Below are positions 1 to 64,000 of a stretch of 64,000 nt of DNA, in pieces. A model generated the notes under the pieces. That model was not told the origin of the DNA and did not search any database. It saw nothing but the letters and a program-made list of their open reading frames with translations. The stretch is from contig JAKVCA010000024.1 in assembly GCA_022448315.1 (NCBI GenBank), forward strand, positions 62,001 to 126,000, read 5' to 3'. The position numbers were made by a program, and so were the translations under genes. Positions within the stretch are counted from its first letter, which is position 1, and every line of letters starts with the position of its first letter. The stretch comes from Pirellulaceae bacterium (lineage in GTDB: Bacteria > Planctomycetota > Planctomycetia > Pirellulales > Pirellulaceae).

Positions 1-1199
1 CAGTATTTTTTCGCGTCTTGACGACTGGCAGACCAGACATCAGATTGTCCCCCGGATTCGCTGACGAAGTACAAATGTTGACCATCGGCAGAAAACACCG
101 GGTCACTTTCCAGTTCGGCAGAAAACGTAATCCGCTTTGGCTCTCTGAGTTCCGTGTCCATCACCCAAAGGTCTCCGCCGGCGATCATTGCCACCTCCAA
201 ACCGTCTGATGAAAAGGCGGCCTGAGAAGCCGAATCCACCCAATCTCGAACCAAAGGATCTGGTTCATCGTCCTCACGCACAACGATGCGGATCTTCTTG
301 GGCCGCGAATCTGAACCCGGTTGGTAACGATAGAAGTCAAAGAGATGACGAAACACCACGATCTCGCCGTTCGAGCTGACCGTAGGCTGGATGACCGAGT
401 CCTCGCCGAACTCCGTCAACTGACTCTGCGCCCCTGTCTCGGGTTCAAGTTGCCATAGCTGAAAATCGCCCGTGCGATTGCTCACGTAATAGATCGTTTT
501 GCCATCCGGCCCCCAAACCGGTTCTCGGCCAGCAAACGCTTCCATCACATGAGCCTGAAACGTCTGGTTCTGCAAGTCATAGGTCCATATCTGACTCGAC
601 TGACTGCCGCGATATTCCTTCCTCCACCACTTGGTGCCCTCCCGCGTGAAAACCAGAGTATTTCCATCAGGAGATATCCGCCCCCAGGTCGCGTAATCGT
701 CGAAAAGTAACTGAGGTTTGGCATTCGCTTGAACCGGCAACAAAAACAGTCGGTCTGGACGACGCCAGAAATGATCGCGACTCGCTTTTACCAACAAGTG
801 TTCACCATCGTCCAACCACTGCTCCAACGAAAAACCTGCGGTATGAAAGGTCAACTGTTCTGGAGTTCCGCCGGTGAGCGGCATCACAAAGACTTGCTGG
901 GACCCGGTCCGATCACTGACGAAAGCCACCTGTTTGCCGTCTGGCGAAAATTTCGGTTGAGACTCCCGAGACGCTCCAAACGTCAATCGGCGAGCACGTC
1001 CCCCCTTGGTCATGACCGTCCACAAATCGTCCTGCCAGACGAAGATCAAACGAGAACCATCGGGCGACAGCGTAGGCTCTGAAGCCAGCTTTACTTCCCC
1101 CCCACGTACCGAGGAAGACATGCCCGAAAATGCGAAAGTCATAGTCAAAAGAAGGAGCGTTGACGAAGCAAAACGAGAAAATCGAACCGCCTTCAACAT
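1..1199 (-). CDS. Tricorn/TolB-like beta-propeller protein, N-terminal part (runs off left edge)
   Basis: An open frame of 399 codons begins at ATG 1199 and continues past the left edge, so the C-terminus is unseen. The product starts with a signal peptide (KAVRFSRFASSTLLLLTMTFAFSG), then shows repeated PD40/WD40-like blades: LSPDGSRLIFV, FSPDGKQVAFVSDRTG, ISPDGNTLVFTREG, WGPDGKTIYYVSNRTG and FSADGQHLYFVSESGG. This pattern is the N-terminal propeller of Tricorn-type proteases and of TolB. In Tricorn homologues, PDZ and serine-protease domains follow; those would lie outside the window. A secreted (periplasmic) location follows from the signal peptide. The Tricorn reading is favoured over TolB because of blades such as the one carrying WWRKEYRGS, but it cannot be proved here. 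Confidence 0.75.
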   Translation of the reverse strand, partial: MLKAVRFSRFASSTLLLLTMTFAFSGMSSSVRGGEVKLASEPTLSPDGSRLIFVWQDDLWTVMTKGGRARRLTFGASRESQPKFSPDGKQVAFVSDRTGSQQVFVMPLTGGTPEQLTFHTAGFSLEQWLDDGEHLLVKASRDHFWRRPDRLFLLPVQANAKPQLLFDDYATWGRISPDGNTLVFTREGTKWWRKEYRGSQSSQIWTYDLQNQTFQAHVMEAFAGREPVWGPDGKTIYYVSNRTGDFQLWQLEPETGAQSQLTEFGEDSVIQPTVSSNGEIVVFRHLFDFYRYQPGSDSRPKKIRIVVREDDEPDPLVRDWVDSASQAAFSSDGLEVAMIAGGDLWVMDTELREPKRITFSAELESDPVFSADGQHLYFVSESGGQSDVWSASRQDAKKY

Positions 1200-1411
1200 G
1201 GGTGAAGACTCCAATCACTAGTGGCAGACAAATAGATGGGACAACAGGTCTGGGAGAACGACGAACATCGTGGAAATTGACCTAACCAAGCCGTGCAAAA
1301 TCGCACAAACATAGCATCCACCTTAATCCGCGCGGGTAAAGATGGAAAGACTGCGACACGGCGAAGTGGGTAAAACGGAGAGCCCAACTGCCGCTGTGGC
1401 AGCAACGGCGT

Positions 1412-3652
1412 TTACATATGAAAGTTGAAGGTTCGCGCGAGATACCGGAAAAATCGCTGCCCAAGCGACCGATGTCCGGCGCGGATCCTCGCTTGACCCG
1501 TCATCCCGATCAGAACGTCTTCCGTCTCATTCATAAGACGACAAACAACCTCATAGGTCGGCTGCAATGGCTGCGATTGCCCCTCGGAATTAAATTCGGA
1601 AAGCAGGGGGCCTCCAAAACGCGCATCCAAAGCCGGATTGACTTCCTCCATCTTCGTGGAGGCAATCCGTTCTATTTTCGCGGAAAATCGTCGCCCCGAA
1701 GTATGCGAAAACTGAAGATCGACCTTTTGCCCAAGACGCAAAAACTCCATTTGTTCTTCCGTCACGGCAAGCACGACTTCAAGGCTTTTTGGATCGCCAA
1801 TCTGGCAAACGACCGTCGATGTTGCGACGTGGGCTCCTCGATTCGGCTCAGCGAATATCGCCCCGCTCCAAGTCGGCAACTGCCGACCGCGTTCCCCGTC
1901 GACTGCCACATACTTGGCACGTGGCGTCAATACGAAACCTGAGACTGGCGCTCGAACACGAAGGCTATCCGCTTCAGAAACCAACGCCTCATAGTGGGTG
2001 CGATGCACCTGAACATTTTCAGCCAGTGGAGGAACAAGGTCCCAAACTTCGTCCTCAAATCGAGCTTCCTGCCGAGCTGAGGTTAAACGGGCTGCCGCAA
2101 CCTTCCATTGGCCTAAGCTCTCCTCAACCTTCTGTTCTAGCTCGTGGTTCTCAAGCTCAAGTAATATTTCGCCTTTTTCAACCCACTCACCAGGAACGAG
2201 ATCCGACGTCACCACCTGCCCGGGAGCCTCGACAAATACGGTCTGAGCTTGCCCCGGCGTCACGACGACCACACTCGGCAAATAAAAGGGGAAGGGGAAC
2301 AGTCCCAGCATGAGGACACCGACGGCCGACAAGCTACCGGTAAGCAACACTCTTGTCGATTTCACTTGCTGAATCCTTCCTGGAGCCACTAAAAATTTTA
2401 AAAACTGCACCACCGGTCTGACCAGAAGTCCGTAGATTCCCAGCACCGCTAAGAACTGTCCGACGATTTTCAATCCGTAAGGCTCAAGCAGCTGATATAA
2501 AAACCAAAAGATGGAAAAAGCGATGACCCAACGGTACACCAAAGCGGCCACTGCGAAGGCAACAAACCAACCGACCCTCCGATGGGGCAAAAATGGATCC
2601 GGTGGCTGAGGAATCCCGAGCAGAACTCGCATGCACCAACGCTGGATCAGAACGCTTGCCTTCTGACGAAGGTTAGGAATTTCTACGAGATCCGAAAGAA
2701 TGTAATAGCCGTCGTACCTCATCAACGGGTTGGCATTGAACAACAGCGTGCTTACGGAACAAACGAACATGACGTTCAGACAAATGCCATTCAGCAAACC
2801 TGGCACGCTGAACCACCATAAAAAGGTGCAAATCGACGCCAGAACCAATTCCACGTACATGCCGGCAGCCCCAATCGCCGCTCGCTTCCACTTGCTAGGA
2901 ATCATCCAACTGTCGGTAACGTTGCAGTAAAGGCAGGGCATGAAGAGCAACAACATCACCCCCATCTCATGGCAACGCCCTCCCAGTCGGCGACACGCAA
3001 GGCCGTGACCCAACTCGTGAAGAACCTTCGTCAGGGAGAGCGTCAAAGCGAGCCAAAACCAATTGCCAGACCCAAAAAACTGCTGAAACCTCGGCAGTCG
3101 ATGTTGAACGATATCAAATTGACTTCCCAGCAGGAGCAGGGCGGAAAGCATCAACAGAATCCCGGCGACCACAGCAGGTCCACAGAACAACCAGCCAAAG
3201 CCGGCATTCAAACCGCCTAGCAGACGGTCGGGATCCACCCCTCGAAATCGAATCGAAAGGAAGTTCGAAAAAGCCGCTCGACGTTTTTGACGCTGGGACT
3301 CGACTGACCGGCGATACAATTGGTGCCCCTGGCCCCACGCGTGAGAAACCAGTAACCCAGTTCGATACATCTGCCCGACGAAATGCTGAATTTCGGAGAC
3401 GGTTATTTTTTGCGGTGCGAACCGAGACTCAAAACGTCGCTGCATCTGCTCCAGGCTCGTCTGCCCGTCGGCCCAACTCAGCAGCAAATACTCTTCCTCC
3501 TCGAACCGGTAGTATTTAAGTGCGATGGGATCTTTCACAATCCAATACTGACGACCAAGGTAACTCTGAGTCTGAACCTGCAGATCTTCACGCAGAGACA
3601 ACCGCAATGGGCGGCTGGTGCTCGAAGCCAATTTAGGTCCCGACTGAGTCAT
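1412..3652 (-). CDS. PqqD-like / M50 site-2-type metalloprotease / HlyD-type adaptor fusion, membrane protein
   Basis: The protein has 746 residues and starts at ATG 3652 (a TTG lies one codon upstream). Residues about 35-110 resemble a PqqD-type peptide-binding domain. A membrane protease module follows: HELGH at 212-216 supplies two zinc ligands and the catalytic Glu, and NANPLMRYDGYY around 307-318 supplies the third ligand, Asp314. Several hydrophobic segments surround both motifs. From about residue 450 to the end there is a HlyD/RND-adaptor-like part, with a TPGQAQTVFVEAPGQVV beta-barrel entry, a lipoyl half-motif (GEWVEKGEILLELEN), a short coiled coil and the second half (DSLRVRAPVSGFVLTP). 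It lies 45 bp downstream of the DUF481 barrel gene on the same strand, so the two are probably co-transcribed. The domain reading is from motifs; a role in peptide processing or export is inferred. Confidence 0.8.
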   Translation of the reverse strand: MTQSGPKLASSTSRPLRLSLREDLQVQTQSYLGRQYWIVKDPIALKYYRFEEEEYLLLSWADGQTSLEQMQRRFESRFAPQKITVSEIQHFVGQMYRTGLLVSHAWGQGHQLYRRSVESQRQKRRAAFSNFLSIRFRGVDPDRLLGGLNAGFGWLFCGPAVVAGILLMLSALLLLGSQFDIVQHRLPRFQQFFGSGNWFWLALTLSLTKVLHELGHGLACRRLGGRCHEMGVMLLLFMPCLYCNVTDSWMIPSKWKRAAIGAAGMYVELVLASICTFLWWFSVPGLLNGICLNVMFVCSVSTLLFNANPLMRYDGYYILSDLVEIPNLRQKASVLIQRWCMRVLLGIPQPPDPFLPHRRVGWFVAFAVAALVYRWVIAFSIFWFLYQLLEPYGLKIVGQFLAVLGIYGLLVRPVVQFLKFLVAPGRIQQVKSTRVLLTGSLSAVGVLMLGLFPFPFYLPSVVVVTPGQAQTVFVEAPGQVVTSDLVPGEWVEKGEILLELENHELEQKVEESLGQWKVAAARLTSARQEARFEDEVWDLVPPLAENVQVHRTHYEALVSEADSLRVRAPVSGFVLTPRAKYVAVDGERGRQLPTWSGAIFAEPNRGAHVATSTVVCQIGDPKSLEVVLAVTEEQMEFLRLGQKVDLQFSHTSGRRFSAKIERIASTKMEEVNPALDARFGGPLLSEFNSEGQSQPLQPTYEVVCRLMNETEDVLIGMTGQARIRAGHRSLGQRFFRYLARTFNFHM

Positions 3653-3697
3653 CAATGACTTTTCCGTGAGGTTCCTGAGAATCTTTTAAACCGTCGC

Positions 3698-4606
3698 TCA
3701 AAACTTCCAAAGCAACAAAAACGCATAGTTCAGATCGTTGGGTCTTGAGCCCTCCGGAGTGCTGTCGTATTCATCCCGAGCGTTGAATTTCAAACTCAAG
3801 TTGCCCTCTTCATCCAGCAACATTTCCCAACTGGCTTCCGTCACCAATCGAAACTGTTGGACAAAATCCATCTCAGGATAGTAGTCCACGGTCATCGAAA
3901 ACTTCTGACGCTTGGTCAACTGTCGCTTCAAGTCCAAGCCCATCACGCCTTCTGGGCTCCAACGGGCCGCGGGTGCACCAAATTCTCGCGAGGTCCCTGC
4001 ACCAAGACGTGTCTTCAGGAGGGTCGCGTCATTCCTGTAAATTACGTACCCCAGACCTGCATTCGCCACCCATCGATAGTCAAAATTTCGGAATCGATCG
4101 AACAAGAGATCGGACCGTGCAAACAGCGACCAATTGGTATTCCCCAATTCACGCTCGCGACCGATTTTGACCAGCATATTGTTTTTGACTTCGGTCCCCG
4201 TCGCGTAAGCGTTCGTGTAACGAAAACGAACAAATGAATGCCAGAGTTCTCGTTTCTGCTCAAGCTCCAAGCCGCTCTGGATGTTGAACGTCTGACTGTT
4301 GCCGCGATTGCCAGTGAGTCCAAGTTCAAAACTGATGTCCCACGACTCGCGGACATGCCAAGGGTCGAACCAATCGGCCTCATTGATTTCAGGCAACGCA
4401 CCGTAGAGCCGAAGATCTTTTACACGTGCAGGCGACAGGGTGCCGGCCTCAGGAGTGGGCTCGATGCCAATGTTCTCCACTGTCTTCGATTCGCTGGGGG
4501 CAGCAGACGCATTCGACGGAGTATCGGTATCCAGCGGTTCATCACTGACCGCCAAACTTGGGATCAACAGCGCGATCCCCAAGCTGATACTGACCCACTT
4601 GACCAT
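3698..4606 (-). CDS. DUF481 family outer-membrane beta-barrel protein
   Basis: The protein has 302 residues from ATG 4606, preceded by a GAGGGGG ribosome-binding site. A signal peptide (MVKWVSISLGIALLIPSLAVSD) and a Ser/Thr/Pro-rich linker are followed by alternating-residue beta strands typical of DUF481 (YdiY-like) barrels: SWDISFELGLTGNRGNSQTF, the YTNAYATG region, FDYRWVANAGLGYVIY and MTVDYYPEM. The chain ends in FLLLWKF, with a terminal Phe as expected for a Bam-inserted outer-membrane protein. It sits just upstream of the M50/HlyD fusion, so the pair could bridge the inner and outer membranes. The family assignment is good; the function of DUF481 proteins is unknown to me. Confidence 0.8.
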   Translation of the reverse strand: MVKWVSISLGIALLIPSLAVSDEPLDTDTPSNASAAPSESKTVENIGIEPTPEAGTLSPARVKDLRLYGALPEINEADWFDPWHVRESWDISFELGLTGNRGNSQTFNIQSGLELEQKRELWHSFVRFRYTNAYATGTEVKNNMLVKIGRERELGNTNWSLFARSDLLFDRFRNFDYRWVANAGLGYVIYRNDATLLKTRLGAGTSREFGAPAARWSPEGVMGLDLKRQLTKRQKFSMTVDYYPEMDFVQQFRLVTEASWEMLLDEEGNLSLKFNARDEYDSTPEGSRPNDLNYAFLLLWKF

Positions 4607-5251
4607 CAACAACCCCCTCGAAGATTCAAAACGGGTGATTCAGGGCCGATCGAATGCAGAATTCGGATCTTTCGCACGAGTTTGTTCACCGTGATCAAAC
4701 CCAACGCAATCCCTCGGTTGGCTTGTATCAAGCCACCGTGGATCCATCAAGACAAATTCAGTCCCGCGGGGTGACTGAGCGTGTTGCCCATCTCCCATTC
4801 GTTGGGCGTCAGTGGTGGAGCACCACACGCTAGCACCCGAAAACGATCCCACGAAAAGACTTTCAAAAGAACACATCGTGCAAAGGCCTTGCCTCTTAGC
4901 GACAGCATCGCGATCTCTGAGAATCAGGTTTCCCGTAGACAGGTTTCCCGTAGACAGGTTTCCCGTAGACAGGTTTCCCGTAGACAGGTTTCCCGTAGAC
5001 AAAGCGATCCAAGGCGGCAAAAATAGAATCCGAGGATCTCGTCAAGCCGAAGTTTTATCGTTTGATGAACGCACCGTTTCGCGAACGTGCTAGCGGCAGA
5101 GGTCACGGCCGCCTGTCGCCCAACCCAAACAGACGACATCCTGCCGAGCGAAGGCCGGGTGACACGAATAACAGGGTTCAACCGGCTTATCGGCGGAGAC
5201 CCGTCCTTTTTTCCCGCCGATTCAATAGCATCCCCTGAGGGGGTGGACGAC
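4607..5251. other. Divergent intergenic region between DUF481 (minus) and DUF1501 (plus)
   Basis: This stretch of about 640 bp separates divergent genes and should hold both promoters. No clear -35/-10 pair was recognised. Several frames stay open across it in part because of a perfect 15-bp repeat array, but none gives a recognisable protein. Confidence 0.6.
4926..5000. repeat. Perfect 15-bp tandem repeat, five copies
   Basis: The unit AGGTTTCCCGTAGAC is repeated five times without any mismatch (4926-4940, 4941-4955, 4956-4970, 4971-4985, 4986-5000). It lies in a non-coding divergent region, about 320 bp upstream of the DUF481 start and 250 bp upstream of the DUF1501 start. Five of six frames read through it, which produces false repetitive peptides. 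Confidence 0.97.
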
Positions 5252-6685
5252 ATGCAAAATTCATCCGAGTTTTCCAACCCATCCCAGATCAATCGCCGCG
5301 AGATGTTACGACGCAGCGGCGCGGGCTTTGGCATGCTGGGGCTGGCAGGTCTGTCTGTCGCTTCAGACGACGTCGCGTACACGAATCCCCTCGCGCCGAA
5401 GCCACCCCACTTTCCGGTGAAAGCCAAACGGATCATCCACCTGTTCATGAATGGTGGCCCCTCGCACATCGACACCTTTGACCCCAAACCTCAACTTGAG
5501 AAGTACGCAGGTCAAGAACTTCCCACCGGCAACCTGAAGACCGAGAGAAAGACGGGGGCCGCATTTCCCTCCCCGTTCAAGTTCAAGAATTATGGCGAAA
5601 GCGGTCTTCCGGTCAGTGAGATTTTTCGACATACGGCCAAACATGCCGATGACCTTTGCGTCGTGCGTTCCATGCATGCGGACGTCCCGAATCACGAACC
5701 CTCCCTCCTTTTGATGAACTGTGGCGAATCCCGTCAGGTTCGCCCCAGTCTTGGATCCTGGATGACGTACGGACTCGGGACCGAAAATCAAAATCTCCCC
5801 GGGTTCATCGCCATGTGCCCCGGTGGCTACCCGATCACCGAGACCCAGAATTGGCAGTCGGCATTTTTGCCGGGGATCTACCAAGGCACGTACATCAATA
5901 CCAAGCACGCTGAGATCGAGAAGCTGATCGAAAACATTCGGAATCCCTCCGAAAATCTGCCCCAGCAGCGGCAACAATTGAACGCGCTTCAGACACTTAA
6001 TCGAATCCACTTGCAACAGCGCGAGCAAGATCCCGCGCTGGAGGCGCGAATCCAATCGTTTGAGCTGGCTTACCGTATGCAGCAGGAAGCTTCAGAGGCG
6101 TTTGATGTCAGCCGGGAGCCCCAACACATTCTTGATGCCTATGGGAAAGGGACGCAAGCCCGACAGGTCTTGATCGCCCGGCGACTGGTCGAGCGTGGTG
6201 TTCGTTTCGTGCAACTTTGGCACGGTGCCGGACAACCGTGGGACAACCACGATGACATCGAAGTCAACCACCGCCGACTGGCTGGCGAAGTGGACCAAGC
6301 GATCGGAGCTTTGCTGACCGACCTCAAGCAGTCAGGACTCTTGGACGAAACGCTCGTGATCTGGGGTGGCGAATTTGGTCGCACGCCTACGGTGGAATTA
6401 CCCCAGAAAGGGGCCAATCAGGGCAAAATCAATGGACGAGATCACAACCATTGGGGTTTCACGGTCTGGATGGCAGGCGCGGGCGTTAAGGGCGGAATGA
6501 CCTACGGCAAAACGGACGAGTTTGGATTTAAGGCGGTGGAAAATCCGGTCCACGTCCACGACCTTCACGCAACGATCTTGAGGCTTATGGGTTTTGACCA
6601 CGAACGGCTGACGTATCGATACGCGGGACGCGATTACCGTCTGACCGATGTTCACGGCCGCGTCATCTCTGAAGTGCTTGCCTGA
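5252..6685 (+). CDS. DUF1501 domain protein with twin-arginine-type leader
   Basis: I start it at ATG 5252, in frame 55 codons inside the longest open frame, because only this start puts a Tat-like leader near the N-terminus: R15-R16 in NRREMLRRSG, then a GFGMLGLAGL hydrophobic stretch. The 477-residue product matches the planctomycete DUF1501 family: IHLFMNGGPSHIDTFDPKP near 60-80, VVRSMHADVPNHEPS, LVIWGGEFGRTPTVE and DHNHWGFTVWMAGAGVKGG. The fold is alkaline-phosphatase/sulfatase-like and export is expected. DUF1501 genes are commonly paired with a DUF1549/DUF1553 cytochrome gene; none is adjacent here, so this is an orphan copy. Confidence 0.9.
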   Translation: MQNSSEFSNPSQINRREMLRRSGAGFGMLGLAGLSVASDDVAYTNPLAPKPPHFPVKAKRIIHLFMNGGPSHIDTFDPKPQLEKYAGQELPTGNLKTERKTGAAFPSPFKFKNYGESGLPVSEIFRHTAKHADDLCVVRSMHADVPNHEPSLLLMNCGESRQVRPSLGSWMTYGLGTENQNLPGFIAMCPGGYPITETQNWQSAFLPGIYQGTYINTKHAEIEKLIENIRNPSENLPQQRQQLNALQTLNRIHLQQREQDPALEARIQSFELAYRMQQEASEAFDVSREPQHILDAYGKGTQARQVLIARRLVERGVRFVQLWHGAGQPWDNHDDIEVNHRRLAGEVDQAIGALLTDLKQSGLLDETLVIWGGEFGRTPTVELPQKGANQGKINGRDHNHWGFTVWMAGAGVKGGMTYGKTDEFGFKAVENPVHVHDLHATILRLMGFDHERLTYRYAGRDYRLTDVHGRVISEVLA

Positions 6686-6813
6686 CTTTTCGCCACCTCA
6701 ACGTAGCACTTCAGCATCACCGTCTTGCAACCCGAATCTAAGATGCGGTCCCACCTCGACGCGAAGGGTGAGCCAGCAAGATCTTGTGAAACACGCCAGC
6801 AAACTCGGTGGCT

Positions 6814-7854
6814 TCACGTAACTAGATCCTTGGCCAACTTTAACGCGGCGACCATGCTGCTTGTCTGCACCTTGTTTTTCCATGCGATATCGTACGCCGT
6901 GCCATGGTCGACACTGGTACGTATCAGCGGCAGACCCAAGGTCACGTTGACTGCCGTATCAAATGCGAGGGTCTTCAGGGGAATCAGACCCTGGTCGTGA
7001 TACATGCAGATGTAGCCGTCGGTTTCTTTGCGAATGGCAGGCAGAAACGCGGTGTCTGGTGGCACAGGCCCTCGAACCGTAAAACCCTCTCGTCTCGCCT
7101 CGTCTATCGCGGGTTGAATGATGCGAGTCTCCTCATCCCCAAAAAGACCATCTTCACCGGCGTGAGGATTCAAGCCCAATACGGTCAGTCGCGCGTCATC
7201 GCGGTTGCGAATTTTTCGTATTGCGACGTCCGTCAGCCGAATCAAACTCAAAATTGCCTCGGACGTGAGCAGGCCTGGGACCTCAGAAATGGGAACGTGA
7301 GTCGTCGCCAAAGAGCAGGTTAACTCCGGCGAAGTCAACATCATTCCATAATCCCGTGTCCCTGTTTTATCGGACAGGATCTCGGTATGCCCCGGATAGG
7401 AAAATCCGGCCGCGCGGAGCGAAGCCTTGTTGATCGGAGCGGTCACAACGGCGTCCACTTTTCGGGAGAGAGCAGCCTCGATTGCCTCGGTGAGATATTG
7501 GTAGCTTGCCCGACCACCCAATGCCGTCACCTGCCCATGCACCAGTTCATCGTGTGCCGAGTGACCATAGTCCACGACCCAATGCCGGTTGCTGTCGAAG
7601 TCATGATTCTCAAGAGCCTTGTCACTTCCCGGAGCAGGGGACAGACGTCCCGCGTCGATGCGACAATGACAGAGGTCCGCGGCCGCTTGCAGCCATTGCC
7701 AATCTCCAAACACAACCAACTGGGTCTCATCGACCGGAGGATCACTGAGAATTTTTGCACACAGCTCCGGTCCGACACCGGCGGGGTCTCCCATGGTCAC
7801 GGCAATTCGAACCTGATTTGGGTAAGGCTGACTCATGCTGACTTCATTTTCCAT
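6814..7854 (-). CDS. pdxA: 4-hydroxythreonine-4-phosphate dehydrogenase
   Basis: PdxA oxidises 4-phosphohydroxy-L-threonine in the DXP-dependent route to pyridoxal 5'-phosphate. The sequence begins RIAVTMGDPAGVGPELCAK and contains the family's divalent-metal histidines in YPGHTEIL, MYHDQGLIPLK and RTSVDHGTAYDIA. It also has TAPINKASL and the usual C-terminal AAL..A motif. The open frame extends upstream to 8049, but the basic N-terminal extension is not family-like. I choose ATG 7854 (346 residues); ATG 7836 (MSQPYPNQ) is equally possible. It lies about 100 bp downstream of an SRPBCC gene on the same strand. No other B6 gene is adjacent. Confidence 0.93.
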   Translation of the reverse strand: MENEVSMSQPYPNQVRIAVTMGDPAGVGPELCAKILSDPPVDETQLVVFGDWQWLQAAADLCHCRIDAGRLSPAPGSDKALENHDFDSNRHWVVDYGHSAHDELVHGQVTALGGRASYQYLTEAIEAALSRKVDAVVTAPINKASLRAAGFSYPGHTEILSDKTGTRDYGMMLTSPELTCSLATTHVPISEVPGLLTSEAILSLIRLTDVAIRKIRNRDDARLTVLGLNPHAGEDGLFGDEETRIIQPAIDEARREGFTVRGPVPPDTAFLPAIRKETDGYICMYHDQGLIPLKTLAFDTAVNVTLGLPLIRTSVDHGTAYDIAWKNKVQTSSMVAALKLAKDLVT

Positions 7855-7960
7855 TGATTGAAACCGGCGATCGGGTGCGCACTGTCTGACCGAAAAATGT
7901 CGGGTCGTTAACACGCGTCGAGAGGATTTCACGCGAGTTGAGTCCAACGGACAGATGGAC

Positions 7961-8836
7961 TTAGTCTTTGGACGGCTCCCCCCCTGCGCCGTCACTCTCG
8001 CCCGCCGCTTCACTTTCGGGCGGAGTCGAATCCTCTTCCTCAGCTTCATCCGTCAACGCAGGATCTTCGCTGTCACCCACTTCGCTGTCACCCACTTGAC
8101 CGTCGCTCCCAGTCACTTCGGCGCCAGCAGAAACCCCGCCTCCACCCATGGCGGATCCAGAGTCTCCAGCCACCGGAGCCGGTCCCTCGGCCGCTTCGAC
8201 GGTCGGATACTCTCCCCCTTCAGGCTGCTCGGCCTCGACCATTTTGACCAGTTTTTGGAGGCCTCGGTCATACTCCGCAGCGATCATCGAGGGCATCATC
8301 AAACACATCCACCCGTCGACCGGGCCGTCCTTGACTCTTCCACGCGTCCGCCAGGTGATCCTCGTTCCTCGACTTTCGGGTTCGAACGCGAAGACACTCG
8401 TCATCGGCGGATAGTCCGCAAATTCGGTGGCCATTTCAATCTCAAGGTTGTCCTGCGAAAACGTGATCCACTGCTTGCCATCACCACTCTCATGCTCCCA
8501 ACTCCATTCTGCACCGAGGCCGCGTTCTGCACCCGAGTAGCGGTTCACCATCCCAGGCATGTTCTCTTCGTTCCAAGGACACCATTCCTGCCATGCCTTC
8601 AATTCGTTGATTTTCTGAAATGCGACTTGGGGCGGTCGATCAAGATAGATCGAGGTTTCGACTTCAAATTCCCGGGGCAAGAACGACCCAGCCACCGCCA
8701 TCACCAAAGCCACGACCACCAACAAACCAAAAATGAAAGCCAGAAAACGTAGCGGCCCCTTCACTTGAGGATTTTCATCTTCTGCGCGGCTCTCAGAACC
8801 TTCCTGCATGGCCGAGTCTCGGTCTTCCTGCGTCAT
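7961..8836 (-). CDS. Membrane-anchored SRPBCC (START-like) protein with acidic C-terminal tail
   Basis: The start is ATG 8836, supported by a GGAG ribosome-binding site 8 nt upstream (291 residues). A single membrane anchor lies at about 29-53 (FLAFIFGLLVVVALVMAVAG). The polyketide-cyclase/SRPBCC fold follows: FEVETSIYLDRPPQVAFQKI, LKAWQEWCPW, WSWEHESGDGKQWITF, TRITWRTRGRV and a final long helix MPSMIAAEYDRGLQKLVKMV. The last 90 residues are Gly/Glu/Ser/Asp rich and include GDSEVGDSE repeats, probably disordered. The fold binds hydrophobic ligands in other families; no ligand can be named here. It precedes pdxA on the same strand. Confidence 0.8.
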   Translation of the reverse strand: MTQEDRDSAMQEGSESRAEDENPQVKGPLRFLAFIFGLLVVVALVMAVAGSFLPREFEVETSIYLDRPPQVAFQKINELKAWQEWCPWNEENMPGMVNRYSGAERGLGAEWSWEHESGDGKQWITFSQDNLEIEMATEFADYPPMTSVFAFEPESRGTRITWRTRGRVKDGPVDGWMCLMMPSMIAAEYDRGLQKLVKMVEAEQPEGGEYPTVEAAEGPAPVAGDSGSAMGGGGVSAGAEVTGSDGQVGDSEVGDSEDPALTDEAEEEDSTPPESEAAGESDGAGGEPSKD

Positions 8837-8980
8837 CCCATTCACTCCAAAAAAAACCCATGCTTCCATTCGATCATGAAAACATGGGTCGTATGCCATC
8901 CCGACGGAAGTATGATGTTCAACTCGAATCAAACCACGAACACAAACCTGCCCCGTCCAGCGAGATCGAAACTCAATCTC

Positions 8981-10312
8981 TTATTCCGACAACGTCTTGA
9001 TCTGAACATTACGAAATTCAACCGGATCGGAATGCCCGGCGAAACCAAAGTGTCCCTTGACGCGATCTTTCCCGGGATGAGGCGAATTCCCCATGTAGTC
9101 CGTGATCTTTGAAAGATCAGTCTCCAGAATCAAAAAGCCATTTAACTCGACCTTGATGGTACTACCATCGACGGTCACCTCCTGGAAATTCCATTCACCG
9201 GTCGGACGAAGGTAGCCTCGTTTGGCAGGAGCCATCCCGTAGGCCGATCCGTGATACTGACGCGCGTCCAATTTTTCGTACTTCGGGTGCTCAGAGTCGA
9301 GAACCTGAAGTTCGCACATCCCCGCATAAGCCGTATCACCTTGGCCCGGATACCGGATCGCCAACCCGTTGTTACCTCCTTCGGGCAATTTGAACTCGAG
9401 ACGGGCCTTGAAGTTGGCATACTCGGCCTCCGTATAAATGGTTCCACCCTTGTGAGGCTTGCAACGCAGAACGCCGTCATTGATTTCATAGTTGTCCGTT
9501 GGGCCTTCCCAACCCTTGAAGCTTTTCCCGTCAAAAGCCGTCTTGAACCCTTCATCGCCGTGGTCGCGCAGCCATGTGTTCGCTTCTTCGCTGCTGAGTT
9601 CTCGGACAAAAATATTCTTCCACCGAATTTCACCACCGTGCGTTTGCAACTGAATCGGCCCTACGCGCAACATGGGCTCGTCACGCTTCCAGAAATTCTC
9701 CATTCGTGCATTGTCAACAACCATTTTTCCGTTGAGCCAAACGGTCGTTCTTTCACCGACTTGCAGGATTCGGAAACGGTTCCACTGTTTGAACGCTTTG
9801 TCAGCAAGAACCATTGGGTCTTTGCCTGCAGCCCCGGCGCTGTTGTTCCAGAGTCCCCCCGATCCTTTGTCGGCACCAATATTCCACTTTCCACCTTCCT
9901 CGGTGTAGTCCCAGATTTGAACCTGCGGAGTCGCTTTCAAGTAGATGCCACTGTCCGCCTTGGGCACTGTCCAGTAGTCAACCCACAACTCATAGTTCTC
10001 GAACGAGTCCTCGGTCGTCAGATAAACCCCTTTCCCGTCATTGACCAACGCACCTTCCTGCACGGTCCAATGGGTCTCCATGTCCGCCTTATTTTTAAGG
10101 AAGAAGGCATCGCGGTCCTCATCGCTCATCGCCGCCAACTTATAGGGATCAAAGTGGCCCATGCCACGCCAACCCGAGAGATCTTTCCCGTTGAACAACG
10201 CGCGGTATCCGTTGGGCGGCTGATTGTCTTCCTGAGCCTGAAGTTGTGAGAGCCCGCTACAAACAACAACGAAGCACGTTAACCACCGCATAGAAGAGTT
10301 GAGATGGGTCAT
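8981..10312 (-). CDS. Secreted protein with two DUF1080 (3-keto-disaccharide hydrolase) domains
   Basis: ATG 10312 is chosen over the upstream ATG 10336 because GAGGAAAC sits 8-10 nt ahead of it. The 443-residue product has a signal peptide (SSMRWLTCFVVVCSGLSQLQAQ). Two LamG/concanavalin-like jelly rolls follow, each opening with the DUF1080 signature: GYRALFNGKDLSGWRG near 35 and GFKTAFDGKSFKGWEG near 260. Later strands are typical: YELWVDYWTVPKADSGIYLK, WNRFRILQVGERTTVWLNGK, FKARLEFKLPEGGNNGLAIR and GHFGFAGHSDPVEFRNVQIK. DUF1080 proteins act on or bind carbohydrates in Bacteroidetes and planctomycetes. A periplasmic glycan role is inferred. Confidence 0.88.
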   Translation of the reverse strand: MTHLNSSMRWLTCFVVVCSGLSQLQAQEDNQPPNGYRALFNGKDLSGWRGMGHFDPYKLAAMSDEDRDAFFLKNKADMETHWTVQEGALVNDGKGVYLTTEDSFENYELWVDYWTVPKADSGIYLKATPQVQIWDYTEEGGKWNIGADKGSGGLWNNSAGAAGKDPMVLADKAFKQWNRFRILQVGERTTVWLNGKMVVDNARMENFWKRDEPMLRVGPIQLQTHGGEIRWKNIFVRELSSEEANTWLRDHGDEGFKTAFDGKSFKGWEGPTDNYEINDGVLRCKPHKGGTIYTEAEYANFKARLEFKLPEGGNNGLAIRYPGQGDTAYAGMCELQVLDSEHPKYEKLDARQYHGSAYGMAPAKRGYLRPTGEWNFQEVTVDGSTIKVELNGFLILETDLSKITDYMGNSPHPGKDRVKGHFGFAGHSDPVEFRNVQIKTLSE

Positions 10313-10479
10313 AATGTTTCCTCGAGGACAAATCAAAAGGAAAGGGAGAGGTAGGTGTTGTTCGAACCATGGAGTCCATCGTTCGGAATATGAAGACTCT
10401 AATCAGTTTCCGCGACGTCTGCCACTTCCCTGACGCAGAAACATGATCGGCCACGTGCATGTCCACCGAAACGCCCGTT

Positions 10480-12867
10480 TTAATCGGCGGCGGAGATGGG
10501 TTGAAGAGTCGCAAAGGCCAGCCGAAACTTCTTCTGAGACCCATCAAAAAAATCGACGCTTGCTGTCCGCTTCAATCCCCGCCCACTCAACGCGACAATT
10601 TTCCCGGAACCGTATTCGGGATGACTCACCAGCATGCCGAACTGAAAAAGTTCAGGGTCGACCCGCCGACTCACGGATTCCCCAGCCATCTGGGCTGCCG
10701 TCAGTAGCTTATGGCCACCGCTTCCTGATTTCTTCTTTTTGGAGCCGCCTTTTCCGGATTTCGCTCCTTGGTCATCGTAAACCTCTTCCTCGGGGGAGGA
10801 ATCCGCAGAAAAGTCGGCGTCACCTTCCCATGGTGTTTCGAAGGTCATCTCAACATCGGTTTCCGGCATGAAGTCCGGCAAATCAAACCGGCTCCCCAAA
10901 CCCATGTCTCGGACATCCATTTGCTCGCGAGGTAACTCAAGCAGAAACGGACTGGCGCTGGTCGGAAAATCGCTCCCCCGCAACGTCCGATAGTGGGCCA
11001 GACTCAACTGAAGTTCCTCTTCAGCCCGGGTGATCCCCACGAACAGTAATCGTCGCTCTTCCTCAATCTGATCGGGATCATTTTTCGATCGGCTATGCGG
11101 AATCAGGTTATCTTCGCAGGCGACAATGTAGACGCAAGGAAATTCCAGCCCCTTCGCCGCATGAAGTGTCATCAACGTGATCTTGTCATTTTCAGTGTGC
11201 AGAGCATCCGTATCGGCGACCAGGCTCGCCTGCTCCAAAAAGCCTTCCAATCCACCCTCTTCACCCACTTCGTCATCATATTCTCGCGCTGCTGAAAGCA
11301 ATTCATCGATGTTGGCCAATCGCTGTTGATCTTCCTCCTTGTCGCTATTCGCCAAAAGATCGCGATAGGCCGTCTTCACCATCACCTGCCCCATCAGCTC
11401 CTCTACAGGCTGCGTCACCAGGGGTGAAAGTTCGTCATACAGTGAAACGAATTGGGCAACCATCTTGGCAGAACGCGGAGACAAACCCTCAATGGTTAAA
11501 GCTTCACGAGCGGCATCGATCATCGGCATCCGATACTGTCTTGCGTGACGCCTCAGGTGGCCAACTGTCGTCTTCCCGATCTTTCGAGCAGGAACATTGA
11601 TGATCCTCTCAAACGCTATATCGTCCTGCGGATTATTGAGAAGCAGAAGGTAGGCAAGAATGTCCTTCACTTCCCTTCGCTGATAAAACTCAAGCCCGTT
11701 AACAATCTGATAGGGCAGACCTCGCCTGCGAAGGGCCTGTTCGAGGGTTCTAGAAAGTGCGTTGACCCGATAGAAAATGGCAAAATCCCGGGCCTGGCGG
11801 CGGCCCTCCTGGACCGCGTCGAGAATCTGGTCAGCTATTCGGTCGGCCTCGTCTCGATGGTCACTGTAATGCACAAGTTTGACCGCCGTGCCCCCCTGAT
11901 TTTCCGTAAACAATTCCTTGTGTTTCCGATAGGCATTATTGCGGATCAACTGGTCCGCAACGCTCAGGATTGCGTGCGTGCTACGGTAGTTCTGTTCCAA
12001 CCGCACCACTTCGACATCCGGATAATCCTGTTCAAACTCCATAATATTATTAAGACTGGCGCCCCTCCAGCCATAGATGGACTGATCGGGATCTCCGGTA
12101 ACCGCCAGATTCGGATGATCGATCGAAAGCCCCCTAACAATCATGTACTGCACAAGATTCGTGTCCTGATATTCATCCACCAGAATATATTTGAATCTTT
12201 GATCAAGCGCCCGCCGCAAATCTTCGTGATCACGGATGAGGCGGGCCACATGATAGAGCAAGTCGTCGAAGTCTACTGCATTCGCCTCGAGGAGTCGGCG
12301 TTGGTAGGCCTCGTAGGTACGCTCAACCAGACTGCCGAGAGGATCACCGGGACGCGCGGTGTACTCCTCCGGAGAAATCAGTTGATTCTTGGCCCAACTG
12401 ATCTTGTTCGCAATTTCATCCGGGGTGTATTGAAACAACTCAACTTCGGCTTCCTCAATCGCCTGTTTCAACGCCTTTCGTTGATCGTCCCGATCATAGA
12501 TCGAAAAATTTTCCTTGAGGCCCACGAGGCTCGCGTATCGACGGAGCAAAGTGGCACAGAACTTATGAAACGTTCCTGCCCAAACTTTTTGTCCCGGAAC
12601 CAGCATGGCAAGCCGACGTTTCATCTCGTCCGCCGCTTTATTGGTGAACGTCAAAGCCACGATTTCCCAAGCCGGCACGCCTTGCCCAATCATGTGGGCG
12701 ATCCGATGCGTCATGACACGGGTCTTGCCACTTCCCGGCCCTGCGAGGACCAAAAGAGCACCCTCGACGTGGGAGGCTGCCGCTTTCTGCGGGCCATTTA
12801 ACCGATCCAACAAGGCATGCCCCATCGCATGGATGCTTCCGGAACTGCCGTCTTTTTTCTCAGTCAT
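10480..12867 (-). CDS. pcrA: UvrD/Rep/PcrA-family 3'-5' DNA helicase
   Basis: The 795-residue protein is a complete superfamily 1A helicase. Walker A GPGSGKT is at 43-49, motif Ia is VALTFTNKAADEM, motif II is VDEYQDTN with Asp231-Glu232, motif III is GDPDQSIYGWRGA, motif IV LEQNYRST, motif V TLMTLHAAKGLEFPCVYI and motif VI ERRLLFVGITRAEEEL. The C-terminal part has a Gly/Lys/Ser-rich linker and a PcrA-type RNA-polymerase-interacting Tudor-like end (HPEYGSGKIVALSGRG). It would unwind DNA in repair, replication restart and transcription-coupled events. It is transcribed away from the MoxR operon. uvrD is an equally fair name. Confidence 0.95.
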   Translation of the reverse strand: MTEKKDGSSGSIHAMGHALLDRLNGPQKAAASHVEGALLVLAGPGSGKTRVMTHRIAHMIGQGVPAWEIVALTFTNKAADEMKRRLAMLVPGQKVWAGTFHKFCATLLRRYASLVGLKENFSIYDRDDQRKALKQAIEEAEVELFQYTPDEIANKISWAKNQLISPEEYTARPGDPLGSLVERTYEAYQRRLLEANAVDFDDLLYHVARLIRDHEDLRRALDQRFKYILVDEYQDTNLVQYMIVRGLSIDHPNLAVTGDPDQSIYGWRGASLNNIMEFEQDYPDVEVVRLEQNYRSTHAILSVADQLIRNNAYRKHKELFTENQGGTAVKLVHYSDHRDEADRIADQILDAVQEGRRQARDFAIFYRVNALSRTLEQALRRRGLPYQIVNGLEFYQRREVKDILAYLLLLNNPQDDIAFERIINVPARKIGKTTVGHLRRHARQYRMPMIDAAREALTIEGLSPRSAKMVAQFVSLYDELSPLVTQPVEELMGQVMVKTAYRDLLANSDKEEDQQRLANIDELLSAAREYDDEVGEEGGLEGFLEQASLVADTDALHTENDKITLMTLHAAKGLEFPCVYIVACEDNLIPHSRSKNDPDQIEEERRLLFVGITRAEEELQLSLAHYRTLRGSDFPTSASPFLLELPREQMDVRDMGLGSRFDLPDFMPETDVEMTFETPWEGDADFSADSSPEEEVYDDQGAKSGKGGSKKKKSGSGGHKLLTAAQMAGESVSRRVDPELFQFGMLVSHPEYGSGKIVALSGRGLKRTASVDFFDGSQKKFRLAFATLQPISAAD

Positions 12868-12884
12868 CCGTTACTCTCGTTTTC

Positions 12885-12926
12885 GCGATGGCTTTCTCGC
12901 GTTGGCTTTCTAACGTTGGCTTTTCG
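12885..12926. repeat. Three imperfect 14-bp direct repeats
   Basis: GCGATGGCTTTCTC, GCGTTGGCTTTCTA and ACGTTGGCTTTTCG follow each other directly, starting 18 bp upstream of the pcrA start codon. Confidence 0.7.
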
Positions 12927-13017
12927 AAACGTTCCCCCGAAATTCCATTGCCCATCCGAAGTCACCAGCAACTCGGCATCCAACCTGTGAATGGCGGCGT
13001 CTGCGACAAGGCCCATA

Positions 13018-13037
13018 TAGTGTACAGGGTCACACTA
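13018..13037. promoter_or_regulatory. Inverted repeat TAGTGT-N8-ACACTA, possible operator
   Basis: Two perfect 6-bp arms (13018-13023 and 13032-13037) are separated by 8 bp in the pcrA/moxR intergenic region. The spacing is compatible with a dimeric regulator site, but no regulator is known to me. Confidence 0.3.
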
Positions 13038-13434
13038 AAACCTTCGAGATGCCGAAGGCGACCTCAGGCGGTTTCTTGGCATCCCTCGACCTCGTGTCGA
13101 AGTGCCGATTTTCAAACTACTTGTGACGGATTGTCGGCACCGTTAGGTTGTACCAAGGGCGAAGATAGTGAGGCGAGAAAGGGCGAGCCTCATCGGGATC
13201 AAAACGGGCGATCGGGATCAGTTGCAACGACCTCGTGCGTGGCTCTTTGGCTGACCCAGCCAGCAGCATCGTCGGGCCTTCGCCCACCCATACTCCCCTT
13301 CAATCCTCCCGACCGCAGCAAGACGCAAGGCTCCGAGACCTAAAACTCTTTGAGCCTGAAAGTGGTCAAAGAAAAATTACCGTCGGATCGGTCTGTGGGT
13401 CGATCTGAACGTCCACGATCAAAGGTGTAACGTT

Positions 13435-14508
13435 ATGGCTCCCGAAACCCAGGCCCAAGATCAGTCCATGAGTGACGACGACCGACAATCGATTGAGCGT
13501 CTTCGTCATGCTCACGACCAGCTCAGGAGCGAGCTTTCAAAGATCATTGTCGGACAGGATCAAGTGATCGAACACCTGTTGGTTGCGATCTTCGCGCAGG
13601 GACATTGTTTGCTGGAAGGCGTGCCCGGACTGGCAAAAACACTGATGGTCAGCAGTCTCGCCCGCACGCTCGACCTTGCCTTTAGTCGAATCCAGTTCAC
13701 GCCTGACCTGATGCCGTCCGACATCACGGGGACCGAGGTGATTCAGGAAGACAAAACGTCCGGAGATCGATCATTCCGCTTTCTTCAAGGCCCTATTTTC
13801 AAAAACATCGTGCTGGCCGACGAAATCAATCGGACACCGCCCAAAACCCAAGCTGCTCTGCTGGAATCGATGCAGGAAAAGCAGGTCACGATTGGTGGCA
13901 CACGACACCCGCTCCCATCGCCGTTTTTCGTATTGGCAACGCAAAACCCGATTGAGCAGGAGGGAACCTACACACTTCCCGAAGCTCAGCAGGACCGCTT
14001 CATGTTCAAAGTTTTTGTGGACTATCCGTCTTACGAGGAAGAGTATCGTATCGCGGAATCGACGACATCAGACGTCGCCCCCGAACTTTCACCCGTATTA
14101 TCGGGTGAGCAAATACTCCGTCTGCAGAAACTGGTTCGCCGGGTCCCAATCGCACCCCATGTTATCCATTACGCGTTAAGAATGGTTCGAGCGACTCGCG
14201 TTCAGGATGACGGAGTCCCCGATTACGTGAAGGATGCCGTGAGTTGGGGCGCTGGCCCGCGGGGAATGCAATACCTCCTTCTCGGTGGCAAAGCCCGCGC
14301 CATGCTCAATGGCCGATTCCATGTCACCATCGATGACATCCGTTCGGTAGCTCACCCTGTATTGCGGCATCGGGTCATCACGAACTTCAATGCCGAATCC
14401 ATGGGTATCACCAGCGACAAGGTGATCGACCAGTTGATCCAAAATGTTTCCGAACGAAATGAGGGAGACGAAGTGGCGCCGCAAATCGCCCACGCGCTTT
14501 CGAGTTGA
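13435..14508 (+). CDS. MoxR-family AAA+ ATPase
   Basis: A 357-residue AAA+ ATPase of the MoxR class, preceded by AAAGGTG. Walker A is GVPGLAKT at 62-69, Walker B is IVLADEINR with Asp129-Glu130, and sensor 1 lies in [30 protein letters not shown] and the C-terminal lid ([21 protein letters not shown]) complete the family pattern. MoxR ATPases act as chaperones for metal-cofactor or VWA-protein assembly, usually with DUF58 and VWA partners. Here it opens a gene train that has exactly those partners immediately downstream, so I read it as the motor of that system. Confidence 0.95.
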
Positions 14509-14594
14509 GCGGCATCCGAACCTTTAAAGAGGCTCGGTACGCCCTCGGTCCCCAGTCTGACTGATTGCACCCTGTTACCACCCAGAGCCAGCCC

Positions 14595-15512
14595 ATGCCC
14601 GGCCCATCAGCGCCACGCCATCTTGACACCAAAACACTCGACCGTATCCAACGGATGGATGTGCGCGCGAGATTGGTGGTGGAAGGTTTTCTGACCGGGC
14701 AACACCAAAGTCCCTACAACGGATTTGCGGTTGAATTTGCGACGCATCGGGAATACGCCCCGGGTGATGACGTCCGGCACATCGACTGGAAGGTCTGGTC
14801 GAAAACCGATCGACTCTACATCAAGGAATACGAGGAAGAGACCAATCTCAAGTGCCATATTTTTCTCGACTCAAGCAAGTCGATGAAATACGGCGAGGTC
14901 CACGGATGGAGCAAATTTGATCATGCGGCAACTGCCGCGGCCAGCCTTGCCTATTTGCTCCAACAACAACAGGACATCGTGGGGCTTCACCTATTCAGCA
15001 ATCAGTGGGACGCGTCGATTCAACCCGCGGGCGGCCCCAACCACCTAAAGCGATTGCTTCACACGTTGGAAGCAGCGGTCCCAAACCAGCAAACCGAGGT
15101 CACTGACCTTTTCCCCGAGTTGGCGGGCCAAATGCGTCAACGAGGCCTCGTCGCCCTCTTTTCCGACCTGTTCCTACCAGAAAAAGACCTCCGTGAAACG
15201 CTCCAAAGATTTCGATATCGAGGTCACGAGGTGGTGGTCTTCCAGATCATGCACGAAGACGAACTCTCGTTTCCGTTTGAAGGAAACACCATGTTCAAGG
15301 GTATGGAAGAACAAGTCCAACTGTTCGCTGACCCACGATCTTTACGCAAATCGTATCTGGAATCCATCAACCGATTTTTGGACAGGACACGCCGCAACTG
15401 TGCTTCACTGGCCGTAGACCACGTCATGGTCAATACGGCCGAACCTCTGGACGCCGTCCTGTCTCGTTACCTCTCCTTTCGGCAGAGGGTCCGCCGACAA
15501 CAACGAAATTAG
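14595..15512 (+). CDS. DUF58 domain protein (MoxR partner)
   Basis: The first ATG is 14595 (305 residues); a TTG at 14565 is the only longer option. The product shows the DUF58 core: LVVEGFLTGQHQSPYNGFAVEF, REYAPGDDVRHIDWKVWSKT near 55-75 and KEYEEETNLKCHIFLDSSKSM, which begins a VWA-like half with a DxSxS MIDAS motif. No membrane segment is seen, so it is probably cytoplasmic or peripheral. It lies 86 bp after moxR and 29 bp before the BatA-like gene. In characterised Bat/Mox clusters, DUF58 proteins work with the MoxR ATPase and membrane VWA proteins; their mechanism is not settled. Confidence 0.92.
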   Translation: MPGPSAPRHLDTKTLDRIQRMDVRARLVVEGFLTGQHQSPYNGFAVEFATHREYAPGDDVRHIDWKVWSKTDRLYIKEYEEETNLKCHIFLDSSKSMKYGEVHGWSKFDHAATAAASLAYLLQQQQDIVGLHLFSNQWDASIQPAGGPNHLKRLLHTLEAAVPNQQTEVTDLFPELAGQMRQRGLVALFSDLFLPEKDLRETLQRFRYRGHEVVVFQIMHEDELSFPFEGNTMFKGMEEQVQLFADPRSLRKSYLESINRFLDRTRRNCASLAVDHVMVNTAEPLDAVLSRYLSFRQRVRRQQRN

Positions 15513-15541
15513 ACCGGTCACCCGTTTCCCGAAGAAAAGCC

Positions 15542-17845
15542 ATGGGATTTTTGAGCAACATTTTGATGCACCCTGAGATGCTGGCGTTGGGCGCGTTGGC
15601 GATTTCAGTGCCCATCATCATTCACTTGCTTAATCGACGTCGCTTCAAAGAGGTCGACTGGGCAGCCATGGAATTCCTCTTGGACGCGGAACAGAAAAAT
15701 AAAAAACGGGTACGCCTTGAACATTGGATTCTCCTGCTTCTGCGATGCCTCACCATGCTGTTGATTGGCACGCTTATCGCCCGCCCCTTCTTGCCCTCCA
15801 ACCTTTCAACCGCCCTTTTTGATACCCAGCAATACGAGAGAATTCTTCTCCTCGATGACTCACTAAGTACGCAGGCACGATCCGGCAATCGCAAGTCGTT
15901 CGATCTGGCAAAAGAACAGTTGGTGGAGATGATTCAGTCGTTGTCGGCCAACGACACAGACGATTCCGTCACGCTACTTCTGATGTCTCGTCCTGAGGAT
16001 CCGATCATCTCGGCCCGCCCAGTGAACTCGGAGACACTGCAGACATGGATCGACGAAATCAACGAACTCACACCGACGGACCTTTCCATTGACCTCCCCC
16101 AAAGCCTTCGCGAGATCGAAAGATACGTCGAAGTACCGCGTCAGGACGTCAACCGTGTGGTTTATGTGCTAAGCGACCTGATGGAAAACGAGTGGGGACC
16201 GGACCAAGACGACGCGGACTCGAAAACCGTCGCCCCACACGAGCAGTTGAATGAGATCGCTGAAAAGGTGGCGGGGGTGTTCCTCGTGGATATGGGTGTG
16301 GAACAATCCGAAAACCTGTCGATCGACTCGGTGAGCCCCCCCGAAATCTTCATTGCAGGTGTCGCCAACCGAATCGACATCACCGTTCGTAACCACGGCA
16401 ATCGTGAAGTCCAACAGGTCGGTCTCCAGATCACCGTTGGCGACGCACTCCCCATTGAGGAGACCATTGATTCCATTCCCGCGGGCAGCTCCGTAGAAAT
16501 CGGCATTCCGATCACCTTGGGTTCCGTTCCCTCGGTCGACACCAATTTATGGCAGGAGGAAAGAACCGTACCGGCAGATGTTTTTACATCGATCCCAATT
16601 CAAGCCAGGCTGGTGAATCTCGCACCGGAGGTCGACATCCTTTCCGAAGACAGCATTGCCAGTCATGCGGCCCGTGTTGCCCAGGGAATCCCGGTCCTGC
16701 TCGTCGACGGAGATCCCTCCTCAGACCGCGAACGGAGTGAAACGATTTTTCTCGAACGAGCGATTCAACCCCCAGGTGAGATTGCTTCGGGAAATCTGGT
16801 CGATGTCGTCGATTTTGTCGAGTTCGATCAGATTCCTCTGAGTCGCTATCGGGTAATTGGGCTCTGTAATGTCGATCAGGTTTCACCCCAACGTCTTGGT
16901 GAATTGAAGCAGTGGGTCCAGACAGGGGGCGGTCTCGCCATTTTTCCCGGTGGCAGAACCGACGCCCAAAAGTTCAATGAACAATTTTTCGCAGACGGCC
17001 AGGGCCTGAGTCCCCTCGGCTTGGAAGCCATCGCCGGAGACCCCCAACGCGAACGGTGGGCTCAGCTGGAAATTCCTGAGACTCCCCATCAGGTTCTCCG
17101 CATCTTTGACGGCCAAGACAACCCTTTTCTGCAGCGAGTCAAATTATTCAATTACTGGAAGACAAGCCTTCCAGATACCGGTTCCGTCAACGTCCTCGCC
17201 CGATTGAATGACGCAGAACACTCGGTCGCCATCGCCGAAAAGACGGTCGGAGATGGACATGTTCTCACGTTCGATATTCCCGCCGACAACGACTGGACGA
17301 ATTGGCCCGAGGAAGGGCTGTCATTTTTGATGGTCGCGCTCGACATGACGCGTTATCTCGCGGGCAATTTGGTCGGCCAAAGTGAAATCCAGGTGGGTCA
17401 ACCTATTCTCGAAACCATCGATTTAACCCTCTTTCAGCGGACCGCCACGCTTCGAGACCCTTCGGACGGCCGGACCCCCCTGCAGGTCAAACCATTAGAC
17501 GCTGACCTTGCATCTACCGAACAAGCCGTTTGGCAATTTGATACGGGCCGAACCGAATACGCAGGCTTCTATAACCTCACCCTGACGGGGACGGACGACC
17601 GACAAACGAACCGCCTTTTCGCAGCGAACACCCACCCATCAGAGAGTCGATTAAAGCGCATCGATGTCGAGGAAGCGACACAGACCATGTTTGGGGAAAC
17701 CATCGAAATCATCAAAATGAACCGCATGACCAGTCAAACGGTGCAGGGAAGCCAACGGGAATTTTGGCGGTGGCTTTTGTTTGTCCTTGCCCTCGTCTTG
17801 ATCGTTGAGCAAACCTTGGCCCGCTGGTTTCGAAGCCGACAGTAA
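15542..17845 (+). CDS. BatA-type N-terminal membrane domain plus VWA domain protein
   Basis: The 767-residue protein opens with the BatA signature: two membrane segments at about 10-30 and 62-82, with HLLNRRRFKEVDWAAMEFL between them. A VWA domain follows with an intact MIDAS start, D105-x-S107-x-S109 in ILLLDDSLST. The middle has an extracytoplasmic Ig/CARDB-like stretch (RIDITVRNHGNREVQQVGL) and a GATase1-like segment (RVIGLCNVDQVSPQRLGELKQWVQTGGGLAIF). A final membrane helix lies near 742-760 (WLLFVLALVLIVEQTLARWF). It is a natural metal-dependent adhesion partner for the upstream MoxR and DUF58 proteins. Confidence 0.9.
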   Translation: MGFLSNILMHPEMLALGALAISVPIIIHLLNRRRFKEVDWAAMEFLLDAEQKNKKRVRLEHWILLLLRCLTMLLIGTLIARPFLPSNLSTALFDTQQYERILLLDDSLSTQARSGNRKSFDLAKEQLVEMIQSLSANDTDDSVTLLLMSRPEDPIISARPVNSETLQTWIDEINELTPTDLSIDLPQSLREIERYVEVPRQDVNRVVYVLSDLMENEWGPDQDDADSKTVAPHEQLNEIAEKVAGVFLVDMGVEQSENLSIDSVSPPEIFIAGVANRIDITVRNHGNREVQQVGLQITVGDALPIEETIDSIPAGSSVEIGIPITLGSVPSVDTNLWQEERTVPADVFTSIPIQARLVNLAPEVDILSEDSIASHAARVAQGIPVLLVDGDPSSDRERSETIFLERAIQPPGEIASGNLVDVVDFVEFDQIPLSRYRVIGLCNVDQVSPQRLGELKQWVQTGGGLAIFPGGRTDAQKFNEQFFADGQGLSPLGLEAIAGDPQRERWAQLEIPETPHQVLRIFDGQDNPFLQRVKLFNYWKTSLPDTGSVNVLARLNDAEHSVAIAEKTVGDGHVLTFDIPADNDWTNWPEEGLSFLMVALDMTRYLAGNLVGQSEIQVGQPILETIDLTLFQRTATLRDPSDGRTPLQVKPLDADLASTEQAVWQFDTGRTEYAGFYNLTLTGTDDRQTNRLFAANTHPSESRLKRIDVEEATQTMFGETIEIIKMNRMTSQTVQGSQREFWRWLLFVLALVLIVEQTLARWFRSRQ

Positions 17846-17881
17846 ACGGCGGGACTTTTGGGTAATCGAAAAAGAAAATAC

Positions 17882-20800
17882 ATGAACCAGATCTTGAACG
17901 ATCAGAATCGATCCTTGGATCAGCCGCGATTGCCGGGTCTCCGCGAGTTAACCTGCACACGGGGGGCGACTGGCGTTTTTGCTGTCATGATCCTTTCGTT
18001 CCTGCTCTCACCTAGCCGCGCACAGGCCCCCGCAGTTGAGTCAAAGCTCCAGGAAAAAAACGCGGAGAAATACTCAACCGGTGCCCTAGTTCCGACCTCG
18101 CCACAGCTCGAAGACTTATTGAGGCGGGCTGAGCTTTTTGCTCAAGATGGTGGTTTTGGCAACGCAACGGTCCTCTGGTCAAAAATCCTCAGTGAAGGAG
18201 GCTCAAGTCTTGTCACCATGGACGGAGAGACCTACCTCTCTCTCGCAGCCGTTGTCGAACAACGGATCGCTGAGCTTCCACCAGACGGACTTGCGGCCTA
18301 TCGAATCACGGCCGACGGCGAAGCGCGAGCCCTTTTGGCGCAATCCGAGGAACGGGGGCGACAGGAGATTTTGCATGAAGTCACTGATCGTTATTTTTTG
18401 AGCAGCCTCGGAGATCAGGCCGCCTACGAGTTCGCGGCAATCGCTCTCGACAACCTTGAGCTAGTCACAGCGACTCGCTTGCTAGAAAAGATCGTCGAGG
18501 TTCATCCTGATCCCGATGTTGATCTCGGCCAGGTCTTCCTTCGACTCGCTGTTTGCTACGCCGGTCTGGGTCAAAACGCGAAATCCAAGCAGGCCTTCGA
18601 AACCGCGTTGCGGGCGACTCCGCCTCTCCCACCGACGCTTTTGGAGCAGGTCTCGCGTTTGATGACCGCGGACGAAACGTTCAACAAGATGTCGACAAGC
18701 GTGACGGAAGCGTTTTGGGCCATGCCCTATGGCAACAGTCGGCGTGACGGCGTGATGCCGGCACTTCCGGTCGACTTTCTCAAATCGGATTTGACGGTCG
18801 TCGGCAAGACCGACCTCGATCTTACGATGGAAAGCAACCAGATCGTCAATCCGTATTCAAGTCGTTCCCGTTCGGTGACCAAATTCAAAAAGCCAACGCA
18901 TGAAGCGTTACTGCAACAATGGGAAAAATACGAAACGCTTGCCGCGAATGCATTGCTGACGCCCGATGGCATCGTGGTCAAATCGGCTCGGGCGCCGGCT
19001 CTCTGGAAAACACAACCCGCCAATCCATTGGCGAAGCAGTGGGAATCGCTGTGGTTCAACAACTATCGCATGGACGACTACACGATCTCCAGAATGCTGA
19101 ATGCCACGATGTATGGCGGCCTTCAGGGCTCAACCAGCTACACGCCCCTCGACCTTTTTCTGTTCAAAGACCGTCCCCATCATTCAATGGCCATCATCGA
19201 CGGGATCGTCTTTTCAATCGAGGGGCAGCCTTACGCAAAGACGGCAGAACTTCCGAAACGGAAATCACAGAACAATCAAGATTTCTGGGGGCCCCAATCA
19301 CTTCGCCGCGCCAGAACCAATTGGCTGACCGCCTACGACCTGAAGTCCGGAAAAATCATCTGGAGCCGTCTCGCCGCAGAACCAGTCGAGCCGAAATCGA
19401 CCGGGGCGATTCAAGAGAAGGCATCCGCGTCGGTCAATGTTCCCGCATATTTAGAGTCGCTGAACGAAAAATACATCGTTGAAAACGGCATCGGGTTCAT
19501 CGGTCCCCCGGTTGCGGCCGGCGATGCCATTCTGATTCCCGTCTCGCAAGGCGGTGCGATATGGCTCTACTCGATTGAAACTCGAACCGGCAGAACACTT
19601 TGGAAAACTCAGCTTTGCGATGAACCCAGCACCAGCGCCTCGCCCCATGCGACCGCTTATCTGTCCGTCGATGGCCAAGACGCGTACCTTTGTTGCGGTG
19701 TAGGTGTGGTTTTCTCCGTCAATGTGGCGGATGGAAGGATACGCTTTGCCCGTCGATACGTTCGAGACCTTGACGGCAACAAGACCCCACAACAGCGAAT
19801 GCGCGGCAACCAGATGCCCGCCACGGTACGGTTTCGTGGCTGGGAAGATGACCTGGTCGTGCCGTTTGAAGGCGTCCTGATCGTCATGGCTTCCGATAGC
19901 AACCAGGTCATGGCCTTTGATCGGACCCGCGGCGATTTCGTGTGGGCAGCGCCCCGAAGTCCGTTTAATGCAGAAGATTCGATGAATTACTGTCTTGGTA
20001 TTCGGGGCCCCTATCTCTACGCCGCTGGGACTTCTTCATTACTCGCGTATGACCTCAGAGGTCAAGGGCGACTGGTTTGGCGCGAGGACCTCAATGGGCG
20101 AGCCATCGCCCGCGGTTGCCTCACACAAAACTCCATTCTGATGCCAACGGCGGATTCCATTACCCAATTTCGTTTTGATGATGCCCCGTCCGGGCGAGCA
20201 AAACAAACCTATCAGGTAGGTGTGAAGGGACTGGGTGGAGAACCGCTCGGAGCGCTCTACAGCGACGGCCGGCAAATCTGGTCGCTGCAACCGGGTCGGG
20301 TGCTGGCACTGGCAAGGGCAACCGACCAGCTTGACCAACTCAATCAACGTATTGAACAGGGGGACATGGATGCAGTTTGGCTCCGATTGCAACTCGCGAT
20401 GGAAGAGAATTCCACGGAACGGAATTCAAGCCCGTCCTTGACTGCCGATTGGCAAACCCTTGTCCAGAATCGTCATCAACTGAGTCGCGTCACCCAAAGT
20501 GAATTGGGGTCGCTTCGGTGGCTGGCAAAATTCTCCGCCTCCGAGAACTCTGGCGATCCCGCAATCTGGCTTTTCACCGAAATCTTGAATCAGGAACTCC
20601 AAGGCAATTCATGGATTGACTGGAAAACGGTTCGCGGAAATCCTGCCCCTCTCCTGAAGGTCCTTGAGCAGCGGAAACAGCTTGATTCGGAAAGCGTTGA
20701 CGTCTGGAGACATTTTGGATTGAAAGCCGGAGTCGAATCCTGGCTCGTTCCATGGCTTCGCTCTCGACTCAACTCGGAGGTCGGACAGTCCGTAGCAAGC

Positions 20801-21910
20801 CGCTGGTTACGCGACGCTGCACCCTCTGTACGGATACTCGGGCTGCAGCTTCTGAAACTGCCTCTCGACCCCAATTCCATGCCCGAGGTCGTTGCATTGG
20901 CAAGATCTGCCGAAACGGGAGAGGCGGCCGAGCAATGCCGAGTCGCTGCGACGTTGCTGCTGCTGCGAAGCCGACAAGCGGAAGGTATTGAGCCCGCCTT
21001 TTCCCTGCTGGAGACCGAACGACCCGCCATCCGCCAAAAGGTTTTCACGGCATTACAAAACGCGCTCGGAGTGAACTGGATTTTTGATAGCCTCGCTGCA
21101 GCCGAAGTAAGAGATCGGCAGATCGAACGGATGAGGCAGCAGTGGCTGGAGATGAACTCACAAGTGTCATGGAAGCCGATTCCAGAACCATTGGCTGTCA
21201 ATTTCAATCGGATCATCGCCGGTTTCCCACGCTCGGGACAGTTCATCGAACTCAGCTACGAAGGCGAAGTGCTGGCAAGGCACGAATTCAAGGGCGCTCT
21301 GGAGTGCATGGGCTGTGAGAATGGTGACCTCTGGGTCGCTTCGTCGGATCGACTCACGAGACTCTCCCCTTTGAAAAAAATACGTTTCACCGTGGAACTG
21401 ACCCAACGCCCTGTCAGTCTGTCCCCTTTGAACAACGACGGGGTTCTTGTCTGCCATGGAGAATACCCGGGCAAGATCTGGGCCGTGGATTCCCTGGGGA
21501 ATGTAAGTTGGGATCGCGAACTCGGACAACAGGCTCTCGCTGCTGCTTGCAAGACCGAAGATCAGCACCTGTTGGTTTCGAGCGTGGTCACAGGCCAACT
21601 GATCGATATGGACGCTACCCCAGATCACAAGAGTCCGTTTCAGGCAATCTCCATCACCGACCTTTGCCCCCTACCAAATGGTAACCTGTTGACCACAAGC
21701 AGCCTCAATGGCGAAATCTTGGAAATGAACCGCGAGGGGAAGACCATTTTTCGCAAACGCGGTTTACCCCAAGCAAGAGAGGCGATTCGACTGAGCAACG
21801 GCCATACGATCGTCGCCTGCTCACAGGGAATCATCGCTTTGAACCGTGATGGCAATGAAGTATGGAGTTTGAGAAGCGAAGGTGCCGCAACTTGTGTTGC
21901 CGCCTACTGA
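17882..21910 (+). CDS. Giant exported protein with TPR-like region and PQQ-type beta-propellers
   Basis: I start at ATG 17882; the frame opens at a TTG eight codons earlier. The 1342-residue product has a signal-anchor near 35-55 (GVFAVMILSFLLSPSRAQA). Next comes a TPR-like helical part (RRAELFAQDGGFGNATVLW; VFLRLAVCYAGLGQNAKSKQ). A PQQ-like propeller spans roughly 340-830, with blades such as LTAYDLKSGKIIWSR, SIETRTGRTLWKTQL and LLAYDLRGQGRLVWRE. A HEAT-like middle (ASRWLRDAAPSVRILGLQLL) and a second small propeller (GKIWAVDSLGNVSWDREL; GIIALNRDGNEVWSLRSEG) complete it. It is placed inside the MoxR/VWA train. It is not a dehydrogenase by any motif I can see; a scaffold or BamB-like role is inferred. 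Confidence 0.82.
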   Translation: MNQILNDQNRSLDQPRLPGLRELTCTRGATGVFAVMILSFLLSPSRAQAPAVESKLQEKNAEKYSTGALVPTSPQLEDLLRRAELFAQDGGFGNATVLWSKILSEGGSSLVTMDGETYLSLAAVVEQRIAELPPDGLAAYRITADGEARALLAQSEERGRQEILHEVTDRYFLSSLGDQAAYEFAAIALDNLELVTATRLLEKIVEVHPDPDVDLGQVFLRLAVCYAGLGQNAKSKQAFETALRATPPLPPTLLEQVSRLMTADETFNKMSTSVTEAFWAMPYGNSRRDGVMPALPVDFLKSDLTVVGKTDLDLTMESNQIVNPYSSRSRSVTKFKKPTHEALLQQWEKYETLAANALLTPDGIVVKSARAPALWKTQPANPLAKQWESLWFNNYRMDDYTISRMLNATMYGGLQGSTSYTPLDLFLFKDRPHHSMAIIDGIVFSIEGQPYAKTAELPKRKSQNNQDFWGPQSLRRARTNWLTAYDLKSGKIIWSRLAAEPVEPKSTGAIQEKASASVNVPAYLESLNEKYIVENGIGFIGPPVAAGDAILIPVSQGGAIWLYSIETRTGRTLWKTQLCDEPSTSASPHATAYLSVDGQDAYLCCGVGVVFSVNVADGRIRFARRYVRDLDGNKTPQQRMRGNQMPATVRFRGWEDDLVVPFEGVLIVMASDSNQVMAFDRTRGDFVWAAPRSPFNAEDSMNYCLGIRGPYLYAAGTSSLLAYDLRGQGRLVWREDLNGRAIARGCLTQNSILMPTADSITQFRFDDAPSGRAKQTYQVGVKGLGGEPLGALYSDGRQIWSLQPGRVLALARATDQLDQLNQRIEQGDMDAVWLRLQLAMEENSTERNSSPSLTADWQTLVQNRHQLSRVTQSELGSLRWLAKFSASENSGDPAIWLFTEILNQELQGNSWIDWKTVRGNPAPLLKVLEQRKQLDSESVDVWRHFGLKAGVESWLVPWLRSRLNSEVGQSVASRWLRDAAPSVRILGLQLLKLPLDPNSMPEVVALARSAETGEAAEQCRVAATLLLLRSRQAEGIEPAFSLLETERPAIRQKVFTALQNALGVNWIFDSLAAAEVRDRQIERMRQQWLEMNSQVSWKPIPEPLAVNFNRIIAGFPRSGQFIELSYEGEVLARHEFKGALECMGCENGDLWVASSDRLTRLSPLKKIRFTVELTQRPVSLSPLNNDGVLVCHGEYPGKIWAVDSLGNVSWDRELGQQALAAACKTEDQHLLVSSVVTGQLIDMDATPDHKSPFQAISITDLCPLPNGNLLTTSSLNGEILEMNREGKTIFRKRGLPQAREAIRLSNGHTIVACSQGIIALNRDGNEVWSLRSEGAATCVAAY

Positions 21911-21999
21911 GGCGCCCGGCGAAACAACGCAACCCCTGCAGAAGATCAATCACTGACAACCACCTCAGGTATGGAATCTAGAAAGTCTCGGAAACACCC

Positions 22000-24534
22000 A
22001 TGAACACCATCCTTGCCCAGGACACAGCACTTGAGAGCCGCATTGAGTGGCGCAATTTGCCGGAATCCTGGCAGGTTTTTGTCTTTTTAGGGGGCGTTCT
22101 GGCACTTCTCGGTTATGTCCTTTGGAGCTACCTCAAAGAGATCAAACAACTTCCATTGTGGGCCCGCTGGACGTTGACCGGTCTTCGGTGTTCCGTGATC
22201 ATCCTGCTGATCGTGCTCTATCTGGATCCCGTAAAAACTGACTATCGGGAAATCCAGCGTCGTCCAACCGTCGCCGTCGTGAGTGACCTTTCGCAATCGA
22301 TGTCGCAACGGGATCTCTGGAAGGATGAGCCCCTTGCCCAACGAGTTGCGGAAACCCTGAACGTCCCGCTCGAAGACGTGCAACGAGGAGAAATGCAGCG
22401 ACTCGACGTTTTGAAGACCATCCTGCTCGGAGAAGAGGGGCTCGCCGAACGACTTCGTCAGAAAGCGCATGTCCGCCTCCTCACATTCGGTAGGGGCGTC
22501 GACACCGTCACCACGCTCCCCACAAGTTCTTCGAACGACGAATCCAAACTCGGGCCATCAGAAAATCGGGAGCCAGAACCCTCGAATAACGGTAACGATT
22601 CCGAGAAACCTGGCGGCCTGAAATCCCTCGACGCCCTTGCCTCTGAATGGAAAGCCAACCGGTCCGAATCTGACCTCGTTGAAGCGTTGCAGTCGAGCCT
22701 TAACATCAACCAGTTGCAGGCCATCTATCTTCTCACGGACGGGCAGCACACCGCTGTGACTCAGCCCGTTGAAGTGGCACGTCGGGCGAGAGAACTCGGC
22801 ATTCCGATTTACACGGTTGGCATCGGAGATCCCTCTCGACCCAACAATGTGTCGGTTAAATCCACCTCGGTTCTGGAAAAGGCCCGTCCCAACGAACCGT
22901 TCGCGGTGGATGCCGTTCTTACAGCGCAGCAATTAAAAGGCGGCCGAATTCAGGTGGATCTGCTTCGTGAATCGGTGGATTCCACAGGGTCGACGGTGGG
23001 TGAAGCCCGTGTGGTCGAGAGTCGTGAAAGGATCGTCGATGACGCGGCGTGGCTTAAGCGAGAAAGATTTACCCAAAGTATCGACGTTCCAGGCCGATAT
23101 CGATATCGCGTCCGAATTAACCCCATCGATAATGAGTTGACTGAAGATGACAACGTGGGCGAAACGTCGATGGTCGAAATCACCACCGAAAAGGTCAAAC
23201 TATTACTCATCGCTGGAACAGCAAACTGGGAATACCGGCAACTCCAAAAACTTTACCAGAGGGATCGTGCGATCAGCCTTACATGCTGGCTTCAGTCCAT
23301 GGCGCCGGAACGACCTCAGGAAGGCAACGAACGGATCGCAGTCCTCCCTAGAACTTTTGAGCAACTGGCTCAATACAATGCCGTTATGATGATCGACCCG
23401 AACCCGGACGAGTTCGATGAAGAATGGATTCAAAACCTGACCCGTTTTGTCGAGCAGAAAGCCGGTGGGCTGATGTTCGTGGCAGGGCAGAGATTCACCA
23501 CCGATTTCCTTTCTCTTGGCCGCACTTCCGGGATTCGCAAACTGCTTCCCGTTCGACTCGAAGCAGGTGGAAATGCGGCACTCACCAATCTTCTCCAGAC
23601 CTCTTCGGGGCTTGCCGGTTTCCAGCCGGTCTCTGCAAATCTCGATCATCAAGTTCTGGGATTCTCCGCGGATCCAGGCGAAAATCTTCAGATTTGGAAG
23701 AGCATGCCCGGCATTTACTGGAGTTACCCGGCAATCTCTGGGAAAACCACGTCGAAAACTTTGCTTGAGCATCAAGATACAACACTGGCGCTTGCCGATT
23801 CCGATCGCCGTCCCCTGCTTGTCGCAGGTCGTTACGGAGCTGGAACGACGCTGTACATGGGCTTCACCGGATCATGGCGTTGGCGGAGTGTGGGCGTGCA
23901 GGCGGAGTATTTCGATCGATTTTGGATTCAGGCGGTGAGATACCTGGTCAACACGCGCTCCATTCAGGGACTGAAGCGTGGCACCATCGATCCGGATCGT
24001 GATGACTACGAACTTGGTGATCGAATCGAACTGACCGCTCGTCTGCTCGACCCCAGTTACAATCCTTTGCAACTTCCTCAAGTGGAGGGCGAGATTGAGG
24101 GAGACGACGGCACGCTCATTCCGATCACATTCCGACCTATCGAGTCACAACCCGGGATTTACGTGGCCACTTGGCGAGCGCGTTCAACGGGTTCATTCCA
24201 ATGCTCCGCCCGTCTCCCCGGCGTAAACGACGCGTCTTTGGTGGAAGCTGCCAGATTGACCGTGGAAGCTCCCTCCGCGGAATCCCGAGCCACCTGGCTC
24301 AACGCGTCCCTGCTTCAAGAACTCAGCGACGCCTCGGGCGGAAAGTTTTACGCGTTGGATGAAACCCAACAAATGACAGACGAGTTGCCCTCAATTTTTG
24401 AAACTGTCCAGTGGCGAGAACCTCCCAAACCATATTGGGACCTATCACAAACCACCCGCCACTTGTTGTTCCTCCTTCCGGTCATCCTGTTAGCGATCGA
24501 ATGGTCGATTCGAAAATGGTTAAAACTGCTCTAA
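22000..24534 (+). CDS. Membrane VWA protein with GATase1-like domain
   Basis: The 844-residue protein has two N-terminal membrane helices (about 25-45 and 57-77). A VWA domain follows, starting VAVVSDLSQSMS, where D96, S98 and S100 form the MIDAS motif, and continuing with IYLLTDGQHT. A large extracytoplasmic part contains a class-I glutamine-amidotransferase-like fold (VKLLLIAGTANWEYRQLQKL; GGLMFVAGQRF) without an evident catalytic Cys. Further domains include a segment around ELGDRIELTARLLDPSYNPL. A C-terminal helix (HLLFLLPVILLAIEWSIRKW) anchors the end. It is the second VWA protein of the train, 89 bp after the giant PQQ protein and 13 bp before the next gene. Confidence 0.88.
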   Translation: MNTILAQDTALESRIEWRNLPESWQVFVFLGGVLALLGYVLWSYLKEIKQLPLWARWTLTGLRCSVIILLIVLYLDPVKTDYREIQRRPTVAVVSDLSQSMSQRDLWKDEPLAQRVAETLNVPLEDVQRGEMQRLDVLKTILLGEEGLAERLRQKAHVRLLTFGRGVDTVTTLPTSSSNDESKLGPSENREPEPSNNGNDSEKPGGLKSLDALASEWKANRSESDLVEALQSSLNINQLQAIYLLTDGQHTAVTQPVEVARRARELGIPIYTVGIGDPSRPNNVSVKSTSVLEKARPNEPFAVDAVLTAQQLKGGRIQVDLLRESVDSTGSTVGEARVVESRERIVDDAAWLKRERFTQSIDVPGRYRYRVRINPIDNELTEDDNVGETSMVEITTEKVKLLLIAGTANWEYRQLQKLYQRDRAISLTCWLQSMAPERPQEGNERIAVLPRTFEQLAQYNAVMMIDPNPDEFDEEWIQNLTRFVEQKAGGLMFVAGQRFTTDFLSLGRTSGIRKLLPVRLEAGGNAALTNLLQTSSGLAGFQPVSANLDHQVLGFSADPGENLQIWKSMPGIYWSYPAISGKTTSKTLLEHQDTTLALADSDRRPLLVAGRYGAGTTLYMGFTGSWRWRSVGVQAEYFDRFWIQAVRYLVNTRSIQGLKRGTIDPDRDDYELGDRIELTARLLDPSYNPLQLPQVEGEIEGDDGTLIPITFRPIESQPGIYVATWRARSTGSFQCSARLPGVNDASLVEAARLTVEAPSAESRATWLNASLLQELSDASGGKFYALDETQQMTDELPSIFETVQWREPPKPYWDLSQTTRHLLFLLPVILLAIEWSIRKWLKLL

Positions 24535-24547
24535 GGACCGTCGACGC

Positions 24548-26761
24548 ATGAGTGAAATCCCTAACACATACTCCGACCAGTTGCGACGCATCACGGATCA
24601 TGTTGCGACGTTAAGACGACGCATCATGCTGTGTATTCTCACCGAGGGTCTCGGGCGGGTGCTGCTGGTGCTGGTTGCGATGCTGACGTTGGATTTCGTC
24701 ATCGACTGGAGTTTCCGTCTCGACCTGCCTCAGCGGATCATCATGCTGGGCCTGCTCCTTTGCGGAGGGGCTGCATCCGCGGTTTATTTTATCGTGAGAC
24801 CGCTGAGATATTCCCCGACCGACGATGGCCTGATTCTGGAGCTCGAGCGGCAAACCCCCAAAGAGAAAAATATCCTTATCAGTGCATGGCAGCTATCACA
24901 GGCCCAATTCCCGAACGAATTGGGAACCTCCGCGAGTCTGGTCGAAGCCACACTTTCTCAGGCCGCTGCGGCCGCGAACCGTCTTGACCCCCGTTCCTTG
25001 ATCAACGTCGAACGGCTGAGATGGAACCTCTTGCTGGTCTCCGCCTGCTTGATGTTCCTCGGGATCGCAGTTTTCGCAGTCACATCGACTTCGATTTTTG
25101 GCATCTGGTTCAAGCGAAACCTGCTACTCGGGTCGGAAACCTGGCCCCAAAAAACGTACCTCATGGTTGAGGGTCTGGACGACGATGGAAAAATCCCAAT
25201 GGTTCGCGGCGAGGATCACCAATTGAGGGTCACCATTGATCCACGTAGTGAAAAGCAAGACGTCGATGTTTTCTTCGACTATCGCGATTCAGGCAGTCGT
25301 TATCGTCAGAAAATGCGCAAAACCGAAATAGATGGGACGACTCGCTTCGAACACACCTTCGGTACCGTGGTCTCCGAATTCACGTTTCAAGTTTTCGGTG
25401 GCGATGCTCGAACCGATTGGATTGGGGCAAGACTCGTGGAACCGCCCGGCATCGCCGAACTCACCCTTGAAGTGATCCCACCCGATTACACCGTCCTGGA
25501 GCCTCAATTATTGCCCCGCGGACGGAGCCCCTACGATATCCTCCGCGGCAGCAAACTCAGAATTGCAGGAACCACAAACAAACCCATGAAGACGGCAAGG
25601 CTACGAGGGCCTGAAAGGGATTTCGAGCTTGAGATCACGGAGGGAAACAACATCTCCATGAGGCTAGAGCCCAACGATCTCCTCGAAGGCAAATACGTGT
25701 TTGACTTGACCGATACGATGAATCTGACGACCAAACGGCCGCCGGGATTCACCATTCGACTTCAGGATGACCAACCGCCGGTTGTAAGAGCCAACACCTA
25801 TGGGATCGGAGGGCTGGTCGTTCCGAGAGCTCGCATCCCTTTGCGTATTGGAGCAGAAGACCAATTCGCGATATCCTCGTTGCAACTTCAGTTCGAGTGG
25901 ACGGGGGAATCCAACAACGCGACGTCAAACAAAGGGCAAGTGGCGATTTCCGAAGCTGTGACTTTCCTCGGGCAACCCAAACTGTCCGTCCTGAGTCGTT
26001 GGGATCTCGAGCCGCTCAATTTGCCAGTCGGCGTTAGCCTCCTCTTCAACGTTACCGCGACCGACAATCGCGTGCCCGAGCAAGGAATCGGAGAATCCAA
26101 AACGTTTCTGCTTCGTGTCGTGACGGAAGATGAATTAAGAACCGATCTGCTACGGCGAGAGCGTGAACAGAGGGAAGATTTCGAACGACAGATCAACGAG
26201 CAAATCAACCTGAAGACCGAGATGGAGGCATTGAATGTCGAGTTACGGCAGAATCAGATCCCGGAAACTGAGCGAACCTTGAGGCCAACCGAAACTTTGG
26301 CGACCGCACGGCAGCGGCAGCGTGATCTGGCGACCACCCTTGAACGCATTGCAAGTCGATTCGAGGAACTGCTCGTCGAAGCGGAAAATAATCGTCTTGA
26401 CGAAGAAAACGGGCGTCTTCGAAATCGACTCGAAAACCAGATCATTACGCCCCTACGGAAACTCGACCTCAATGAGCTGAAATCCGTTGAGCAGGGTCTT
26501 GAAGCGGCTCGGGTCAGCCTGACCGATAGGACGGCGGTGGCAAACCAAATTACAAAAGTGATCGCCCTGCAAGAGACGATCATTGTTAAAATGAACGAAA
26601 TACTGGGGTATATGGTCAAAGCCGAGGGCTACCAGGAGGCGATCAACCTGCTACGGCAAATTGAACGGACTCAACAGGATGTTCTTGAAACCACAGATGA
26701 ACAACGCCGCAAACGTATTCAGAGTATTTTTGAGGGGCAAGAGAACTTGAATCCAAAGTAA
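24548..26761 (+). CDS. Membrane protein with large extracytoplasmic region and C-terminal coiled coil (DUF4175-like)
   Basis: The start is ATG 24548, 13 bp after the VWA gene, so translation is probably coupled. The 737-residue product has membrane helices at about 30-52, 62-83 and 158-183. The extracytoplasmic region carries beta-rich repeats (LRGPERDFELEITEGNNISM; FTIRLQDDQPPVVRANTYG). From about 520 to the end it is a Glu/Arg/Gln-rich coiled coil (LRREREQREDFERQINEQIN; ERIASRFEELLVEAENNRLD). Topology and context resemble the DUF4175 proteins found in other MoxR/VWA clusters. The family name is tentative; the architecture is clear. Confidence 0.75.
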   Translation: MSEIPNTYSDQLRRITDHVATLRRRIMLCILTEGLGRVLLVLVAMLTLDFVIDWSFRLDLPQRIIMLGLLLCGGAASAVYFIVRPLRYSPTDDGLILELERQTPKEKNILISAWQLSQAQFPNELGTSASLVEATLSQAAAAANRLDPRSLINVERLRWNLLLVSACLMFLGIAVFAVTSTSIFGIWFKRNLLLGSETWPQKTYLMVEGLDDDGKIPMVRGEDHQLRVTIDPRSEKQDVDVFFDYRDSGSRYRQKMRKTEIDGTTRFEHTFGTVVSEFTFQVFGGDARTDWIGARLVEPPGIAELTLEVIPPDYTVLEPQLLPRGRSPYDILRGSKLRIAGTTNKPMKTARLRGPERDFELEITEGNNISMRLEPNDLLEGKYVFDLTDTMNLTTKRPPGFTIRLQDDQPPVVRANTYGIGGLVVPRARIPLRIGAEDQFAISSLQLQFEWTGESNNATSNKGQVAISEAVTFLGQPKLSVLSRWDLEPLNLPVGVSLLFNVTATDNRVPEQGIGESKTFLLRVVTEDELRTDLLRREREQREDFERQINEQINLKTEMEALNVELRQNQIPETERTLRPTETLATARQRQRDLATTLERIASRFEELLVEAENNRLDEENGRLRNRLENQIITPLRKLDLNELKSVEQGLEAARVSLTDRTAVANQITKVIALQETIIVKMNEILGYMVKAEGYQEAINLLRQIERTQQDVLETTDEQRRKRIQSIFEGQENLNPK

Positions 26762-26865
26762 GGCGTCGGGACCGAAAGCACCCAACTTGGCAACCCTTCA
26801 CCGACCAACTTTGCCGCTCATTCATTCCCCATGCGGAACTCGCCTTCTTCGACGGAAATCCCATC

Positions 26866-28878
26866 ATGGAACTGATCACTCTCATCGCCCGCGGGTCATC
26901 ATGCACGATCATTGCTGCTATGGCCTGGTTGCTTCCATTGCACGCCGCCTCTCAGGAAAACGCGACGAAGGCTCAAACTGAAGCGGAAAATCAGGACGAA
27001 ATTCAAAAAGCCTCCGGTTCGACTCCATCCGCATTGGGCGTGCGGCAGCAGCGTGTTGAGAGAATGATGAATGACCTCGAGCAAAAGTTCATCAATCTGT
27101 CTCAGAAACTCAAGGCGTCCGAACCTGAACGAGCTAATCGCCTGATTGAAACGCTTCAGGAGGCTAAACAGCTTTTGATTCAAAAGCGAATGGGGGATAT
27201 CTCAGATTTACTGGGAAGCACGAATTTGGAGGCGGCCACCGCCGAACAACAACGTGTCATTCAAGATCTTCGACTTTTGATTCGCATGTTGCTCGACGAC
27301 AGTCTCGACGACCAAAAACGACGTCAAGAGGAAAAAGAACGCCTCGAAAGGTGGAGGAAAGAGATTCAGGCGATCATTCGCGAAGAGTTGCCGCAGGAAC
27401 GCGAATCTCAAAAACTGAGTGACGTGGACGGGACTCTGCAAACCCTCGAAGAAAAGATTTCTGCCGTTGGGCAATTGATCGAACGTCAAGTCGCAGTCAA
27501 TCAACAAACCGAGGAAGCGAAAGGAAGGGGCCTGCAAGCGGTTGATCAGGCAGCCAACTCTCAGCACGAAGTCCGCCAGCAGACGGAGGCTGTGGAGCGG
27601 AGTCTTGCCGATCCACAGTCCGGCGACCAACAGTCCGGCGATCCACAGTCCGGCGATCCACAGTCCGGCGATCCACAGTCCGGCGATCCACAGTCCAGCG
27701 ATCCACAGTCCAGCGATCCACAGTCCGATCAATCGCCTCCGAAGCCAAAGGGACCTGGTCAACAAAAATTAAAGGAGGCCTCACGAAACCAACGCGATGC
27801 AGAACAGCGTTTATCAGGAGGAGAAGCCGAAGAGGCGAAAGAAAACCAGCAGCAGGCACTGAACGCCCTGAACGAGGCGGTCGAAGAGTTGAAAAAAGAG
27901 AGGGAGCGAATTGCGAATCTGCCGCCGGAAGCAACTGAGGCGCTTGCCGAAGAACAACTCGAAACCCGCGATCGAACAGCTCAACTGGACGATCAGATGA
28001 AGACCGCGCCCAGCGCATCCCCGACGGAAGCCGGAGAATCCTCCTCCAGCCAGTCAAGCCCTGGCCAATCTCAAATCGCAAAAGCCCAACAGCAAATGGA
28101 AAACGCGGCCAATCGGTTACAGAATCAGGACGCGGAAGGCGCGAACCGCGAGCAAAACGAAGCCATCAAAAATCTTAACGAAGCACTGGAGGAAATCGAA
28201 AATCGGCTGAGTCAACTCAAAGAGGAAACTCAAGAAGAAAAGTTGGCTCGGCTTGGAGCAAGATTTACCGAGATGCTTGCCCGCCAACAGGTGGTTTCCG
28301 CTCAGACACTCGAACTGGACGAAAAGCAGATCGCAACGGGTACGCTCCGTCGCAGTGACCGCTTGGCGCTTGCCAAACTGGCGGCGGAAGAAAACGCCTT
28401 GGCAGAAATGTCGCAGGAGGCTTACGACCTGCTGGTCGAAGATGGCACCAGTGTCGTATTTCCCCGTATCGTCGAAGACCTTAAAACAGACCTTCAGCAA
28501 TGTGCCGATGGCCTTAAGAAACAGCGGACCGACTCGCTGACACAACTGGTGCAGTCCGAAGTTGAAACGACGCTCGAGGAACTCATCAGTGCCCTCCAAC
28601 GTGCTCAAAAAGAGAAGCAGGAAAACGACGAGGGTGGAGGTAGCAGTGGTGGTGGAGGAGGAGGGAACCAACCCCTACTTCCCCCGTCGGCCGAACTGAA
28701 GGCACTACGCTCGGCACAGATGCGAGTCAATCGCCGAACCAAACAGGTCGACCAACTCCGTGAGGTCATCACGACGGATCCGCAAATACGAGCGGAGATC
28801 CAAAACCTTTTCGGTCGTCAAGCAAAGATCGTCGAAATGACGGACGAAATGATCGAAAAAATGAGACAGGGACAGTAA
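26866..28878 (+). CDS. Exported Gln/Glu-rich coiled-coil protein with SGDPQ pentapeptide repeats
   Basis: The start is ATG 26866 (670 residues). A signal peptide (STC-rich, ending LLPLHAASQE) precedes long heptad-rich helices (VERMMNDLEQKFINLSQKLK; EEKERLERWRKEIQAIIREE). Around 250-285, seven SGDPQ or SSDPQ pentapeptides form a low-complexity hinge. More coiled coil follows (AQQQMENAANRLQNQDAEG) and a Gly-rich linker near 585-600. No enzyme motif is visible. It resembles the helical C-terminus of the preceding gene product, so the two may associate. I do not recognise a named family. Confidence 0.72.
   Translation: MELITLIARGSSCTIIAAMAWLLPLHAASQENATKAQTEAENQDEIQKASGSTPSALGVRQQRVERMMNDLEQKFINLSQKLKASEPERANRLIETLQEAKQLLIQKRMGDISDLLGSTNLEAATAEQQRVIQDLRLLIRMLLDDSLDDQKRRQEEKERLERWRKEIQAIIREELPQERESQKLSDVDGTLQTLEEKISAVGQLIERQVAVNQQTEEAKGRGLQAVDQAANSQHEVRQQTEAVERSLADPQSGDQQSGDPQSGDPQSGDPQSGDPQSSDPQSSDPQSDQSPPKPKGPGQQKLKEASRNQRDAEQRLSGGEAEEAKENQQQALNALNEAVEELKKERERIANLPPEATEALAEEQLETRDRTAQLDDQMKTAPSASPTEAGESSSSQSSPGQSQIAKAQQQMENAANRLQNQDAEGANREQNEAIKNLNEALEEIENRLSQLKEETQEEKLARLGARFTEMLARQQVVSAQTLELDEKQIATGTLRRSDRLALAKLAAEENALAEMSQEAYDLLVEDGTSVVFPRIVEDLKTDLQQCADGLKKQRTDSLTQLVQSEVETTLEELISALQRAQKEKQENDEGGGSSGGGGGGNQPLLPPSAELKALRSAQMRVNRRTKQVDQLREVITTDPQIRAEIQNLFGRQAKIVEMTDEMIEKMRQGQ
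27616..27720 (+). repeat. In-frame 15-bp tandem repeat, seven copies, inside the coiled-coil gene
   Basis: Units of the form CAGTCCGGCGATCCA repeat seven times. Four are identical, two carry AGC in place of GGC, and the first reads GACCAA at its end. Each unit encodes Gln-Ser-Gly/Ser-Asp-Pro. The near identity at the DNA level implies recent expansion or contraction. Confidence 0.95.
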
Positions 28879-28972
28879 CCTCAATCACTGAAGCCAGAAC
28901 CACCGGCCTAGCAAGCACCACGAAACCGATTTTCCTCGTAAGATTTGGATACGGAAGTTCGGAGATTTTTTC

Positions 28973-30007
28973 ATGAAACTCAACCCTGCACTGTCAGTCA
29001 CCTTTTTTTGCCTGAGCGTCTTGGGCATGGGGAGCCCCGCCGCTTCACAAGAGGTCCACGAGTCGTTCCGTCGCCATATCGAAACCTTGACCGAGATTGA
29101 TGAATCAACACGTGAAGACGCCCAGTCACTTGTCGAGTCACTGAGTGCAGACTCAAGATATCAAAACATGGCAATTGTCGAAGGATTGCTTGTTCTTTAT
29201 CCGGAACTGAGCGATGCCATGGATTTAATGGGGGCGGAAACGCCGGGGGCCGCCGTAGAAGCATTGGAAACACTCCGAAAGAAAAAAGACCCATTCCTCG
29301 CCGCCGCGTCCACGCTACTGTTGGGTCGCTCTCTCATCATGGAAGAACGTTACGAGCAGGCCCTTCCAGCAATCGAGTCGGTCTTGGAAGAATATCCCGA
29401 GTTCTCCGACCAGATTTCCGACGCGATCTACTTTAAGGGAATGTGTGAGGCCTCCATGTTGAAAAATCAGGATGCCATTCGGTCGTTGACCCAGTTTTTA
29501 GAAAACTACCCATTCGCCGCCGAACGCATGCGGGTCGGAGCATGGCAGAAACTGCAACAACTGAAATCGTTGGAAGAGGGTTCCATTTCTGACATTCAGC
29601 AGCGCATGGATTTTGCCCGAAGGAAACTTGCTCTGGAAGATACGGGCAATGCAATGCAACTGGAGCAGGAGAAAATCGTCTCCATGCTGAGTCAGCTGAT
29701 CAAAAAAGTCGAGGAACAGGAAAGCCAGAGCAGCAGCACGAACGAATCAGGCGAATCAAAATCTGAAGCTCAGGACGGAAATAAACCGTCTGACAAGCAG
29801 GGTGAAAGCCAGACGGGTGGCGGAAGCAAAAACCCGAATGGCATTGCCAAACGTTCGTTTGACAACGGTCCTGCTTCAGAATGGAGCCGCCTGCGTGATC
29901 GCGGACGTGACCCTGCTTTCAGTGCCATTAAAGAAAAATATCCTGCCCGTTATCAAAAATTGATTGAGCAATATTACAAGAGTTTTCAGAACGACGAAGA
30001 TCGATAA
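28973..30007 (+). CDS. Exported TPR-like repeat protein
   Basis: The protein has 344 residues from ATG 28973. It begins with a signal peptide (LSVTFFCLSVLGMGSPAASQ), then helical repeats of the TPR/YfgC type: AASTLLLGRSLIMEERYEQA, YPEFSDQISDAIYFKGMCEA and AIRSLTQFLENYPFAAERMR. A long helix and a Ser/Gln/Glu-rich disordered linker follow at about 250-290. It closes with a conserved-looking tail (EWSRLRDRGRDPAFSAIKEK) rich in Tyr and Lys. It follows the coiled-coil gene by 94 bp and likely belongs to the same envelope assembly. Confidence 0.75.
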   Translation: MKLNPALSVTFFCLSVLGMGSPAASQEVHESFRRHIETLTEIDESTREDAQSLVESLSADSRYQNMAIVEGLLVLYPELSDAMDLMGAETPGAAVEALETLRKKKDPFLAAASTLLLGRSLIMEERYEQALPAIESVLEEYPEFSDQISDAIYFKGMCEASMLKNQDAIRSLTQFLENYPFAAERMRVGAWQKLQQLKSLEEGSISDIQQRMDFARRKLALEDTGNAMQLEQEKIVSMLSQLIKKVEEQESQSSSTNESGESKSEAQDGNKPSDKQGESQTGGGSKNPNGIAKRSFDNGPASEWSRLRDRGRDPAFSAIKEKYPARYQKLIEQYYKSFQNDEDR

Positions 30008-30091
30008 ACGGAACAGTGAGACCAGCTGCCGTCAAACGTTCAAGAAGAGTCAAGACCTCCCCAAAACACGCCTTCCCAAAACGGAACCTTC

Positions 30092-31297
30092 ATGGCATCC
30101 AATTTCCAAGTTCCATGCGCATTGGTGTTGTTGACATTTTCGCTCCCCATTGTCGGACAGGAGACTGACGCTCGCATTCAACCGATTTATGGGGAGGCCA
30201 TTGATATCCCCAAGGTGGCAATGGACGAGCAGGGAATGTTCCGGCTTGGGGAAAGACTGCCCCAACCCTGGACGTCACTTCGAAGGATCGTTTTCCCCCA
30301 GCGAAAAACCACCCCTTCCGACGCATCTTGGCTCATCCAACTTGTCGCAGGAGGGAAACTTTGGTCCACAACGCCCCCCAAGTTCGACGGAGAGAATGTC
30401 CAATTCACGACGCGTTATGGAGTGGTCGAGTTTCCCATCGAACAGCTGGTCGGCTGGTACCGCCGCGAAACCTTGCAGGATTCAGTCAACGCCTCCGCGC
30501 CGCCCGCCAAACTCGACGAGGACCAACTCGTTGTAGAACTGGAGGGACAATCCCAGTCTCTGGCGGGGCTGTTGGAAGCCGTTGAAAACGATTACTTTCT
30601 GTTCACGTTTGAGGGAGAAACGCGAGAAATTCCGCTGGCAAGGGTTCAGGGGATCTTCATGGCGACTGCCGGCCTGATTCAGCCCGACGAAGGCTTTTTT
30701 GTCACTCTGACCGACAATAGCCAGGTTTTCGGCGAACCGATCCAATGGACGAATAAACAGTTGACTTTGGATCTCGCTGGATTGAAACAGATCCGATTGC
30801 CGGCCGATGAAATCACACGAGTGGAGATCCGCGGCCCCCACCTGACTTTTTTATCTGACGTCGAGCCCGAGTCAGCCGAAGTCAAGGGCTTACTCCTACC
30901 CGCCCGAAGTTGGAAACGAGACTTGACCGTTGATGGGCATCCACTCACACATGCCCCCTCCGACAACTCATCAAGAATCCTGACGTACTCGAAAGGCTTG
31001 GGAGTCCCCAGCGAAAGCAGAATCACTTACCTTCGCAGCGACTTTGATCGTTTTATCTCTCATGTCTGCCTCGACCCTGCCAAACGGGGCGCCGGAGATT
31101 GCGTGGTTGAAGTTTTGCTGGACGGTAAAGCGGTCTTCCAAAAGCGTTTAACTGGAACGTCGCCATCCACCGAAATCGATGTCCCCCTTGGAAGTTCAGA
31201 GCGAGTGAGTCTAGCCGTGCGATTCGGCGAAAAACTGGAACTTGCCGACCACGTCAACTGGTGCGATGCTCGGCTCGTTCGCGTGAATCAGCCTTGA
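30092..31297 (+). CDS. Exported protein with C-terminal NPCBM-type carbohydrate-binding domain
   Basis: The 401-residue product starts at ATG 30092 with a signal peptide (VPCALVLLTFSLPIVGQET). The first two thirds are beta-rich and unrecognised, including FFVTLTDNSQVFGEPIQWT, which resembles the small barrel repeats of other planctomycete proteins. The last 130 residues look like an NPCBM domain: GLGVPSESRITYLRSDFDRF, FISHVCLDP and VEVLLDGKAVFQKRLTG, ending in LADHVNWCDARLVR. The domain binds glycans in family 27 and 98 glycosidases. No catalytic module is attached. It sits 85 bp after the TPR gene in the same direction. Confidence 0.75.
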   Translation: MASNFQVPCALVLLTFSLPIVGQETDARIQPIYGEAIDIPKVAMDEQGMFRLGERLPQPWTSLRRIVFPQRKTTPSDASWLIQLVAGGKLWSTTPPKFDGENVQFTTRYGVVEFPIEQLVGWYRRETLQDSVNASAPPAKLDEDQLVVELEGQSQSLAGLLEAVENDYFLFTFEGETREIPLARVQGIFMATAGLIQPDEGFFVTLTDNSQVFGEPIQWTNKQLTLDLAGLKQIRLPADEITRVEIRGPHLTFLSDVEPESAEVKGLLLPARSWKRDLTVDGHPLTHAPSDNSSRILTYSKGLGVPSESRITYLRSDFDRFISHVCLDPAKRGAGDCVVEVLLDGKAVFQKRLTGTSPSTEIDVPLGSSERVSLAVRFGEKLELADHVNWCDARLVRVNQP

Positions 31298-31363
31298 TCA
31301 TCGCATGGGTGAAAGGCGGGAAGCGGAAGCCGAGCGTGAAGGATCGCGACACTCGTAAAGATC

Positions 31364-31966
31364 GTGATGCGAACATGGATTGAAAGATCGACTCGACTGG
31401 CGAGGGTTCCAATCTTTGCGACGATTGGTTTCTTCCCATCAACGTCCATTCCACCATTCGCTCAGAAATCGCTTCCATCGGACCAATGGGCAGCGAACCG
31501 CAGGGCTGAAGACGAGGAAATCTCGACCATTTCCAGAATCTATCCACAGGTCGTTGCAATCGACGATGAAGAACGGAACGGCCGAGTTTCCGGAGCCCTT
31601 ATCCGTGCTGACGGGATCGCCCTGACCAATCACCAAGTCCTCATGGGAATCGGTTTCGCCATCCCATTTGAGCCATCCTCCGATTGGCTGAAACGCCTCA
31701 GAGACCGGTAGAATCTTGAAAATGGTAATCTCGGCACTAAAGCAACGAACGGGAGTGTTGAAGTATAGATTCCGACCGTTTCGGAATCGTCCCCCGCCGA
31801 GCGGGCGGGATTGGTGCCTAATCAACGGATCGCCAAATTAAACCGTGTGAAAATCCAAGACACAGCACAGCTGGACGTCTTACTTAGACGATATTTGGCA
31901 GCAGATAGGATACAAATCCGACTTAAACGAGACGCTGAGGATGTTCGGAGGGATGTTGCTCTCTGA
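31364..31966 (+). pseudogene. Decayed HtrA-like S1C serine protease with PDZ domain
   Basis: One reading frame, from GTG 31364/ATG 31367 to TGA 31964-31966, carries an HtrA-type protein interrupted by two TAG codons (31709-31711 and 31766-31768). The 5' part reads SGALIRADGIALTNHQVL, where the family has TNYHV, so the catalytic His is lost. It jumps directly to MGIGFAIPF, the motif normally found after GNSGG; roughly 130-150 codons with the catalytic Asp and Ser are missing. After the second stop comes a typical PDZ end (SSPAERAGLVPNQRIAKLN; IQDTAQLDVLLRRYL). Each TAG could be a CAG with one transition. The 115-codon 5' frame could still be translated. Confidence 0.85.
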
Positions 31967-32097
31967 AAATCGCCCACGGACAGACCGGAATTCCTCCCGT
32001 TCAGGCGATTCCCGTTCCACCGATGACCCCCTCGCGTTAAATAGCCCCCTGAGAGGACCAAGGGGTGTCATTCCGTTCGAAACGATGGATCGAGTTC

Positions 32098-33738
32098 ATG
32101 ACTCCGGATAAGCCGAAGAAGTCCACCCCAAAACCCGTCGACCAATCAGGGGCCCCCCAATCGGGAGCTGCCCGGAGGTCACCGACGCGGACTTCTCCGT
32201 CTAAACAAGCCTCGAATTCTCACGGTGCAGAGAAACCCGGACGACTTCCTGCTCGAAACCTGCAAGGCTCAGGCCATGCCACACAGCAGTCCGAAATGAG
32301 GCGTATCACCGACAGCGCTCAATGGATCGAATCGGATCGCGATGAGGTCTCCACGTGGGCCGCCTTGCAACAAGAATTTCGTGTTTCGCTGCCCGCCTTC
32401 CTTAGCAGCCTCTTTGTTCACCTGATTCTTCTCATCCTTTTGGCCATTATCTCGCTACCTGTCCTGAGCCCCGAGATTCTCGATCTGACCTTCAGTGTGG
32501 GTCAAGATGACTTGCCTTCGGTTGAGGACCTGCTGGACGACTCATTCGAGGTAGATTTTGCCAGTGAGACTTCGTGGACCGAATCTGAGGAGTTGGTGAT
32601 AGAGCCTCCCAAGGTCTCCATGCCCATCCTGATCAAACGCCCGGATGCCCCACTGTTGGATCCGCTACAGGAGCTTAATCTGAAAAACACGCTGAGTGGC
32701 CGTTCGGTTGAAGCCAAGCAAAAATTGCTTGAGACATACGGGGGAACCGCCGGCACAGAGACCGCCGTCGAACAAGGCTTGGAGTGGCTGGCAAAAAATC
32801 AAACGCGCGATGGTACGTGGAGCCTCAAGGGTCCATTCCGAGACGGCGCAAACCTTGAGAACCGCTCGGCCGCCACAGCCATGGCCCTGCTTGCGTTTCT
32901 CGGCGCAGGTCATACACATGACCGCGGTGATTACCAGAACGAAGTCAGTCGCGGTTTGAAGGCGCTACTCAAACGTCAGTCCTTCAACGGCGATTTCTAT
33001 CAGCTCGATGGGTCCCAATCTGAAATCCCAAACCACCACCTTTACACTCACGCCCAAGGCATGATTGCGATCTGCGAATTACTAGCAATGACCGGTGACG
33101 AATCACTCCGAGAACCTGCTCAGAAGGCCATCCATTTTGCCGAGGACGCTCAATCAGCCGAAGGTGGCTGGCGATATGTTCCCGGGGCACAGTCTGACCT
33201 GTCCGTCACCGGGTGGTTCGTCCTCGGCCTACAAAGTGGTCGAATTGCCGGACTGGAGATTCAACCCGCCACCTGGGAGGCCCTCGAGGGCTTTATCAAT
33301 GCGGTCCACTGTGAGGATAAAACCCAGTTTCTTTACCGACCTCGCGAGACGACGCCAAGACTTTCCATGACTGCGGAGGGCCTCCTATGCGGCCAATACC
33401 TAGGATGGAAACGCGATGAGGCACCCATGAAAAATGGCGTCGAGTTCCTCAGAAAGCACCCGATGGATTGGAACGACAAAAACTATTACTACTGGTACTA
33501 TGCGGCCCAGGCGCTCCATAACATCGAGGGCGAGGCGTGGCAGGAGTGGAATGAAATCATGCGTGAGTCCATCCCGACTCACCAGGTACGCAGCGGGCGC
33601 GACAAGGGAAGTTGGTCGCCCGATGGAGACCGATACGCAATGTCGGGAGGTGGACGACTCTACGCGACTTGCCTCTGCCTGCTTACGCTTGAAGTCTACT
33701 ACCGCCATCTACCCATCTACCGCCACAGCGTGCAGTAA
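32098..33738 (+). CDS. Membrane-anchored alpha/alpha-toroid (prenyltransferase/squalene-cyclase-like) protein
   Basis: The start is ATG 32098; a GTG lies 11 codons upstream. The 546-residue protein has a disordered Pro/Ser/Lys-rich cytoplasmic N-terminus of about 95 residues and one membrane helix near 105-128 (FVHLILLILLAIISLPVLSP). An acidic linker follows. The rest is an alpha/alpha toroid with QW-like motifs: AKNQTRDGTWSLKGP, KRQSFNGDFYQ and SAEGGWRYVPGAQSDLSVTG, plus SRGLKALL repeats. No DxDD cyclase acid motif was seen, so terpene cyclisation is unlikely. The toroid would lie outside the cytoplasm. It closes the MoxR/VWA train, after the protease remnant. Confidence 0.8.
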   Translation: MTPDKPKKSTPKPVDQSGAPQSGAARRSPTRTSPSKQASNSHGAEKPGRLPARNLQGSGHATQQSEMRRITDSAQWIESDRDEVSTWAALQQEFRVSLPAFLSSLFVHLILLILLAIISLPVLSPEILDLTFSVGQDDLPSVEDLLDDSFEVDFASETSWTESEELVIEPPKVSMPILIKRPDAPLLDPLQELNLKNTLSGRSVEAKQKLLETYGGTAGTETAVEQGLEWLAKNQTRDGTWSLKGPFRDGANLENRSAATAMALLAFLGAGHTHDRGDYQNEVSRGLKALLKRQSFNGDFYQLDGSQSEIPNHHLYTHAQGMIAICELLAMTGDESLREPAQKAIHFAEDAQSAEGGWRYVPGAQSDLSVTGWFVLGLQSGRIAGLEIQPATWEALEGFINAVHCEDKTQFLYRPRETTPRLSMTAEGLLCGQYLGWKRDEAPMKNGVEFLRKHPMDWNDKNYYYWYYAAQALHNIEGEAWQEWNEIMRESIPTHQVRSGRDKGSWSPDGDRYAMSGGGRLYATCLCLLTLEVYYRHLPIYRHSVQ

Positions 33739-33907
33739 TGCGATAGTCTTCACGGGTGTAGATTGCCCGCTCGAATTTGCTAAAGAGTCGGATTTGTGGA
33801 CCGTTGCTTTCAATTAAAGGAACCTAGCGGTCGATCCCGAACGGCCAAAGGAGACCGGCGCAACTGCCAAAGATTCCTGACTCATGAAGCGGTGGTGACG
33901 CGGCGGG

Positions 33908-35416
33908 TCAAGACGGGATTTTGAGCAAGTCCCGCAACGTTGCCCGAAGACTCTTGAGCTTGAGAGGCATCGACAGGTGAACCCGATGCGGCGCCAAAAT
34001 GGCCTCTTTGACCAAAGCTCCTTGCTTCTGGTTCGTGATCAGGATGGCGGGAACATCTCGAGTCATTTCATGTTTCCCGAACTCATTGAACGCGTCGACC
34101 CCGTCAAAACCGAGTGACGCACAACCGAAAATCACACAGTCGGCCGGTTTTTTCTCCGCCGAATCCGCTAGCCCGCCCGTGAAACGTATCAATCCTCGCG
34201 AAGGATCAGAGAAGATCAGAACTCGGTAACCAAGGTCTTTGAATTGATCTCGAAGCAAGTCCTGCATTTTCAAATTCGAATCGATCACCATCAGGGTGAA
34301 CGACCGACCTTCGTGGACCTTCGTCTCCTTTTTGAGAAATTCCTCCGCCTCTTGCTTGGCCAAAGTCTCGTCGTAAGACGAGTCATCCCCTCGTTTGAGC
34401 GCCTCGATAGTTTGGTCCAGCACATCCTTCATTTCAGCAGGTGTCTGATACCGTTTTTCCGGATCAAGATCGAGACTCTGGTTGATCGCCACGACCAATC
34501 GATGCGAAAGTCCAGGCTCATGCAGAGTGATGGGCTTGATGTCTCGGTAACGCTGCACGCTTAAACGTTGAATCCGCTCTTTGGTTTCCACCATTGGAGG
34601 ATGGCCCGAGACCATGTGATAAAGCATACAACCGAGGAAAAAGATGTCACTACGCTTGTCATCCCGGGTAACACCTGTCGCCCGCTCCAGACCGGCATAA
34701 TCGATACTGCGTGGGTTGCTCCCACCACTCTGACCGCCCGAGCGTCCACCCGCCTCTGCAACCGCGGCCAAACCAAAGTCGACCAGCAATGCACGCCCCC
34801 GCGCGGAGAGGAGGACGTTTGAGAGCTTGAGATCGCGATGCGTAATCCCTTTTCCGTAGGCATGGTCCAGCCCCGAAGCGACGTCTCGCGTAATCCTAAG
34901 TGCGGTCTTTGGATCAAGTTTTTTGTGAATCCGAACGAAGTCCCGAAGATTCTGACCCTCAACAAAATCCATCACCATGAAAGATCGCCCTCGCTCCTCA
35001 TCCACTTCGTAAATGGGAACGATGTTGGGATGACGTAGTGTCATCACCATCTTGGCCTCTTGCAGAAATCGGTCGCGAGTGTCCACGTCGGCCGTATATC
35101 TCTGCCGCAACACTTTGACCGCGCGAACATCTCCCGTCAATCGATGCACGGCTCGATAAACTCTCGCGAACGTTCCAGCACCCACTAGATAGAGCACCTT
35201 GTAGTCACCGTAAAAATACCCCTGAATGTGCCCTTCCATGATCCGGTCGACTTGCCAGTTGGTCAGCAACTCGTTTCGGAGCAAGGTCTGATGCACTTTC
35301 TCGATATCCACATGCCGGGAGCCAAGTTCACCGAAAACTCGGTCAACCTGCCGGGGTTCGAGCAAATTACAGTCGATCAATCGTTGACCGAACTGCTCAG
35401 CAGTGACTTGGGACAT
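33908..35416 (-). CDS. Serine/threonine-protein kinase with C-terminal degenerate receiver domain
   Basis: The start is ATG 35416 (502 residues). Residues 1-65 are a helical leader often seen on planctomycete kinases (RLIDCNLLEPRQVDRVF). The kinase is complete: glycine loop GAGTFARVY from 79, Lys101 in AVKVL, HRDLKLSN at 193-200 and DFGLA from 213. From about 373 a receiver-like domain begins (TLMVIDSNLKMQDLLRDQF). The phospho-acceptor position reads CVIFGCAS, with Gly in place of Asp, so it is probably not phosphorylated in the classical way. No membrane segment is seen. It converges with the toroid gene and no substrate is evident. Confidence 0.9.
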   Translation of the reverse strand: MSQVTAEQFGQRLIDCNLLEPRQVDRVFGELGSRHVDIEKVHQTLLRNELLTNWQVDRIMEGHIQGYFYGDYKVLYLVGAGTFARVYRAVHRLTGDVRAVKVLRQRYTADVDTRDRFLQEAKMVMTLRHPNIVPIYEVDEERGRSFMVMDFVEGQNLRDFVRIHKKLDPKTALRITRDVASGLDHAYGKGITHRDLKLSNVLLSARGRALLVDFGLAAVAEAGGRSGGQSGGSNPRSIDYAGLERATGVTRDDKRSDIFFLGCMLYHMVSGHPPMVETKERIQRLSVQRYRDIKPITLHEPGLSHRLVVAINQSLDLDPEKRYQTPAEMKDVLDQTIEALKRGDDSSYDETLAKQEAEEFLKKETKVHEGRSFTLMVIDSNLKMQDLLRDQFKDLGYRVLIFSDPSRGLIRFTGGLADSAEKKPADCVIFGCASLGFDGVDAFNEFGKHEMTRDVPAILITNQKQGALVKEAILAPHRVHLSMPLKLKSLRATLRDLLKIPS

Positions 35417-36099
35417 AGTCAAAGAGTTAAAGTACGAGGAGGAACATGGAAGTCAAAACAAGGCGGGATGTGAGAATCTTCCGAACAACAGCTCAATCGT
35501 CACCGAGTCGGGCAAGCCCGACTGCGGAATGATAAACCTCACTTCTCGGCGGGCAAGTTCAATTTGGATTCGAACCATGGAAAAACGCCGTGGCCTCTCA
35601 ACCCCAGCGATACCGGACCACGTTCCACCGTGCCCCGTGTCTCCTGAGACTCACAGACCGTCCACACCATCCGGCCCAACGCCGTGGGTGGCAAATCAGA
35701 TGAGGCCAACCCTCCTCATCCCGCGCCGTCCCAATCGCCGTCGGCTGAATCGATAAGCCAACCGAGTAGTCGCAGCTGTCAATTCCGATATTATTCGACC
35801 ATTGCGTTTTTGGCAATCAAAAACCTATGCATCCGGGGGGATTTAAGCCCCAACTTGCTTGCAGCAACGACTCGAAAACATGATGACGAATTTGACGATT
35901 GTAAAGCGGCCCAAACGCAAAAAAAAAGACCCGCCATGGTTCAAGGCGGGCCGTCAGCTCTTGTCGCGGTTCGCTTCGCTCAAAGTGAGTTCTAGCAGGC
36001 GAAGGATCGGCAGGTGAGTTTGGCAAACACGTGAAGCGGAGACGTATTCACCCTTGGGAACAAGGGGCCAACCCTGCTCCATCCTCAAATCGCCAGGAC
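35417..36099. other. Intergenic region upstream of the kinase
   Basis: About 680 bp without a recognisable gene. It holds the terminator of the small coiled-coil gene (35919-35952) and presumably the kinase promoter. Confidence 0.6.
35919..35952 (-). terminator. Rho-independent terminator of the small coiled-coil gene
   Basis: Read on the minus strand, a GC-only 6-bp stem (CCCGCC 35930-35935 with GGCGGG 35945-35950, 9-nt loop) is followed by nine T residues (35919-35927). It lies about 150 bp downstream of the gene ending at 36100. Confidence 0.85.
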
Positions 36100-36417
36100 T
36101 TAAATCTCAAAACTTTCATCGTCTCCATCAAGGTCGGAATCCCCTTCGACCCCATGTTTGTATGCATCTCGCTCTCGGCGAGTCGCCTCAAGGTCGAAAA
36201 CCAGGTATTTCATATCGAGTCGTAGCTGACTGAGCGCCTCTTGGACGAGCGTCAAAATTCGTCGACGTCGTTTGGTGCCCTCGACCACCCGATTCAAGAC
36301 TGGCTCCAGTCGAGCTCGGTAGGGTGCCGGCAACGCTTCGATCTCGAAGGCGAGTTCCTGCATATCCTTGGGAATCTCGTCGGTTGCAACGACAGGTGAG
36401 CGAGGGTCATCTTTCAT
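36100..36417 (-). CDS. Small helical/coiled-coil protein, unknown function
   Basis: The protein has 105 residues from ATG 36417, supported by GGAGAG 10 nt upstream (a TTG start at 36432 is possible). It is largely alpha-helical and charged: DMQELAFEIEALPAPYRARL, a basic segment TKRRRRILTLVQEALSQLRL, then KYLVFDLEATRRERDAYK. It ends in an acidic tail (GDSDLDGDDESFEI). A dedicated terminator follows. I do not recognise a family; the helix-basic-helix layout could suit a regulator or a scaffold. Confidence 0.7.
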   Translation of the reverse strand: MKDDPRSPVVATDEIPKDMQELAFEIEALPAPYRARLEPVLNRVVEGTKRRRRILTLVQEALSQLRLDMKYLVFDLEATRRERDAYKHGVEGDSDLDGDDESFEI

Positions 36418-36749
36418 CAGCGGTCTCTCCAAAAGGTGTCTGGGCCGACACGGGATAGTGCAGTCACCGTACCAAATCTCAGAATTGGCAATCCAGCATA
36501 GCCCTTAACCCTTTCCCATCAACAACTTAGACCAAAAACGATTGCCATGTTGCCCCACCGCAACGTGTGGTAGGGAAGCATCGCATTGCTATGGCAAAAG
36601 GGCGTAATTCCTGTTACAAGGCCAACTTAGGTCAAAGTTGCTCTTCGGCATCACTCTGGTGCCGATTTGCAACTCTCCTCCATGTCGAGCCCTCATTAGA
36701 CCGATACAGAGTTTGGACGTGGAGTAAAAATTCTTTGAAAGTTGGAAAA

Positions 36750-39626
36750 ATGATGGGCGCGCAAGACACAAGTCGTAAAACCTTGAGGAATGCGTCAATT
36801 CTCCGAACCCCTCTTCATCGAATTCCGCTGGCCGACACACAAAAGGGGACTCAAAATCCCCACTGTCGAGTGGTGCCCCTTCAAAAAAATCGAGCGAACG
36901 AAAAACTGGGGCGGTGGAAGCCCATTTTTTTGAGCCCCCTTCTGTTGGCCGCCATTCTCACGGCAACCGCGGCAGCCGAGGACGTCATTGAGCCCTTCGA
37001 ATCAGCCCAGGTGTCTTGGCAGCTGGTCGAGGAGGACTGCTCTCCACGAGTCATTATCCATCAGAGAACGACCCAACAACGCCATGGTGGAGACCTTTCC
37101 GAGGTCATTCATTTCGAATCTGGGGTGGGCACCCTCGCCTACTGGTCACACCCGATTCCTCCGGCTCGGATTCTGCCGGAATTCAGCCCCAGTGTTTGGA
37201 TCAAGTCGAATCGACAGGGAATTCGCCTCTATGCTCTGGTGGTTTTCCCTAGAGAACTGTCTGCCAGTGGCGAGGGGCCGGTGCAACGACTGATCCCTGG
37301 ACCCTCCTATGACGATCGAGGCGATTGGCAGCAGCTTCGATTTGATTCATTGCCTCAAGATTTCTCTGCACTCTATCATCGTGCCGTTCAAGCAGCGAGA
37401 CTCGCCTCGTCGGATGGAAAGTTCGACGATCAAGACGCGTACGTCTCCGCCATTGTCTTGAATACGTACGGCGGGCCTGGTTCCACTCACGTTTGGACAG
37501 ATGACCTTGGACTCAGTGGGTTTGTTCCAAGCAACGCCGACAAGCCTCCGCACGATGAGAAGGTCGTCCAAGCTTCGTGGCAAATCCCGGACGACTGGAA
37601 TTCGACCGGTCGCACCACCATTCCCTACCGTTCCGACTCCATGATTATTGCCGACGGCCGACCGACCATGTTGAAGATCGCCGATCACCATGGTGAGTCG
37701 CTCGAATATTTGCAGAGCCTCGGGTTCAACACCATACGCCTTGTTGAAGCCCCCACGCTTGCCATCAATCAGGAAGCTGCTCGCCTGAACCTCTGGTTGA
37801 TCGCCCCACCCCCCAATGGGTATCGAGCGATGGCCGAAGATCGGGCATTCACCCGAGTTCTGGCCTGGAACCTCGGTCGCGACCTCGACCTGCGGTCACA
37901 AGAGAATATCGATGAGTGGGTCCGCTCGCTGCGATCCAGCCCTGCCACTGCAGGCCGCATGCTGCATGCTGAAGTTCGTTGGACCGGCCTTGATCTGAGT
38001 CGTTCTCTCGACCTGGTTCAGATGCAAGTCACCAGTGAACTGTCGTCTCGAACGGGAAGGCTCCCGTATGATTCGCTTTCCTCAGCCATGACCTTGCTCC
38101 CATCGGGAACTCCTCTGGTCGCCACACTGCCCCTGGAAGCAAGCCCCAAATTTGTTCGACAAGTGGCAGCGATGGGAGGGCAAGTCCCTGATCTTGGTGC
38201 CGCTCCTCAAGCGTGCAAACGTGCCGTGTTTCAAGCCATTGCCGCCGGGGCTCGCGGCATCGCCTTCAAGACCTCGACAAGACTGGACGGGACAGATCCG
38301 GGAGCCAAGCGTCGCTCCATGCTTGCCGCTTGGCTCAACGATGGTCTCGATCAGATGGAACCCTGGGTCGCTGGCGGTCACCCGGAGGGAATCTTGCGTA
38401 CCACAAGGCCGGATTGGACAGCGGCAACGCTGTCTACTGACCGATCGAGGATGATCCTTCTCTTCAAGAAACCGGGTGTGGCCGCTCCACCCAATCCGCG
38501 CGAACTCTCCATCGTCGACACGCGTGGTTCCGCCTCATCGCAATTTTACAGGATCACCGCCAGCGGCCCGGTTCCGCTTGTTTTGCACGGAACGCCGGGC
38601 AGTGTGAACGTGCTGGTTCCCGAACGCGGGACCGCGGAAATGCTGGTTAGCACCCAAGATCCGCTCATCCTTCGACATCTGAACGCCCTGGCCCGCGATG
38701 ATGAACGAATTCAACGAAGACTCGAATTGCAGCATGACCTGCTGACCTACTGGGTCGGTAAACAGTCCCAGGTGCAAGGCGAACTGGAGGTCTATCAGGC
38801 AGGATCCGGCGAAGCGACCGCCCTTTATCAACAGGCCCTACAGACGTTGAGTCTCTCCGAGCAGCAACTGTTGCGGCGAGATTTTTCCAACGCCTACCAA
38901 ACGTTGAACAATGGCCAGAAGGAACTTTCCCGCAGTCGCCAGATCCTGCTTGCCAATGCGACAGGCCCCTTCCCCGCAGCCAATACCAGTCCCCTTTGCC
39001 TCGATATTTCCTCACTCCCGGGGCATTGGGATCTTGCGCTTCGATTGGGTGAGGCCAACTGGAACGGAAGTGTGCTGGCGGGCGGAGATTTCGAAGATCT
39101 CAGTCATCTGATCGAGTCGGGCTGGACCCATCACCGTTGGGGATTTGATGGGGATCGCATCGACGTCAGCCTGACCCGCGAGGATGTAAAATCGGGCCAG
39201 CGAGCGTTGCAGATTGAACTTAAACCTATCGACCCGCTGGGCATGGCAAGCCATGCCCCTGCTCAAGTCCGGGTCGAATCAGGTCCCATCCACTTGCTCC
39301 CCAATCAAATCGCCCGAATCCACGGTTGGATCAAGATCGAATCCACCGACTCAAAAGCGTTGAGGGTTTGGATTGAAGACACCTTGGGCGGAACGGGCCT
39401 TGGACGCTGGCTGCCAACGGCCAATCAGCAATGGCAGGAGTTTACGTTTTACCGAGGCGCATTCTCGGAGCAGGCCGACCATTTGGTTTTTGAAATTCAG
39501 GGTTATGGATCAGTAAAAATTGACCACGTCACTGTCCATGTTGCCCAACCTGCTGGCCGAGCGATCGGAAACCAAAAGGCGCCCGAAGTTCGAGAAACTC
39601 TCGCGCCGACTTCGTCGCTTCGGTAA
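36750..39626 (+). CDS. Large secreted glycoside-hydrolase-like protein with carbohydrate-binding-type modules
   Basis: The frame is open from 36567. ATG 36750 is a compromise start; GTG 36870 would put the signal peptide (KPIFLSPLLLAAILTATAAA) ideally near the N-terminus. After export the first 190 residues are a beta-sandwich (HVWTDDLGLSGFVPSN marks its end). The central part looks like a TIM barrel: MIIADGRPTMLKIADHHGES, SLGFNTIRLVEAPT, GHPEGILRTTRPDWT. A helical hairpin region near 690-790 and a second jelly roll (ARIHGWIKIESTDSKALRVW; VFEIQGYGSVKIDHVTVHVA) end it. Catalytic acids could not be assigned and the family is not recognised. It may be an inactive or novel glycosidase. Confidence 0.65.
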   Translation: MMGAQDTSRKTLRNASILRTPLHRIPLADTQKGTQNPHCRVVPLQKNRANEKLGRWKPIFLSPLLLAAILTATAAAEDVIEPFESAQVSWQLVEEDCSPRVIIHQRTTQQRHGGDLSEVIHFESGVGTLAYWSHPIPPARILPEFSPSVWIKSNRQGIRLYALVVFPRELSASGEGPVQRLIPGPSYDDRGDWQQLRFDSLPQDFSALYHRAVQAARLASSDGKFDDQDAYVSAIVLNTYGGPGSTHVWTDDLGLSGFVPSNADKPPHDEKVVQASWQIPDDWNSTGRTTIPYRSDSMIIADGRPTMLKIADHHGESLEYLQSLGFNTIRLVEAPTLAINQEAARLNLWLIAPPPNGYRAMAEDRAFTRVLAWNLGRDLDLRSQENIDEWVRSLRSSPATAGRMLHAEVRWTGLDLSRSLDLVQMQVTSELSSRTGRLPYDSLSSAMTLLPSGTPLVATLPLEASPKFVRQVAAMGGQVPDLGAAPQACKRAVFQAIAAGARGIAFKTSTRLDGTDPGAKRRSMLAAWLNDGLDQMEPWVAGGHPEGILRTTRPDWTAATLSTDRSRMILLFKKPGVAAPPNPRELSIVDTRGSASSQFYRITASGPVPLVLHGTPGSVNVLVPERGTAEMLVSTQDPLILRHLNALARDDERIQRRLELQHDLLTYWVGKQSQVQGELEVYQAGSGEATALYQQALQTLSLSEQQLLRRDFSNAYQTLNNGQKELSRSRQILLANATGPFPAANTSPLCLDISSLPGHWDLALRLGEANWNGSVLAGGDFEDLSHLIESGWTHHRWGFDGDRIDVSLTREDVKSGQRALQIELKPIDPLGMASHAPAQVRVESGPIHLLPNQIARIHGWIKIESTDSKALRVWIEDTLGGTGLGRWLPTANQQWQEFTFYRGAFSEQADHLVFEIQGYGSVKIDHVTVHVAQPAGRAIGNQKAPEVRETLAPTSSLR

Positions 39627-39843
39627 GGCGATTTTCGACATGAGGTTGAAGCAACCTCATGGTCAAAGCTCGCTGGCCACGCGCTGGCCTTTCTTTAAAG
39701 CCGGTCAGTTCTGTTGACCCGGTGAAACCGAGGCTTTTGAGCGTGATTCTCAATCGAGCCAACCCATGCTTCTTCAAAATCACCCAAACCTCCCAGTCGC
39801 CCAAGTGATCCACAAAGAGGCGACCGTCCCATTCGTAAAACAA
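39529..39843 (-). CDS. Possible small hypothetical protein overlapping the upstream gene's 3' end
   Basis: A 104-codon frame from TTG 39843 reads YEWDGRLFVDHLGDWEVWVI and LARLRITLKSLGFTGS, with codon use like the surrounding genes. Sense-like sequence continues upstream as far as an in-frame TGA near 39898 without a better start. It overlaps the plus-strand gene by about 100 bp. It could be a degenerate gene or a chance frame; I list it only as a candidate. Confidence 0.22.
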   Translation of the reverse strand: MFYEWDGRLFVDHLGDWEVWVILKKHGLARLRITLKSLGFTGSTELTGFKERPARGQRALTMRLLQPHVENRLTEATKSAREFLELRAPFGFRSLGQQVGQHGQ

Positions 39844-40149
39844 CGCTCCTTTTGCGACCTGACTCGCAAGGTATGACGTAACACCGTCGGCAACTCATGG
39901 ACGCCTGTTTGCCCATGGGGAGTTCACCATCCCATCGGCCCTTGTTACAACGGGTGTCTGGTTGTGGTCGGAATTCCTCGGCGAAACGCCCGACGTGCAG
40001 ACCCCGGCTCGGGGCTGAGGGCAAGCCAGCGTCAAACCGCTCAACGATCGGAACCTGAACGCAACCGACCGCCGACCTCGTGGATCCGTTCCGTCCGGAA
40101 AAGTCCCGGTCTTCCCTCCCTTTAGAGACAAAACCTTAAACGCACCAAA
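39844..40149. other. Intergenic region upstream of pyruvate carboxylase
   Basis: About 300 bp without a convincing gene. It contains only a small hairpin (CCCCG 40002-40006 with CGGGG 40010-40014) and presumably the pyc promoter. Confidence 0.5.
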
Positions 40150-43100
40150 ATGGCCGAAATCAAAAGACTGTTGGTCGCCAATCGTGGCGAAATTGCGATT
40201 CGCGTGTTCCGAACGGCGACCGAACTGGGTATCCGAACCGTCGCCATCTACTCTCACGAAGATCGGTTCGCGCTGCACCGCTTCAAGGCCGATGAGGCTT
40301 ACAAAGTCGGGCGACAGGGCGAACCGATCCGCGCCTATCTGGATATTCCAAACATCGTCAAGACGGCCGTTGAGCACAACATCGACGCGATCCATCCCGG
40401 CTATGGTTTTCTCTCGGAAAATGCCCAGTTTGCCGAAGCTTGCCGCGAAGCCGGCATCAAGTTTGTCGGCCCTTCACCCGAAATCCTGCAGAAGCTGGGA
40501 GACAAGACGACGGCCCGTCAGATCGCCGATCAGGCCGGTGTCCCCATCCTTGGCGGCAGCCAAGCTCCCATTCAGGATCTGTCCGAAGCTGAAGCCATCG
40601 CGCAGAAGCTGGGCTATCCGGTCATGATGAAAGCGGCCATGGGGGGAGGTGGACGAGGCATGAGAATCGTTCGCACCCCGGAGGAACTTCCGGGTGCTTT
40701 GGAGCAGGCCCAAAGAGAGGCGTTATCTGCTTTCGGTTGCGGCGATGTGTTCCTCGAAAGATTCGTGGAGCGAGCCCGCCACATCGAAGTGCAGATTCTC
40801 GGTGATGAACACGCCAACCTCGTCCACCTGCATGAACGGGATTGCTCGGTCCAGCGTCGCCATCAAAAGGTGATCGAAATTGCACCGTCCCCCAACCTGT
40901 CCAAGAAGATCCGGAGCGATCTTTGTGAAGCAGCGATTGCGATCGGCAACAACGTGAAGTATGCCAACGCAGGGACGGTGGAGTTTCTGGTCGATGCGGA
41001 TCGTGAGGAGTTCTACTTCATCGAAGTGAACCCTCGAATTCAGGTGGAGCATACGGTCACTGAAGAGGTGACCGGCATCGACGTGGTGAAGAGCCAGTTG
41101 CTCGTTGCCCAGGGATACGAGCTTGGAAGTCATGAAATTGGCTTACCCAATCAGGCCGACATCCACACCCATGGATTCGCCATCCAGTGCCGCGTGACGA
41201 CGGAGGATCCGGCGAATCAATTCTCGCCTGACTACGGGCGTGTGGCACACTATCGCTCGGGCAGCGGCATGGGCATTCGACTTGACGCAGGCAGTGCCTT
41301 TTCAGGAGCGGTGGTGAACCCCTTCTACGACTCACTGCTCGTCAAGGTGACGGCGCGAGGCCGGCGATTCACCGATACCATCCATCGTATGATTCGTTGC
41401 CTTCAAGAGTTTCGCGTTCGCGGCGTCAAAACCAACATCGCATTCCTGATCAAGCTCCTGCAGCATTCCACCTTCGAGGCGGGCGAGTGCACCACACGGT
41501 TCATCGACAACACCCCTGAACTCTTCGAATTGCCACATCGGAAAGACCGTGCGACCAAGGTCCTGTCTTACCTTGGCGATGTAATCGTCAACGGCAATTC
41601 GCTGGTCGCGGGTCGTCCCATGGCAGCACGCCGTAATCCGGCGGCGGTACCCGATTTTTCCGATCAGGATACGCTCCCCCAAGGCTCGCGGGACCGGTTT
41701 CTCGAGGAGGGCGCCGAAGGACTTGCCAAATGGGTTGGGGAGCAAAAAACACTTCTACTCACAGACACCACCTTCCGGGACGCGCATCAGTCGCTTCTGG
41801 CCACGAGACTTCGTACCAAAGACCTGCTTAACATTGCCTCAGCGTACGCCCATCTTGCTCCGGAACTTTTCTCTCTCGAAATGTGGGGGGGAGCGACGTT
41901 CGACACTTCGATGCGTTTCCTTAAAGAAAGTCCGTGGGATCGCCTGTCACAAATGCGAGAACAGGTCCCCAACATTCTATTCCAGATGTTGCTGCGGGCT
42001 TCGAACGCTGTGGGTTACACCAACTACCCCGACAACGTCGTCGAAGCCTTCGTGGAAGAAGCCGTTCAGGCGGGCATGGACATCTTCCGAGTTTTCGACG
42101 CGTTGAACTGGGTTCCCAACATGAAGGTCGCCATGGAAGCGGTCCAGAAAAGCGGGGGCATCTGCGAAGCCTCGATTTGCTACACGGGAGACATCCTGGA
42201 TTCGAAAAAATCAAAATACAATCTGAAATACTATGTGGACCTTGCGAAGCAACTCGAAAAGATGGGCGCGCATTTCCTCGCGATCAAGGACATGGCGGGC
42301 CTCTGCAAGCCGTATGCGGCACGTCAGCTGGTGAAAACGCTACGCGAAGAGATTGGAATTCCCATTCACTTCCACACGCATGACACGTCCGGAATTCAGG
42401 CCGCTGCGATCATGAATGCCGCAGAAGAAGGTCTGGACATTGCCGACGCCGCCATGGCACCGCTCTCCGGAGGTACCTCTCAACCGAACTTGAACACTCT
42501 GGTTCAAGGATTGAAATTCACGGAACGGGCCTCCGATGTTTCGGTTGAGAATTTGGATCAACTTGCGGAATATTGGCGACATACACGAGAGTTTTATGCG
42601 GCGTTTGAAAGCCAGGTTCTGCCTGCCAGTGGGGATCTCTACGAACATGAGATGCCCGGTGGCCAGTACACCAATCTCTATCAGCAGGCACGGGCCTTGG
42701 GATTGGCCGACAGGTGGAGCGAAGTCTGCAAGATTTACGCGGACGTCAACCAACTGTTCGGCGACATCGTGAAAGTCACGCCGACCAGCAAAGCCGTCGG
42801 GGACATGGCCCTGTTCATGGTCGCCAATGAACTTTCGGCAGATGAAATTGTCGAGGGAAGGCAACTCGCCTATCCCGAGTCGGTCCTCGACCTGATCGGG
42901 GGTCGTATGGGACAGCCGGTTGGCGGATTCCCGGATGAAGTCATCAAGAGCATCATGGGAGATCGCGAGGTTCTGGACACCCGACCCGGCGAATCTCTGC
43001 CGCCAGCCGATTTCGCGAAAGCGTCGGAGGACGTCGAGCAATTTTTGGAAAGGACTCCGACCCGTCAAGATGTGGTCACCTACTTGCTCTACCCGAAAGT

Positions 43101-43593
43101 TTTTCAGGACTTCTCAGCCCACCAGCTACAATACTCGGACACCAGTGGCCTGCCCACGCCCAACTTTTTCTACGGCCTCAGTCCGGGCGAAGAAGTCGCG
43201 TTAGAAATTGAAAAAGGCAAAACACTGATCGTCAAGTTCCTGACCGTGGGAGAACCTCATCCCGACGGCTCTCGAACCGTCTTCTTCGAATTGAATGGCC
43301 AACCCCGTGATGTCCGAATTCTGGACCAATCGTTGGAGCCCGAAAAGAAACAAGCCATCAAGGCAGATCCCGCCAATCCCAACCACGTCGCGGCCAGTAT
43401 GCCCGGCATGGTCGTCACCGTTGCCGTTCAGGAAGGTGATTCCGTCAAGAAGGGCCAGAAGCTCTTGAGCCTTGAGGCGATGAAAATGGAAACCACCATG
43501 CAGGCGGAGAATGGAGCCAAGGTGGCACAAGTGCTGGTTGGCCCCGGCAGTCAGGTCGAAACGGGAGACTTGTTGGTGGTATTGGAATCCTGA
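40150..43593 (+). CDS. pyc: Pyruvate carboxylase
   Basis: The 1147-residue protein has the usual length and order of single-chain pyruvate carboxylases, which make oxaloacetate from pyruvate, bicarbonate and ATP. The biotin-carboxylase part (1-450) has KAAMGGGGRGMRIV, HERDCSVQRRHQKVIE and FIEVNPRIQVEHTVTEE. The carboxyltransferase part (about 530-810) has LLLTDTTFRDAHQSLLATRL, AIKDMAGLCKPYAARQL and HFHTHDTSG. A biotinyl domain closes the chain with EAMKMET, the biotinylated residue being Lys1112. It feeds the TCA cycle (anaplerosis). It appears monocistronic, with a sulfotransferase-like gene 66 bp downstream. Confidence 0.97.
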   Translation: MAEIKRLLVANRGEIAIRVFRTATELGIRTVAIYSHEDRFALHRFKADEAYKVGRQGEPIRAYLDIPNIVKTAVEHNIDAIHPGYGFLSENAQFAEACREAGIKFVGPSPEILQKLGDKTTARQIADQAGVPILGGSQAPIQDLSEAEAIAQKLGYPVMMKAAMGGGGRGMRIVRTPEELPGALEQAQREALSAFGCGDVFLERFVERARHIEVQILGDEHANLVHLHERDCSVQRRHQKVIEIAPSPNLSKKIRSDLCEAAIAIGNNVKYANAGTVEFLVDADREEFYFIEVNPRIQVEHTVTEEVTGIDVVKSQLLVAQGYELGSHEIGLPNQADIHTHGFAIQCRVTTEDPANQFSPDYGRVAHYRSGSGMGIRLDAGSAFSGAVVNPFYDSLLVKVTARGRRFTDTIHRMIRCLQEFRVRGVKTNIAFLIKLLQHSTFEAGECTTRFIDNTPELFELPHRKDRATKVLSYLGDVIVNGNSLVAGRPMAARRNPAAVPDFSDQDTLPQGSRDRFLEEGAEGLAKWVGEQKTLLLTDTTFRDAHQSLLATRLRTKDLLNIASAYAHLAPELFSLEMWGGATFDTSMRFLKESPWDRLSQMREQVPNILFQMLLRASNAVGYTNYPDNVVEAFVEEAVQAGMDIFRVFDALNWVPNMKVAMEAVQKSGGICEASICYTGDILDSKKSKYNLKYYVDLAKQLEKMGAHFLAIKDMAGLCKPYAARQLVKTLREEIGIPIHFHTHDTSGIQAAAIMNAAEEGLDIADAAMAPLSGGTSQPNLNTLVQGLKFTERASDVSVENLDQLAEYWRHTREFYAAFESQVLPASGDLYEHEMPGGQYTNLYQQARALGLADRWSEVCKIYADVNQLFGDIVKVTPTSKAVGDMALFMVANELSADEIVEGRQLAYPESVLDLIGGRMGQPVGGFPDEVIKSIMGDREVLDTRPGESLPPADFAKASEDVEQFLERTPTRQDVVTYLLYPKVFQDFSAHQLQYSDTSGLPTPNFFYGLSPGEEVALEIEKGKTLIVKFLTVGEPHPDGSRTVFFELNGQPRDVRILDQSLEPEKKQAIKADPANPNHVAASMPGMVVTVAVQEGDSVKKGQKLLSLEAMKMETTMQAENGAKVAQVLVGPGSQVETGDLLVVLES

Positions 43594-43659
43594 GACTGAC
43601 GCGAACTGAGTTGGTCCGGGATTCGCGTTGACCGCAAGCCATTTGGAGTGGTCGTTACG

Positions 43660-44445
43660 ATGATCATGACGGATCACTTTGTGTTTCTTCACCTGCCGAA
43701 AACCGGAGGAACCTTTGTCTCGGAGGTCCTCCATGAGGTCTATGCCACCCGGCCTACCTGGTGGAGCACCTGCGTTAGTCTGTTCCGAAAAGGGCACCAC
43801 TTCCGAACCCGATACGGCTCCTTCGTCCACTGCCATCCTTGGCACGGCACTCGCGAAGAAATTCCACCGGGATATCGTGATCGCCCCCTGCTCTCTTGCC
43901 TCCGGCCGCCCCTGGAACGCTACGTCTCAATCTATGAATTCGGCTGGTGGAAGCGACCGGAGTTGCTCAATGGATACCGAAAAAACGTTGAACATTTTGA
44001 AACACGATTTCCAACATTTCCCAACTTGAGTTTTCGCGATTTTCTTCACCTGCTCCATGAATGCAGGGTCCCGCAACCATGGCGGCACTTTGAAGATCCA
44101 GATTGCCCAGGCCTACATACATGGCAGACCCTGCGGCAACTCGCCCGCAAGCCCCATGACTGGACGAAAACCCCCTCTCCATCCTTTGAGCAGATCGTCG
44201 CCGAGCTTCGTGACATCCACTTTTTGAAAACCGAGTCACTCAACGAAGATCTGTTTGATTTCCTTGCAGAAAAAGGCCTGAGTGACCTCGCATTCATACG
44301 AAAAAAACCGAGGGTGCTGCCCGGGGGCCGCGGCCGCAACCCGAACTCGGACTGGGAAAGCTATTACGATCCGCAATTGAAAACGCTGATGGAAACAAAA
44401 GACCGCGGGCTTATCGAGTTCTACAGTGAACTTAAGGCTTCCTGA
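43660..44445 (+). CDS. Sulfotransferase-like protein
   Basis: ATG 43660 follows a GGAG box (43645-43648); ATG 43666 is also possible. The 261-residue product opens with FVFLHLPKTGGTFVSEVLHE, the 5'-phosphosulfate-binding loop of PAPS-dependent sulfotransferases. RPPLERYVSIYEFGWW resembles the 3'-phosphate-binding region. A C-terminal DIHFLKTESLNEDLFDFL and SYYDPQL are typical of the carbohydrate-sulfotransferase group. It probably transfers sulfate to a glycan, but the acceptor is unknown. It may be co-transcribed with pyc. Confidence 0.78.
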   Translation: MIMTDHFVFLHLPKTGGTFVSEVLHEVYATRPTWWSTCVSLFRKGHHFRTRYGSFVHCHPWHGTREEIPPGYRDRPLLSCLRPPLERYVSIYEFGWWKRPELLNGYRKNVEHFETRFPTFPNLSFRDFLHLLHECRVPQPWRHFEDPDCPGLHTWQTLRQLARKPHDWTKTPSPSFEQIVAELRDIHFLKTESLNEDLFDFLAEKGLSDLAFIRKKPRVLPGGRGRNPNSDWESYYDPQLKTLMETKDRGLIEFYSELKAS

Positions 44446-45080
44446 CGACAGCACCTTCAAAGACGCATGAAACGTCGCGAGCCATCTTCGACTTCGGCTC
44501 GTTACGGAACCTCTGGATAAATTGACCCGGTGGCAATCTAGTAACCTTATCGCCAAGGCATTCCCACGGGTTCTAAAAAAGGTCCACGGCCTCATCCCGC
44601 GACTTTGCGTCTGCCGTTAGTTCGCCTGCCGGGATGCGGTCCAACCCAAGGATGTAGCGTCTGAATAGCCGGTTTCCATGGACGAGTCATTGAGTCAGGT
44701 TGAACCTGAAACGAAGGTTGGGCGTACAAAAGGAGCCGGATGCCTGACGGCGTTCGCACAACCCCCAATCCCTAAGCAGATGCAGTTCATTTCAACTCAA
44801 CCCGCTCATGGTTGGGACAGAGTTGACGAGATGATTCGCTACCAAGGGTAGTCGAACCGTCGGCCTGTTAGCGACAATTCAAAGTGGCAAGAGGTGACCA
44901 AACGACTTATTGGTTTTCGTTCCAATTGCCGCTGCATGCCAGATCAATATGCCTTAGAATAATGGTCAGCGGTTGTGGTACATCGGCCACACCGGAGTAC
45001 CTTTTCCCAACACTCTTCCCCCGAAACTTTCCCCCTTCATGAGACCCAAAATGCATCTTGATTTCCTAAAGGTCAAGTCG
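44446..45080. other. Intergenic region upstream of the SGNH/heme protein
   Basis: About 630 bp with no recognised gene. It includes the palindrome at 44695-44709. Some codons just upstream of 45081 could belong to a longer N-terminus of the next gene (ATG 45039 or 45051). Confidence 0.5.
44695..44709. promoter_or_regulatory. Perfect palindrome TCAGGTT-G-AACCTGA
   Basis: Two 7-bp arms flank a single base. It lies 385 bp upstream of the SGNH/heme gene and could be an operator; no regulator is known. Confidence 0.25.
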
Positions 45081-48000
45081 ATGGCTCCCCGCCAGGGTTT
45101 GACGGCCGTGTTCACGTTTCTTCTGCCCCTTTTTTTCCTTGCATTCGCTGTACCGGCAAACGCGGAAACATCCTTTCAATTTCAAAAAGACGATGTGGTT
45201 GCAATTTATGGCAATGGCCTCGCCGACCGCATGCAACATGATCCTTGGGTGGAGGCTGTCCTTCAGGCCAATCTGAAGGGAAAAAATGTTCGCTTCAGAA
45301 ATATGAGTTTTTCCGGCGATATCGTGAACCAGAGGCCAAGAAACAAAGGATTCACCAACGACACGGAATATCTCCAACACGTTGCCCCGACCGTGGTCTG
45401 GATCATGTACGGCTACAACGAATCACACGCCGGAGTCGGGGGTGCCGCCGCTTATGAGGGTGAACTGACCAAACTGGTCGATCGATACCGAACGCTCCGC
45501 AAAGAGAAAGGGGTGGACGCTCGATTCGTGCTGTTCAGTCCCATCGCTTACGAGAATACGGGAAATCGACATCTTCCTGACGGGAAAGAACTCAACACAA
45601 ACTTGGCCGCGTTCACTGAAGCGACCGCACGTGCGGCGGATGCGTGCGGTGCGACCTTTGTCGATCTTTACAACCCCACTCTGAAGCTTTACGACTCCAC
45701 GGATGAGCAGTTAACGCTAAACGGCCTCCACTTGAACAATGCAGGGTATCACAAACTCGCAGGTGTCATCGCGGATGCGTTGCTGGGACAAAGTCGGGCG
45801 ACCGATGCGAATGCATTGGTTTACCGGGCGGTCGAAGACAAAAACTGGCATTGGCACAACCGATACCGGGCAACGGATGGCAACGACATCTGGGGTTCGC
45901 GATCCACACTCAGTTTCGTCGATGGTCAAACCAACGCGGACGTTCTGGTTCACGAACTCAAAATGCTCGACATGATGACAGCCAATCGCGACCCGGTCAT
46001 CTGGGCGGCGGCGAACGGCAAATCAGTCAAAGCGGATGATTCCAACGTGCCGGCGCCGGTCGTTGTGAAAACCAACGTTGGAGGTGGCAGCCGAAGCTCC
46101 AGTAAGGACAAGGAAGGTTCGACCAATTATCTCTCTCCCGTTGAGAGTCTCGAGACCATCAAGATTCCTGAGGGCTTCGAACTCAATCTGTTCGCTTCTG
46201 AAGAAATGTTCCCTGACCTCGCCAACCCCGTCCAACTGCAGGTCGATGCGAAGGGCCGGCTCTGGGCTGCCAGCTGGAACTCCTATCCAAAATGGCAACC
46301 GGGCGACGAGCTTAAAGACAGCCTGATGATCTTCGAGGATACGGACCGGGATGGCGTCGCGGACAAGCGAAAGATTTTTGCGCATGTCCACAACCCTCTC
46401 GGTTTCGAATTCTGGGGAGGCGGCGTTCTGGTCACGTCAGGTCCAGACCTGCTGTTTTTGAAAGATACCGACGGTGATGATAAAGCGGACGTGAGGTATC
46501 CCATTCTGCAAGGGCTGGGAACCTCGGACACCCACCATGCAGCCAACAACCTGATCTATGGACCTGACGGCGGTATTTACTGGCAAAGCGGTATCTTTTT
46601 GGTCCATAACCACGAAACGCCGTGGAAACAGAACCTGAACACCGGCGGGTCCGGCATGTATCGGTTCGACCCAAGGACGTTCGCCATCACGCCGATCGCA
46701 GCAAACAGCCCCAACCCACACGGAACGAGTTTTGATCGCTGGGGCTACTTGTACGCGAACGACGGAACCGGTGGCAAAACCTATCAGGTTCGCCCGGAGG
46801 GCAAGGGGTTCCAGATGCACGCCCTGCTCAACAAGGAATTCCGTCCTGTCCCGGCAAATGAAATCTTGTCCTCTGGCCATTTTCCGGAAGACATGCAACA
46901 GGATTTTCTGATCCTCAATGTCATCGGTTTCCTCGGTATCAAACAATACGATCTCGATCGAGGTGATGGGGCCAAGCGTGAATACGGCCATGTCTGGGGG
47001 ACACCGGTGAAGGAACTTTTGAATGGTTCCGATCGCAATTTCCGTCCCGCCGATGCGATCGTGGGCGAAGATGGTGCATTGTACGTTGCCGACTGGCACA
47101 ACATGATCATCGGTCACATGCAACACAACATTCGCGACCCCAGCCGCGACCACAAACATGGCCGTATTTTGCGGTTAACCGCCAAGGATCGTCCTCTGCA
47201 AAAACCGGTGGCCATTCACGGCGAACCCATTGCCGATCTTCTCGAGAATCTCAAGCATCCCGTAGACGGCGTCCGGCAACGGACTCGAATTGAGTTGAGT
47301 GCTCGTAACTCCGAAGAAGTTATCGCTGCAGTTCAGTCCTGGGCGGAAGACTTTGATGCGGATGATGAAACCGAGGCGCATCATCTCCTTGAAGCGCTTT
47401 GGCTCCACCAGCAGCATAATGTTGTGAACACGGAACTGCTGAACAAGGTGATTGATTCCGAGATTCCGCACGCATCCGTCGCGGCCGAAACCGTCAAGCA
47501 TTTCTGGACATCGTTCGACACCAAACTGGCAGCGAACTTTGTCGCCCCTCCTGAAATGAACGTCGTCAATTACCGCCCCCCCGGCCATTTGGAAAAGAAG
47601 TTCCACGGTTCATACAACCGGGGGGCTCAAATTTTCCAACGGGAGTCTCACTGTGCGACCTGCCACCAGACCAATGGACTCGGCAGCGGAGCGGTTTATC
47701 CTCCTTTGGTGGATAGCCCTTGGGTGAATGGTAGCGAGGATCGTCTCGTCAAACTTGCCCTCCACGGCATGTGGGGAAAAATGCAAGTGCGAGGGATTAC
47801 GTACGATCCAGCGAGGGGCGTTCCTCCCATGACCGCCTTCCGGGACTTGTTGAGTGATCGAGATCTCGCGGATGTCCTGACCTTTGTGCGAAATACATGG
47901 GGCAACAAGGCGTCACCGATTGCCCCGCAAACCGTGGCTCGTGTTCGGACGGAAACTGCGGACCGGACAACGTTCTGGAAACCTGAGGAACTGGAGACGC

Positions 48001-48557
48001 TGCATCCTCTTGAAAAAGAACTGATGTCAAAAGAGGATTTGACCGCTCCGGAAGTCGTCAACAATGTCGAACTTGAGCAGCAACTGCTGGCCAGTGATCC
48101 TGTGGCTTTGGCTCAGGCAGCGTTGGACAATGGCAACTCTCGACGCGGTAAACAACTTTTCTACAACTCGGCAGCAGCCTGCTTCGCTTGTCATGACCCA
48201 CCGGGAAATGCGCCGAAACTTGGTCCTGACCTGAACAAGATCACCAGAGCGATGAAGCCAGAGGAATGGGTCAACTCGGTCCTTTACCCATCGAAGCAGA
48301 TCGACAAAGAGTACGCTCAGGTAAACGTCCAAACGGATGACGGCAGCATCATCACGGGCATTCGGATTTCTGAAGACGAAAAGGGCATTGTGCTACGGAA
48401 CGTGGCCCAACCGAATCCCATCACGATTCCGGACGAAACCATTGAGGACGTCGTCGAATCTGATATCTCGGTCATGCCCGAAGGTCTTGTTCGCTCTCTG
48501 AAAAATCGCCAGGAGTTTGATGATCTCATCAAGTACCTGCTGAGTTTGCAAGACTGA
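45081..48557 (+). CDS. Secreted SGNH-like / PVC-type membrane-bound-dehydrogenase-like / di-heme cytochrome protein
   Basis: ATG 45081 is preferred because AAAGG sits 8 nt upstream and a signal peptide follows at once ([20 protein letters not shown]); ATG 45039 or 45051 are options. The 1158-residue protein starts with an SGNH-like domain ([13 protein letters not shown], with Gly where the nucleophile Ser is expected; [11 protein letters not shown] keeps the His). A six-bladed PVC dehydrogenase-like propeller follows ([38 protein letters not shown]). Helical HEAT-like repeats come next. Two heme c sites are present: C858-A-T-C861-H862 and C1034-F-A-C1037-H1038, the second within a TIGR02603-like end ([10 protein letters not shown]). 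It is probably a periplasmic electron-transfer or sugar-oxidising protein. Confidence 0.9.
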
Positions 48558-48587
48558 TGTTGATCGCGAAAACTCAACTGAGGACTC

Positions 48588-48622
48588 AGACCGCCCCTTT
48601 TGCCGAGGGGTGGTCTTTTTTT
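48588..48622 (+). terminator. Strong rho-independent terminator
   Basis: AGACCGCCCC (48588-48597) pairs with GGGGTGGTCT (48607-48616), with one G-T pair and a 9-nt loop, and is followed by a run of T. It lies 31 bp after the SGNH/heme gene. Confidence 0.93.
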
Positions 48623-48804
48623 ACGCCTAACATCCCAAACACGTGGACGTTCCAAGTGTCGACAGTGGCGGAAACATGACATTGGTTTAAACCAAATCGA
48701 CTCGTGGAATGCAAAACGTTGCCCTGGCAAAGGGACAGGAAACGACCTCGTCGGGACGAGGCCGTTCCCGCTGAAGAATTCCTCTCGGATTAAGGATCTC
48801 GCTC

Positions 48805-49179
48805 ATGCAACTAATGGCTCAAGGAGCGGGATCTTTTGAACTGTTCGGTTATGGACTTTTAACCGCCGCCTTCGCGATTTTGGCCATTGGAGTGGTTTGG
48901 AGTCTGACACGATCCATTTCTGATTCCTACCGTTTTCTACTCAGGCTGCTGTTCACGGTACTGATCGTAAAAATCGCGGCAGCCGCTTTTTTTATCACCG
49001 TGTTTTTCACGCTCCCTCGCCGACCCTCCATCGGCCCAACACCCCCGGCAACGCCGATCAACGACGAGGGCCAAGCTCAAACAATTCATGAAACGACAGA
49101 AATTGAAATTCAGCCCCTAACAGGGGGACGGCTGGTTGTTCAATGTGAGTTTTTTATTCGGTCGAATCGCTCGATTTAA
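48805..49179 (+). CDS. Small membrane protein, unknown function
   Basis: The protein has 124 residues from ATG 48805, with AAGGATCT upstream. Two membrane helices are clear: about 13-33 (FGYGLLTAAFAILAIGVVW) and 45-67 (LLRLLFTVLIVKIAAAAFFI). A Pro/Thr-rich stretch (RRPSIGPTPPATPINDEG) leads to a polar C-terminus. It is not recognised. Good hydrophobicity and a plausible ribosome-binding site support it as a real gene. Confidence 0.55.
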   Translation: MQLMAQGAGSFELFGYGLLTAAFAILAIGVVWSLTRSISDSYRFLLRLLFTVLIVKIAAAAFFITVFFTLPRRPSIGPTPPATPINDEGQAQTIHETTEIEIQPLTGGRLVVQCEFFIRSNRSI

Positions 49180-49393
49180 ACACCGAACACCCGGCGCAAG
49201 TCCACGCAAAACTCCTCCCACACTCCCCACCGCGGTCGGCAGAATCCACAAGATCACAGCCGATTTAATGAAACGCGATTTCCAGAACGACTCGATTCAG
49301 GCCAGCCGCGATCCAGAACACGTTGGCCGTTTTTGGTCATTTCATCGTGTTTATCGTTGCCCCCTTCTGCGGTCCTTCAAGGGGAGACCAATT

Positions 49394-49648
49394 ATGTTGC
49401 AAAATCGATTGCACATCACACAAGATTTCATCCTGACAATCGTTCGTCTTCCGGCGTCTTGGAGACCGTACGCCTTGTACGACGTCCCAGTCTCGGGAGA
49501 TATCCTTTCCCGAACTCCCATCGCGAGTTACGAAGAGGCGCACGATGATTTATTGCGGTGTAATCGTCATGCTTTGAAGACCGGGTCCCGGGTCTGGGCG
49601 GTGATCGAACGGGCGGGTTCCCCGCTTTGGCAATCAGAAAAGACCTGA
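49394..49648 (+). CDS. Small hypothetical protein (84 aa)
   Basis: ATG 49394 is preceded by GGGGAGA with good spacing. The 84-residue product reads ILTIVRLPASWRPYALYDVP and ASYEEAHDDLLRCNRHALKT, ending WAVIERAGSPLWQSEKT. It looks like a compact alpha/beta domain. The frame is open further upstream to 49136, but that part is not protein-like. No family is recognised. Confidence 0.5.
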   Translation: MLQNRLHITQDFILTIVRLPASWRPYALYDVPVSGDILSRTPIASYEEAHDDLLRCNRHALKTGSRVWAVIERAGSPLWQSEKT

Positions 49649-49760
49649 ACGCCCCGTTTGCGAGGGTTCGGAGAGGGTCATAGTGTTGTCGGTTGACACT
49701 CAAGCTCGCTGAATCAGCGAACCTTTGGGGGGCCGGCTCCCGGCTTTAACAAGGTTCGGC

Positions 49761-50723
49761 ATGGCTTTTTCGAAGTCGATCTCCAAAATCTCCGTCTGGC
49801 ATCGACACGCCTTTCGTCGAGGGTCCACCTCTGCCGCGGCCTCGTCTCTCGACGACGCAGTCTCCAGAATTTCTTTGGGCTTTGCAAGTTTGCTTCTCGC
49901 CTCGGGCGTCTTCCACATCGGTGTTTGGGGCTTTTTTGGAGGTGAGTGGGAGGGTGACGTTTCGTGGAGAAAACCCATTCTCTTCGGACTGTCTGCCGGG
50001 ATGACCCTTGCCTCCTTCAGTTGGCTTTCCCACCGGATTCGCCCGACCGCAAGAACACGATTGGCCCTATCGCTGTTAAGCACTTCGCTACTGCTTGAGG
50101 TCGCCTTGATCACCCTACAACAATGGCGTGGGGTAACCTCTCATTTCAATCGATCAACTTTGTTTGACCGTGTGATTGATCAGTCGATGACAGGACTTAT
50201 CTTACTCGCCACGGCCTCGATCGTTCCATTGGCGGTCGCCGTCTTCCGAACAGTGGGACTTCCAAGTGACCTGCGATTAGCCGTGCGAGCAGGAATCGTA
50301 TTTCTTTTCCTCTCCTGTTTTATTGGTGTGATCATTTGGTTGCATGGCCTTCAGCGATTGAACCTGGGCTTGCCACCCGCCCAAGTTGGAACGGCAGGAA
50401 TCCCCAAGTTTCCCCATGGCGTAAGCATCCATGCCCTACAACTCTTTCCGATCACTTGTTGGATCCTTACTAAAATCGGCTGGCCAATGCCAAGCCGACG
50501 GACGGCCATCAAGTGCCTTGTAGCGAACCACGCGACCCTGCTTATTTTCAGCATCTATCAAACGGTGAGCGGAAGGGCACGTTTCGAAATGGACATTCCC
50601 GCGCTCATTCTGTTCGTACTCGCCATGGCTTGTCTGATTCCCATGATTTTCGAATTTTTTCGTCAATGCCTTTTTTGGGCGATCCCAAGCGTCGGGAAGC
50701 GGAATTCTTCACTCGCGGAATGA
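49761..50723 (+). CDS. Polytopic integral membrane protein, unknown function
   Basis: I choose ATG 49761 with AAGG seven nt upstream; the frame is open from a TTG at 49725. The 320-residue protein has about seven or eight membrane helices, for example ISLGFASLLLASGVFHIGVW, LALSLLSTSLLLEVALITL, AGIVFLFLSCFIGVIIWLHG and ALILFVLAMACLIPMIFEFF. His residues near helix ends (FHIGVWGFFGG; IHALQLFPITCWIL) could bind a metal, but this is speculative. No family is recognised. Confidence 0.7.
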   Translation: MAFSKSISKISVWHRHAFRRGSTSAAASSLDDAVSRISLGFASLLLASGVFHIGVWGFFGGEWEGDVSWRKPILFGLSAGMTLASFSWLSHRIRPTARTRLALSLLSTSLLLEVALITLQQWRGVTSHFNRSTLFDRVIDQSMTGLILLATASIVPLAVAVFRTVGLPSDLRLAVRAGIVFLFLSCFIGVIIWLHGLQRLNLGLPPAQVGTAGIPKFPHGVSIHALQLFPITCWILTKIGWPMPSRRTAIKCLVANHATLLIFSIYQTVSGRARFEMDIPALILFVLAMACLIPMIFEFFRQCLFWAIPSVGKRNSSLAE

Positions 50724-51254
50724 TGGGCCGTAAGCAGACTGCGTCCAAGAAGGGTCGAAATGGTTCGCTTGACACTGCCCCCCTGCCACCTCCCATACCC
50801 GCGAGAACTTACAAAGGCCACTAGGCAAGGCTGCTTGGAAGCCTCAAATGAGGGGACCAACAACTTGTCTATCAAATACAGACGTCAAGTTCACGACGAT
50901 CGTTCTCAGTCATCGCACTTCGGGGCAAATTTGGCAAGGCCCAGGCTTGGGGCAACGATGGCAAAGATACCTGAAAAGGAATTACGTTTCCTTTTGACCG
51001 CCGCGCGTTTTTAGGAATGGGTGGCGTGAGCCATAAACGCGTCTTCAACAGACGTCTCGCGCCCCAAATCGGAACTATCGCTGCGGAAACAGAGGTTCGA
51101 ATGGACCGGCGACAGAATTCTGCAGCCGGTTCGAAGATGAAGCTCGGCCGTGAAACTACGGTCACTTTCCTCGCGAAAGCCGGCACGGCAAACCAAGTGA
51201 GCCATTGCGAGTTTCGCCGCCAAGATGGTCTCCATTACCAAATGAGCTTGTTCT
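50724..51254. other. Intergenic region between the membrane protein and the groEL terminator
   Basis: About 530 bp. Several open frames cross it on both strands, but none has family-like sequence or a good start. No RNA gene was recognised. Confidence 0.5.
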
Positions 51255-51297
51255 ACAAAAACAGCCCACTGTTGGGATCCAACAGCAGGCTGTTTGT
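51255..51297 (-). terminator. Terminator hairpin downstream of groEL
   Basis: ACAAAAACAGCC (51255-51266) pairs with GGCTGTTTGT (51288-51297) around an inner CTGTTGG...CAACAG stem, giving a long hairpin. On the minus strand it ends in TGTTTTTGT. It lies 44 bp downstream of the groEL stop and may work in both directions. Confidence 0.8.
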
Positions 51298-51340
51298 AAA
51301 GTCATTCTGATCACCCCGAAAGAGGCGTCAGCGGCCGCCA

Positions 51341-52963
<1,623 letters not shown>

Positions 52964-53041
52964 TCATTCTCCTCCCAGGCGATGTTTTTTATCAATGAAT
53001 GAGCAAATCAGTAATGAAGTTGAACCGTTTAGCTGGGGCGA

Positions 53042-53362
53042 CTAGCCCTCGATGACCGCCAAAACGTCATCTTCCCGCATCAACAGGTACTCTTGATCGT
53101 TGACCGTCAACTCCTCGGGCGCGTAGCTGGAAAAAATCACTCGGTCGCCCACTTTCAGTTGCAACTCGGATCGCGAACCATCATCCAAGAGTCGGCCAGT
53201 ACCAACACTGACAACTACGCCTCGACTCGGCTTATCCTTGGCAGAATCCGGGAGCAAGATGCCGCCTGCTGTGGTTTCCTCCGAACTCTCTCGCTCGACC
53301 ACAATACGATCGCCGATAGGCTGGATGCTGATCTTACTTTTTTTCTTAGTTGCGGCCGCCAT
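53042..53362 (-). CDS. groES: 10-kDa co-chaperonin GroES
   Basis: ATG 53362 follows GGGGAGGT, which decides this start over the longer frame to 53488. The 106-residue protein has ISIQPIGDRIVVERESSEET, the mobile loop TAGGILLPDSAKDKPSRGVV, and VGDRVIFSSYAPEELTVNDQ, ending VLAVIEG. It caps GroEL. A short basic N-terminal extension (MAAATKKKSK) precedes the normal start. groES and groEL form a two-gene operon ending at the hairpin near 51.3 kb. Confidence 0.97.
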   Translation of the reverse strand: MAAATKKKSKISIQPIGDRIVVERESSEETTAGGILLPDSAKDKPSRGVVVSVGTGRLLDDGSRSELQLKVGDRVIFSSYAPEELTVNDQEYLLMREDDVLAVIEG

Positions 53363-53525
53363 TCGTGCTTTACCTCCCCACAGGATGACGAAATTCTTTC
53401 GTCCGATGAACGGATTAACGTTAGCTGTCAGACCCGCCGGCCTCCACACCTGACAAAACGTGCGGTGATTCGACGTTCCGGAACACAACAGGGCAACTTA
53501 TGTGCCATTTCTTGAAGGCCACCGT

Positions 53526-53556
53526 AAAAGTCGACTTTTTAGAGGTTTTCACCTCT
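53526..53556. promoter_or_regulatory. Two adjacent palindromes upstream of groES
   Basis: AAAAGTCGACTTTT (53526-53539) is a perfect 14-bp palindrome. One base further, AGAGGT-TTTC-ACCTCT (53541-53556) is a perfect hairpin with a 4-nt loop. They lie 164-194 bp upstream of the groES start and could be heat-shock operator sites. Confidence 0.4.
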
Positions 53557-53625
53557 CCACCGCAGAACAGAAGAAATGGGCGGTTCCAGATGCTGCCAGA
53601 TCCTACGCCTGCCGGCCACTTTCAT

Positions 53626-53640
53626 CTGTCAAATTGACAG
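53626..53640. promoter_or_regulatory. Palindrome CTGTCAA-A-TTGACAG
   Basis: This perfect 7-1-7 palindrome contains a TTGACA-like hexamer on both strands, in the region between groES and the zinc-ribbon gene. Matching -10 boxes at 16-18 bp were not found, so a protein-binding site is more likely than a promoter pair. Confidence 0.35.
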
Positions 53641-54122
53641 CCAACTCCCCTCCCTCGTGTACAGTCCCGGCAATCCAGTCTCCAATCAACCGGCTGAGCC
53701 GAGTTTAATATTGAGAGTTTTATGGTTCAGTCCCCCGCCCTCCTGACGGTTTACGACCCGTTCCCGACAGGTCGCTTGCCCTCGCTGAAACCTTGAATGA
53801 CAATAAAGAGGGTCAAACAACGCAGTACCCCCAATTCGAGTGTAGATGGCTCCATGGGCAGAGTTGCCTTCGACGGGCAAGTGTCCAACCGCCTGAATCC
53901 CTCGCTGGCTGCACCCGGTCACCATCCAGATGAGGTTCGGCCGGGAATCAACACGGACGGGAATCGCGACCGACCGGTGAACGATTTCACGGATCAGCGT
54001 GACGATCGACCGGAGCCTCGCTAGGATATTGCAACGCATGGACGCCGGGTTTGAAAAATACCCGGTTTGAAAGTTACAAACGTACACCCACCTGCCTTTG
54101 TCATTGGAATCGGGATCTCGGC

Positions 54123-54971
54123 ATGTCAATTCGATTTGCTTGCGAACATTGTCAATCCACCCTGAACGTCGCCGATAAGTTTGGCGGAAAACGGGTCAAA
54201 TGCCCCAAGTGCTCGCAGCCCATTCAGGTCCCTTCGGTCGATGCGGATGAATTATCACTCGAGGGTGACGATCCGGTCGTCCCGTCCACGACTTCCAATG
54301 CCGTCAGTGGCTGGGGAGGTGGGGCTAGAACCCATCTCGATGATCTTCTCGATGAGGCTGGCGTTCAGGCAAAGGTGGAGGGCCCGACGTGCCAGGAATG
54401 CGGCGCTGCGATCGATCCCGAGGCGATCATTTGCGTCGAGTGTGGATACAATTTCCAAACCGGCCAACAGATGGCGACCATGATGTCGAAAGAGGCCTTC
54501 GAAGCCTCGGGAAGTGAATCTGACAAAATTCTTCGCAAAGCCGAACAGGACCTTGATGAAAACCCCGTCGATGCGGACGAAGGAAAGTTTGGAGACGGCC
54601 CCGAATCGTTCATCATTGCTGCGGCGGCCATATTTGGGGGAGCCCTGCTGGTCGCAGGCGTCGTCGCCCTCATTTTCATCTTTGATCGGATTTCCGGAGA
54701 CGACCAAACAATGCAGGCGTACGTAACTTTCGGAGTTTGCGGGGCGTTCTATGGCATCGGTCGACTCTGGATCCTGATCAGTGGCTTCATCACCAACAAA
54801 ACCGCGGGCGTTGTGATGCTGATTCCGCTTGTGGGTGACGTTTGGGCAATCATCTTTGGCTTCATGAGAATGAGAGCCCTATGGATGCCAACCGGTCTTT
54901 GCATCCTTGGAATCCTTGGTCAAATCATCGGCGCCATTATTCTAGCGGTTTCTGGAGGCTCCGGCTCCTGA
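54123..54971 (+). CDS. Zinc-ribbon membrane protein
   Basis: The start is ATG 54123 (282 residues). Two zinc ribbons are visible: C7-x2-C10 with C27-x2-C30 (FACEHCQSTLNVADKFGG), and CQECGAAIDPEAIICVECGY near 95-115. An acidic linker leads to four membrane helices, among them FIIAAAAIFGGALLVAGVVA, VTFGVCGAFYGIGRLWILI and GLCILGILGQIIGAIILAVS. This N-terminal ribbon plus C-terminal membrane layout is common in planctomycetes. It precedes the DUF4013 gene by 54 bp. Function unknown. Confidence 0.8.
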   Translation: MSIRFACEHCQSTLNVADKFGGKRVKCPKCSQPIQVPSVDADELSLEGDDPVVPSTTSNAVSGWGGGARTHLDDLLDEAGVQAKVEGPTCQECGAAIDPEAIICVECGYNFQTGQQMATMMSKEAFEASGSESDKILRKAEQDLDENPVDADEGKFGDGPESFIIAAAAIFGGALLVAGVVALIFIFDRISGDDQTMQAYVTFGVCGAFYGIGRLWILISGFITNKTAGVVMLIPLVGDVWAIIFGFMRMRALWMPTGLCILGILGQIIGAIILAVSGGSGS

Positions 54972-55025
54972 TGACGCCTTCGGTGGGCAAGATCCTCGGC
55001 CCCGGGAACCCAAGGAAAACGTTGA

Positions 55026-55859
55026 ATGACGTCCGAATCTGACACGTCCCAATCTTCAAATTCGGTCGAAGCATCGAGCGACTCGCTGGTGTTTGCTCAA
55101 CCGCGAGAGCAACACCCCTCGGTGATCGAAGCGTTTACTTTTCTTCTGAAGGCGGAGCGTTGGCCCTTGATCCTCCTGATCGGAGGTTGCAGTTACCTCC
55201 TTTCAGGGATGGTCCCGATTGTACCGGTCATGTTTTTCAGCGGTTACATCATGTTCCTCATCGAACAGCAAATCCGTCGCCCAAACGCGTCTGTGCTCGT
55301 TCCCAATTTCGATGATACGGCAGCCTACCTTGAACGAGGTGCGTGGACCGTCCTCGCCCAAATCGTGCTGGGAATCTTAATCTCCATCCCCACGACGATG
55401 TTCCTCATCGCGTTGATCATCATCGCATTCATGGTGGGTGATTCTGAAATCGCACAGGATCGCTCAACGCAACTGATGTTTGTGATCATCCTTGTGTTAT
55501 CGCTGGGCCTTCTGTTACTGATTTCACTCGCGTTGTACATGTTCACCGGCATTCTCTGGTTTCGAAGTGGTATGGCGGGCAGCTTCAAAGAAGCTTTCCA
55601 ATTCAATTGGGCATGGAACTTCCTCAAAACTTGTGGACTTCGAATTTTCTTCGGCTTCTTCTGCCTTGCCTTGATCGCGACCCTGCTCAATCTGCTTGGG
55701 CTGCTCGTGTTGCTGGTCGGGACCTACTTCACGGGAGCCTTGTCGGGCATTGCGGGCATGCACTACCTGTCACAATGGTATGACTACTATTTGGCCCAAG
55801 GAGGTACCCCAATTCCGCTCAGCCCGAAACTGCGACTCGAGAAACTCGCCCCCGAGTAA
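55026..55859 (+). CDS. DUF4013 family membrane protein
   Basis: The 277-residue protein from ATG 55026 has a disordered Ser-rich N-terminus, then the DUF4013 pattern: a re-entrant start AFTFLLKAERWPLILLIGGC, SGYIMFLIEQQIRRPNASVL, and several helices such as FLIALIIIAFMVG, FVIILVLSLGLLLLISLAL and FFGFFCLALIATLLNLLGLL. The final LSGIAGMHYLSQWYDYYLAQ is typical of the family. It is likely co-transcribed with the zinc-ribbon gene. The role is unknown. Confidence 0.85.
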   Translation: MTSESDTSQSSNSVEASSDSLVFAQPREQHPSVIEAFTFLLKAERWPLILLIGGCSYLLSGMVPIVPVMFFSGYIMFLIEQQIRRPNASVLVPNFDDTAAYLERGAWTVLAQIVLGILISIPTTMFLIALIIIAFMVGDSEIAQDRSTQLMFVIILVLSLGLLLLISLALYMFTGILWFRSGMAGSFKEAFQFNWAWNFLKTCGLRIFFGFFCLALIATLLNLLGLLVLLVGTYFTGALSGIAGMHYLSQWYDYYLAQGGTPIPLSPKLRLEKLAPE

Positions 55860-56272
55860 CGAGACTGCCGCTGACGATTCGGCTTGTCAAACCATCAACA
55901 CCTCGGCTTAAATCAACCCAAAGGGGGGGCATTGCAAGCAAGCCATTTCGAGTCGGCGCAACGACATTCGAAACCTTAACGATTGGGACACCTTTTCGGA
56001 TCGTAACACTCGATTTGCCATGGACTTACGAACAAAACGTCGTTAAGTTGTTGAGAAAGCGATCTTGATTCTCCAGCCTCGAAGTTCGACGACATGCGTC
56101 AAAGGGCTGAATTTGTCGCAGTCAAGGGCCGATGATCCCGATGGACGGGTCATCAATTTTGGAGCCTTTTCCGTGGCATCAGCCGCTCCAAATTACGAGA
56201 CTGGATGATTGTCTACGAGCCTCGAGAAATCGATCGTAACCAAGATGAGTTATGCATTGAGGATGAGTCAAC
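55860..56272. other. Intergenic region upstream of the RND/MMPL gene
   Basis: About 410 bp. Nothing gene-like was recognised. Confidence 0.6.
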
Positions 56273-56275
56273 TTG
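56259..56275 (+). promoter_or_regulatory. Ribosome-binding site and forced TTG start
   Basis: GAGG at 56259-56262 lies 10 nt ahead of TTG 56273. An in-frame TGA at 56264-56266 excludes any upstream start, and the next ATG is at codon 44, after the first membrane helix. TTG is therefore the likely start codon. Confidence 0.7.
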
Positions 56276-59200
56276 TCTGAAGAGACACCTTTTTTCTCCC
56301 GGCGTATCAAACTCTTCGGCAACGTTGCCGTCTTGATACTCTGCTGCATTTTCTTTTTCGTCCCCTTCGCGTTTCGCGGAGCGAGAATCGGCCTGCGCGA
56401 CATGCGCAACGAGGTATCCGACTGGCTCCCCTCCGACTTTCCCGAAACAAAAGAACTCAATTGGTTTCGCGATAACTTCCTTGGCAGCCAGTTTGTCGTG
56501 GCCAGCTGGGACGACTGCAACCGGGACGACCAACGATTCAAGGCGATGGTCGCCAAACTTCAGAGCGATACCTATCGCGATGACCTAACGGGCGAAGAAT
56601 TACGGGCTCGAAAACTTTCTGATGAACTCGGTCTCCATGTTACCGAAAGCTTGCACGATGACTTCGGCGCCGGTGGTGAAAAGTGGCTCATTGGGGATCA
56701 GGACGAATGGTATTACATCACTCGCGACGGCGGGCTTTACCACTGGACTGGCGGACAAAACATCGTTGGGGCGATCGGTCGTGAAATTGAGCGTCTGACT
56801 TCCGGAACCAACAAAGTCGAAGGTGATTTGGTTTGGCAGTTCAGTCCCGAATATGGTTCAAAACTCTATCGCTTTCCGGAAAAACTGAACTCCCGTCTCT
56901 TCAAACATGTCTTCAGCGGTCCCGACGTCTTTAACCAGCTCGCCGGCCCTGAAGGAAGTCTGATCCGGGGGACCTACGATCCGCGAGACCCGGTCACGCA
57001 GGAAGCACAGATCGAAGCGCACAAGCGGCTGACCGGTGTCTTCTTCGGCCCCACACCAGCTGTCGGATTTAATTGGACCGCCAACGAATTCTTCAACATT
57101 CTTCCACCAAAGACTCAAGAGGCATTACCTGACGCTTGGGAAGAATTTTTTGTCGAGTATGTCAACGGCATCATTCAGAACCAGTACGGGGGCAACCGTG
57201 ACGCTTTGCTGGCGACGAGCCCCGCTCAAAATCTTGATCACTGGTACCGTCTCTTTTATCGATTGCAGGTCGAGCCTCCACCCCGGCAGACCTGTATCGT
57301 TGCCGCGTTGAGCGACGTTGCGGCAAGGGACCTATCACGTGTGGTCGGGCGACCCGACTTTTTCAAACCGGTAGGCAGGGTCTATCAGGTTGCTCAACAA
57401 AGCGGCGTCGACGTGACCGAACTTCACCTCGGCGGACCGCCGGTCGACAACGTGGCGATCGATGAGGAAGGCACCATCACACTGGTCCGACTCGTTTCAC
57501 TCTCCACCCTGATCGGAGTGATCCTTGCCTACATCAGCTTCCGAAGTCTCAACGTCACGCTCATGATTTTCTTCGTGGGGGGCGTCAGCGCCGTCATGAG
57601 CATCGGCTTTGTCTGGTTCGGTGGAAGCTCCCTCGACGCCGTTTTGCTGTCCATGCCTTCCCTGGTTTACGTCCTAGGTCTCTCCGGCGCGGTTCACATT
57701 GTGAACTACTATCGGGAAGCGTGCCACGAAGACGGTCCCAAATGGGCTTGCATCACGGCCATCAAGCATGGTTGGTTCCCCTGTACCCTTGCAGCATTCA
57801 CCACCGCACTGGGGCTGATATCGCTTTACGCAAGCAATCTTATTCCCATCAAGAAGTTTGGGTTGTTCGCGGCGATCGGCACTATGGCGACCGTCGTTCT
57901 GCTGTTCACCTACTTGCCCAGCGCACTGACGCTTTGGTCGCCGGGATATAAAAAGGCCGACAAAGGCAATGCGAACATTCATTCGCTGACGCTGCTGCAT
58001 CGATTCTGGGATGCCATTGGCGCCTGGATTGTACGCCACTACGCGGTTGTCGGCATTGCTTCCCTCATCGTGATGTTCACCGCCGCGATGGGTATCCCCA
58101 AGATTCAGACCTCGGTCCAGCTGCTCAAGCTTTTTGACGGCAAAGCCAAAGTCATCACGGACTACGAATGGCTCGAAAAGAAAATCGGTCGACTCGTGCC
58201 GATGGAACTTGTGTTGGCCGTCGAACCAAAACTCCTCCTCGAGCAGACCGGTGTCGGATTGCCAGAAGGAGGAGAGAAGACGGACCTGCTTAAAGAGCAG
58301 CAACTAACCTTTCTGGAACGCATGGAACTCTCAAGTCGCGTCCGTCGGGTCGTTGAGACGCAATTTGGAGACGAAGGCGTCGCGATCATCGGTCCGGGCA
58401 TGAGTTCCGACGTCATGGTCCTTCCCAATGAACTGCCTCCCTACGACTCGGGCGTGGAACGTACACGAGCCATTTACAATCAAACTCTCCTTGACCACCG
58501 CGAGCAACTCCTCGATGAGCTGGACTTCCTGCGAGTGGACAACGAAGACCAACGCGAGTTATGGCGGATCAGCCTCAGGCTTGGCGCGTTCAACAATGTT
58601 GACTACGGCCGATTTGTGGCAAACATCATGCAAGCCGTCGAGCCCGTCTTGGCCGCGTATCGAACCCGATCTGACATCCTGACCTCGATTTACACACGCG
58701 AAGACGGAACGCTCAACCCTCCCGATGACCTTCGCAAATCCAAAATTCTGCTCATTGGCTGGCAGGATAAGGAACTGACGGCCAATGACGTTGGTACGGC
58801 TGAGTCTGACGAGACCATGTCCGTGGTTGATGCCGGCTCATTGACCACCGACATCAACCAGACCACGATTTTTTGCGAAACCTTGGGAGACCTCCTTCAG
58901 AACCGTGGCTTCACGATCGGCGGCCGCGGGCGAGGACGGATCGCATTCCCGTTGACCTATACGAATGAGAAACACCTGGAATTACTTAAACCGGAAAGTC
59001 CGCTTCAGGCGCAGTTGAAAGTTTTTTCCGCCGCCGTGATCATTTCGACTCCTCCAGCGGAAACGATGGCCATGCTGCAAGAGGCGGGGATTCCCATCAT
59101 TCGGGCCGAAGAACACCGGTTGAATGTGGACCCCACCACCAAAGAGCGATTGAATCCAACGGCCAACGACCTCCGACTCACGGCCAACAATCCCGATAAC

Positions 59201-59965
59201 AATCTCGTGACGGCCGTTTACACGGGTATTGTCCCCATCGTCTACAAGGCCCAGAGAACGCTGCTGACGAGCCTGATTGACAGTATTGGCCTCGCGTTTG
59301 CCATGATCGCGATCGTCATGATGATCCTCCTTCGAGACTGGCGAAGACGTTTCTCGTTGAGAAACTCGCTGAACGTCACCGGTGGAGCGTTATCGATGCT
59401 CCCCAACGCGTTCCCGGTTGTGATGATTTTCGGCTTGATGGGTCATCTCGCAGTCGAAGTGGATATCGGATCCATGATGACCGCCAGCGTGGCACTCGGC
59501 GTTGCCGTGGATGATACGATTCACTTCCTGAGCTGGTTCCGACTTGGCATGCGTCAGGGGTTGTCACGCAAGGAGTCCATCCGGTCTGCTTATGCGAAAG
59601 TTGCCACGGCCATGACTCAAACAACATTGATTGCGGGTCTGGGTCTTTCGGCCTTCGCGCTCAGCACATTCACCCCGACACAGCGATTTGGCGTCTTGAT
59701 GTTGACCCTGCTCTTCGCCGCGTTGATCGGAGACCTGATCTTTCTTCCGGCACTTTTGGCCAGCCCTTTTGGGCGGTTCCTTGGAGTCAAACCACTACCG
59801 AAGCCGTCTGGATCGCCCGGCGACAAATCGCTCGACAAACCACCGAGCCTTGACGGGTCTGCAAGTGAGTCGACCTCGGCCGGTCGCTTGCCAAGTGCGG
59901 GCAAAGTCCATTTTCGAAAAGATCGCGCACATGATGCCGAAAATTCGTTAAAACATCCGGACTGA
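56273..59965 (+). CDS. RND/MMPL-family transporter, 1230 aa
   Basis: The protein starts at TTG 56273, followed by a first membrane helix (LFGNVAVLILCCIFFFVPFA). It has the double layout of RND/MMPL exporters: two large extracytoplasmic domains, each followed by a group of helices. The first group includes TLVRLVSLSTLIGVILAYIS, SMPSLVYVLGLSGAVHIVNY and FAAIGTMATVVLLFTYLPSA. The second includes SIGLAFAMIAIVMMILLRDW and TASVALGVAVDDTIHFLSWF, where the acidic GVAVDDTIHF motif of the proton path lies. A disordered Ser/Lys-rich tail ends it. Substrates could be lipids or hopanoids; this is not shown by the sequence. Confidence 0.9.
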   Translation: MSEETPFFSRRIKLFGNVAVLILCCIFFFVPFAFRGARIGLRDMRNEVSDWLPSDFPETKELNWFRDNFLGSQFVVASWDDCNRDDQRFKAMVAKLQSDTYRDDLTGEELRARKLSDELGLHVTESLHDDFGAGGEKWLIGDQDEWYYITRDGGLYHWTGGQNIVGAIGREIERLTSGTNKVEGDLVWQFSPEYGSKLYRFPEKLNSRLFKHVFSGPDVFNQLAGPEGSLIRGTYDPRDPVTQEAQIEAHKRLTGVFFGPTPAVGFNWTANEFFNILPPKTQEALPDAWEEFFVEYVNGIIQNQYGGNRDALLATSPAQNLDHWYRLFYRLQVEPPPRQTCIVAALSDVAARDLSRVVGRPDFFKPVGRVYQVAQQSGVDVTELHLGGPPVDNVAIDEEGTITLVRLVSLSTLIGVILAYISFRSLNVTLMIFFVGGVSAVMSIGFVWFGGSSLDAVLLSMPSLVYVLGLSGAVHIVNYYREACHEDGPKWACITAIKHGWFPCTLAAFTTALGLISLYASNLIPIKKFGLFAAIGTMATVVLLFTYLPSALTLWSPGYKKADKGNANIHSLTLLHRFWDAIGAWIVRHYAVVGIASLIVMFTAAMGIPKIQTSVQLLKLFDGKAKVITDYEWLEKKIGRLVPMELVLAVEPKLLLEQTGVGLPEGGEKTDLLKEQQLTFLERMELSSRVRRVVETQFGDEGVAIIGPGMSSDVMVLPNELPPYDSGVERTRAIYNQTLLDHREQLLDELDFLRVDNEDQRELWRISLRLGAFNNVDYGRFVANIMQAVEPVLAAYRTRSDILTSIYTREDGTLNPPDDLRKSKILLIGWQDKELTANDVGTAESDETMSVVDAGSLTTDINQTTIFCETLGDLLQNRGFTIGGRGRGRIAFPLTYTNEKHLELLKPESPLQAQLKVFSAAVIISTPPAETMAMLQEAGIPIIRAEEHRLNVDPTTKERLNPTANDLRLTANNPDNNLVTAVYTGIVPIVYKAQRTLLTSLIDSIGLAFAMIAIVMMILLRDWRRRFSLRNSLNVTGGALSMLPNAFPVVMIFGLMGHLAVEVDIGSMMTASVALGVAVDDTIHFLSWFRLGMRQGLSRKESIRSAYAKVATAMTQTTLIAGLGLSAFALSTFTPTQRFGVLMLTLLFAALIGDLIFLPALLASPFGRFLGVKPLPKPSGSPGDKSLDKPPSLDGSASESTSAGRLPSAGKVHFRKDRAHDAENSLKHPD

Positions 59966-60203
59966 TTTATCGGCAAGGGTTTTGAACCAACTCACCTTGG
60001 CTTCCGCTTCGCAAGTAAACGCGGTTCATCCGATTGGCCAGAGGTTCCCTTGGCGACTCTTCTTCTTTTCGCCTCTCAAGGCTGTGACTCATTGAGTTTC
60101 CCGGGCTTCCTGACAAAATGTGTCACTATCGACGAGGCTGCGTTCGCTCACCTTCGCCCGTCTTAGTCACCCAAGCTCTTTTTATCAGCCGCGGAATCCT
60201 TCC

Positions 60204-61316
60204 ATGAAAATTTCCAAGATCCAAGCTTATCGTGTCGATCTGCCTCTCAACGAAGGCACCTACAAATGGTCGGGTGGCAAAAGTGTGGATGTTTTTGATA
60301 GCACGGTGGTGGTGGTCGAAACTGAATGTGGACTGCAAGGTTACGGTGAAGTTTGTCCGCTAGGGCCCTTCTATCTACCTGCCTATGGCGAAGGGGTTCG
60401 TGCAGGCCTTGCGGAACTTGGTCCACAAATCATCGGCATGGACCCTCGTCAGATCACGGCGTTGGGGCACTGGATGGACCGGGCGCTGAAGGGGCATGCG
60501 TACGTCAAGTCGGGAGTGGACATGGCGTGCTGGGATCTCCTGGGTAAAGTGACCGAGCAACCTGTCGCCACGCTTCTGGGAGGCATTTGCTCTGACAGTG
60601 TGACACTCTATCGAGCCATCTCCCAGCAACCTGCCGAAGTCATGGCTGAAAATGTCGCTGGTTATCGAAATGAGGGTTACCAACGTTTCCAGCTGAAGGT
60701 TGGTGGAAACGCGGATGAAGATATCGAACGGATCCACGCGGTTCGAGCGGTGCTTCCCGCCGGTGACAAACTTGTCGCCGATGCGAATACGGGTTGGCTC
60801 CCGCATGAAGCGATGCGTGTGGTAAAAGCGGTCAAGGATCTGGATGTCTACATCGAACAACCCTGCCTGTCCTACGAGGAGTGTCTCTCCATACGCCGTC
60901 ACACCGATCACCCCTTTGTTCTGGATGAGAATATTGATGGATTGGGAACGCTGACACGAGCCCTACAGGATCGTGCGATGGATGTGGTCAACATCAAGAT
61001 CAGTAAATTCGGAGGGCTTACCAAGGCCAGACTGGCGCGTGACATGTGTGTCGCGAGTGGGATCGCCATGACCCTCGAAGACAGTTGGGGGGGAGACATC
61101 ATCACGGCTGCGATTGCCCATCTGGCACAGAGCACACCTCCGGAGTTCCAGTTCACAAGTACCGACTTCAACAGCTATGTGTCGGTAACCAACGCGTTGG
61201 GTGCTCCCAAACGGGAGAATGGGCGAATGGCAATCATGGACCGACCCGGTCTGGGCGTCGAACCGAACTGGGAAGTCCTGGGCGACCCTGTTCTCGAAAT
61301 TTGCGCGTCAAATTGA
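60204..61316 (+). CDS. Mandelate racemase/muconate lactonizing enzyme family protein (enolase superfamily)
   Basis: ATG 60204 is chosen because the family-like sequence begins there; the frame is open from 60120. The 370-residue protein has the N-terminal capping domain and the barrel. Catalytic and metal residues are in place: Lys165 in FQLKVGG, Asp193 in VADANTGW, Glu218 in YIEQPC, Asp241 in FVLDEN and Lys265 in NIKISKFGG. Two opposed lysines point to a racemase/epimerase/dehydratase of the MLE subgroup. The overall pattern recalls cis-3-hydroxy-L-proline dehydratases, but that assignment is from memory of motifs and should be treated as tentative. Confidence 0.85.
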
Positions 61317-61499
61317 TTCTCGGCACACCCGAGCCTCTTTTTAAAAAACCGACAGCAGATCTAGCGCGGGGCCGTGAAAAGTTTTCTGGCCACCCACCAA
61401 TTGGACGCCGCAATTATAGTTGGGACCAACGGAGGTCCCGTCGCACGAGCGGCAAATCTGTCGCACGGCCGAACAACGGAAGGGATTGCACCTTCGTTT

Positions 61500-61919
61500 T
61501 TCGGCGAGATTCGCCGTTGCTCTGGATCAAGCTAGAAAGGAGCGACGGCTCGAGAATTCCAATGCTGACAATGCCATCGTGTCGGCGGGGAAGGGGGCGT
61601 TATCGGTCCAGATCTTTCCGGCATTGCGTCTCAGCAGACGCGTGTCCAACTTCTCACGTCACTAAGACGCCCGTCGGAGGCAATCGCCGAGGGTTTCCGC
61701 ACATCCCTCATCAGTACCGTGGATGGCGGTTTGATCAGCGGTCGAATCCTTCAACGCACGGATGAAAAGGTTCAAGTCGCAATGTCCGATGGTCGAATGA
61801 TCGAATTGGAATTGTCGAACATCGAGGAGATTAAGCCCAGTCAACTCTCACTGATGCCGGACGATCTGGTCGGTCATATGACGGCCCAGAAACTGGCTGA
61901 TGTCCTGACCTACCTTTAA
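61500..61919 (+). pseudogene. 3' remnant of a PVC-type cytochrome c / heme-domain gene
   Basis: In the frame ending at TAA 61917-61919, the translation after a TGA at 61566-61568 reads QCHRVGGEGGVIGPDLSGIA, then SEAIAEGFRTSLISTVDGGL and IEEIKPSQLSLMPDDLVGHM. This is the C-terminal heme-binding domain of planctomycete dehydrogenase-like proteins. Just upstream, a different frame reads DQARKERRLENSNADN, which is the expected preceding sequence, so a frameshift lies near 61560. The first heme Cys is lost at that junction. No 5' part of the gene is visible. A 66-codon GTG frame (61719-61919) is only the tail of it. Confidence 0.82.
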
Positions 61920-62130
61920 ACGCTGAAGACCCAGTACTTGCCCTGCTACAAAACTCAAGATCGTTGCCGGCACGCTGAGCTTGCGGTTAGGCCAACGTGG
62001 AGAGAGATTGCTATCGATTTCAGCGATTTAGTTTATACTCATCTGAGATGGATCGCCGAAAAGAGGCAAATCGTCCCGCGACAAGATGATGTCGCCTGCA
62101 ACCAACGATTTTAGAATCGAGTCGGAAGCG
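61920..62130 (+). promoter_or_regulatory. Probable mqn promoter region
   Basis: A TATACT box at 62034-62039 could be a -10 element. The only TTGCTA-like -35 box (62008-62013) is 20 bp away, longer than usual. No riboswitch was recognised. Confidence 0.3.
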
Positions 62131-62931
62131 ATGACCATTCGGATTGGTGCTGTTTCTTATCTGAACACAAAGCCCTTGATTTATGGGTTGTCTCGACGTC
62201 TGCCCGATGCGAGCATCCGTCTGGATCTCCCAAGTCGTCTCGCGAAACGTCTCGCCTCCGGAGAATTGGACGTTGGCCTGATCCCTTCGATCGAAGCCTT
62301 TCAGGATCCGTCTTACCGGATCGTGTCCGACGCGTGCATTGCCTGCCACGGGCCTGTATGGAGTGTCAAGCTACTAAGCCAGGTTCCGATGCCGGAAATT
62401 CAGAGCCTCGCCCTCGACGAAGGCTCACGAACGAGCGCCGCTTTGGCTCGGATCCTGCTGTCTAGGCGGTTCGGATTGGAACCCACCATGGTGAACTGGC
62501 CGGTGCGTGATTCGCTTGATCAGGTCAATACCGACGCCGTACTCATGATCGGCGACCGAGCCATGAAAGACTATTTCCCAGGCTACTCCCACGTTTGGGA
62601 TCTTGGAGAAGTCTGGCGGGAGTGGACGGGGCTGCCTTTTGTTTTCGCCATGTGGGTTGCCCGAGACAAGCAACACGGGGACATCGCGGAAAAGGCGTTG
62701 ATCGACGCTCGTGACGACGGACTCGACCACCTGGCCAACATTTCGGCCATGGAAGCACCCCGATATGGGCTTTCGGAAGAGCGCTGCCTATCCTACCTTA
62801 GAGATGATCTACGATTTTACCTTCGGACACCGGAACGCCAGGCCTTGCAGCGATTCCAATCCTACGCGGTTCAGGCGGGGTTGGCTCCGGGGAGAAACGA
62901 GCTGACATATCATGGTTGCGAAGTTGCTTGA
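62131..62931 (+). CDS. mqnA: Chorismate dehydratase (futalosine pathway)
   Basis: MqnA dehydrates chorismate to 3-[(1-carboxyvinyl)oxy]benzoate, the entry step of futalosine-dependent menaquinone synthesis. The 266-residue product begins IRIGAVSYLNTKPLIYGL, and has GELDVGLIPSIEAF, a SLALDEGSRTSAALARILL stretch, AVLMIGDRAMKDYF and WREWTGLPFVFAMWVAR, all typical of the periplasmic-binding-like MqnA fold. I use ATG 62131 with GGAAG upstream; ATG 62086 would add 15 residues. Its end overlaps the mqnC start by 20 bp, implying translational coupling. Confidence 0.93.
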   Translation: MTIRIGAVSYLNTKPLIYGLSRRLPDASIRLDLPSRLAKRLASGELDVGLIPSIEAFQDPSYRIVSDACIACHGPVWSVKLLSQVPMPEIQSLALDEGSRTSAALARILLSRRFGLEPTMVNWPVRDSLDQVNTDAVLMIGDRAMKDYFPGYSHVWDLGEVWREWTGLPFVFAMWVARDKQHGDIAEKALIDARDDGLDHLANISAMEAPRYGLSEERCLSYLRDDLRFYLRTPERQALQRFQSYAVQAGLAPGRNELTYHGCEVA

Positions 62932-64000
62932 AAAGGCAGTCGCTGGCGAGCGTCTCTCGCCCGCCGAGGGCCTAGAACTACTCAAATCGCACGATTTGAC
63001 CGCCCTTGGGGCGGCGGCGGATCAGGTTTCGAGGCGAAAGCATCCGGAACCGTATCGCACGTACAACATCGATCGAAACATCAATTACACCAACATCTGT
63101 ACGGCCGTTTGTGACTTCTGCGCCTTCTACCGAAAGCCAAAATCTGGAGAGGGCTACGTCCTCCCTCGAGAGGAACTGCTCAACAAAATCGAGGAGACAG
63201 TCGCTCTGGGGGGCGATCAAATTCTGCTACAGGGAGGCCTTCATCCCGAGTTCAAACTGGACTGGTATGAAACGATGTTGCAGGACATTAAGAGTCGGTT
63301 TCCACAGGTCAACGTTCATGGTTTCAGTCCGCCCGAGATTTACCACTTCACCAAAGTGAACAAGCTTTCGCTCGAGGAAGTGCTGACCCGTCTGAAAGCG
63401 GCTGGACTGGGAAGTCTGCCGGGCGGTGGGGCTGAAATTCTGGTTGATCGAGTGCGCGATGAAATCACGCGGGGCAAAGTGTCGTCGGACAATTGGTTGA
63501 ACGTCATGAGGGTTTGGCAACAATTGGGCGGTCACAGCAGTGCGACGATGATGTTTGGGCATGTCGAAACGCTGGAAGAACGGATCGAGCACTTGGATCG
63601 CATTCGCCAGTTGCAAGATGAGACGGGTGGTTTCACGGCGTTTATCTGTTGGACTTTCCAACCCGACAATACCGAAATGCAGCACATCGCACCCCTAGGT
63701 GCGTTTGAGTATCTCCGCATGCTTGCCGTTTCCCGACTCTATCTCGACAACGTCCCCAACATGCAATCGAGTTGGGTGACACAGGGCTTGAAAATCGGTC
63801 AACTCGCGATGGTGTACGGCGCGAACGACATGGGGAGCCTGATGATCGAAGAGAATGTCGTCGCTGAAGCAGGGACGGTCCATTATCTGACTCTGGATCA
63901 GATCCGACATGCAATTTCTGAACTCGGCTATGAACCGAGACAGCGTAACGTTCACTATGAACTGGTTGACCAGTCACTTGAGTCGCGTGCGGTTGAAGTC
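62912..64000 (+). CDS. mqnC: Cyclic dehypoxanthinyl futalosine synthase (radical SAM), runs off right edge
   Basis: The frame from ATG 62912 stays open for 363 codons to the window end. A radical-SAM cluster motif is at C63-x3-C67-x2-C70 (CTAVCDFC). Further family motifs are GGDQILLQGGLHPEFKLDWY, SPPEIYHFTKVNKLSLEEVL, GLGSLPGGGAEIL and CWTFQPDNTEMQHIAPLG. MqnC cyclises dehypoxanthine futalosine in menaquinone synthesis, so it fits directly after mqnA. Family members are about 370-390 residues, so only the last few residues should be missing. Confidence 0.95.
   Translation, partial: MVAKLLEKAVAGERLSPAEGLELLKSHDLTALGAAADQVSRRKHPEPYRTYNIDRNINYTNICTAVCDFCAFYRKPKSGEGYVLPREELLNKIEETVALGGDQILLQGGLHPEFKLDWYETMLQDIKSRFPQVNVHGFSPPEIYHFTKVNKLSLEEVLTRLKAAGLGSLPGGGAEILVDRVRDEITRGKVSSDNWLNVMRVWQQLGGHSSATMMFGHVETLEERIEHLDRIRQLQDETGGFTAFICWTFQPDNTEMQHIAPLGAFEYLRMLAVSRLYLDNVPNMQSSWVTQGLKIGQLAMVYGANDMGSLMIEENVVAEAGTVHYLTLDQIRHAISELGYEPRQRNVHYELVDQSLESRAVEV

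Follow-up and report, generated by a model that had tools for sequence, protein, structure and literature searches.

The locus raises the question of what a single polypeptide joining a PqqD-like domain, a membrane zinc protease and a HlyD-type adaptor would act upon, and with which partners. The preliminary description of the window (the whole stretch of 64,000 nucleotides analysed here, from a Pirellulaceae bacterium) paired this fusion with a DUF481 outer-membrane barrel and took the two together for a compact device that recognises, cuts and exports a peptide or protein. The fusion gene occupies positions 1412-3652 of the minus strand (ATG at 3652; 746 aa; open reading frame and family matches) and is present as a single copy in the genome. 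Pfam assigns Peptidase_M50 (PF02163, E=8e-10), HlyD_3 (PF13437, 2e-11) and HlyD_D23 (PF16576, 2e-8) to it. The M50 membrane protease domain (2294-3184, minus strand, residues 158-454, from PF02163 and hydropathy) contains six hydrophobic cores, and within it lie the HELGH zinc motif (3005-3019, minus strand, residues 213-217) and an NPLMRYDG motif (2708-2731, minus strand, residues 309-316) whose Asp315 is the presumed third zinc ligand. His213, Glu214, His217 and Asp315 are invariant from planctomycete to proteobacterial homologues. Judged by its sequence, with HExxH and a downstream Asp inside a membrane domain, this part would be a site-2 protease, and the protease is intact as had been claimed. 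The HlyD-type periplasmic adaptor domain (1415-2293, minus strand, residues 455-747) is predicted to be an adaptor both by its two Pfam matches and by its fold, which matches MacA (E=1.5e-12) and also MexA, again in line with the earlier reading.

For the N-terminal PqqD/RRE-like winged-helix domain (3344-3580, minus strand, approximately residues 26-104) the evidence comes from several directions. In the window's own protein PqqD stays below Pfam significance (PF05402), and the PDB sequence search was also negative. The homologues from Pontibrevibacter and Methylosinus (L178 and L179), however, score above the PF05402 cut-off in the corresponding region, and the NCBIfam daptide_HExxH model (NF041824) aligns with residues 34-419 of the fusion (E=2e-54), although the 185 bits reached are below its cut-off of 300. 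Residues 1-128, when modelled with AlphaFold2 (pLDDT 83.5), form three strands followed by three helices, and the leading solved Foldseek matches of this model are the leader-binding TbiB1 RRE, TigE and PqqD (probability 0.98-1.00); the best E value is just 0.0096, yet all the leading matches are PqqD/RRE domains. Since the daptide alignment, the homologues above the cut-off and the N-terminal model support the same fold, a PqqD/RRE fold is probable here. Structure prediction, as proposed in the preliminary description, thus recovers both the PqqD/RRE-like and the adaptor fold, with a modest full-length model (pTM 0.44), and the joining of PqqD-like, intact M50 and HlyD parts in one polypeptide is confirmed.

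The DUF481 gene (3698-4606, minus strand) encodes a protein of 302 aa that is a clear member of the DUF481 outer-membrane proteins (PF04338, E=6e-32), and its N-terminal hydropathy of 2.43 corresponds to a Sec-type hydrophobic signal; a sequence search of the PDB with this protein gave no match. It does precede the fusion by 45 bp on the same strand (4606-3698, then 3652-1412). The gap (3653-3697, minus strand) is consistent with co-transcription, and no promoter- or terminator-like site above the shuffled background was found within it. Upstream of the DUF481 gene there is also a perfect 15-bp tandem repeat (CAGGTTTCCCGTAGA) of 5.1 copies at 4925-5001 of the window. On surveying the family, we found that no fewer than 8 of 159 genomes, belonging to four genera, have DUF481 adjoining the fusion, on the same strand and with gaps of 1-105 bp (three of these genomes appear to be the same as those of loci L065-L067). 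DUF481 went undetected in 34 of the 159, nearly all of which retain the fusion, and the unpaired copies of other genomes lie in unrelated neighbourhoods of which none is consistent. The DUF481-paired loci group together in the fusion tree, but in the DUF481 tree, where support is weak, the paired copies do not form one clade. The adjacency expected of a conserved pair exists in a part of the family, but elsewhere the two genes are unlinked or DUF481 is not detected; with few adjacencies and paired copies outside one clade, the case for DUF481 as a generally conserved partner is weak. At most it is a lineage-specific accessory, which in some genera may contribute at the outer membrane, or may merely have been captured by rearrangement. 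It may be noted that one of the 20 unpaired DUF481 copies (L201 in genome G015) divergently adjoins an OEP of the type found with the fusion elsewhere.

Partners of the fusion were also sought in the wider group. A fusion homologue is present in all 60 relatives, and in 38 of the 51 planctomycete loci analysed a GAF-HlyD gene precedes it, usually with a small HlyD gene between them, so that the canonical planctomycete order is GAF-HlyD, HlyD, fusion. Further genes occur at some of these loci: a short SecA often, DUF3467, and an OEP in paralogous loci. In the present genome GAF-HlyD and HlyD are found together on contig C40, apart from the fusion, C52 carries a short SecA in addition to the ordinary long SecA of C65, and an OEP-type protein is encoded on C57. 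We then considered the genomes in which the fusion lacks adjacent adaptors, comprising six of the DUF481 type (this genome included) and three with a lone fusion. A full-length GAF-HlyD is encoded elsewhere in all nine, accompanied by an adjacent small HlyD except in one genome, whose ORF call did not resolve this small gene. Because they are kept elsewhere in the split genomes, the GAF-HlyD and HlyD adaptors are the steadier partners of the fusion, and the DUF481 case illustrates how one genomic neighbour can mislead when such partners sit at other sites. Short SecA-like proteins (some 640 aa), which differ from the long housekeeping SecA, recur together with these systems, as at L097 (2711-4642), at L136 (9498-11441) and on C52 of this genome (64372-66198), and small DUF3467 proteins recur beside the fusion in both phyla (L178, 11794-12075; L117, 2619-3008). 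Among the NCBIfam models we found none that names the exporter proteins.

A tblastn search of plasmids revealed fusion homologues across the proteobacteria, and 17 plasmid loci were opened, of which two carried no annotation and 15 were readable. At 12 of these 15 a giant gene is present in the cluster alongside HlyD proteins, most such clusters having also TolC, DUF3467 or a short SecA. The giant genes encode up to about 16,000 aa, the largest being that of Variovorax (48.7 kb); in the CP081100 cluster the giant gene is an unannotated ORF. An LEPR-XLL annotation (NCBIfam NF012209) is carried by the giants of three clusters. All 10 N-termini read from clustered giants contain the motif [LIM]E[PSA]Rxx[LFY][SDN], which was loosened after examples had been inspected and is to that extent weaker as a blind test, and none of them has a strong hydrophobic core. 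No motif-bearing giant was seen in the cluster at the Azospirillum sp. B510, A. ramasamyi and Phyllobacterium loci, a short SecA was not seen in several proteobacterial clusters, and no ABC exporter gene was found within the plasmid clusters read; the type I ABC/HlyD pair near the Phyllobacterium locus is a separate one. On an IncF plasmid of E. coli (L176) an Ig-like giant gene, TolC, two HlyD-type genes and an M50-HlyD fusion follow one another consecutively.

A linkage of the same type is observed in the second phylum. On comparing 150 listed planctomycete LEPR-XLL sites with the listed fusion homologues, 9 sites were found within 5 kb of a homologue against at most 0.72 expected (Poisson p~7e-8); at 10 kb the count was 12, where no more than 1.31 would be expected (about 9-fold, Poisson p~2e-8), while the DUF481 control gave no LEPR-XLL site within 10 kb. 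The remaining 138 of the 150 matches have no listed fusion homologue within 10 kb, and many of the linked cases are paralogous loci. In this genome the sole LEPR-XLL protein detected (contig C44, 47745-51626; 1,293 aa, SdrD-B-rich, with MEPRRMLDADP near its start) is encoded about 12 kb from the fusion, outside the window, the genes between them being unrelated; the LEPR motif scan within the window gave no match. The small precursor peptides that the preliminary description wished to see sought nearby did not appear, as neither a small precursor gene nor a RiPP enzyme was seen beside the fusion and the candidates linked to it are LEPR-type proteins of giant or large size. The cargo of the fusion is thus likely to be a large protein and not a small peptide.

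From this anatomy and linkage we consider it probable that the fusion is the recognition and processing subunit, at the inner membrane, of an ABC-free trans-envelope exporter for giant or large surface proteins with an N-terminal LEPR-XLL-type leader. In the cytoplasm this leader would be bound by the PqqD/RRE-like domain. Cleavage within the leader or close to it would fall to the M50 membrane domain, and the HlyD part would associate with the GAF-HlyD and HlyD adaptors, which are encoded separately, to guide the polypeptide chain to a TolC/OEP-type exit. Energy would probably be supplied by the short SecA-like ATPase where it is present, or else by another motor. Leader binding, cleavage, the direction of transport and its energisation are what we infer here. 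The earlier idea of a device that recognises, cuts and exports is supported in this form, but not its compactness, as GAF-HlyD, HlyD, short SecA and OEP are encoded elsewhere; as a counterpoint to our own reading, the parts of the system in this genome are spread over four contigs.

Other explanations were weighed against the same observations. The large LEPR proteins may take a different path across the inner membrane, with an M50-HlyD/GAF-HlyD complex only releasing or anchoring them at the envelope. Adaptors and a protease without an ABC transporter would fit such a role, as would the many LEPR proteins unlinked to the fusion and a SecA-like gene that is linked in some cases and not in all; however, TolC and three adaptors in one cluster with a giant gene have the appearance of a conduit for export, and the leaders have no strong Sec-type core, so that we regard processing alone as unlikely. 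That the fusion and DUF481 by themselves suffice for the recognition, cutting and export of a single peptide or protein, with DUF481 as the outer-membrane exit, is quite unlikely: the close same-strand pairing in at least 8 genomes of four genera and the clustering of these loci in the fusion tree speak for it, but GAF-HlyD is always present elsewhere in the genomes checked, an OEP-type protein is encoded in this genome, in most fusion-bearing genomes DUF481 either lies apart or goes undetected, and its paired copies do not form one clade in the weakly supported tree.

Very unlikely, in our estimate, is a RiPP maturation protease that would trim a small modified peptide in the manner of MpaP or YydH/LiaK and export it via the HlyD part. 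The fusion does have an M50 architecture like that of the daptide protease MpaP, whose model spans the PqqD-like part as well, and shares it with the epipeptide protease YydH/LiaK (NCBIfam alignment E=5e-12); the RRE fold of its N-terminal domain also agrees with such a function. Yet the fusion scores under both curated cut-offs and so was not accepted as a daptide protease (NF041824), it has an extra HlyD domain, no RiPP enzyme or precursor is seen nearby, and its neighbours encode large, even giant, proteins instead of small precursors.

The exporter that we favour also resembles the type I secretion of giant adhesins (TolC, HlyD adaptor and ABC transporter) in that a single cluster combines a TolC-type channel with HlyD adaptors and giant repeat proteins. 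It differs in that no ABC exporter was seen as a member of the fusion clusters read, the PqqD-M50-HlyD protein taking the inner-membrane place, and in that the shared cargo tag is N-terminal, whereas type I substrates carry a C-terminal signal. The clusters read were accordingly not classed as a type I secretion system. The LEPR-XLL family of NF012209 corresponds to the proposed cargo, its model describing the cargo tag only. An LEPR-XLL giant protein is mentioned in Vibrio (PMC10868602). Neither a description of this system nor an exporter assigned to LEPR-XLL proteins was found in the open-access literature searched, and as subscription journals and bioRxiv preprints fell mostly outside the search, the novelty is provisional. 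We therefore put forward only tentatively, as a possibility that falls somewhat short of even chances, that an RRE-M50-HlyD protein in the place of the ABC transporter marks a previously undescribed envelope-spanning system of planctomycetes and proteobacteria, which would read and cut an N-terminal LEPR-type leader of giant proteins and then, powered by a short SecA, pass the polypeptide through GAF-HlyD/HlyD adaptors to a TolC-type channel. The export of the largest proteins of bacteria is an open question in many lineages, and the linkage points to a testable machine, leader and protease; if the proposal is true, RRE-guided leader recognition would extend beyond small peptides to giant surface proteins. 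Lastly, a large peptidase gene lies downstream of the fusion on the same strand, some 200 bp away (positions 1-1214 of the window; 59843-63214 of C44), and its product, with propeller repeats and an S41-type protease, was read by eye as Tricorn-like.
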